A stretch of 26,246 bases of DNA from a virus. The position numbers and the translations under genes were made by a program. This document shows, piece by piece, positions 1 through 26,246 of the stretch; positions within the stretch are counted from its first letter, which is position 1; each line of letters starts with the position of its first letter. A model generated the notes under the pieces. That model did no database searches and was not told where the DNA came from. It saw only the letters and a list, made by a program, of their open reading frames with translations. The stretch lies in the IMG/VR virus record IMGVR_UViG_3300045996_001329, positions 1 to 26,246 of that record; one strand, 5' to 3'.

Positions 1-713
1 CCGATGATCAGGTAGCGGGATCCGTCGAAGTCGCTGCCGGTGGACTGCCAGTTCAGGCAGGCGGTGATCGTCCACTCCCCGCCGCGGGCGAGCGTGAAGT
101 CCGTGTTGTTCGTGCCGCTGACCGTCACGCCCGACGAGGAGAACTGCACCGCGCTGGTGAACTCAACCTTCGTCAGGGTGCTGGTGGGGATCAGCTGGTT
201 CGATCCGGTCGCCCGCGTGTACTTCGTGAACGAGCTGGTGTAGTCGCAAGCTCCCGTCCGGTCGATCTGGCTGAGGCCGATCGTGTCGTCACCTGCCGGG
301 ACGGAGACGTAGCCCAGCGACGTCTCCCACATCGAGCTGTTCTGTGTCAGCGTCGGAGCGACCGGAGTCACGGCGGGAGTACCGGTGAGGACGTCCAGCT
401 CGATGCGGTCGTTGAGGAAGTCGGCGCGGAGGACGACTCGATCCTTGCGGGGGTTGCCTGACGAGTTCGTCGCGATCGGCAGGATGGTCTCGGTGGTCTT
501 GGTTCCCCAGTGGCCGCGGATCCAGCACTCTCCGGGCGCGACCTTGACCTGCATGCCGGTGGAGTCAGCGAAGAGGACGAAGTCTTGGAGGACTCCCCGC
601 AGCACTCCGCTGCCCCCCTGGTTGAGGGCCATGAACTTGCGCCACGTGTCCTCGGTGACATTGGCACCGGCGCCCGTCGCGAACGGGGCGTACGCCTCCA
701 GTGTGGTCGCCAC
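1..713 (-). CDS. Tail tip or fibre-like virion protein, C-terminus cut by the window edge
   Basis: The frame opens with GTG at 713, three bases after the stop of the Gp37-like gene, and stays open to the left edge (237 complete codons visible). The N-terminus reads MATTLEAYAPFATGAGANVT and is followed by a segment with WRKFMALNQGG and VAPGECWIRGHWG. Such openings are typical of the last minor tail protein in actinophage tail operons, where residues 1-130 attach the protein to the tail tip. The visible end (SSSGVTVSGTNNTDFTLARG, then GGEWTITACLNWQ) is rich in short beta strands and resembles a C1q/jelly-roll-like knob, as in receptor-binding proteins. The position directly after the Dit-like and Gp37-like genes supports a role in host recognition at the tail tip. 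The fold and the receptor role are inferred; that the gene is real and partial is seen directly. Confidence 0.8.
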   Translation of the reverse strand, partial: MATTLEAYAPFATGAGANVTEDTWRKFMALNQGGSGVLRGVLQDFVLFADSTGMQVKVAPGECWIRGHWGTKTTETILPIATNSSGNPRKDRVVLRADFLNDRIELDVLTGTPAVTPVAPTLTQNSSMWETSLGYVSVPAGDDTIGLSQIDRTGACDYTSSFTKYTRATGSNQLIPTSTLTKVEFTSAVQFSSSGVTVSGTNNTDFTLARGGEWTITACLNWQSTGSDFDGSRYLII

Positions 714-716
714 TCG

Positions 717-1871
717 TCACCTTCTCTCCAAGTTGCGGATGTTGCGTTCGGCTGCGGCGAGCCGGCGGAACATGCGGTTGATGTCGCCCGCGCCGGGCGA
801 TCCGATGGTCGGTTTCGTGGTGGCGGGGCCGTCGGGGGTGAGGGAGACGGCGATCTCGCGCACCACTTCCTGAATGACCTCGCCGTCGATGACCGCGGTC
901 ACCCGGTCGCCGAGGGTGTAGTGGGTGAGGTACTGCTGACCGGGGACGTCCACTGGCGCGAGGGACAGTCGGGTCTCCCCGACCCCGTCCGCGAGCGCTT
1001 CGTCGGCGGCCTGTCCGAGTTCGGTCGCGTCGTTGGTGTCACGGCGGTCCACGAAGGACTCGATGCGGCCCCACACGTTGACCTCGTCAGGGCTCGGCCG
1101 CTCCACGACCGTGCGCGCCGTGCCTTCGCCGGATCCGCCGACGGCGACGTAGTTGACGTCCGAGGCGGCCGACTCGTACTCGGCCTCCGACAGCGTCCCC
1201 AGCTCCCGGCTGAACCGGACCACGCCGGTCTTGTCGCTGGGCATGTAGGTCAGGAAGTCGATCTGCCCGGAGACGGTGGGCGACGCGGTGACCGTGAAGC
1301 CCAGCCCGCCGCCGGCGAGGGCGAGTTCACGGAGCAGGTCCATGAGCACCTGCCACCGGGCACGGCCCGTGACACTCACCCCGGTGCCGGGGTCGGCGGA
1401 CAACACCATCCCGGGCACTCGTCGCACCGCGAGGGCGGACGGGCCCACGTTGACGTCGACGTACTGGCGCAGGATCGTCGAGCACGTCCCGGTGCGGACG
1501 TCGTAGGCCTGGGTCGCGTAGGGCGGGGTGGCGGTCGCCGGTTGCGGGGCGGCCCACCGCCGACGCAGCCACACGTTGTCGTCGTAACCGCCCAGGACGA
1601 GCCGGTTCGAGTCGACCTTCAGCGAGCGCTGCCGCAGTCTCATCGGCCCGGAGAACACCGGCGTGACCACGCCGTCGTCGTGCCGGACCACTTCGATGCC
1701 GTAGCCCGGGGTGGTGAGCAGTGCCGCCAGCGGCGCCCGGCCGTCCAACTCCAACACCCAGCTGCCCACGTCGTTGAACTTCCGCACCAACTGCAGCCGC
1801 ACGAAGTCGTCGACCTGCCCGACTCGGCGGAGCGAGGGGTCACGGGCATAGACGGTCCACGTCATGACCAC
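717..1871 (-). CDS. Siphovirus Gp37-like minor tail protein (tail hub/baseplate)
   Basis: This 384-residue protein resembles the siphovirus ReqiPepy6 Gp37-like family, which follows the distal tail protein in many actinophages and probably forms part of the tail-tip hub. Visible features are the N-terminal strand pattern (WTVYARDPSLRRVGQVDDF), a central stretch with GGYDDNVWLRRR, and a late segment LGDRVTAVIDGEVIQEVVRE that is usual near the end of such hub proteins. The C-terminus is a charged helix (residues about 360-384). The first possible start is GTG at 1871, overlapping nothing; ATG at 1865 gives a protein two residues shorter. Neither has a well spaced Shine-Dalgarno site, and the gene lies one base after the preceding stop, so translational coupling is likely. 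Family and position agree; the exact structural role is inferred. Confidence 0.85.
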   Translation of the reverse strand: MVMTWTVYARDPSLRRVGQVDDFVRLQLVRKFNDVGSWVLELDGRAPLAALLTTPGYGIEVVRHDDGVVTPVFSGPMRLRQRSLKVDSNRLVLGGYDDNVWLRRRWAAPQPATATPPYATQAYDVRTGTCSTILRQYVDVNVGPSALAVRRVPGMVLSADPGTGVSVTGRARWQVLMDLLRELALAGGGLGFTVTASPTVSGQIDFLTYMPSDKTGVVRFSRELGTLSEAEYESAASDVNYVAVGGSGEGTARTVVERPSPDEVNVWGRIESFVDRRDTNDATELGQAADEALADGVGETRLSLAPVDVPGQQYLTHYTLGDRVTAVIDGEVIQEVVREIAVSLTPDGPATTKPTIGSPGAGDINRMFRRLAAAERNIRNLERR

Positions 1872-1872
1872 C

Positions 1873-2739
1873 TCACGGCGACAGATAGTGCGGACGGAAC
1901 GCCATCGACACCGACGACGCCGCGGTCGCTCCCGACATCTCGATGCGCAGGGAGTTGACGCCCGGCTCCAGCGGCCACAGGAAGGAACTGTTCGACAACT
2001 GGGAGAACAGGTTCGTCCCGTCGGCCTTGGTGACGGTCTTGGCTCCCGGGCGGGTGTCGATGACCGCCGACTCGCCAGACCCGAGGGTGGTGGCCAGGTT
2101 CAGCACATAGCCGGTGGTGAGGTTGCGGAGGTAGATCGTCGAGCCGGGACCTGTGAGGGTCCACACCGGCCACGCGTCGACGTCGCCGACGTTGTCCGGG
2201 GAGGCGTCGGTGAACACCTGGGCGTTGCTCAACCTGATCGGGAAGAACGGGAAGAACGTGGACGGTGTGCCCACCGTGTAGGTGGCCGCGATGTCGGAGA
2301 TGTCCCGCCAGTACGGGTTGTTGGCGCGGAACACGAGCGGGAACATCTGCATCCACAGACCGCTGGTGTCGTCGATCCGCTCCACGCCTTCAAGGCCGGC
2401 GGCGACGCGGCACACGATCTCCCGCTGGTCCCCGATCGGGGACGTCACGCGAATCAGCCCATCGCCACGCTTGGGGTTCATCGACCTGACCAGGGCGCGC
2501 TTCGCGGCCCGAAGCGCGCCCTGGTCAGGAGCCTCGATCCACACCGGGAGTGTGAACTCCCGCGTGTCGTGCCGCACCGCCCGCAGACTGGAGCCGTCCC
2601 CGCCGGGGATGCCTTCCTCGTCGAACCGTGCGGGCGGCGCGAACCGGCCTGACACGTCCCAGGTGACGAACGTGTCCGGCCCGCCGTTCAGCGTGGTGGA
2701 CGCACCATCGGGGTCGATCCACGTGACGGTTTCGCTCAA
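1873..2739 (-). CDS. Distal tail protein (Dit-like phage tail family)
   Basis: This 288-residue protein lies directly after the tape measure gene and before the Gp37-like gene, the usual place for the distal tail protein that joins the tail tube to the tip. Typical features are an N-terminal beta domain with a conserved GxDG region (GIPGGDGSSLRAVRHDTREF), the LPVWIEA strand, and the middle segment SGLWMQMFPLVFRANNPYWR, which matches the tail family (Sipho_tail) region where the domain contacts the tube. The C-terminal half (about 165-288) looks like a beta-sandwich ending in FRPHYLSP. The start is a TTG at 2739, four bases after the tape measure stop, and a G-rich stretch (GGGGAT) lies upstream. 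An in-frame ATG or GTG is not available nearby. Function is by family and context, and I regard it as secure. Confidence 0.88.
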   Translation of the reverse strand: MSETVTWIDPDGASTTLNGGPDTFVTWDVSGRFAPPARFDEEGIPGGDGSSLRAVRHDTREFTLPVWIEAPDQGALRAAKRALVRSMNPKRGDGLIRVTSPIGDQREIVCRVAAGLEGVERIDDTSGLWMQMFPLVFRANNPYWRDISDIAATYTVGTPSTFFPFFPIRLSNAQVFTDASPDNVGDVDAWPVWTLTGPGSTIYLRNLTTGYVLNLATTLGSGESAVIDTRPGAKTVTKADGTNLFSQLSNSSFLWPLEPGVNSLRIEMSGATAASSVSMAFRPHYLSP

Positions 2740-2743
2740 CTCA

Positions 2744-5700
2744 TCACATCCCCGACATCAGTTCCAGGCGCGCGAACTGGGCGCGGAGATCGACGGTGGA
2801 GTTACTCGCGTTGTAGACCGCGAGGTGGAAGTGCTTCTCCACCGCCCCCCTCGGCAGGGTTGACGCTGGCACGCCCGGCGGGGAGGCGGTTCCGGCGATG
2901 CCACCGGCGGCAAACCTGCGGATCAGGTCGTAGCCCATCTCCGAAGCGGTCCGCATCAGGATCTGCTGGGATCGGGACGAGTTGTTGATGGGGATGTACG
3001 CCTCGGGATCCACCATGCGATCCCCGATGACCCGCCAAGTGTTCGGCGGAACGATCGAGGCAATCCCACCTCGCATCGGAGTGAGGCCCGTCATCCCGCC
3101 TGCGGCCATGGGCAGCAGGTAGTTGCCGTCATGGTTGACAGCCCTCGGACCTATGCCCGCACGGCTGTCCTGGTAGATCAGCGTCACCGTCTTCGTCGCG
3201 GGTGCGCTGAGGAACCGGTCCAGCTCCTGCCGGGCCGCCGACGAGTTTGCTGTGATCGTCACGTTGTTCGGCGTACTGGTCACGGTGTAGCCGAGGTCGA
3301 TCAGCTTCGCCTTGGCCTCGTCCGACAGGGACCGGACAGTGATGGGCTTGTCGGCCGGGATGTTGTCCGCCAACCCCTTCAGGACGACCAACTCGCGCTG
3401 AGTGTCGGTCATCCCCGGCGTTTGGATCAGCGTCGACACGTCCCCCGGGATCAACCCGTATCGGTCCGCGAGGATCGCCGCCTGCTCGGAGGTGAGACCG
3501 AACTGGGCGGCCATGCCGACGAACGTCTCGCGTGTCGCCTGTGCCGCTGCGGTGGCCTTACCCAGCGCCACAGGCATGGCGTCGCCCTGGCTAATGGCGA
3601 GGTCGTAGGTCTTCTGCGCGACCTCCGCCGTGGTGCCGGAGATGTCACGGAGACCGTCGAACAACTTCCGGCCGTTCGCCACCACCGTGTTGATGGAGCC
3701 ATCCGCATTGAGAAGCGCCGCCCCCCAGCCCTGCGTCTTGTCCACGTTGGTACCGAACGCCTCCCCGAGGCGCGACAGCTGCTCATTCAGGCGAGCATTC
3801 GCCGCTTCCAGGCTCACTGCCCCGCCGGACAAGGCATCCAAAGCGTCGCGGAGGGCACGGGCCCGATCGTCGGCGCTCGCCGTCTCGTCGGCGAGCACTC
3901 CCATCGACGCGGACAGGGAACGCCCGGAGTCGGTTGCGTCGAGCATGGAGGCCGTGCCGCTGGCCACCGCTTCCTTGAGGCGACGCTGCTTCTCAGCCGT
4001 GTCGTCGGTGGTGTCGCGGAGTTCGTTCAGGGCGTCGAGGAGCTTCTGTGCCCGCTCGGCGTCCTCGTTGCCGATCGAGACCCCGAAACCTTCACCCTGG
4101 GTCGTCCCGGCCTTGATGATCGCTTCGAGCTTGGCCTTCAGGTCGTCGTAGGCCGACCCCTGCTTCAGTGCCGCGTCGGTGACAGAGTCCATCGAGACGC
4201 CGAAGTCCTTGGCCGCCTTCGACGCGTCTTCGAACTCGTCGCCGAGGAAGCGTTGGGCGACAGCCAGGCGGACCTGTTCGCTGATCTGCCCGTTGGACTC
4301 TTCGAGCGCCGCCGCGAGACCGTCAACTGCCGAGGCGTGTTGCTTCGCCTTGGCTGCCGCATCGGCCTGCCGTCCTGCCAGAAGGGACAGGCCGACTGCT
4401 GCGGCGCCGATGGCAAGGCCCGCCGGTCCACCCAGCGCGCTCACCAGACCGCCGGCGGCCAGCCTGAGCCCGGTGCCGGACGCCGCGGCGATCCCTGCCG
4501 CAGTGCCGAATCGTGTAGCGCCTGCCGCCGCGCCTTCGAACGAGGTGCGGAGCGTTGCGAGGGTCGAGGACCGTTCGGAGAGGGTGCCCAACGCCGCTGT
4601 CATGACGCCGATGGGTTGCCCTGCCGCAGCGGCACCGGCCCTCACCGCGGCTGTCTGGTCAGTGAAGTCACGGGTAGCCGCGACCGCGCCGACGGTCGAG
4701 GTCCGGTACGCGGCCATCGCCGACCCGAGGCGGGTCACTTCCTCGCCGTTGGCCGCAGCGAGCGAGCGCTGGACCCTCATCTCGTCCGAGAACTGGCGGA
4801 TACCCGAGAACGCCTGCGTATCCCCCAGTGCGGAGCGTGCGATCCGGAACGCCACCAGCGCGGCTACCGCCGTCTGAACCGGTCCGGGCAGCGAGGTGAA
4901 CCCCTCGACTACGACGCCGAGCAGTTGCCCGACAGGCTGAAGCAGAGCGGACACGCCCTCCAGCACGTCACCGAACAGCCCGACGCCGGCGGCGAGAGTG
5001 TTGACCGCGCCACCGCCGTCGGCGGACTGGTCTGCCAGGTCGCCCACGGCTTCGGCCAGCGGCGACGCTGCCTGCTGTGCGTTGTCGAGGACGCCGGTGA
5101 AGTTGTCCCACAGGCCGATACCGGTGTTCAGCGCCTCGTTCAGCGGGGCCACCGCGCCCTCGGCAAGCGGCTTGAGGACGTTCTCCGCCGCCCGCACCAC
5201 GGCCTGGCCGCGCGACTCCAGGGCGGTCGCGAGCCGAGGCCCGTAGATCTCGGCCGCGGCGATGGCCGTCTCGATGCCACGGACAACGACATCGTCGAGT
5301 TCGTCGAGCCAGCCGGTGGCAGACCTGACGAGAGCCTCCAGCGGCCCGTCGATCGCCTCGTAGATCTCGATGCCGCTGGTCTCGGCCTGCGACTGGAACC
5401 CTTCGAGCGCGCCGCCAAGGCCCTTCATCTTGGCCGCAGCGACGTCAGCCGCACCGCCCGCGCGACCGACGGCGACCGCCATGTCGTCGTAGGCCTTCGC
5501 GCCGGTCGAGGCGAGCGCGCTCGCCACCGTCATACCTTCGTTTCCGAAGGCGGTCGCGGCGGCTGCGGTGAACTCGGCCTCGGTCAGCTTTCCCTTGGCG
5601 ATGGAAAGCTGGTCGGTGATCGCACGGAGGCCGACGAACTTCCCTTCGGCCGTGAAGGCCTGGATGCCCAGTTCCTTCATGGCCGCTGCGGCGGGCTTCG

Positions 5701-6406
5701 ACGGTGCGGCGAGAGACGCGATCATGCCTCGCAGCGCTGTACCGGCCTGCTCGCCCCGGATGCCTTGGGTGGCGATGAGACCGATGGCGGTGGCGACGCC
5801 GTCGATGTCGACGCCGACGGCCTTCGCCACCGGGCCGACGTATTTCAGCGCGTTTGCGATGTCGGTGATCTCGCCGCTCGCCGCGTTGGCAGTGTTGGCC
5901 AGCACGTCGGAGACGTGTGCGGCATGTTCCGCGGACAGGCCGAACTGGTTCAGTGCGTCGCTCTGGATCTCAGCCGCCTGTGCGGCCTCGATCTGTGCCG
6001 CCGCGGCGAGCTGAAGCGTGCCCTTGGCCGCGGTCATGGCCTCATCGAGGTCCAGACCGCCCTTGGCCAGTTCCTTCATGGCCGCTGCGGCGTCGGCGGC
6101 GCTGGTGCCGGGCAGGGACAGGTCGGAGCCCAGTTCCTTCGCGAGCTCTCCGACGCGGGCCATCTCGGTTCCGGTCGCCCGGGTCACGGCTTGCAGCTCG
6201 TTGAGGTTGGCGGTGTACTCGTTGCCTAGTTCGATGACGTTCTTCAGACCGACCGCGGCGATGGTCGTGCCGCCGACCAGGGCAAGCCCCAGTCCGCGGC
6301 CGAGGTTGCCCGCCAAGCTGCTCTGGCCCTTGAGGCCGGCGGTCAGCTTCGATCCGAACCCGGAAAGGTCCGGTGCGACCTCGATCTCGATGCGGCCACC
6401 AGCCAC
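2744..6406 (-). CDS. Tape measure protein (TP901 type)
   Basis: At 1220 residues this is the longest gene of the window. The tape measure protein sets tail length and is packed inside the tube with the chaperones. Residues about 60-400 form the TP901-type core, with long alanine-rich helices and the motifs YTANLNELQAVTRATG, LPGTSAADAAAAMKELAKGG and QGIRGEQAGTALRGMIASL. Hydrophobic glycine-rich segments near residues 500 and 640-680 could cross the host membrane during DNA entry. The C-terminal part contains MVDPEAYIPINNSSRSQQ, common at the end of actinophage tape measures. At about 0.15 nm per residue, the family rule predicts a tail near 180 nm. The GTG start at 6406 is preceded by GAGGAGG with seven bases spacing. 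A 26-base direct repeat lies inside the gene (see findings). The chaperone genes sit upstream, separated by an opposite-strand gene. Confidence 0.96.
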   Translation of the reverse strand: MAGGRIEIEVAPDLSGFGSKLTAGLKGQSSLAGNLGRGLGLALVGGTTIAAVGLKNVIELGNEYTANLNELQAVTRATGTEMARVGELAKELGSDLSLPGTSAADAAAAMKELAKGGLDLDEAMTAAKGTLQLAAAAQIEAAQAAEIQSDALNQFGLSAEHAAHVSDVLANTANAASGEITDIANALKYVGPVAKAVGVDIDGVATAIGLIATQGIRGEQAGTALRGMIASLAAPSKPAAAAMKELGIQAFTAEGKFVGLRAITDQLSIAKGKLTEAEFTAAAATAFGNEGMTVASALASTGAKAYDDMAVAVGRAGGAADVAAAKMKGLGGALEGFQSQAETSGIEIYEAIDGPLEALVRSATGWLDELDDVVVRGIETAIAAAEIYGPRLATALESRGQAVVRAAENVLKPLAEGAVAPLNEALNTGIGLWDNFTGVLDNAQQAASPLAEAVGDLADQSADGGGAVNTLAAGVGLFGDVLEGVSALLQPVGQLLGVVVEGFTSLPGPVQTAVAALVAFRIARSALGDTQAFSGIRQFSDEMRVQRSLAAANGEEVTRLGSAMAAYRTSTVGAVAATRDFTDQTAAVRAGAAAAGQPIGVMTAALGTLSERSSTLATLRTSFEGAAAGATRFGTAAGIAAASGTGLRLAAGGLVSALGGPAGLAIGAAAVGLSLLAGRQADAAAKAKQHASAVDGLAAALEESNGQISEQVRLAVAQRFLGDEFEDASKAAKDFGVSMDSVTDAALKQGSAYDDLKAKLEAIIKAGTTQGEGFGVSIGNEDAERAQKLLDALNELRDTTDDTAEKQRRLKEAVASGTASMLDATDSGRSLSASMGVLADETASADDRARALRDALDALSGGAVSLEAANARLNEQLSRLGEAFGTNVDKTQGWGAALLNADGSINTVVANGRKLFDGLRDISGTTAEVAQKTYDLAISQGDAMPVALGKATAAAQATRETFVGMAAQFGLTSEQAAILADRYGLIPGDVSTLIQTPGMTDTQRELVVLKGLADNIPADKPITVRSLSDEAKAKLIDLGYTVTSTPNNVTITANSSAARQELDRFLSAPATKTVTLIYQDSRAGIGPRAVNHDGNYLLPMAAGGMTGLTPMRGGIASIVPPNTWRVIGDRMVDPEAYIPINNSSRSQQILMRTASEMGYDLIRRFAAGGIAGTASPPGVPASTLPRGAVEKHFHLAVYNASNSTVDLRAQFARLELMSGM

Positions 6407-6485
6407 GAGGACACCTCCTCGCGGCGCGATGTAACGATGGGTAGATCAGGTACGACTGCCGTGTGTACGAGTCCGAGGAGGAGTC
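6407..6485. promoter_or_regulatory. Divergent intergenic region between tape measure and membrane protein genes
   Basis: These 79 bases separate two divergent starts. Leftwards lies the Shine-Dalgarno site of the tape measure gene (GAGGAGG), rightwards that of the plus-strand gene (GAGGAGGAG, 6475-6483). The middle is less GC-rich than its surroundings (around GATGTAACGATGGGTAGATC). Because the plus-strand gene has only an opposite-strand gene behind it, its promoter should lie here or in the tape measure start. I see no convincing pair of -35 and -10 boxes, so the promoter is inferred from layout only. Confidence 0.4.
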
Positions 6486-6710
6486 ATGGACCGGTTGACC
6501 AAGGGCCTGATGGGCGGCTTACTGCTGCTCGCGGGCCTGCTGGTGTTCGTCGTGCCCGCCGTCAACGTGTGGCCCTTCGCCCTCGGCTTCTGGGCCGTCG
6601 GGCTCGGCCTGGTGCTGCCCGTGGCGATCCAGGCAAGTGACGGGCTTCGCGGCGACTTGGCCGCGCGTGCGGCAGAGGACGCGGAAGTCCGGAAGGGTTC
6701 CGCGTCCTGA
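6486..6710 (+). CDS. Small two-helix membrane protein, moron-like
   Basis: This 74-residue protein is the only convincing plus-strand gene and is read against all its neighbours. Two hydrophobic segments are visible, residues about 7-26 (GLMGGLLLLAGLLVFVVP) and 29-49 (WPFALGFWAVGLGLVLPVAI), joined by a very short turn with proline. The C-terminal 25 residues are charged and soluble. The ATG at 6486 has a very strong Shine-Dalgarno site, GAGGAGGAG, two bases away at its near end. The gene sits between the chaperone and tape measure genes, which almost always adjoin each other. An independently expressed insert in a late operon fits a moron, for example a superinfection-exclusion or lysogenic-conversion membrane protein. 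A class II holin has a similar size and topology, but no lysin is near. Function is unknown; that it is a gene is well supported by its ribosome binding site and topology. Confidence 0.75.
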   Translation: MDRLTKGLMGGLLLLAGLLVFVVPAVNVWPFALGFWAVGLGLVLPVAIQASDGLRGDLAARAAEDAEVRKGSAS

Positions 6711-6734
6711 CCGTCCAGCTGGTTGGTCAGGACG
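6703..6734. terminator. Convergent hairpin between membrane protein and chaperone genes
   Basis: A perfect 10-base inverted repeat, CGTCCTGACC at 6703-6712 and GGTCAGGACG at 6725-6734, encloses a 12-base loop that itself holds CCAGCTGG. It lies exactly where two genes converge: the left arm contains the TGA of the plus-strand gene and the right arm contains the TGA of the minus-strand chaperone extension. No uridine run follows on either side, so it may be a weak or factor-aided bidirectional terminator, or a barrier to antisense reading. Confidence 0.5.
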
Positions 6735-7565
6735 AGTAGGCATTCAGGAACTGGTCGAACTCGGTGGTGCTGACCTGCCGCCGTTCGGCCGGCGGCGTCT
6801 TCCACCTCTCCACCTCGGCGAGGTACGCCTGGTGACGCCGTTTCGCTACGTCCTCCGGCCGCAGTGCGACTGGCGGCACGAGCGGATACGGGGGCGGCTT
6901 GATCCCACTGCGTGCGTCTTCCGCGCGCCTTTTTTGCAACTCGGGATCGTTGGGGTCCAGGGTGCGGTCGATCCACTCAAGCCCGAGCCAGTAGTGCAGC
7001 ACCTCGTACAGCGCGGCGGTGTTCTCCTCGTGCGCGCTCCAGTTGACGCCCAGCTGCCGGGCGAGTGCCGAGGTGGGCAGATGGACGAGGCGTTCGACAT
7101 GGGCGACGAACTCCCCCGCCGGCCACGTCTCCCACGCTTCCCTGAGCGGGCAGTGGTAATGCTGCCTGAAGTCGACGGTGCAGGCGTCCCACCAAGGTCC
7201 GAGGACCGCGGTCAGGACGCCTAGGATTCCCCCGACTTGTCCCCGTCTTCGGCGCTCCCGTCGTCGGGGCGCTTGAGCATCCCCGCCGCCTGGTAGATGC
7301 GGCGCAAGATCGGAGCGCCGGTCTCTGTCGGCAGGGCGAGTGCCAGCTTCGCGAACGCGGGCCCGTCGGTGTCGCCGACCAGCATGCACAACGCCTTGGT
7401 CGACTGGCCGTCGCTGACCATCTGCCAGAAGTCGACCACCTGCTCGGAGGTGAAGTCCCGCTTCAGGGTCCACTCCCTGCCGCCGAGTCGGATCGTCTGG
7501 GGCTTGAGAGACCGGGACACCACGAGGGGATCAAGGTCGAGTACGTCGTGGCCGCCTTGCGTCAT
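6727..7565 (-). CDS. Tail assembly chaperone long form, by -1 frameshift (gpGT-like)
   Basis: This is the fused product made when ribosomes slip back one base near the end of the first chaperone frame. The first frame ends TCG GGG GAA TCC TAG. The overlapping -1 frame is open through this point and continues as GILGVLTAVLGPWWDACTVD to a TGA at 6727-6729. Slippage on the run of five G (complement of 7229-7233) would join 112 residues of frame one to 167 residues of frame two, about 279 in all. The second frame has no convincing start of its own: its open part upstream is an out-of-frame arginine-rich shadow. Lambda gpG/gpGT and most siphoviruses use the same device; the long form binds the tape measure protein through its T domain. 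The exact slip position is inferred; the overlap and frame relation are seen. Confidence 0.85.
7221..7565 (-). CDS. Tail assembly chaperone short form (gpG-like)
   Basis: This 114-residue protein follows the tail tube gene after nine bases, the standard place of the first tail assembly chaperone. It is a soluble, non-virion protein that helps the tape measure fold inside the growing tube. Visible features are LGGREWTLKRDFTSEQVVDFW, a helical core KALCMLVGDTDGPAFAKLAL, and an acidic low-complexity end (DDGSAEDGDKSGES) as is usual before the frameshift. The ATG at 7565 is preceded by AGGAG with six bases spacing. Near its stop a run of five G allows the -1 shift into the downstream frame. Its length is near the usual size for the family. 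The chaperone call rests on position plus the frameshift layout rather than on sequence identity. Confidence 0.88.
   Translation of the reverse strand: MTQGGHDVLDLDPLVVSRSLKPQTIRLGGREWTLKRDFTSEQVVDFWQMVSDGQSTKALCMLVGDTDGPAFAKLALALPTETGAPILRRIYQAAGMLKRPDDGSAEDGDKSGES
7227..7233 (-). promoter_or_regulatory. Candidate -1 ribosomal frameshift site (GGGGGAA)
   Basis: On the minus strand the heptamer GGGGGAA is read in frame one as ..G GGG GAA. A glycine tRNA on GGG can re-pair perfectly after slipping back one base, and the tRNA for GAA can pair with GGA if a G-U wobble is allowed in the middle. The stop of frame one follows two codons later (TAG at 7221-7223). This is the only clear homopolymer in the overlap close to that stop. 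Confidence 0.65.
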
Positions 7566-7574
7566 GTCGTGCTC

Positions 7575-8123
7575 CTAGAGGAGGGGGTTGCTGGACAGGA
7601 ACGGGATGAGGGGCTTGCCGCCGCTGTCGGGGACGAGAGGCGTGATCTCCATGTCCCAGCCCGCGATCTCCTGCTCGTTGAGGGTCTCCGAGGGACGGTT
7701 GGACAGCTCGGCCTTCTCGGCGTAGTACGCCTTCCAGTCGGTGCCGTCCTGCACGCGGACGATGTAGGCGAACTCCTCCTCGTCGCCCTCGTCCATGCGG
7801 TAGCCGCCGTTGGCCGCGGTGATGGATCCGCCGGTGAGCAGGGTGAGCGCGGTGGCCTTGGACATGTCCACCGGGCGCATCCGGATGACCGGCTCTTCCT
7901 GGCCCTTGCGGGTCTTGTAGGTGCCCTGCTTGTTGAAGATGGGCAGGCGGGTGACCTCGCGGGGACGGTCGATGACGAAGCCCGCCTGGATGCCGCCGAA
8001 CGCCTCCCATCCGGTGAGGCTGGCGGCGAAGATGTCGGCCGGGATCGCGGTTCCGGCGGGCGCGCGGAAGGCGTCTCCGTCCTGCCACACGTTGGCCTTG
8101 GACGGGTCTGCGTAGGTGCTCAA
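7575..8123 (-). CDS. Major tail protein (tail tube)
   Basis: The 182-residue protein is placed between the tail terminator and the chaperones, the fixed position of the tail tube protein, which forms stacked hexameric rings around the tape measure. The sequence begins MSTYADPSKANVWQDGDAFR, has an early TAIPADIFAASLTGWEAFGG and continues with alternating beta strands (FVIDRPREVTRLPIFNKQGT, RMRPVDMSKATALTLLTGG, FAYIVRVQDG), as expected for the tube fold. There is no Ig-like C-terminal extension. The start is TTG at 8123, chosen because a perfect AGGAGG lies five bases before it (complement of 8129-8134). This ribosome binding site can be covered by a complementary segment about 40 bases upstream, described under the leader region. 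High expression would be expected, which makes a TTG start and a structured leader noteworthy. Confidence 0.88.
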   Translation of the reverse strand: MSTYADPSKANVWQDGDAFRAPAGTAIPADIFAASLTGWEAFGGIQAGFVIDRPREVTRLPIFNKQGTYKTRKGQEEPVIRMRPVDMSKATALTLLTGGSITAANGGYRMDEGDEEEFAYIVRVQDGTDWKAYYAEKAELSNRPSETLNEQEIAGWDMEITPLVPDSGGKPLIPFLSSNPLL

Positions 8124-8252
8124 AGCAACCTCCTACTATGGGCCCGGTCGTCGGGCGCTCGTGGGCTGGCCGCCTTGTAGGAGTCGTGCCGTGGCCGCCG
8201 AGAAAGGTCCGGCCCGCCGCGCAAGGCGGCCAGCCCACGGCGGGCCGGAGAT
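8124..8252 (-). promoter_or_regulatory. Structured leader RNA before the tail tube gene
   Basis: This 129-base gap holds several interlocking inverted repeats. Stem A is perfect over 18 bases (8160-8177 with 8222-8239). Stem B is perfect over 11 bases (8209-8219 with 8238-8248). The order of arms is that of an H-type pseudoknot, with a two-base conflict at 8238-8239. A third pairing of seven bases (8130-8136 with 8177-8183) covers the AGGAG ribosome binding site of the tail tube gene and shares base 8177 with stem A. In the sense of transcription, stem B is followed by ACCTTTCTC, a weak uridine-rich tail. The layout suggests alternative folds that either end transcription or translation, or free the tail tube start. 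Function is inferred; the pairings are seen. Confidence 0.55.
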
Positions 8253-8696
8253 CTAGATGTTGTGAATGACGACTTCGATCTGTGCCGCCGCTCTGCTGAG
8301 GGGGGTGTCGTCGCCGCGGCTGTCGTCCGGGTCGAGCGCGCCCACCGCGCGCGGGTGGCACGAGAAGTGCATGGTCTGGTAGGCCCGGTTCCGGACCTGT
8401 TCCAGAGCGCGTTTCCCGCGGGTTGCGATGCGCCACACGATCGGTTCAGCCTCTTCGCCGCTGAAGCCGCCTGCGGGGCAGAAACCGTCGATCTGCACCC
8501 AGGCGCGGTATCCGCCGCCACCGAGAGTGGTTACCGAGTTCACGACCAGCCGTGTGAGCGCGAACGGCTTGGTTACGTCTGACGGTGCCCGAGTGGTGGC
8601 GATCCTGCTGGCGCCGCCGCATGCCGAGACGAACTCGGCGTCCTCCAGCAGCGCTTCGCGGATGGCCCCTGGGATCCAGGGGAGATCGGACTCCAC
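8253..8696 (-). CDS. Tail terminator / tail completion protein
   Basis: The 147-residue protein lies between the HK97 gp10-like gene and the tail tube gene, where the tail terminator is usually found. Tail terminators cap the finished tube and provide the docking face for the head. The N-terminus (MESDLPWIPGAIREALLEDA) is an amphipathic helix followed by strands typical of this fold: ASRIATTRAPSDVTKPFALT, then GYRAWVQIDGFCPAGG and, after a long helix (EPIVWRIATRGKRALEQVRN), the final strand AAAQIEVVIHNI. Helix-strand order and length match the lambda gpU/HK97-like group. The GTG start at 8696 follows the previous stop by three bases, with GGGGG upstream. No catalytic motif is expected. The call rests on gene order and secondary-structure pattern and is fairly secure. 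Confidence 0.75.
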   Translation of the reverse strand: MESDLPWIPGAIREALLEDAEFVSACGGASRIATTRAPSDVTKPFALTRLVVNSVTTLGGGGYRAWVQIDGFCPAGGFSGEEAEPIVWRIATRGKRALEQVRNRAYQTMHFSCHPRAVGALDPDDSRGDDTPLSRAAAQIEVVIHNI

Positions 8697-8699
8697 CGC

Positions 8700-9005
8700 T
8701 CACCCCCTGGCCTGCCATCCGCTGTAGCGGCCGTAGCGTTGCCCCGCGCGGACGAGCTCCATGTGCGGCGGAGTGTCGACCGTGCCGAACATGATGAAGA
8801 CCGCCGCCGGGTCATCGTTGATCGCGAACACGCGTTCGCCGTCCGCCCGAACGCTGTAGCTGGACTGCCACAGGCCGGTCTCCACTGCGGCGGACCCGCG
8901 GGCACTAGCGACCATCTCGTGCGCGATCGCCACCCGCCTGGGGGTGGAGAGGCGGTAGGCCTCCGCGAGCGCCTGCCGCGTGTAGACGGTGACCCGCGCA
9001 GCCAT
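8700..9005 (-). CDS. HK97 gp10-like head-tail joining protein
   Basis: This 101-residue protein resembles the HK97-gp10-like family of neck or tail-assembly proteins. The signs are a helical N-terminal half (VYTRQALAEAYRLSTPRRVA), an ETGLWQSSYSVRADG segment matching the family's 'TGxLRxS' pattern, and FIMFGTVDTPPHMELVRAGQ, matching the family's 'xEFGTxxxPPxPFLxPA' end. The start is ATG at 9005, two bases after the previous stop, with AGGTG six bases upstream; longer versions in this frame only read back through the preceding gene. The order connector, closure, gp10-like, terminator, tube is typical for siphoviruses. The precise role in the neck is not certain even in well studied relatives. 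Confidence 0.75.
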   Translation of the reverse strand: MAARVTVYTRQALAEAYRLSTPRRVAIAHEMVASARGSAAVETGLWQSSYSVRADGERVFAINDDPAAVFIMFGTVDTPPHMELVRAGQRYGRYSGWQARG

Positions 9006-9007
9006 GG

Positions 9008-9331
9008 CTACACCTGCTCCGCCAACACCGTGATGGTGTTCACCGACGCCAGCCACGTCACGGTGCTGCCGTAGATGCTCACCGGCCAACCTGCCGCGAC
9101 GCGGGTCTGGGCACCGGTGAAGGTGTAGGTCAGCGGCGTCACGGCCTGGCCGTCCACCGAGTTGGGGAAGTTGAAGGTGACGGTGCCGCCCGCAGTGGAG
9201 GTGAACTCCAATCGCAGGGTGCCGCCGTTGGTGGCGCTGTTGCCGTTGACCGCGTCACAGGCGACGGGCGTGCCCTTCACCGCGGCGGTCTTGTGGTCGA
9301 GGTTGTTGACGGTCACCGCGGTCGCGGGCAT
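9008..9331 (-). CDS. Small beta-rich virion protein of the neck region
   Basis: I do not recognise a named family for this 107-residue protein. It is poor in charged residues and rich in Thr, Val, Ala and Asn, with alternating strands (TAVTVNNLDHKTAAV, GTLRLEFTSTAGGTVTFNFP, PLTYTFTGAQTRVAAGWPVS, STVTWLASVNTITVLAEQV), which suggests a single beta-sandwich domain. It has two cysteines or fewer and no signal peptide. It sits between the head closure and gp10-like genes, so a structural place in the neck, or a decoration of head or tail, is likely. The ATG at 9331 has a good AAGGAGA site six bases upstream. The downstream gene begins two bases after its stop. Function is inferred only from position and composition. 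Confidence 0.65.
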   Translation of the reverse strand: MPATAVTVNNLDHKTAAVKGTPVACDAVNGNSATNGGTLRLEFTSTAGGTVTFNFPNSVDGQAVTPLTYTFTGAQTRVAAGWPVSIYGSTVTWLASVNTITVLAEQV

Positions 9332-9358
9332 GGCTTCTCCTTCGGAGGGTGACTGCGG

Positions 9359-9721
9359 CTACGCCTGCATGTCGGAGATGAGCCGCGCTGCCGCGGCCAG
9401 GAACTTCGGGTTCCGGTCCGGACGTCTGGCCACCTGACCGGCGACCACGAACTTCCGGCCCGTGTCCTCGTCCTCGACCTCACTGTTGGAGGCGAGCCCG
9501 GACCGGGGGCCGGTCAGGATGGTCCAGAACGAGATGACGGTGTTCTGGGTGGCGAGCAGTTCAGCCTGCTGGCTGATGTTCCCCACCGGGCTCTGACTCA
9601 GCCGTGCCGGTACCCCGATTTCCACGACGGCCGGACCGGGTCGTTCGTTGCCCGTCACCGGATCCACCGTCGGCGGTCCCGGTGTCCGGATCGTCACCCT
9701 GTGCGGGAGGTTCGGGCGCAT
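9359..9721 (-). CDS. Head closure protein (head-tail adaptor)
   Basis: The 120-residue protein has the standard look of a phage head closure or head-tail joining protein (SPP1 gp16 / HK97 type). It opens with MRPNLPHRVTIRTPGPPTVD, the family's beta strand with a 'PHxVTxxRPG' signature, followed by DPVTGNERPGPAV and a strand VVEIGVPARLSQS. The middle (TQNTVISFWTILTGPRSGLA) and the late EDEDTGRKFVVAGQVARRPD form the small beta-barrel. These proteins plug the portal-connector channel to hold the DNA. The ATG at 9721 fits the conserved start; its first 161 bases also encode, in another frame, the end of the preceding small gene. Position after the connector supports the call. Confidence 0.78.
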   Translation of the reverse strand: MRPNLPHRVTIRTPGPPTVDPVTGNERPGPAVVEIGVPARLSQSPVGNISQQAELLATQNTVISFWTILTGPRSGLASNSEVEDEDTGRKFVVAGQVARRPDRNPKFLAAAARLISDMQA

Positions 9722-9869
9722 CGGTCACCTCCGGTTCGGTTTCCGGTGCGGGGTTCGGCGGGTCGAGGTCTTCGGCGCCGTCACGGAGGAGTTGCTCGGC
9801 TCGCTGGGAGCCGCGGGCGGTGAAGTGCGTCCGCCCCTCGGCGTCTCGGAGTCGGATGATGTCGCTCAT
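9561..9869 (-). CDS. Small head-region protein with disordered tail, overprinted on the head closure gene
   Basis: This 102-residue product starts with ATG at 9869 in an ATGA overlap with the connector stop. Residues 1-36 (beginning MSDIIRLRDAEGRTHFTARG, then SQRAEQLLRDGAEDL) form a compact strand-and-helix unit like the short 'IRLR...GS.RAEQLL..GA' proteins that many actinophages carry at this place. The rest is proline-, acidic- and glycine-rich (PPNPAPETEPEVTDAPEPP and further) and looks disordered. From about residue 50 on, the coding DNA is shared with the N-terminus of the head closure gene in another frame. The folded head of the protein is probably the conserved part and the tail a later read-on. 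The function is unknown; a head or neck role is inferred. Confidence 0.65.
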   Translation of the reverse strand: MSDIIRLRDAEGRTHFTARGSQRAEQLLRDGAEDLDPPNPAPETEPEVTDAPEPPAQGDDPDTGTADGGSGDGQRTTRSGRRGNRGTGTAESEPGGEHQPAG

Positions 9870-10261
9870 CAGTCGTCGCCCCCTGGGCGGATCGAGAACG
9901 GTTTGCCTCCGACCTTGAGGCTGGCCGGGGTGAGCATGTCGATCTGGGCGTCGGTGAGATCGACGCCGGTGGAGGCGGCGTTGGAGATGGTGACCGCGTG
10001 TTCCGGGTGGGTCTCGGAGGAGGTGCCGACGCCGACGTTGACGACGTTGATGCACTGCATCGCCAACCAGCACGCCACCGTCTTCGCGAGACCCGCGGTC
10101 ACGAGGGCGTCGGTGATCCAGGTGTCGAGGCTGGGCAGACGTGCCCGCATGATCTCGGACACGTCCTCCAGCAGCGCCTGACACTGGGCGTCCTCGACGT
10201 CGTCGAAGCCGTCGATGCCGAGGCGGGTGGCCACGTCCGTGGTGGTTGCGTACGTGGCCAT
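9869..10261 (-). CDS. Head-tail connector protein (Gp19/Gp15/Gp42-like)
   Basis: The 130-residue, mostly helical protein resembles the phage Gp19/Gp15/Gp42 family of connector (adaptor) proteins, which bind below the portal as a ring. It begins MATYATTTDVATRLGIDGFD, followed by AQCQALLEDVSEIMRARLP, a typical helix-turn-helix bundle start in this group, and then ITDALVTAGLAKTVACWLAM. A later segment (GGKPFSIRPGGDD) forms the C-terminal arm that contacts the next ring. The ATG at 10261 follows the previous gene after four bases with AAGGGCTG upstream. The gene precedes the head closure gene, as in SPP1- and HK97-like phages. The family is well supported by pattern and position. Confidence 0.82.
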   Translation of the reverse strand: MATYATTTDVATRLGIDGFDDVEDAQCQALLEDVSEIMRARLPSLDTWITDALVTAGLAKTVACWLAMQCINVVNVGVGTSSETHPEHAVTISNAASTGVDLTDAQIDMLTPASLKVGGKPFSIRPGGDD

Positions 10262-10265
10262 CGAC

Positions 10266-10568
10266 TCAGCCCTTCGTGATGTGGCCCGCGTCCTCCAGGT
10301 GCGCGATCAGCGCATCCTTGGAGTCGAAGGTCTCGGTGACGCCCTTGACCCGGGCGAAGTTCACCCAGGCTTCCTGGCCGGAGCCGGGGCCCTTGCGGGG
10401 CGGCTCCTTCACGTCGGTGGACTCCACCGTCGGCGCGTCGGCCGATCCGGTCCACACCTTCTCGTTGCTGATGGCCTTCTCCACGTCGGCGGTCACCTTG
10501 GCGTCGGGGAAGCTCGGCCCGTACCAGGTGCCGTCCACGTTCACGTTGGCCGTGAGGTTGCGCGCCAT
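10266..10568 (-). CDS. Small head-region protein of unknown function
   Basis: The 100-residue product follows the major capsid gene after ten bases. The ATG at 10568 has a strong GAGGAGG site five bases upstream; longer in-frame versions are arginine-rich read-through of the capsid gene's shadow and are unlikely. The N-terminal half (MARNLTANVNVDGTWYGPSF, then PDAKVTADVEKAISNEKVW) looks like a strand pair plus helix. The middle is proline- and glycine-rich and the end (ETFDSKDALIAHLEDAGHI) is a short helical unit. No family is recognised. Its place between capsid and connector suggests a minor head protein or a small decoration protein, but no catalytic motif or membrane segment is seen. Confidence 0.7.
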   Translation of the reverse strand: MARNLTANVNVDGTWYGPSFPDAKVTADVEKAISNEKVWTGSADAPTVESTDVKEPPRKGPGSGQEAWVNFARVKGVTETFDSKDALIAHLEDAGHITKG

Positions 10569-10578
10569 GTCAGCCTCC

Positions 10579-11598
10579 TCAGTAGACGTCGGCGACGAGG
10601 GTGTCGTTCGGGGACGCCAGCACCGGCAGCGCGATCGCGGAGCCGATGGTGAGCACCCGAACCGGGGTCTCCCGCTGGATGAACGCCGCGACCACGAGGC
10701 CGGGCAGGTCACCCTGGCCGATGCCGTACTCCGGCATCTGGGATTCGAGGGTCGCGCCGAACACGGTGGCGCCGAGGCCGGTGCCGTTCGCGGGCAGCAT
10801 GATGACCTTGTCCGCGGCGATGAACCGCTGCAGGGTGCCGTTGCGCCGCGCCTGGCCGTCGTAGACCGTGATGGGCGGCAGGCCGAAGTCGGCCAGTACC
10901 TGCTGCAGTTGGGCGCGGGTGACCTGCGGCGGGGTGGACGCCAGCGGGTACACCAGGCCCTGCACCTCGACGTTGCGCAGGAGGTGGTTCATGGCCGTGG
11001 TGGACATGATGATCGCCCCGGCGCCCTGACCGTCGGCGACGAGCACGTCCCGCCAGGTCTGCAGGTCGCTGATCGGGGTCGAGGTGGCGTGGTTGGACCA
11101 CAGCACCGACGGGGCCACGACGTGGGAGCCCGACCGGCCGAAGTCGACGGTGGCCTGCACGCCGCGCTCGTTGAGCGTGACCGTGCCGGACACCAGCGCC
11201 TCGGCGCGGGCGAACTCCATCCGGATGTCGATTTCCCGCGCGATCCGGGCACCGTCACGCAGGAACAGGTCCCGGAACTCGGTGTCGTCCGCACGCCGCG
11301 CGGTGAGGTTGCTGAACTCGTCCAGCAGGTACTGCCGCGCGATGGGCGGCAGGTCACCGGTGACGCGGGCGATCCCTGCCCGGCGACCGAAGCTCGGCTC
11401 GGCGTCGTAGGCACGGAAGTCGGCCGCTTCCAGCAGCAGGTCGCCGCCGCCTCGGGTGAACCGGTAGGACAGGTCGTTGACCCCGTTGTACGGGAACCAC
11501 TGGCTCAGGATCAACTGGTTCTCGGGCCGGTCCTGCAGGGCCGCGCGGGAGTAGCCGGTGAGCTGCGCGGGGGTGATGTACTCGGTGTAGATGTCCAT
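10579..11598 (-). CDS. Major capsid protein (gpE-like)
   Basis: This 339-residue protein matches the lambda gpE-like capsid family in length and in pattern. It has an N-terminal arm (MDIYTEYITPAQLTGYSRAA), then NQLILSQWFPYNGVNDLSYR, in which a bulky 'FP' precedes strands of the HK97 fold. The helix IDIRMEFARAEALVSGTVTL is the long spine helix with its typical acidic and alanine face, and VDFGRSGSHVVAPSVLWS follows as in gpE relatives. The C-terminal part (LESQMPEYGIGQGDLPGLVV, then PVRVLTIGSAIALPVLASPN) forms the P and A domain strands and the usual ending. A gpD-like decoration gene directly upstream and a scaffold gene before it strengthen the call. The ATG at 11598 has GAGGGG about eight bases upstream. 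Confidence 0.95.
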   Translation of the reverse strand: MDIYTEYITPAQLTGYSRAALQDRPENQLILSQWFPYNGVNDLSYRFTRGGGDLLLEAADFRAYDAEPSFGRRAGIARVTGDLPPIARQYLLDEFSNLTARRADDTEFRDLFLRDGARIAREIDIRMEFARAEALVSGTVTLNERGVQATVDFGRSGSHVVAPSVLWSNHATSTPISDLQTWRDVLVADGQGAGAIIMSTTAMNHLLRNVEVQGLVYPLASTPPQVTRAQLQQVLADFGLPPITVYDGQARRNGTLQRFIAADKVIMLPANGTGLGATVFGATLESQMPEYGIGQGDLPGLVVAAFIQRETPVRVLTIGSAIALPVLASPNDTLVADVY

Positions 11599-11612
11599 TT
11601 ACGTCACCCCTC

Positions 11613-11999
11613 TCAGTAGAAGATGATCCGGCCGGCGACGTCGGTCTGACCGGCGGCGTCGACAGCGACGGGGAGCTTGGCGAGGACGACCTTGCCGTGG
11701 TCGAGCATCGCGCCGACCGGGTCCTGGTCGGCCGTGGCGACCGGCACCGGGGCGAACAGGAACCCGGCGAGGGTGCTCCTGCCGTCCACGGCCGCGTTGT
11801 CGTAGGGGCCGTACTTGCCGGTCGCGGTGATCTTCGCCAGTGCGATGCCGGACTTGAAGTAGCCGTCCGGGTAGTGGGTGCCCAGCGTGAACGTCGACTT
11901 GTCGAGCGTCACGCTCGCGCACTCTCCGATGCCGTGACGGGACCCCAGCCAGGACTGATCGTCCGTGCCCCAGCTTTCGGTCCTCAGCGTGAGGTCCAT
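11613..11999 (-). CDS. Head decoration protein (gpD-like)
   Basis: The 128-residue protein lies directly before the major capsid gene, as gpD does before gpE in lambda. Decoration proteins bind as trimers on the expanded capsid and stabilise it against DNA pressure. The motif row fits the family: MDLTLRTESWGTDDQSWLGS at the flexible N-terminus, TLDKSTFTLGTHYPDGYFKS, then SGIALAKITATGKYGPYDNA, which is the strongest gpD signature, followed by TLAGFLFAPVPV and a final strand AGRIIFY. Length is close to that of lambda gpD (110) with a longer N-terminal arm. The ATG at 11999 is preceded by AAGGGGA about nine bases away. The call is secure by motif and gene order. Confidence 0.92.
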   Translation of the reverse strand: MDLTLRTESWGTDDQSWLGSRHGIGECASVTLDKSTFTLGTHYPDGYFKSGIALAKITATGKYGPYDNAAVDGRSTLAGFLFAPVPVATADQDPVGAMLDHGKVVLAKLPVAVDAAGQTDVAGRIIFY

Positions 12000-12021
12000 G
12001 CGGTCTATCCCCTTTCAGGGC

Positions 12022-12513
12022 TTACGTTTTCGGGTGGAGCTGGCGGTAGAGGTCTTCGCCAGCGGCCACCGAGCCCGTGGTGGGTGCGGTGGCGGGCGTT
12101 CCCTGTCCGGGTAGCGGCGCGGAGCCAGCGGCCGTCGCGGCTGCGGTGTTCTTCGCCTGGATGCGGGCCGCCTGGGCCCGCAACGTCTCCTCGTCGGTCG
12201 CGGTGAGCAGCACCAGGTCGTCCCCGGTGATCTCGTGCGCCGACGCGATCTCCAGGCGCAGGCGGGTCGCGCGCTCGGTCGCCAAGTCGTTGGCGATCCG
12301 CTCGGACTCCGCCCTGAGCCGTTCGACCTCGGACAGGTTGTTGCGCTCGATCTCGTCCAACTTCGACGCCTTGGTCTTCAGGTCGTCGTAGTCGGCGTAC
12401 CTCGCCTGCACCTTGCGCCGGTCCTCGGCGAGGAAGGCGTTCACCTCGTCCTGCGTGAACGTCTTCGGCGGGGTCGGCACGGGGGGCTGCTGAGCGGGAT
12501 CGGGCTGGGTCAC
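12022..12513 (-). CDS. Capsid scaffold protein
   Basis: This 163-residue, highly charged coiled-coil protein precedes the decoration and capsid genes, the place of the scaffold that guides procapsid assembly and is later expelled. Residues 1-22 are proline- and glutamine-rich; residues about 25-110 form a long helix (KTFTQDEVNAFLAEDRRKVQ, ASKLDEIERNNLSEVERLRA, NDLATERATRLRLEIASAHE); the end is alanine- and proline-rich and closes with EDLYRQLHPKT, which probably contacts the capsid protein. The start chosen is GTG at 12513, with GGAGG six bases upstream. A longer version from GTG at 12558 has no such site and begins inside a hairpin. The motif TxDEVNAFLAEDRRKxxARYADYD is common in actinophage scaffolds. 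Confidence 0.88.
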   Translation of the reverse strand: MTQPDPAQQPPVPTPPKTFTQDEVNAFLAEDRRKVQARYADYDDLKTKASKLDEIERNNLSEVERLRAESERIANDLATERATRLRLEIASAHEITGDDLVLLTATDEETLRAQAARIQAKNTAAATAAGSAPLPGQGTPATAPTTGSVAAGEDLYRQLHPKT

Positions 12514-12603
12514 TGCTTCCTCCGAAAGGGAGTACCGACGGAAGCCCTCGACCGGCACGCCGTCGTCGTCCGGCGTCCCACTGGGGGTGGTCGAGTTGAG
12601 GGG
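12514..12603 (-). promoter_or_regulatory. Hairpin-bearing leader before the scaffold gene
   Basis: These 90 bases between the minor head protein and the scaffold start contain two nested inverted repeats: CTCGACC/GGTCGAG (12547-12553 with 12589-12595) and, inside it, ACGCCG/CGGCGT (12557-12562 with 12571-12576). A small CTCC/GGAG pairing near the ribosome binding site of the scaffold gene is also possible. Scaffold needs more copies than the upstream gene products, so a control or RNA-processing element is plausible but unproven. Confidence 0.35.
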
Positions 12604-13575
12604 TTAGAGCACGTATGCGAAGCGCCTGAGCTGCCTCAGGACTTCTTCGCGGTCCCACCCGAGCTGTTCGGCTCGGAGGAAGATCTCGTCCGGCATGAGC
12701 CGGGGTGTGGTGGCATAGCGGTAGCGGCTGCCCGGGCGCTTCTCGGTGCCCTCGTCGGCCAGCAGCTTCCCCGCCGTGCCGCGGACCGTGGTGCCGGTGG
12801 ACGTGGCGAGGACTTCCTGGCCGTAGGCGCGGGCGACGTAGACGCCGGACTCGGCGTTGACTACCTGGGCCGGGTCGGCGCCGAGGCGGATCGCTTCCGC
12901 CGCGGCCTTGCCGAACGCCTTGACCTGCTCGTCGGCGGAGAGGGAGTCGAAGTACTGGTTCGCGTCCACGGTCCAGTCATCCACCGCTTCGGCCGCGGGG
13001 ATGTGCTTGCAGTCGCACCGCTTGTGTCGCCTGAACGGCACAGTGGACCGGTACTTGCGGCCGGCGAGGATCGCGCACCGGGCGCACGACTTGCCGACCA
13101 GCATCCGCACGTACCAGCGCGTCGCGGGCCGGGCCTGCATCCCGGTCTGCACCGAGGACCGCCCGGTGTCGTTCAGGCCGCCCTTGACGATGGACTTGGC
13201 GATGAAGTCGAACTGCGTCCGCCAGTCGGCACCCGGCGCCCGGATCGAGTTGGGCGCGTACACCAGCGTCTGCAGCCACGACCCGCCACCGTCGGCCAGG
13301 TCCGCGAACGCCGCAGGGTCGACGAGGGCCTCCGCGGACGGATCCTCGCCCTGGACGTCGAGGACGTCGTTGAGGTAGGCGTCGGCCAGGGCCGCGATCA
13401 GCACCTGCAGTGTCAGCAGGCGGTCGCCGATGGACTGCACCGAGTCCCGCCACGCCTCCGGGGAGCGGTAGCCGCGCCGGAGTGCCCGGTCGACCAGGGA
13501 GAGCCCTTCGATGACGTTCTCCTCGACCAACCCCGCGTACCCCCGGCCGACCTCAGCTACGGAGGACGGGAGCAC
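12604..13575 (-). CDS. MuF-like minor head protein
   Basis: The 323-residue protein lies between portal and scaffold, where MuF/SPP1 gp7-like minor head proteins are found; these enter the capsid with the portal and may travel with the DNA. The N-terminal half is helical (YAGLVEENVIEGLSLVDRAL onwards). Residues 160-192 hold the signature of this group: VRMLVGKSCARCAILAGR, with cysteines at 164 and 167, then His184, Cys187, Cys189 and His191, a possible metal site. Residues 200-280 continue as a helical domain with YFDSLSADEQVKAFGKAAAE. Relatives are sometimes annotated as capsid maturation protease, but I see no protease motif. The GTG at 13575 overlaps the portal end by 23 bases and has AGAGGT six bases upstream. 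Confidence 0.85.
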   Translation of the reverse strand: MLPSSVAEVGRGYAGLVEENVIEGLSLVDRALRRGYRSPEAWRDSVQSIGDRLLTLQVLIAALADAYLNDVLDVQGEDPSAEALVDPAAFADLADGGGSWLQTLVYAPNSIRAPGADWRTQFDFIAKSIVKGGLNDTGRSSVQTGMQARPATRWYVRMLVGKSCARCAILAGRKYRSTVPFRRHKRCDCKHIPAAEAVDDWTVDANQYFDSLSADEQVKAFGKAAAEAIRLGADPAQVVNAESGVYVARAYGQEVLATSTGTTVRGTAGKLLADEGTEKRPGSRYRYATTPRLMPDEIFLRAEQLGWDREEVLRQLRRFAYVL

Positions 13576-15004
13576 TGGGCACCTCTACGGGCACGTCGGT
13601 TCGGTCAAACTCGCGCAACGACTGCGCGGAGGCCACACCGCGCTGCCGCGCCCGATCCCGCATGGCCTGCTTCGTGGCCTCGGAGTAGCCGATGTCGTTC
13701 CAGGCTTGCTCCTGGTCGATGACCGGCCCGCCGACGGCCTTGACCGCGGCGTCCATCTTGCTGGCCATGGTCGGGGTGGCGGCGTTGCGCCACTTCGACT
13801 CCAGCCCGGAGATGTCCGCCGGGTCCTTGCCGAGGATGGCCCACTGGAGACGGGCGGCACGTTCCCATGCGCTGCCGTACCAGAGTTGGCGCTTCTCGGC
13901 TCGCAGCACGAGACGCTCAAGGGAGAACTGGATGGCCTCCGCGGAGGCGGGGTTGTCGCTGGAGTAGCCCATGTAGAGCGGCGGCAGCCCGTACTTGGAG
14001 GCCGCGACCTGGGCGAGGGTCTTCAGGGATTCGTGGAAGTTCCGCAGGTCGGAGGCGGCGAACTGGCCCACCTTGACCTCGGGGACGTCCTCGCCGCGCT
14101 GGCCGGGCTTGGCGTGCGGGATGCCCCACACGTCACCCATCGCGACCTTCCACAGCGGGATCTGCTTGCCGTGCTCGTCCACGAAGTCCTTCTCCGTGGC
14201 ACCCACGACCCACTTCCGACCGACGGCGTGATGCTCGACCGCGGCCATCATGTTCGTCGCGATCTGGTTCGCGCCATCCAGTGTCGGCTTGAGCTGCACG
14301 AGGTCGGACACACCGTGCCCGCGGATCGGGTTGGTCAGCATCGGCACGAACGGCACGCTGGGAAGTGAGGGGTCCGCGGCGATGACCTGCGACCAGTCGC
14401 CGAGACGCGGCAGTTCGGTGAGATCCCCGTTCGGATCGAACTCGAACACCCGACAGCGACCAGGGGTCCGCTGACTGACGGTGGGGACGTCGGGGATGAA
14501 CAGCACCGATCGCGTCTCGTTGATCCCGCCGAAGTCCTCGGTCCAGCGCTTCAGGCCCACCAGCGGCTGTCGCGTGCGCGGGTCGTACTCGACGGCGACC
14601 TGATCGCAGTACTCGGTGGTAACCATCGGTGACCCGCCGGGACCGTCAGGCCCGACCATCAGGAAGTGCAGGCCGCTCACGGCCGAAGCCCTGTGCGCCT
14701 CGTCGCTGGCCACCGCGAGGTCGTTGTCGTTCCAACTCTTGACCAGCTCGGTCACCGGCAGTTCGCCGGACAGGAAGCTCTCCAGCCGAAGCCGCTCGAT
14801 CACCGCCTCGGTCACGAGGTCGGCCCACGGCAGCAGCAGGGCCGGGAAGCGGTTGTCCTGCTCGGAGATGATCCGGGCGACGTACACCAGATCCTGCTGG
14901 AGGTTGATGTACTGCCACCACCGCAGGGCGTCCACGTACTGCTGGTTCGCGCGGGCGGAGAGTCGGGCGTACCAGTCCTTCGGCTTGAGGTCGGACAGCT
15001 TCAC
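13553..15004 (-). CDS. Portal protein (SPP1 gp6-like)
   Basis: The 483-residue protein follows the terminase and belongs to the SPP1 gp6-like portal group. The portal is the dodecameric channel at one vertex through which DNA is packed. Visible features are the wing domain start (PKDWYARLSARANQQYVDAL), LVTEAVIERLRLESFL, a beta-rich middle (VEYDPRTRQPLVGLKRWTED and VLFIPDVPTVS), the clip and stem region (FVPMLTNPIRGHGVSDLVQ, LDGANQIATNMMAAVEHHAV), and the C-terminal crown (YGLPPLYMGYSSDNPASAEA), whose 'SS...PASAEAI' sequence is a family hallmark. The GTG at 15004 overlaps the terminase stop (GTGA) and has a GGAGGAGG site five bases away; a longer start at 15082 would overlap terminase by 82 bases. 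Confidence 0.94.
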   Translation of the reverse strand: MKLSDLKPKDWYARLSARANQQYVDALRWWQYINLQQDLVYVARIISEQDNRFPALLLPWADLVTEAVIERLRLESFLSGELPVTELVKSWNDNDLAVASDEAHRASAVSGLHFLMVGPDGPGGSPMVTTEYCDQVAVEYDPRTRQPLVGLKRWTEDFGGINETRSVLFIPDVPTVSQRTPGRCRVFEFDPNGDLTELPRLGDWSQVIAADPSLPSVPFVPMLTNPIRGHGVSDLVQLKPTLDGANQIATNMMAAVEHHAVGRKWVVGATEKDFVDEHGKQIPLWKVAMGDVWGIPHAKPGQRGEDVPEVKVGQFAASDLRNFHESLKTLAQVAASKYGLPPLYMGYSSDNPASAEAIQFSLERLVLRAEKRQLWYGSAWERAARLQWAILGKDPADISGLESKWRNAATPTMASKMDAAVKAVGGPVIDQEQAWNDIGYSEATKQAMRDRARQRGVASAQSLREFDRTDVPVEVPSAPVLRS

Positions 15005-16794
15005 CCGGACCTCCTCCGTGAGGACACGACGATCCCGCGGCGCGGGGTTTCGACCACTTCGGGCAGCGGGTCGCGCTTCCACGCGTTGACCGCCATCGCC
15101 GCGGCGGGCACGGCGTCGATACGGGAACCGCCCTTGTCGCGGTCGGGCTTCACCGGGCGGATCAGGTCCGGGTTCATCTTCGAGTGGACGACATCGACGG
15201 ACTCGAAGCAGAAGCGGGCGACCGGATTGCCGTGGGTCAGGAACAGCTCGTCCTTCACCAGGCCCATCAGGTCAGTCATACCGGGGCTGATGCGCTGGTA
15301 GGTCTGGTTGTAGGCGTCGATCTCCCACACCCCCGTGCGCTTCTCGACCTCTTGCAGAACCGGAGCCATGGACCACTGGTCGGCGTCGGCGGCACGGATG
15401 TCGAAGTCGGCGGCGTCCCGCTCGATACGGTCGTAGACCCGGTCGTAGTCGACGACGTTGCCCTCGGTGACCTCGATCCAGCCCTGCTTGGCCCAGCGGG
15501 AGAACTTGCCCTCGTTGTGCCTGTCCAGAGCGGGCAGTGCGGACTCCGGCAGCCAGAACCGCCACAGGGCGTGCACTCGCTGCCCTTCGGGCACCAGCAG
15601 ACACCATGCGGTCAGGTCGAACTTCGCCGACAGGTCCAGCCCCGCCCACGCGACCCTGCCGGTGAGGCTGTCGCGGTGGTAGTCGGGGTTGAGCCACAGA
15701 TCCCCGGCCGAGTCGTCGTAGAGGTGCATCGGCATCCACCGGTGCGCCTGGGCGACACGCTGGTTGCCCTGGAACTGCTTGAACCCGTTCTCCTTCGAAG
15801 GCTCGTTGCGGGCCTCCAGCGCCTGCCTGCGCATCGCGTCACGCGACTTGAACTGGTCCAGGGCCGGGTTCGACCACTTCCAGTTCGCCTCGTCGAAGAC
15901 GTCCGTGGAGACCGGCAGGTGCGGATGGTCGGCGAAGGTGCGCCGGATGCCCTCCAGCTGCTCGTCGGTTGACGGGATCTTCCGGACGAAGCTGAACGCG
16001 TGTGGCGCGCGAGTCGGATCCTCCTGGACCCGCTCGGCCTCGTCGATCAAATCGGCCCCGAACGACGCGGGGTCGTTGGTCTCGGTCGTTGTCGCCAGCA
16101 TCAACTCTTGCAGGCGCGTGCCCGCGGCTGTCGTCATGGCTTCCCACAGCGACCCGTCAGGCTGCGACAACACCTCGTCCAGGTTGAACCCGTGCGGGTT
16201 GTGCCCGAGCTCGCCTTCGGCGTCCGCGGTCAGGATCTCGTAGTGCGACCCGGTCTTCTCGTCCACCAGCCGGCGGGCGTTCTTGATGTGCTTGAGCCGC
16301 TTCGACAGCACCGGCGACAGCTGCACCATGCGCAGCGCGGGCTCGAACACCTTCCCGGCCTGCTTCGTGTCCTTCGCCGCGCAATACACCTCGGAGGAGT
16401 CCTCATCGTCACCGACCAGCAGGTACAGCTGGATGCCGGCGGCGAGCTCGGACTTACCGTTCTTGCGGGCCACCACGATGTAGGCGATCCGGTAGCGACG
16501 GGCATAGCAGTTCCACTCGTGCGACCACTGCACCTCCCCGAAGAGAGGCCGGACGATCTCGTACTCCTGCCAGTCCAGCAGGACGAACGCGGTCCGCTTC
16601 AGCGGCCCCTTGATGTGGACCAGCAACTCCCGGAAGAACGCCACGACCCTGTCGGCCCGCGGCTCGCAGTAGTGGGCGCCCCACTTCTCGCAGGTCTTGC
16701 CGCGGAAGCGGTACAGGCACACGTCACCCGAGTCGTCGTCCGGACGCCAGCGATCGTCGAGGTCAACCGGAGAGGAGGTCGGCTCCTGGTTCAC
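15001..16794 (-). CDS. Terminase large subunit
   Basis: This 597-residue enzyme packages DNA: an N-terminal ATPase drives translocation and a C-terminal RNase H-like nuclease cuts the concatemer. The Walker A-like motif ARKNGKS is at residues 109-115, after the adenine-binding FVLLDWQEYEIVRPLFG region. Walker B with catalytic glutamate is GFNLDEV (202-208; Asp206, Glu207). The motif III-like MLATTTE is at 232-238. The nuclease begins with WAGLDLSAKFDLTAW (Asp387), has DADQW near 470-474 and ends with RIDAVPAAAMA (Asp560), giving the acidic triad. Pattern and length match the HK97-like Terminase_1 group, which usually works at cos sites. The ATG at 16794 overlaps the small subunit gene by 32 bases. 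All key residues are present, so the enzyme should be active. Confidence 0.97.
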   Translation of the reverse strand: MNQEPTSSPVDLDDRWRPDDDSGDVCLYRFRGKTCEKWGAHYCEPRADRVVAFFRELLVHIKGPLKRTAFVLLDWQEYEIVRPLFGEVQWSHEWNCYARRYRIAYIVVARKNGKSELAAGIQLYLLVGDDEDSSEVYCAAKDTKQAGKVFEPALRMVQLSPVLSKRLKHIKNARRLVDEKTGSHYEILTADAEGELGHNPHGFNLDEVLSQPDGSLWEAMTTAAGTRLQELMLATTTETNDPASFGADLIDEAERVQEDPTRAPHAFSFVRKIPSTDEQLEGIRRTFADHPHLPVSTDVFDEANWKWSNPALDQFKSRDAMRRQALEARNEPSKENGFKQFQGNQRVAQAHRWMPMHLYDDSAGDLWLNPDYHRDSLTGRVAWAGLDLSAKFDLTAWCLLVPEGQRVHALWRFWLPESALPALDRHNEGKFSRWAKQGWIEVTEGNVVDYDRVYDRIERDAADFDIRAADADQWSMAPVLQEVEKRTGVWEIDAYNQTYQRISPGMTDLMGLVKDELFLTHGNPVARFCFESVDVVHSKMNPDLIRPVKPDRDKGGSRIDAVPAAAMAVNAWKRDPLPEVVETPRRGIVVSSRRRSG

Positions 16795-17245
16795 GAGACG
16801 CCTCCCCGATGCTCAGCGACGCCCGGTCACTCGGCGTCAGGCCGAACCGGGCTGCGTACCGCTGCACCTGGGCGTCCGCTTCGTTCAGCACGAGGGTCCA
16901 CGGGTTCTTGCCGAGCCGGTTCCCGGTCTGCTCGCCGTTCTTGTTGAAGACGGGCATCTCGATCACTTCGCCCTCACGGTCCAAGGCCTGGGCGGCGTTG
17001 CGTCGGCGGACCACCGCGTCACACCAGCAGGCGAACGCCTCGGTGTCCCACACGGTCAGCACGCCCTTGACCCGCAGATCGTCGGCCAGCCGATCCCACA
17101 CCTCGCGGGCATCGGAGGTCAGCCAGCCCGGAGGTTCGACCGACAGCTCCGCGGGCTGCGGCTCGCGGGTGTTGATCCGATCCTTGCGGTCGCCGTGCAG
17201 GACGGACAGCTTGGTCGGCTTCTTGGGCCGCCCGGTCGTGGCCAT
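16763..17245 (-). CDS. Terminase small subunit (P27 family)
   Basis: The 160-residue protein matches the P27-type small terminase family. It starts MATTGRPKKPTKLSVLHGDR, the family's GRP(K/R)KPTxLKxLxG opening, then REPQPAELSVEPPGWLTSDA and AREVWDRLADDLRVKGVLT, where 'PPxxLTxxAxxxWxRL' is the hallmark. The C-terminal helices include AFACWCDAVVRRRNAAQALD, LGKNPWTLVLNEADAQVQRY and GLTPSDRASL, all typical. The protein recognises the packaging site and recruits the large subunit. The ATG at 17245 has GGGAGG five bases upstream; longer in-frame versions back to 17374 lack such a site and are low in complexity. A palindrome-rich gap directly upstream may be its target (see findings). Confidence 0.95.
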   Translation of the reverse strand: MATTGRPKKPTKLSVLHGDRKDRINTREPQPAELSVEPPGWLTSDAREVWDRLADDLRVKGVLTVWDTEAFACWCDAVVRRRNAAQALDREGEVIEMPVFNKNGEQTGNRLGKNPWTLVLNEADAQVQRYAARFGLTPSDRASLSIGEASREPGADLLSG

Positions 17246-17393
17246 GGTGACCTCCCGGTTACGGCGGGTCGAAAGTTTCGTCGGCGGGGGATTTCGCCTG
17301 GCCCGGGGCGCCGGAGCGTTCGGGGTGGGGGGAGGGGACACCCGGTGGGGTCTCGATCGATCGACGTTGATCACTCGATGATCGGACCGGGGG
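17246..17393. other. Palindrome-rich gap upstream of terminase, possible packaging-site or promoter region
   Basis: These 148 bases carry no convincing gene. The part near the terminase is purine/pyrimidine skewed and very GC-rich. The far part holds TCGATCGATCGA (17353-17364), a perfect 12-base palindrome, and GATCA/TGATC (17369-17373 with 17379-17383), giving four GATC tetramers within 29 bases. Phage packaging sites commonly lie beside the small terminase gene, and its helix-turn-helix domain reads repeats of this kind. A cos end or late promoter cannot be identified by eye. Confidence 0.35.
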
Positions 17394-17627
17394 TTACTCG
17401 GGACCGACCCGTAGCACCGTCACCCCTGGTGTGCCTGCGGCGGTGAGCAGCTGTGGCCAGTCGCAGGTGATGGTCGGGCACCACCATGCCGTGTCGCTGA
17501 CCCGTTCGAAGACCAGGCCCATGAACTCGTGGCCGTTGACCTTGACCCGTGATGCGATAGGTGGTTGAGCGGGGATGCCGATGGTGTCGCCCACCTGCAC
17601 CGCGTGCGCATTGTGCCGCTCGCTCAC
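17394..17627 (-). CDS. Hypothetical protein, 77 residues
   Basis: This small protein is not recognised. The N-terminus (MSERHNAHAVQVGDTIGIPA) suggests a small beta-barrel with VGDTI, followed by ASRVKVNGHEFMGLVFERVS and a tryptophan-rich stretch (DTAWWCPTITCDWPQLL) holding two cysteines spaced C-x4-C. The start is GTG at 17627, in a GTGA overlap with the stop of an 18-codon microgene, and a purine-rich site (GGGAG) lies upstream. It is the last gene before the gap in front of the terminase and has the same codon bias as its neighbours. Function is unknown; translation is supported by the coupled start. Confidence 0.65.
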   Translation of the reverse strand: MSERHNAHAVQVGDTIGIPAQPPIASRVKVNGHEFMGLVFERVSDTAWWCPTITCDWPQLLTAAGTPGVTVLRVGPE

Positions 17628-17680
17628 TCGCCCTGCTCCCTGCCGTCGAGGCTGTGACGGTGGCGCACGAAGTCCGCCAC
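17624..17680 (-). CDS. 18-residue microgene with a 'HSLDGRE' end
   Basis: The frame is MADFVRHRHSLDGREQGE, starting with GTG at 17680 and ending with TGA at 17624-17626, which overlaps the next start (GTGA). An ideal AGGAGG site lies five bases before the GTG. The ending HSLDGRE is almost the same as the end of the 64-residue protein at 17933-18127 (HHSLDGREHHE), so the microgene could be a remnant of a second copy whose N-terminal part was lost, or a stand-alone leader peptide coupled to the next gene. Its size alone would not support it; the ribosome binding site, the overlap and the shared motif do. Confidence 0.5.
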   Translation of the reverse strand: MADFVRHRHSLDGREQGE

Positions 17681-17696
17681 GTCGGCCTCCTGCCTG

Positions 17697-17936
17697 CTAC
17701 GACCAGTCGGAGGGAACGTAGTCGGGCACGTCGCCGGCCTGATCGGCGTGTCGGTGCCAGACGCGATCGTTGGCCTGGTGCAGGCGTTGCCATAGTTGCT
17801 TGCGGCCTGCGTCATCCGTCTCAGCCCAGATGCCCCACATCGCGTCTACGGCGTGCACCAAAGCGATCACTTCAGGGGGGAGATCGCGGAGTTCGAGCGG
17901 CTCGTGTTCGAGGTTGCCGGTCGGCTTCTCGCTCAT
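17697..17936 (-). CDS. Hypothetical helical protein, 79 residues
   Basis: No family is recognised for this protein. It is acidic and mostly helical: EPLELRDLPPEVIALVHAVD, then AMWGIWAETDDAGRKQLWQR and LHQANDRVWHRHADQAGDVP. Six tryptophans in 79 residues are notable, and a tRNA-Trp gene lies in the same window. The ATG at 17936 overlaps the stop of the preceding gene (ATGA), so it is probably translated by coupling. The product has no signal peptide, membrane segment or cysteine pair. It belongs to the row of small genes between the HNH protein and the terminase. Function is unknown. Confidence 0.7.
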   Translation of the reverse strand: MSEKPTGNLEHEPLELRDLPPEVIALVHAVDAMWGIWAETDDAGRKQLWQRLHQANDRVWHRHADQAGDVPDYVPSDWS

Positions 17937-18127
17937 GAGATCTCCTCGTGGTGTTCGCGTCCGTCGAGGCTGTGATGGGTGATGAGCCAGCCGCTACCCT
18001 GCTCACCTGTCACGTACTCCACGGCAGGACCGCACACGCAGTCGTCCGACTCGACGTGGTCGACCTGGTCGTCGATCGGCAGGACGTGGGCGCCGTCGTC
18101 GGTCTGCTGTGCCAGCCACCTACTCAT
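17933..18127 (-). CDS. Small 'HVLP..SDDCVCGP..SLDGRE' family protein
   Basis: The 64-residue protein begins MSRWLAQQTDDGAHVLPIDD and continues with HVESDDCVCGPAVEYVTGEQ, ending GWLITHHSLDGREHHEEIS. This layout (an HVLPxDD segment, a CxC pair, a GxxxVHHSxDGRE end) is a small family I associate with actinomycete phages and mobile regions; its function is not known to me. Asp-rich and Cys-His residues make a metal site possible. The ATG at 18127 overlaps the preceding stop by eight bases. Longer in-frame versions read back through the previous gene and are not needed. A microgene 250 bases downstream repeats the end of this protein. Confidence 0.75.
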   Translation of the reverse strand: MSRWLAQQTDDGAHVLPIDDQVDHVESDDCVCGPAVEYVTGEQGSGWLITHHSLDGREHHEEIS

Positions 18128-18386
18128 CGGTCGGCACGTCGAGCTTCGACGCCTCACCGTCGTTGACGATGCGGACCTTGCCGTTCGGGTCGTGCACGTG
18201 GCCCTCGAACAGCAGGGGAACCCACACTCGGTTGAACGGCTTGCCGGTACCGGAGTCGAGGCGTTCCACCACGGGGCCGACTGCATCGATCGGCAGGTCG
18301 GACAGGTCGTGGTCTCCGATGCGGACGACCGGTCGGGCGCCGGGTTCGTCGGGGAAGGTCACGCTGAAGTCTTGGGGGATCTGCAT
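18120..18386 (-). CDS. Hypothetical protein, 88 residues
   Basis: The protein begins MQIPQDFSVTFPDEPGARPV and has several beta strands: PVVRIGDHDLSDLPIDAVG, then PFNRVWVPLLFEGHVHDPNG and KVRIVNDGEASKLDVPTDE. It is acidic and lacks cysteine or membrane segments. I recognise no family. The ATG at 18386 has GGAG about eight bases upstream. It overlaps the next gene by eight bases, so the two are likely translated together. It lies within the small-gene row in front of the terminase and could be virion-associated or an early accessory gene. Confidence 0.7.
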   Translation of the reverse strand: MQIPQDFSVTFPDEPGARPVVRIGDHDLSDLPIDAVGPVVERLDSGTGKPFNRVWVPLLFEGHVHDPNGKVRIVNDGEASKLDVPTDE

Positions 18387-18410
18387 GGTGGCGGCTCCAT
18401 GAGGTGGGGG

Positions 18411-18593
18411 TCAGTCCGAGACCGAGGTGACGAAGGTGGGATGCCGCTCGGGGTTGAGCAGCACGTGGCGGGTGAAGCGGTCCTTGAAGTCCTGCTCGTC
18501 CACCACGACACGTGGTGCCCCGGCCGGGTCGGCCTCGATGTCCACGCGGTAGAGGAACGGGTGGCCGCAGTCGAGGCAGGGGACGGACAGCAT
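18411..18593 (-). CDS. Small protein with one CxxC pair, 60 residues
   Basis: The protein starts MLSVPCLDCGHPFLYRVDIE with a CLDC pair that looks like half of a zinc ribbon, followed by a strand (PRVVVDEQDFKDRFTRHVLL) and the end NPERHPTFVTSVSD. Only one cysteine pair is visible; histidines at the end might complete a site, or the protein could bind metal as a dimer. The ATG at 18593 overlaps the previous stop (TGATG), which argues for coupled translation. Longer versions in this frame are an arginine-rich shadow of the gene before. The next gap of 24 bases holds only a purine-rich ribosome binding site. Function unknown. Confidence 0.65.
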   Translation of the reverse strand: MLSVPCLDCGHPFLYRVDIEADPAGAPRVVVDEQDFKDRFTRHVLLNPERHPTFVTSVSD

Positions 18594-18775
18594 CAGCGAC
18601 CGCCCTTCGGGTTGGTCCCGGCCAGCCACCTGGTCAGCAGCTTGCGCAGTGCCTTGGCCTTGCGGCGTGGGACGCGGGCACCGCCCTTGTATCCGACGTA
18701 GACGTAGAGGCCGTCGGCGGAGAACTCGAAGAGGATGTCGCCGGGCTTGGTCTTGATGCGGACGGTGTCGCTCAT
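18593..18775 (-). CDS. Small basic protein, 60 residues
   Basis: This protein begins MSDTVRIKTKPGDILFEFSA, then DGLYVYVGYKGGARVPRRKA and KALRKLLTRWLAGTNPKGGR. The first half reads as three or four beta strands, the second as a basic amphipathic helix, so binding to nucleic acid is conceivable. No family is recognised. The ATG at 18775 overlaps the preceding stop (ATGA); a longer version from 18808 would run into the previous gene. It is part of a chain of three genes linked by one- to four-base overlaps (18772-18942, 18593-18775, 18411-18593), which are probably translated together. Confidence 0.68.
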   Translation of the reverse strand: MSDTVRIKTKPGDILFEFSADGLYVYVGYKGGARVPRRKAKALRKLLTRWLAGTNPKGGR

Positions 18776-18942
18776 GACGGGCAGTCCCACTTGCCGCAGC
18801 GCACGCATTCACCCTTGCAGGCGGGCATGGCGAGGACTTCCGCCAGCGGAGTGCCGAGGCTGATCAAGTGGCCGTGGTACGACGGACGGACCCATTCGTG
18901 ACCGAGCCTCAGGCAGCGGAGCCAGTTGATCAGGCTGGTCAT
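18772..18942 (-). CDS. Small cysteine-rich protein, 56 residues
   Basis: The product begins MTSLINWLRCLRLGHEWVRP and ends MPACKGECVRCGKWDCPS. It holds one cysteine near the N-terminus and four to five near the C-terminus in a C-x3-C-x2-C-x4-C arrangement, which suggests a small zinc-binding knuckle. Proteins opening with 'CLRxGHxW' and closing with 'CxxCG' are common among actinophages but uncharacterised. The ATG at 18942 has GAGGAG seven bases upstream, which decides against the longer frame from 19008. It follows the HNH gene after 23 bases and probably shares its transcript. Confidence 0.68.
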   Translation of the reverse strand: MTSLINWLRCLRLGHEWVRPSYHGHLISLGTPLAEVLAMPACKGECVRCGKWDCPS

Positions 18943-18965
18943 GGTGTGACTCCTCGGCGGAAGGG

Positions 18966-19328
18966 TCAGTCGGTTCGTGCACCACGGCGCGAGTTGCATG
19001 ACCTGCACATAGCCCGCACCGGCTGCATCGGGTCACCGCCCCGTGCGATGGGCACAGGGTCGTCGGCGGTCAGCTCGGACGGGAACACCTCGTGCGGCTC
19101 GCGGTCGTAGCCGGGGCACCGGCCCATGCCGTCGTGCTCGTCGACGTGGGCCTTGATCGCTGCGGCTCGATGCTTGCGAACCTCGGCGGTGCGTACCCGG
19201 TTGGTAGGCGAGAACCGGCGGCGTGCGCTGTCGTGACGGGACTGGCAACGCTCGGCGCAGTAGCCGGACCGGGTGGCCACGTTCGTGCAGCCGGGGGTGG
19301 AGCAGCGCTTGGTGGCTCGCTGGGGCAT
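18966..19328 (-). CDS. Small HNH-type endonuclease, key histidine replaced
   Basis: This 120-residue protein has an N-terminal zinc-finger-like unit (Cys9, Cys14, Cys24, Cys28; KRCSTPGCTNVATRSGYC) and a C-terminal HNH-like region: PSELTADDPVPIARGGDPM, then VRAMCRSCNSRRGARTD. The closing CxxCNxRRG is a clear hallmark of the actinophage HNH group. In that group the motif usually reads 'TADHxxP', the His being the catalytic base; here residue 90 is Asp (TADDPVP). The nuclease could therefore be inactive, or might use another base. HNH proteins near terminase genes can take part in packaging in cos phages, so a link with the terminase is possible. The ATG at 19328 has GGAG five bases upstream. 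The HNH relationship is quite sure, activity is not. Confidence 0.78.
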   Translation of the reverse strand: MPQRATKRCSTPGCTNVATRSGYCAERCQSRHDSARRRFSPTNRVRTAEVRKHRAAAIKAHVDEHDGMGRCPGYDREPHEVFPSELTADDPVPIARGGDPMQPVRAMCRSCNSRRGARTD

Positions 19329-19372
19329 CGCCGCTCCGGTGGGGTGCGAAAAGTTCGCAGGTGGTACTCGAT

Positions 19373-19540
19373 TCAGACCACCATGAGTGGCAGGCGCAGC
19401 GCAAGCTCGTCCAGCTTGACGTTCATCCACCGCTCGTAGTGCGCGGCCATCCTGTCGTCGCCCACCTCGCGGTACTCCCGCATCACCTGGCAGGCGTCGG
19501 TGATGTCCTGCTCGATGTCGGCCAACGTCCTGATGGTCAT
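19373..19540 (-). CDS. Small helical protein, 55 residues
   Basis: The protein reads MTIRTLADIEQDITDACQVM and continues REYREVGDDRMAAHYERWMN, ending VKLDELALRLPLMVV. It is almost wholly helical with heptad-like spacing and probably forms a helical hairpin or dimer. ATG at 19540 is preceded by GGAGG with six bases spacing, which makes it a convincing gene despite its size. It lies between the fibre-like gene (12 bases upstream) and the HNH gene. I recognise no family. Similar short helical proteins are common in phage small-gene rows. Confidence 0.7.
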   Translation of the reverse strand: MTIRTLADIEQDITDACQVMREYREVGDDRMAAHYERWMNVKLDELALRLPLMVV

Positions 19541-19552
19541 GGGGTACCTCCG

Positions 19553-20566
19553 TCAGTCGACGGGGCCGTGGTTCTTCGCCTGCCAGTAGAACGGGAAGTC
19601 CGAGCTGGCGTAGAGCGTGCCCGCGCCCGTGGCCTTGGCCACCACGGCGAAGGTGACGACCCCGCTGTTCAGGTCGCCCTCCGCCACAGTGAAGCCGCGG
19701 GGCGCTGCCTGGTTCGGGAACGGGGCGGCCGGACCTGTGGGATACCAGCCGGGGTCGCCCTCGACGGCGGGGCTTGAGGTGCCCGTGGCGAGGTAGCGGA
19801 CGATGCTCGCGCCCGAGACGACGGCGACGTCGAGGAAGCCGGTCTCCGTGTTGTTGCGCATCCCGTGCGCGCCCAGCTCGACGTAGTCCCCCACCGAGGC
19901 GGGGATGGCGAGGAGGAAGCCGGAGAGGATCTGCCACGCCCCTGCCGTGTCGGGGAGGGTGGTGTTGCCGGAGGTGATGTAGGCCTGCCGCACCACCAGG
20001 CGGGTGGGGACGTCGTCGAGTACCTCTTGCAGGCCGGTGACGTCGGACATGGGGTGCGTGTGTGGGGTCGGAGTGCGGGCGTCCGACAGGCGGGGGTCGT
20101 TGCCCTCCGCCGCGGTGCCCGCGGTGGTGCCGTAGACGACCGTGCCGTCCACTCCCCCGCCTTCGGGGGTGCCGAGGAGGTCGTCGTACTCCCCGCTGTA
20201 GGCCACCGCGGCCAGCTCGGGGGTAGCCGGCGGGACGTAGGAGGACTCGGAGGTAACCACCAGGTGACCCGGTTCGGGCTCGAACGGCACCCGAGGGTCC
20301 AGGTCGACCTTGTAGTACACCCGGTACGCGCCCGGAGTGAGGGAGCCCAGGTCCGACTCGGGGCCGACCAGGACGCGGGCACGGCGGCGGTTGTTGGCCC
20401 ACGTCTCACCCGGCACCCACTCGGCCACCAGCAGATCGGAGTCGCCCGCGGGAATGCCCTTGGGCTTCACGGCCATCCACACCGGTTCGCCGCTCGGGTC
20501 GGTGGTCGACTTGACGGTGGCGTACACGTAGTCGGTGGAGAGGCGGTACATGCGGACGTCGGCCAC
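19553..20566 (-). CDS. Tail fibre-like virion protein located upstream of the terminase
   Basis: This 337-residue protein has the marks of a fibre or tip protein. Residues about 1-120 form a beta-rich attachment domain (VADVRMYRLSTDYVYATVKS on the ATG side, later GSLTPGAYRVYYKVDL). The middle has the fibre linker motif GTAAEGNDPRLSDARTPTPH followed by THPMSDVTGLQEVLDD, which is typical of trimeric tail fibres just before the shaft. The end (GFLLAIPASVGDYVELGAHG onwards, closing SDFPFYWQAKNHGPVD) looks like a beta-sandwich knob. The start is taken as GTG at 20566, five bases after a GGGGG site; GTG at 20569 is equally possible. Lying on the far side of the terminase from the tail genes, it is separate from the main tail operon. 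Function is inferred from motif. Confidence 0.75.
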   Translation of the reverse strand: MADVRMYRLSTDYVYATVKSTTDPSGEPVWMAVKPKGIPAGDSDLLVAEWVPGETWANNRRRARVLVGPESDLGSLTPGAYRVYYKVDLDPRVPFEPEPGHLVVTSESSYVPPATPELAAVAYSGEYDDLLGTPEGGGVDGTVVYGTTAGTAAEGNDPRLSDARTPTPHTHPMSDVTGLQEVLDDVPTRLVVRQAYITSGNTTLPDTAGAWQILSGFLLAIPASVGDYVELGAHGMRNNTETGFLDVAVVSGASIVRYLATGTSSPAVEGDPGWYPTGPAAPFPNQAAPRGFTVAEGDLNSGVVTFAVVAKATGAGTLYASSDFPFYWQAKNHGPVD

Positions 20567-20579
20567 CACGACCCCCGAT

Positions 20580-20834
20580 CTAGCGAGCGGTGGTGAACGG
20601 TCCAGGCGAGTGGTGAGGGCGTCCGACGCACTGGCGGCAACGGTGGTACTTCCCACCGAGAGCCTGCGCTTGGACGCGCTCGACGAAGTGACCGAAGCGT
20701 TTGACCATCATCCGGTCCGCGCGGGCGTGCGACGCGGCACCGATGCCCGACTCGTACTCGCTCCGGTCGGGGTGAGGGGCGTCGAACACGAGCCACACCT
20801 TCGACAGCTTCTTGACCTTGCGGGCTCTGCTCAT
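20580..20834 (-). CDS. Basic protein of 84 residues, unknown
   Basis: The protein starts MSRARKVKKLSKVWLVFDAP and includes HPDRSEYESGIGAASHARAD, then RMMVKRFGHFVERVQAQAL and a C-x2-C pair (YHRCRQCVGRPHHSPG). It is rich in Lys, Arg and His, which suggests binding to nucleic acid or to an acidic partner, but no family is recognised. The ATG at 20834 has a strong GAGGAGG site five bases upstream. This site can pair with CACCT upstream (20838-20842 with 20851-20855), right beside a long hairpin. Its stop is 13 bases before the fibre-like gene start, so both are probably co-transcribed. Confidence 0.68.
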   Translation of the reverse strand: MSRARKVKKLSKVWLVFDAPHPDRSEYESGIGAASHARADRMMVKRFGHFVERVQAQALGGKYHRCRQCVGRPHHSPGPFTTAR

Positions 20835-20993
20835 GCTCACCTCCTCGGGTAGGTGGGCCACGACCCCGAGCACTGCCGCCGCTGGTGCTCAAGGGGTCGT
20901 GGCCGGTTCCCCGACTGCAAGGTCGGGGAGTCTGTGAAGCGATCAACGGGTGCCGAGCAGCCAGTCGGGCTCGACGCCCACAATCAAGGCCGC
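20835..20993 (-). terminator. Hairpin row between HNH gene and basic protein gene
   Basis: In 159 bases without a gene, two strong stems stand side by side. The larger one pairs GGCCACGACCCC (20856-20867) with GGGGTCGTGGCC (20893-20904) and then GAGCAC (20868-20873) with GTGCTC (20885-20890), an 18-base stem with a bulge of two A. The second pairs TCCCCGAC (20908-20915) with GTCGGGGA (20922-20929). Neither ends in a clear uridine run on either strand. They may stop or pause transcription coming from the HNH gene, process the mRNA, or mark an insertion boundary. Confidence 0.5.
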
Positions 20994-21452
20994 TCAGGCC
21001 GCCTGCTGCCGCTTCAGCTTCGCGGCTCTCGTGCTCGTATTCCGACAAGCGCGACAGGTGCGACCTCCGCGCTTGCGGAGCACCAAGTTGTCGCCCGCGT
21101 AGGGGTGCCCTTGAGGGCAGTGGGTTCGCGCCGCAAGTTGCCGGGCCGCGCCCCAGCGCTGACGCCGCTTGTTGACGGCGGGCGCGACAGGTTCGAGGTG
21201 GTCCGGGTTCACGCATGCTCTGTTGAAGCACAGATGGTCGATCTCGCGCCCCTCCGGAATCGGACCGACCAGAAGCTCCCAGCCGACGCGGTGAGCGTGT
21301 CCGAGGGCGCCGTTCTTCCCGCCAAGCCCGATGACCCCGTATCCCGCGCTGGACTTCGCACCGGACCACTCCCAGCAGTCCCCGGACGCATCGACCTTCG
21401 CCCAAAACCTGGCCGGCAGTGTGGCGTTCCCGGGCGCGCTTGTACCCTTCAT
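20994..21452 (-). CDS. HNH homing-type endonuclease
   Basis: This 152-residue protein carries the full signature of the free-standing phage HNH_3 family. RFWAKVDASGDCWEWSGA at residues 15-32 and a GYG strand follow the usual DNA-binding opening. The catalytic region has AHRVGWELLVGPIPEGREID with His54 and Arg55, then IDHLCFNRACVNPDHLEPV (Asp72, His73, Cys75, Cys80, Asn82, His85), and the end has HCPQGHPYAGDNL plus CRAC as a zinc ribbon-like unit. Such enzymes cut intron-less or intron-containing sites and spread their own gene. The ATG at 21452 has only a weak GAGGTGG nine bases upstream; longer in-frame starts lack better sites. All key residues are present, so activity is likely. It is flanked by strong hairpins on both sides and splits no visible gene. 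Confidence 0.93.
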   Translation of the reverse strand: MKGTSAPGNATLPARFWAKVDASGDCWEWSGAKSSAGYGVIGLGGKNGALGHAHRVGWELLVGPIPEGREIDHLCFNRACVNPDHLEPVAPAVNKRRQRWGAARQLAARTHCPQGHPYAGDNLVLRKRGGRTCRACRNTSTRAAKLKRQQAA

Positions 21453-21567
21453 GACGTCAACCACCTCTACTGGTTGGCCACGCCCCGGGGGTGTTACCAG
21501 CACCCGCCGGGGTCTTTTGTGCCTCTATCCTACCAAATTCGGGGTGTTTCTGCTGGTAGGAAGGTCG
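21453..21567. other. Gap between HNH gene and tRNA-Trp, with two hairpins
   Basis: This 115-base gap holds no gene. It contains the plus-oriented terminator at 21483-21518 (listed separately) and, closer to the tRNA, CCTACCA (21529-21535) paired with TGGTAGG (21554-21560), a seven-base stem directly after the tRNA 3' end in the sense of transcription. The latter may help end or process the tRNA transcript. The region is richer in A and T than its neighbours around the sequence TACCAAATTC. Confidence 0.4.
21483..21518 (+). terminator. Plus-oriented intrinsic terminator
   Basis: CCCCGGGGGTG (21483-21493) pairs with CACCCGCCGGGG (21501-21512) as an 11-base stem with one bulged G and a loop of seven (TTACCAG). 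It is followed at once by TCTTTT (21513-21518). Stem plus uridine run make this a textbook intrinsic terminator read on the plus strand. The minus strand offers no uridine run. No plus-strand gene is seen to the left, so it may end antisense transcripts running through the HNH gene. Confidence 0.65.
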
Positions 21568-21641
21568 CACGGACAGCCCGATTCGAACGGACACCTCTCC
21601 GATTTGGAGTCGGAGCGCTCTCCCGGTTGAGCTACGTCCGC
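21568..21641 (-). tRNA. tRNA-Trp (anticodon CCA)
   Basis: Read on the minus strand the gene begins GCGGACG and ends CTGTCCGT plus discriminator G. The acceptor stem pairs over seven bases with two G-T wobbles. The D arm is GCTC/GAGC with an eight-base loop holding GG, the T arm is GTCCG/CGGGC around TTCGAAT, the variable loop is five bases. The anticodon stem TCCGA/TCGGA encloses CTCCAAA: T33, anticodon CCA and A37, as in tRNA-Trp. The total is 74 bases including the discriminator, one more than standard, because two bases (GC) rather than one separate the D stem from the anticodon stem. No CCA end is encoded. Phages with Trp-rich proteins may profit from such a tRNA. Confidence 0.88.
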
Positions 21642-21800
21642 GAGGTGCCGGTCCGTGGTTGTGGACCAGGGTGGACCGGCGATTCAGTTGTGAGGATGCA
21701 CAAAACCCCCGGACCGGAGTCACGGGGGTTGAGGCTGGACAACGGTTTCCCGTCGTGCTCGCGCGTATCGTAGAGACACGAACTTCGAGTAAAGCAGAGA
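21642..21800. other. Gap between tRNA-Trp and GIY-YIG gene
   Basis: The 159 bases hold the minus-strand terminator (21704-21730) and, next to the tRNA 5' end, an eight-base inverted repeat GCCGGTCC/GGACCGGC (21647-21654 with 21673-21680). The part near 21760-21800 is A- and T-richer (ACGAACTTCGAGTAAAGCAG). I see no convincing gene and no clear promoter for the tRNA. Confidence 0.35.
21704..21730 (-). terminator. Intrinsic terminator after the GIY-YIG gene
   Basis: AACCCCCG and CGGGGGTT (complementary arms at 21704-21711 and 21723-21730) form a perfect eight-base stem with an 11-base loop. On the minus strand the stem is followed by further T (GGGGGTTTTG), so it works leftwards. It ends the operon of small genes that finishes with the GIY-YIG gene and separates it from the tRNA-Trp. 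Confidence 0.7.
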
Positions 21801-22583
21801 TTAGCTCGCCACCCTGCGCTCCGCAAGTCGGGCTGCCGCGAACTCGTAAGGGTCTCCCCACTTCGCCCGAAGGTCGGCAATCAGGTCGAGCAGCTCCACC
21901 GACTCGGCGAAGTCCTCCCGGTGTCGGTCGTAGCGCTGGCTGTCGAACTGAGCGTGCCGCTGCTGTTCGAGGTCGTACGTGCCAGGCTCCACGGCCAGCA
22001 GGTTCTCTGCGTTGACCACCCGCAGCTCCCCCATGCGCTCGGCCAATCGGCCAGTCGTGCCGATCTTGATGTGGTTGACGCCCAGGCGGACGTAGTAGAC
22101 GACGTGGACGGCTCGGGCAGCGACGTCCGCTTCGCGTTCGCGGCGCGCGATTTCCCTGCGACGCCTCTCCGCTTCCTGTTCGGTGAACTCGTCCCAGGCG
22201 ATTTGTTTACGCACTGCGGCGATCTCGCGTCGCCCAACGATTGTGGCGACCTTGGCCCGAAACTCCGGCTTCTCCAGCATGCGGGTGAGGATGCGCTCGG
22301 CGCACGCAGTGCAGATGCCCAAGTCGTCCTCGCGGGGGACTCGAACCCCGGGACTTCCGGTGAACGGGTTGGGAGGCACCCGCCGAGGCAGGGTCGCCCC
22401 GCAGCGCGTGCCGCCAACCCAGACTGGGCAGAAGCCTGGCCGGGCAGCGGAAGGCACGGCGGTCGGCTCGGCATGCACACCAGCTCCGCACCCGCACCGG
22501 TACTCGCCATGGCCTTGACTCCACGCCCGTCGCATTCGGCGCCCGCATGGACACCGGACGTCGACGTCCCCTTCGTCGTTCAC
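21801..22583 (-). CDS. GIY-YIG-type nuclease with zinc fingers (T5orf172/Mug113-like)
   Basis: The 260-residue protein has an N-terminal cysteine-rich part (CPCGRRMRRAW, Cys11/13; EYRCGCGAG, Cys30/32; further pairs at 52/61 and CTAC at 91-94), a long charged helix (about 120-160, TEQEAERRRREIARREREAD) and a C-terminal GIY-YIG-like domain. The latter shows VHVVYYVRLG, then HIKIGTTGRLAERMGEL, with Tyr163/164, Lys173 and Arg179/183 at the expected places, the catalytic Glu206 in YDLEQQRHAQF, and His210. This is the layout of T5orf172/Mug113 domains found in phage proteins. The GTG at 22583 overlaps the upstream stop (GTGA). A role as homing nuclease or in DNA metabolism is possible; which one is not decidable from here. 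Confidence 0.8.
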   Translation of the reverse strand: MNDEGDVDVRCPCGRRMRRAWSQGHGEYRCGCGAGVHAEPTAVPSAARPGFCPVWVGGTRCGATLPRRVPPNPFTGSPGVRVPREDDLGICTACAERILTRMLEKPEFRAKVATIVGRREIAAVRKQIAWDEFTEQEAERRRREIARREREADVAARAVHVVYYVRLGVNHIKIGTTGRLAERMGELRVVNAENLLAVEPGTYDLEQQRHAQFDSQRYDRHREDFAESVELLDLIADLRAKWGDPYEFAAARLAERRVAS

Positions 22584-23509
22584 GCGGCGACACCCGCCAT
22601 CGCAACCACCTCTCGTGCCTCCAGGTAGGCACCGAGCACATCCCCGAGCCGGTAGGTCCGTTTCCGGTGCTTGTCGATTGCCTTCGGCTCGAACCTCCGC
22701 TTCTGGGCGAGCTTCCTCAGGTCCGACTCGCCAGCCTCGAACCCGAGACGAGTGAGCAGCATCGAGGCCGCGGCCAAGGTGACATCGCGGTCCTCGGCGA
22801 TACCCAGAAGGAACGCCACCCGCTCCTCTGCCGACCAGCACGACCCGCACACCTTGCACGTCACCTCGTACTGGCCGGGCAGGGCGTAGAGCTCCTGCGG
22901 GCAGGCGACGCCGTCGAGCTCGAACCCGCAGACCCCGAGGAACTGGCGGCGGTCCGTCGGGATGTCCACCGCGCGGCGGGCCGTGCGGATCGCGTCCATC
23001 AGCTCGCGGAACAGGTCGTCGGCCGCCGGGTGCAGCGCCATCCAGTTCGCGTGGCGCATCAGCCACCGGGACAGGTCGGTCACCGTGTTCGGCACGCGGA
23101 TGAGCGGCACGGCGTAGTACCAGGTGCGCTCGCGCGGGTGCGGGCCTTCGGCGTGCAGCGCCTGTTCGACACCGCAGGCCGAGCAGTGCGGGACGCGGCC
23201 CTGGTTGCTCTCCCAGATGTCGCAGGTCCACGAAGCCAGCAGGGTCCGCAGGGCGTAGCCGGCTTCCATGGCGGTGGGGTTGAGCGGGAGTGGCTTCTCC
23301 GCGTCGCCGGTGACGAACCCGGCACCTTCGCCGGTGACCTTGTCCTGTCGCATGACGGTGACGGTCAGCTCGCGGGAGAGGGCGCCGCAGTCACCGAGCT
23401 GGCGCAGCAACTCCCCGAGGCAGCCCGTTCCGGACCGCTCCGAGCCGCACAGGAACCGGTCGGTCTGGGCCCCGCACACCACACAGGTGCTGATGGTCTG
23501 CACGGTCAC
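22580..23509 (-). CDS. Zinc-finger and helix-turn-helix DNA-binding protein
   Basis: This 309-residue protein has an N-terminal zinc-binding unit (Cys9, Cys12, Cys21, Cys30), a second cysteine group (HCSACG, 108-112), a helical middle with RWLMRHANWMALHPAADDLF that I know from a widespread actinomycete phage family, and CGFELDGVACPQELYAL with Cys218, Cys221 and Cys224 (CKVCGSC). The end (residues about 245-300; LTRLGFEAGESDLRKLAQKR, then HRKRTYRLGDVLGAYLEARE) looks like a winged helix of MerR or HTH type. It may regulate phage genes. The GTG at 23509 has GGGAGG six bases upstream; the longer version from 23569 lacks a site. It is followed by the GIY-YIG gene with overlapping start. Confidence 0.78.
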   Translation of the reverse strand: MTVQTISTCVVCGAQTDRFLCGSERSGTGCLGELLRQLGDCGALSRELTVTVMRQDKVTGEGAGFVTGDAEKPLPLNPTAMEAGYALRTLLASWTCDIWESNQGRVPHCSACGVEQALHAEGPHPRERTWYYAVPLIRVPNTVTDLSRWLMRHANWMALHPAADDLFRELMDAIRTARRAVDIPTDRRQFLGVCGFELDGVACPQELYALPGQYEVTCKVCGSCWSAEERVAFLLGIAEDRDVTLAAASMLLTRLGFEAGESDLRKLAQKRRFEPKAIDKHRKRTYRLGDVLGAYLEAREVVAMAGVAA

Positions 23510-23578
23510 GAGATGCCTCCCGGTCCACTGTGGTTGGGCTAAAGGTAAGTGATCGGTGGCGGAAATCAAGTTTGCAGG
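23510..23578 (-). promoter_or_regulatory. Possible promoter before the HTH gene
   Basis: This 69-base gap is less GC-rich than the genes around it. On the minus strand it holds TTGATT (23564-23569), then 16 bases, then TACCTT (23542-23547), a weak match to -35 and -10 boxes, about 33 bases before the GTG at 23509. The gap breaks an otherwise overlapping chain of genes, which makes a new start of transcription plausible, but box similarity is poor. Confidence 0.3.
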
Positions 23579-23734
23579 TCAGCCGTGCTGCCGGTCGCGG
23601 AAATAGGCGAGCAGGGTCCACTTCTGCCACGGCTCCAGAGGGCGACCGACCGCTTCCGCGAGTTCGATCACCTTCGCGGTCAACGGCTTCCGCAGTCCCA
23701 GTCTCTTCGCTGTGTAGGGACGGATGGGGGTCAC
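23579..23734 (-). CDS. 51-residue protein resembling a terminase N-terminal segment
   Basis: The product starts MTPIRPYTAKRLGLRKPLTA and continues KVIELAEAVGRPLEPWQKWT, ending LLAYFRDRQHG. The row 'ELAEAVGRPLEPWQKWTLL' looks like the segment ahead of the ATPase in many actinophage large terminases, where 'LxPWQxxLL' precedes the ATP site. The protein stops right there, without Walker motifs. The intact terminase of this phage is encoded 7 kb further on, so this piece is separate. It may be a remnant of another terminase or a stand-alone small domain. GTG at 23734 has GAGGAG five bases upstream and overlaps the previous stop, so it is very probably translated. Confidence 0.65.
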   Translation of the reverse strand: MTPIRPYTAKRLGLRKPLTAKVIELAEAVGRPLEPWQKWTLLAYFRDRQHG

Positions 23735-24066
23735 CGACGCTCCTCGATGGTGAAGCCGGACGTGATCGTGCCGAACGACTCCCACTCCGTGCCGTTGTAG
23801 TGGCGGATCTGCACGCCGGCGGGCATCGAGAAGCGGTGGGTGCGGGTCAGGTCTCGCTGCATCGCCTCGTAGAAGCTCATGACGCGCGGGGAGGGCGTGG
23901 GGAGAAGCAGGTTCTCGACCTTGGACACGTGAACGGCGTGCCATGCCTGATGGCACACCTCCGAGCAGAAGTCGTCCGACACGGACCCCGTGAGGTCTTT
24001 GCCGCACTGCTGGCAGCCGGTGACGGAGTCGATGGCGGCGATGATGTCCGGCCTACTGGGTGTCAT
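23731..24066 (-). CDS. Hypothetical protein with a cysteine finger, 111 residues
   Basis: The protein begins MTPSRPDIIAAIDSVTGCQQ, with the finger CQQCGKDLTGSVSDDFCSEV (Cys18, Cys21, and further cysteines at about 35 and 39), a treble-clef-like arrangement as in FCS-type or related small fingers. The second half contains SFYEAMQRDLTRTHRFSMPA and GVQIRHYNGTEWESFGTITS, and resembles a small beta-rich unit. It is not recognised beyond that. The ATG at 24066 has GAGGAGGG six bases upstream and overlaps the preceding stop. Its own stop overlaps the next start (GTGA). It belongs to the coupled row of small genes at 24966-23579. Confidence 0.68.
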   Translation of the reverse strand: MTPSRPDIIAAIDSVTGCQQCGKDLTGSVSDDFCSEVCHQAWHAVHVSKVENLLLPTPSPRVMSFYEAMQRDLTRTHRFSMPAGVQIRHYNGTEWESFGTITSGFTIEERR

Positions 24067-24305
24067 CGTCCCTCCTCGAAGTCGTAGTGCCACGCGTGGT
24101 CGACGTCGGACATGAAGTCGCGACGACGATAGGTCAGGGACGAAGGCCCCGGCTTGGTCGGTCCGGCGAAGTCGCGCAACTTGAGCGGACGTGACAGGTC
24201 CGGCAGTTGCAGCACGTCCGGCGGTCCCTCGCCCTCGAACGGCACCCACATGGAGTGGCCGTCCTGTGGGCCGCCGTGGAACTTGACGTGGTCGCCGTCG
24301 GTCAT
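24063..24305 (-). CDS. Hypothetical protein, 80 residues
   Basis: The sequence opens MTDGDHVKFHGGPQDGHSMW, a 'HGGPxDG' start that is common in small phage and actinomycete proteins of unknown function. It goes on VPFEGEGPPDVLQLPDLSRP and LTYRRRDFMSDVDHAWHYDF. This pattern, with HGGPxDGxxxxVP at the start and Y-R-R plus a Tyr/His-rich end, suggests a compact beta protein. The ATG at 24305 overlaps the preceding stop (ATGA); GAGG lies seven bases upstream. The longer frame to 24428 is an arginine-rich shadow of the gene before it. Function unknown. Confidence 0.7.
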   Translation of the reverse strand: MTDGDHVKFHGGPQDGHSMWVPFEGEGPPDVLQLPDLSRPLKLRDFAGPTKPGPSSLTYRRRDFMSDVDHAWHYDFEEGR

Positions 24306-24487
24306 GCCGAAGCCTCGCTCAACGCAGTCGACAGATCTCGCAGGCCCGCCACGTCGATGTGGCGCTGTGCGTGGACCACCGGGTCGGCCTCGCTCACGAG
24401 GAGAACCACGGCGGTGGGCATGACCCACATGCGGAAGTGTCGACCGGAGGGCAACGGGCCGGACGCGCGGAAGATGCGGTCGCTCAC
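24302..24487 (-). CDS. Hypothetical protein, 61 residues
   Basis: This small protein reads MSDRIFRASGPLPSGRHFRM and continues WVMPTAVVLLVSEADPVVHA, ending LRDLSTALSEASA. The hydrophobic stretch VMPTAVVLLVSEA is too short for a sure membrane helix and more likely a buried strand. Family unknown. GTG at 24487 overlaps the previous stop (GTGA) and has AGGAGGG seven bases upstream. It lies in the row of coupled genes at 24966-23579. Confidence 0.66.
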   Translation of the reverse strand: MSDRIFRASGPLPSGRHFRMWVMPTAVVLLVSEADPVVHAQRHIDVAGLRDLSTALSEASA

Positions 24488-24966
24488 TCTTCGCCCTCCT
24501 GGTGGTCGGTGAGGCCGTAGCCCTCGGCGGTGTTGCGGAGCGTCGCGCACGGGTAGGGCTCGAACTGGATCACCGTGTACGGGTAGCCGCCTGAACCCTC
24601 CTCGTCGTAGCTGCCCGTGTAGCAGCGGGAGCAGAAGCCGCCGTTGTTCCGGTGCAACTCCACTGTCCGCTTGTCGGCGGCACAGCGGCGGAGGACGGAG
24701 GAGGGGTCGTTGCGGGCGATGTGGCGGGCCGTCGCTTCACCATCCAGAACGCCCGTCGGGTCGAGCACCTCCGCGTCGCTCTCGATGTCCGAGACTTCCG
24801 CGATGGGGCAGTGGTCCTGAGCGCTACGGATACGGAAGGTGCGCGGGTGCGACCCGGCCACGTGGTGGGCGTACCACTCGGGGTCGTCCTGCTTCAGGTT
24901 CGCGGCGAGCGCCAGTCGTTCCGTCTCCTCTATGGCTGAGAGAAGGAGAGAGGAGAGGTCATCCAC
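24484..24966 (-). CDS. DUF6221-like protein
   Basis: The 160-residue protein has the order of features known from actinomycete DUF6221 proteins: an N-terminal helix (VDDLSSLLLSAIEETERLAL), a middle with WYAHHVAG, then the hallmark ATARHIARNDPSSVLRRCAA followed by DKRTVELH, a cysteine pair GFCSRC, and the end YPCATLRNTAEGYGLTDHQE. This family is widespread in Streptomyces and phages of actinomycetes and has no known function; its 'ARHDPxxVLxxxxAKRxxL' region is the mark. Compared with usual members the region between the Cys pair and YPC is longer. The GTG at 24966 has GGAGG six bases upstream; a longer start at 25056 has none. The start overlaps the previous gene by eight bases. Confidence 0.82.
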   Translation of the reverse strand: MDDLSSLLLSAIEETERLALAANLKQDDPEWYAHHVAGSHPRTFRIRSAQDHCPIAEVSDIESDAEVLDPTGVLDGEATARHIARNDPSSVLRRCAADKRTVELHRNNGGFCSRCYTGSYDEEGSGGYPYTVIQFEPYPCATLRNTAEGYGLTDHQEGEE

Positions 24967-25282
24967 GGGGGGCCTCCACACTGACGACGCCTCGCAGTCG
25001 CTCCGCTCGTGCCCACAGTTCGCCGCCGCAGCAGAGACCGTCGGCCAGATCCTCAACCTCGCGGATGACCATCTGCACCGGCGGGCAGGGCCAGTCGTCG
25101 TCGCACGAGCCGCAAGCCAGCACCGCAGGGTGGGGTCCGCACGGCGCAGAACCGCACGAGGGGCAGTCGAAGGACTCCCAGACCGGGACGTGGTCGCCGA
25201 CCGGGCCGATGCGATCCGGCAGGTCCGCGTTGATCGCGTTCAGGTCCAGGCGCTTGAACTCGGGTGCGGACTGGTCGGTCAT
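24959..25282 (-). CDS. Cysteine-rich protein, 107 residues
   Basis: The first part reads MTDQSAPEFKRLDLNAINAD and leads to a cysteine-rich middle, SFDCPSCGSAPCGPHPAVLA, then CGSCDDDWPCPPVQMVIRE, with at least six cysteines and a histidine that could bind one or two zinc ions. The end is helical (EDLADGLCCGGELWARAERL) with another CC pair. No family is recognised. The ATG at 25282 has GGAGG five bases upstream and lies about 25 bases after the candidate promoter at 25315, so it may be the first gene of the small-gene operon at 25282-21801. Confidence 0.68.
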   Translation of the reverse strand: MTDQSAPEFKRLDLNAINADLPDRIGPVGDHVPVWESFDCPSCGSAPCGPHPAVLACGSCDDDWPCPPVQMVIREVEDLADGLCCGGELWARAERLRGVVSVEAPRG

Positions 25283-25345
25283 CGAGTCCTCCAAGGTGGC
25301 GGCGTACACGTCGGATTCTAGCAGTTTGCGCAGGTCAGAGCACGT
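25283..25345 (-). promoter_or_regulatory. Candidate extended -10 promoter
   Basis: In this 63-base gap the minus strand has TGCTAGAAT, an extended -10 element with the -10 hexamer TAGAAT (complement of 25315-25320), five of six positions as consensus. No good -35 box lies 17-18 bases upstream (GTGCTC). Start of transcription would be near 25307, some 25 bases before the ATG at 25282. The break in an otherwise overlapping gene chain supports a promoter here. Confidence 0.5.
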
Positions 25346-25654
25346 TTACTCGGGTTCACCGAGCACGATCCGGGCGAAGCGCAGGGCCGGCGCGTGACGG
25401 CGCACTGCCTGGTCGAACATGAACCCTTCCCCTCCCGGCTCCCAGGCCGCGATGTCGTCACGGGCAGCACGGAGCAACTCCACGAGAGGAGAGGCCACGG
25501 GCGGGCCAACGAGCTTCGCCCAGGCGGCACCGGCCTGACTCATGTCCGCGCCACGCACCTCACGCAGCCAGTACTCCGGCGGGCCGAAGTCGGCCGCGCG
25601 GCGTTCCAGTTCGGCCGCTGCTCTCTCCAGGAGAGCAGAAGGGGACTCGGTCAT
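25346..25654 (-). CDS. Hypothetical helical protein, 102 residues
   Basis: The protein begins MTESPSALLERAAAELERRA and continues ADFGPPEYWLREVRGADMSQ, then PLVELLRAARDDIAAWEPGG and HAPALRFARIVLGEPE. Small proteins opening with 'LLxxAAxxLxxLA' and closing with 'LAxAIL' are numerous in actinomycetes and their phages; this one has the same outline. It lacks cysteines and is mostly helical. The ATG at 25654 overlaps the previous stop (ATGA). Its function is unknown, and its stop is followed by the gap with the candidate promoter. Confidence 0.7.
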   Translation of the reverse strand: MTESPSALLERAAAELERRAADFGPPEYWLREVRGADMSQAGAAWAKLVGPPVASPLVELLRAARDDIAAWEPGGEGFMFDQAVRRHAPALRFARIVLGEPE

Positions 25655-26037
25655 GCCTCGCATCTGTCGCACCCGCCTTCCGGGTTGATCTCTCCACGCT
25701 CGTCTAGGTGGTCACACTGGCCGCCCCGAGGGTCATCGGGGATGGAGCGGGCCTGCGGCGCTCCCGGGTCGGCCAGCGGGTGACCGTGCTTGGCGTTCCA
25801 CTCGGAGAGGAGGGCGGCCCCGTCGTCGGTGAGGAACGCCCGCTGGTTGACGTTGAGTCGGTCCAGCACCGTGCAGACGAACGGTCGGATTGCCTCCGCC
25901 ACGCGCACCTCGGCTCCCCGCACGAACGAGTCGCCACGCAGCAGGTTCCAGTGGAGCCCGATGTAGACCTTCATCCGCCCGGTGGCCACCTCTGCGAGCA
26001 GGCGGTGACGTGACGGCGTGTGCTTCAGGGCTGCCAC
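25651..26037 (-). CDS. Probable winged-helix-like protein, 128 residues
   Basis: The N-terminal two thirds read like a small winged helix: HTPSRHRLLAEVATGRMKVY, a beta-like part LHWNLLRGDSFVRGAEVRV, then AEAIRPFVCTVLDRLNVNQR and RAFLTDDGAALLSEWNAKHG, the last part matching the usual 'LTDxGxxxL' end of such domains. The C-terminus (QCDHLDERGEINPEGGCDRC) has CxH plus CxxC, which may bind zinc. A DNA-binding role is inferred, not certain. The GTG at 26037 overlaps the upstream stop by one base (TAGTG) with AGGAG eight bases upstream. Relatives occur in actinophage small-gene rows. Confidence 0.68.
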   Translation of the reverse strand: MAALKHTPSRHRLLAEVATGRMKVYIGLHWNLLRGDSFVRGAEVRVAEAIRPFVCTVLDRLNVNQRAFLTDDGAALLSEWNAKHGHPLADPGAPQARSIPDDPRGGQCDHLDERGEINPEGGCDRCEA

Positions 26038-26246
26038 TACTCGCACTCCTTGTCTTCGGTCACCGGCTCGGGGTCGATGACGGTGCACAGCGAGTACACA
26101 CTGAAGTAGGTCTCGTGGCCGGGGCTCCAGAAGTGGAACGTCCCGGGGTCCACCACCACGCAGTCCCACACCCCGATCCTGGCCTCGTACTTCGTCACGG
26201 TCGCGGTGAACCACCTCGCGCCGCTCTCCCACCGCACGGTCTTGCC
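26037..26246 (-). CDS. Hypothetical protein, N-terminus probably beyond the window
   Basis: The frame is open to the right edge. The visible part reads GKTVRWESGARWFTATVTKY and continues EARIGVWDCVVVDPGTFHFW, then SPGHETYFSVYSLCTVIDPE to a TAG at 26037. A GTG at 26237 would permit a start inside the window, but no room is left to see a ribosome binding site, and the residues before it read smoothly into the frame. It looks like a small mixed beta protein. No family is recognised. Its stop overlaps the start of the next gene by one base. Confidence 0.55.
   Translation of the reverse strand, partial: GKTVRWESGARWFTATVTKYEARIGVWDCVVVDPGTFHFWSPGHETYFSVYSLCTVIDPEPVTEDKECE

Follow-up and report, generated by a model that had tools for sequence, protein, structure and literature searches.

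An antisense hairpin that probably limits tail assembly chaperone synthesis relative to the tail tube by RNA base pairing in a family of actinobacterial phages

We identified a conserved hairpin (H1) in the leader of the major tail (tube) protein gene, the loop of which is complementary to the first codons of the gene for the tail assembly chaperone, located beyond the tail tube cistron. As judged from sequence comparison, RNA base pairing by this antisense hairpin probably limits chaperone synthesis relative to that of the tail tube in a family of actinobacterial phages. The pairing between the loop and the chaperone start is well supported, about as secure as comparative sequence allows, and its effect on expression is predicted. 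The window analyzed here is the whole 26,246-nucleotide stretch of the IMG/VR record IMGVR_UViG_3300045996_001329, and the leader corresponds to a gap of 129 nt between two minus-strand genes, read from 8252 to 8124 (Table 1).

Table 1. Genes and leader features around the tail tube leader of the window
Feature	Position	Strand	Description
Upstream gene, tail-terminator-like ORF	8253..8696	-	stop codon TAG 8255-8253, 3 nt 5' of H1
Hairpin H1	8208..8249	-	5' arm 8249-8238, loop 8237-8220, 3' arm 8219-8208; perfect 12-bp repeat
Antisense segment L in the H1 loop	8220..8232	-	TGGCCGCCTTGCG; complements the chaperone start, 13 bp, no GU
c1, proximal anti-loop copy	8192..8199	-	GGCGGCCA; 8 bp with the loop
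Complement of the tail tube Shine-Dalgarno (SD) region	8177..8183	-	CTCCTAC; pairs with GTAGGAG 8136-8130
c2, distal anti-loop copy	8160..8177	-	16 bp inside the loop, 18 bp in total
Small hairpin H3	8142..8156	-	GCCCG ACGAC CGGGC
Tail tube SD	8129..8134	-	AGGAGG; from sequence
Major tail (tube) protein gene	7575..8123	-	TTG start; PHROG 117, E 1.5e-16; Pfam PF25681
Tail assembly chaperone gene	7221..7565	-	start codon ATG 7565-7563; SD AGGAG 7576-7572
c3, target of L	7549..7561	-	CGCAAGGCGGCCA; nucleotides +5 to +17 of the chaperone gene

With the tail tube protein as the sole query, only Gordonia phages (Nyceiraevirus) were retrieved, and profiles built from the Gordonia phage proteins extended the set to about 40 distinct viral and bacterial contigs, including a copy with 99% identity in a Nocardioidaceae MAG (L037). 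Most of these relatives carry a leader of 90-155 nt in the same position. In clade A, which includes window-like loci, H1 is found a few nucleotides past the stop codon, and in clade B (Rhodococcus, Gordonia and similar) the same gap contains a 17-pair hairpin with compensatory changes at 12 of its 17 pairs. The product of the gene upstream of the leader shows 25% identity (E 7e-6) in a pairwise comparison with the protein annotated as tail terminator in Gordonia phage Dogfish; a tblastn search with this gene gave no phage match. The gene behind the leader does begin with TTG, as the first-pass annotation of this DNA had stated. The following gene is placed between the tail tube and tape measure genes. 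Its product is homologous to the corresponding proteins across the locus set (E down to 1e-30) with a profile that reaches clade B proteins, and its pairwise similarity to the annotated Gordonia chaperone is non-significant. The 3' end of the gene (7230-7221, minus strand) reads GGGGGAATCC and encodes a C-terminal GES, and a -1 ORF (7473-6727, minus strand) overlaps it, an organization that we take to resemble that of frameshifting tail chaperones. Judged by profile and synteny, through which it is linked to Gordonia phages, gene 7221..7565 is a tail assembly chaperone gene. In many relatives GESSAS or a near variant forms the chaperone C-terminus.

The chaperone start in the window reads ATGACGCAAGGCGGCCAC, and the part of it designated c3 (7561-7549) pairs with loop positions 8232-8220 at 13 of 13 bases over a distance of about 660 nt that spans the whole tail tube cistron. 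When we searched the relatives for the anti-loop motif, a further copy recurred just past the tail tube gene in nearly every one of them, and this copy is the chaperone start. In a test set of 29 loci, 125 nt of leader were compared with 22 nt around the chaperone start; the best helix connected the H1 apical region with the first codons in 29/29 loci and had a length of 8-13 bp, with a single exception in geometry (L033), where the pairing bases lie at the loop edge. After chaperone starts were swapped among phages, 0/100000 permutations reached the observed sum, and swaps restricted to the same clade in a set thinned to <62% tail tube identity gave a z score of 5.4 (0/20000); the loci share ancestry, and therefore these permutation figures are not strict probabilities. 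The signal is also confined in position: when the operon was scanned every 20 nt, beginning 5' of the leader and ending in the chaperone gene (about 80 windows), the z score peaked at 11.3 over the chaperone start and nowhere else exceeded 3.6.

Synonymous sites within the target provide further evidence. In loci with proline at codon 2 of the chaperone gene, the codon is CCG, CCT, CCA or CCC, and its variable base is complemented by the loop base opposite in 20/20 cases; likewise, the loop base opposite the third position of glutamine codons (CAA or CAG) is complementary in 13/13 cases. Because these changes are synonymous, selection on the protein cannot be the source of this covariation. 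In addition, an inserted gene after the tail tube gene in L012 shifts the chaperone gene by about 350 nt, and the loop match moves along with it. One feature of long-range translational repression of the MS2 type, conserved complementarity of a distant segment to a translation start, is thereby seen in these loci. The first-pass annotation had picked out this conserved RNA element and misassigned it, having overlooked the match of the H1 loop to the start of the next gene; on the comparative evidence, the partner that is mainly conserved is the chaperone start, whereas the tail tube ribosome binding site had been named as the target.

Loci that lack the leader show no loop match at the chaperone start. 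In five of them (L029, L032, L046, L030 and L079) the chaperone start overlaps the tail tube stop or abuts it within a few nucleotides, which we count in favor of the model as a different way to tie both genes. A leader is present without a match in L041, where the chaperone start is overlapping, and in L034 and L036, where the chaperones are displaced; L027 and L028 have an H1-like leader and a chaperone gene that was not located. These loci speak against the model. In phage TM4 a leader is present and no match was obtained at the starts tested, and in phiC31 and Giles a comparable leader is absent. The distribution suggests two kinds of restraint on the chaperone, namely stop-start overlap or an own ribosome site combined with the antisense hairpin, as seen in a small number of lineages. 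As a separate observation, a chaperone SD that is spaced and independent seems to accompany the leader.

Within the window, none of 200 dinucleotide shuffles folds as well as the leader RNA itself (z -3.8). The first-pass annotation had described the leader as structured, pseudoknot-capable and multi-state, and covariation in relatives, the check that it had named, backs this description for both interleaved helices. In an 11-sequence alignment of clade A, H1 and the loop-c2 helix together have double changes at 11 of 24 pairs (5/12 in H1 and 6/12 in loop-c2) and 90.5% of cells paired, a level as high as which was reached by 0/500 shuffles and from which slid versions fell far below. Across 11 H1 pairs and the 8-bp core of the loop helix no cell is unpaired, and the sole non-Watson-Crick pairs are G-U on the transcribed strand, which favors RNA over DNA repeats. 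Of the individual pairings described earlier, the 18-base stem (8160-8177/8222-8239) is indeed a 100% complementary inverted repeat, formed by the H1 loop plus two stem bases with 8177-8160; the second stem is present at a length of 12 bp (8208-8219/8238-8249) instead of 11; and CTCCTAC (8177-8183) is complementary to GTAGGAG (8130-8136) as reported. The claim that these states exclude each other holds in the window, which has an unusually long stem, where the full 18-bp stem and the full H1 have bases 8238-8239 in common and are incompatible; it does not extend to most relatives, in which the helices do not overlap and are compatible with a pseudoknot.

Most relatives with a long leader contain two anti-loop copies, c1 (usually 8-16 nt after H1) and c2 further on, each of which fits the loop of its own phage best (0/50000 swaps for either copy), and most also contain a small hairpin like H3 directly 5' of the SD. 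The pseudoknot loops measure 0-10 nt (L1), 0-4 nt (L2) and 5-45 nt (L3), and in many members only 0-2 nt separate H1 from the loop helix. With a stem loop that pairs outside its own segment, and with conservation of both helices, the leader can be classified as a predicted H-type pseudoknot. In each phage record a covariance model of clade A recovered one full element, invariably upstream of the tail tube gene; its other matches were reverse-strand echoes of the GC-rich H1 stem or weak partial ones. In wider genomes, the covariance model and the tail tube profile found few prophages. Two of the leaders (L012:2931-2965 and L043:2916-2950) have tandem chaperone-start mimics, with two near-perfect copies per leader.

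We consider it rather probable that the H1 loop serves as a built-in antisense segment occluding the chaperone start, with c1 and c2 as decoys that mimic this start; the direction of control and its purpose are what we infer from the arrangement. A loop paired to the start codon or to the codons right after it would block ribosome loading, and chaperone synthesis would be kept low relative to the tail tube or be linked to ribosomes that complete the tail tube gene. In most loci the tail tube stop is positioned 9-36 nt 5' of the chaperone start, and ribosomes ending the tail tube gene would meet the helix, so that chaperone synthesis could be coupled to tail tube synthesis. The inserted gene in L012 excludes that coupling, and thus plain repression is the conserved minimum. 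The 660-nt contact may be disrupted by translating ribosomes. Action of the loop in cis is our assumption, and action in trans is possible.

The leader copies are predicted to mimic the chaperone start, hold the loop in the pseudoknot and set or switch the strength of repression. In clade A, c1 and c2 would compete for the same loop, with c1 emerging first and being the weaker partner and c2 emerging later and being the stronger. Pairing energies of the loop with the leader copy and with the chaperone start are often near-equal (-28.6/-29.0, -25.1/-24.8 and -22.8/-22.1 kcal/mol), and in clade A the better leader copy often differs from the chaperone start by no more than about 2 kcal/mol. It is conceivable, and we hold this tentatively, that these tailed dsDNA phages possess a three-way RNA switch, in which the loop chooses between the chaperone start and one or two leader decoys of near-matched energy and in this way sets the ratio of tube to chaperone. 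In the window, pairing with c2 (-37.5 kcal/mol) outcompetes pairing with the chaperone start (-28.7 kcal/mol), so that the leader alone would free the chaperone start, which speaks against the model.

Other explanations of the leader were weighed against antisense repression of the chaperone. The leader states could hide or expose the tail tube SD and control only tail tube translation. The SD complement that this requires is present in the window and in L043, L011 and L010, and shuffles matched the 7-bp pairing in 6/200, 8/200, 3/200 and, marginally, 19/200 cases, respectively; clade B leaders have a small hairpin whose 5' arm is able to pair with the tail tube start, with a weak signal (56/20000). 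In most other relatives the SD pairing does not rise above shuffles, and the loop match to the chaperone start would be left unexplained, which makes control of the tail tube alone quite improbable. The earlier suggestion that a pairing hides the tail tube AGGAG consequently applies to the window and its nearest relatives, as a weak and local feature rather than a general one. Attenuation, which had also been proposed, finds no counterpart in the leader: a promoter and terminator scan gave no sites, no intrinsic terminator-like site was found there, and a U-run after H1 is lacking in the relatives. Readthrough of the upstream stop codon was considered and rejected, given that the frame past the stop is closed in L009 and the length of the gap is no constant multiple of three. 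As a side observation, clade B leaders (L018, L020, L021, L067, L082, L094 and others) contain, in the region from about -60 to +9 relative to the tail tube start, a GCTCAC 5' arm of the small hairpin that complements its own 3' arm GTGAGC; the same arm complements the region of the tail tube GTG start, GTGAGCAC, and could hide this start.

The hairpin might instead act in RNA processing or stability, if H1 stacked on the loop-c2 or loop-c3 helix formed a near-continuous duplex of about 25-28 bp that is cut by a nuclease, for example RNase III, and the cut released or protected tail tube mRNA. Stems that flank rRNA are duplexes processed by nucleases such as RNase III, the spacing of 0-2 nt in many members would indeed give long near-continuous duplexes, and the two segments lie on either side of the tail tube gene. 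The pairing is centered on the start codon or first codons and not on intergenic space, however, which points to initiation, and the 3' partner in L012 has remained with the start of the chaperone gene rather than with the end of the tail tube gene; we therefore regard processing as unlikely. It is very improbable that the repeats act at the DNA level, as a site for a co-evolving phage DNA-binding protein similar to the stoperators of L5. While the motif is phage-specific and occurs once in inverted and up to three times in direct orientation, it sits at the apex of a covarying stem, deviations in the helix core comprise G-U pairs and zero mismatches, one direct copy is pinned to the start codon, and the covariance model has one full-length match per phage record. 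The many oriented copies across a genome that are typical of stoperators were not seen in the window, where 10 motif matches at up to 3 mismatches compare with 7.4 expected, which is no excess. Hardly any probability attaches, finally, to a hairpin processed into a small RNA that acts in trans on the chaperone mRNA: the geometry of loop-start pairing is like that of antisense RNA hairpins and no data point demands action in cis, but each chaperone transcript from the operon would bear its own hairpin, so that action in trans seems redundant.

No known RNA family accounts for the leader, as Rfam searches matched only a tRNA in the window and nothing in the loci of 20 relatives. We also scanned viral contigs for H1-like hairpins and found similar GC hairpins before other genes in other phages; no downstream anti-loop copy was seen beside them in the examples examined, and the recurrence of such hairpins without this copy indicates that a GC hairpin alone is ordinary. 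Among actinophage-like contigs, L110, L147, L117 and L109 have GC-rich short-loop hairpins just before small genes, with no obvious anti-loop copy.

Antisense repression of the chaperone start has partial parallels in several known systems. In plasmids of the ColIb-P9/IncB type, a leader hairpin loop forms a pseudoknot with a distal segment that activates repZ, and an antisense RNA blocks this pairing. There as here, the loop pairs near the start of a downstream gene; in the phage it is the start itself that the pairing covers, and repression instead of activation is predicted. CopA and RNA-OUT are antisense transcripts made separately from their targets, and the loop of their hairpin is complementary to the region of a translation start. 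The phage loop shares this complementarity, whereas its antisense segment belongs to the same operon mRNA as the target. Base pairing between distant segments of one phage mRNA is familiar from the coat-replicase translational coupling of MS2, where a downstream gene has its start buried in structure until translation of the upstream gene exposes it (PMC9894550), and from Qbeta, where the loop of a hairpin and a segment about 1200 nt distant form a long-range pseudoknot (PMC3561173). Unlike these ssRNA phages, the phages described here are tailed and have dsDNA genomes, the hiding strand in them is the loop of a dedicated hairpin that lies a whole cistron 5' of its target, and their leader bears its own decoy copies of the target. 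The pseudoknot in the leader of T4 gene 32 is a translational operator and possibly the sole viral example for autoregulation of translation (PMC3014915). It is likewise an H-type pseudoknot in a phage mRNA leader, 5' of the ribosome binding site, but it is a protein-binding operator for the adjacent gene, while the loop discussed here matches the start of another gene. In the open-access literature we did not find any hairpin of a tail operon described as antisense to the start of a neighboring gene.

How a low amount of chaperone and hundreds of tail tube subunits are made from one late mRNA is, to our knowledge, largely unexplained beyond frameshifting. A conserved antisense hairpin on the chaperone start with built-in decoys would constitute a specific mechanism that is testable to the single base, and the element occurs in isolated Gordonia phages (Nyceiraevirus) as well as in uncultured phages. 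More generally, covariation across genes at synonymous sites can expose long-range RNA contacts in phage operons, and such contacts would escape covariance-model searches of single intergenic regions.

Several further segments of the window outside the operon deserve mention. Positions 21472-21515 (44 bp), where there is no annotated feature, are 97.7% identical to the cyanophage Microcystis phage MinS1. A tRNA gene is located at 21568-21641 on the minus strand (Rfam RF00005, 50.5 bits). Positions 20066-20140 (75 bp) share about 90% identity with several mycobacteriophages in their tail genes, in a genome that is otherwise unrelated to them, and part of this segment also resembles Tsukamurella phage TPA2.
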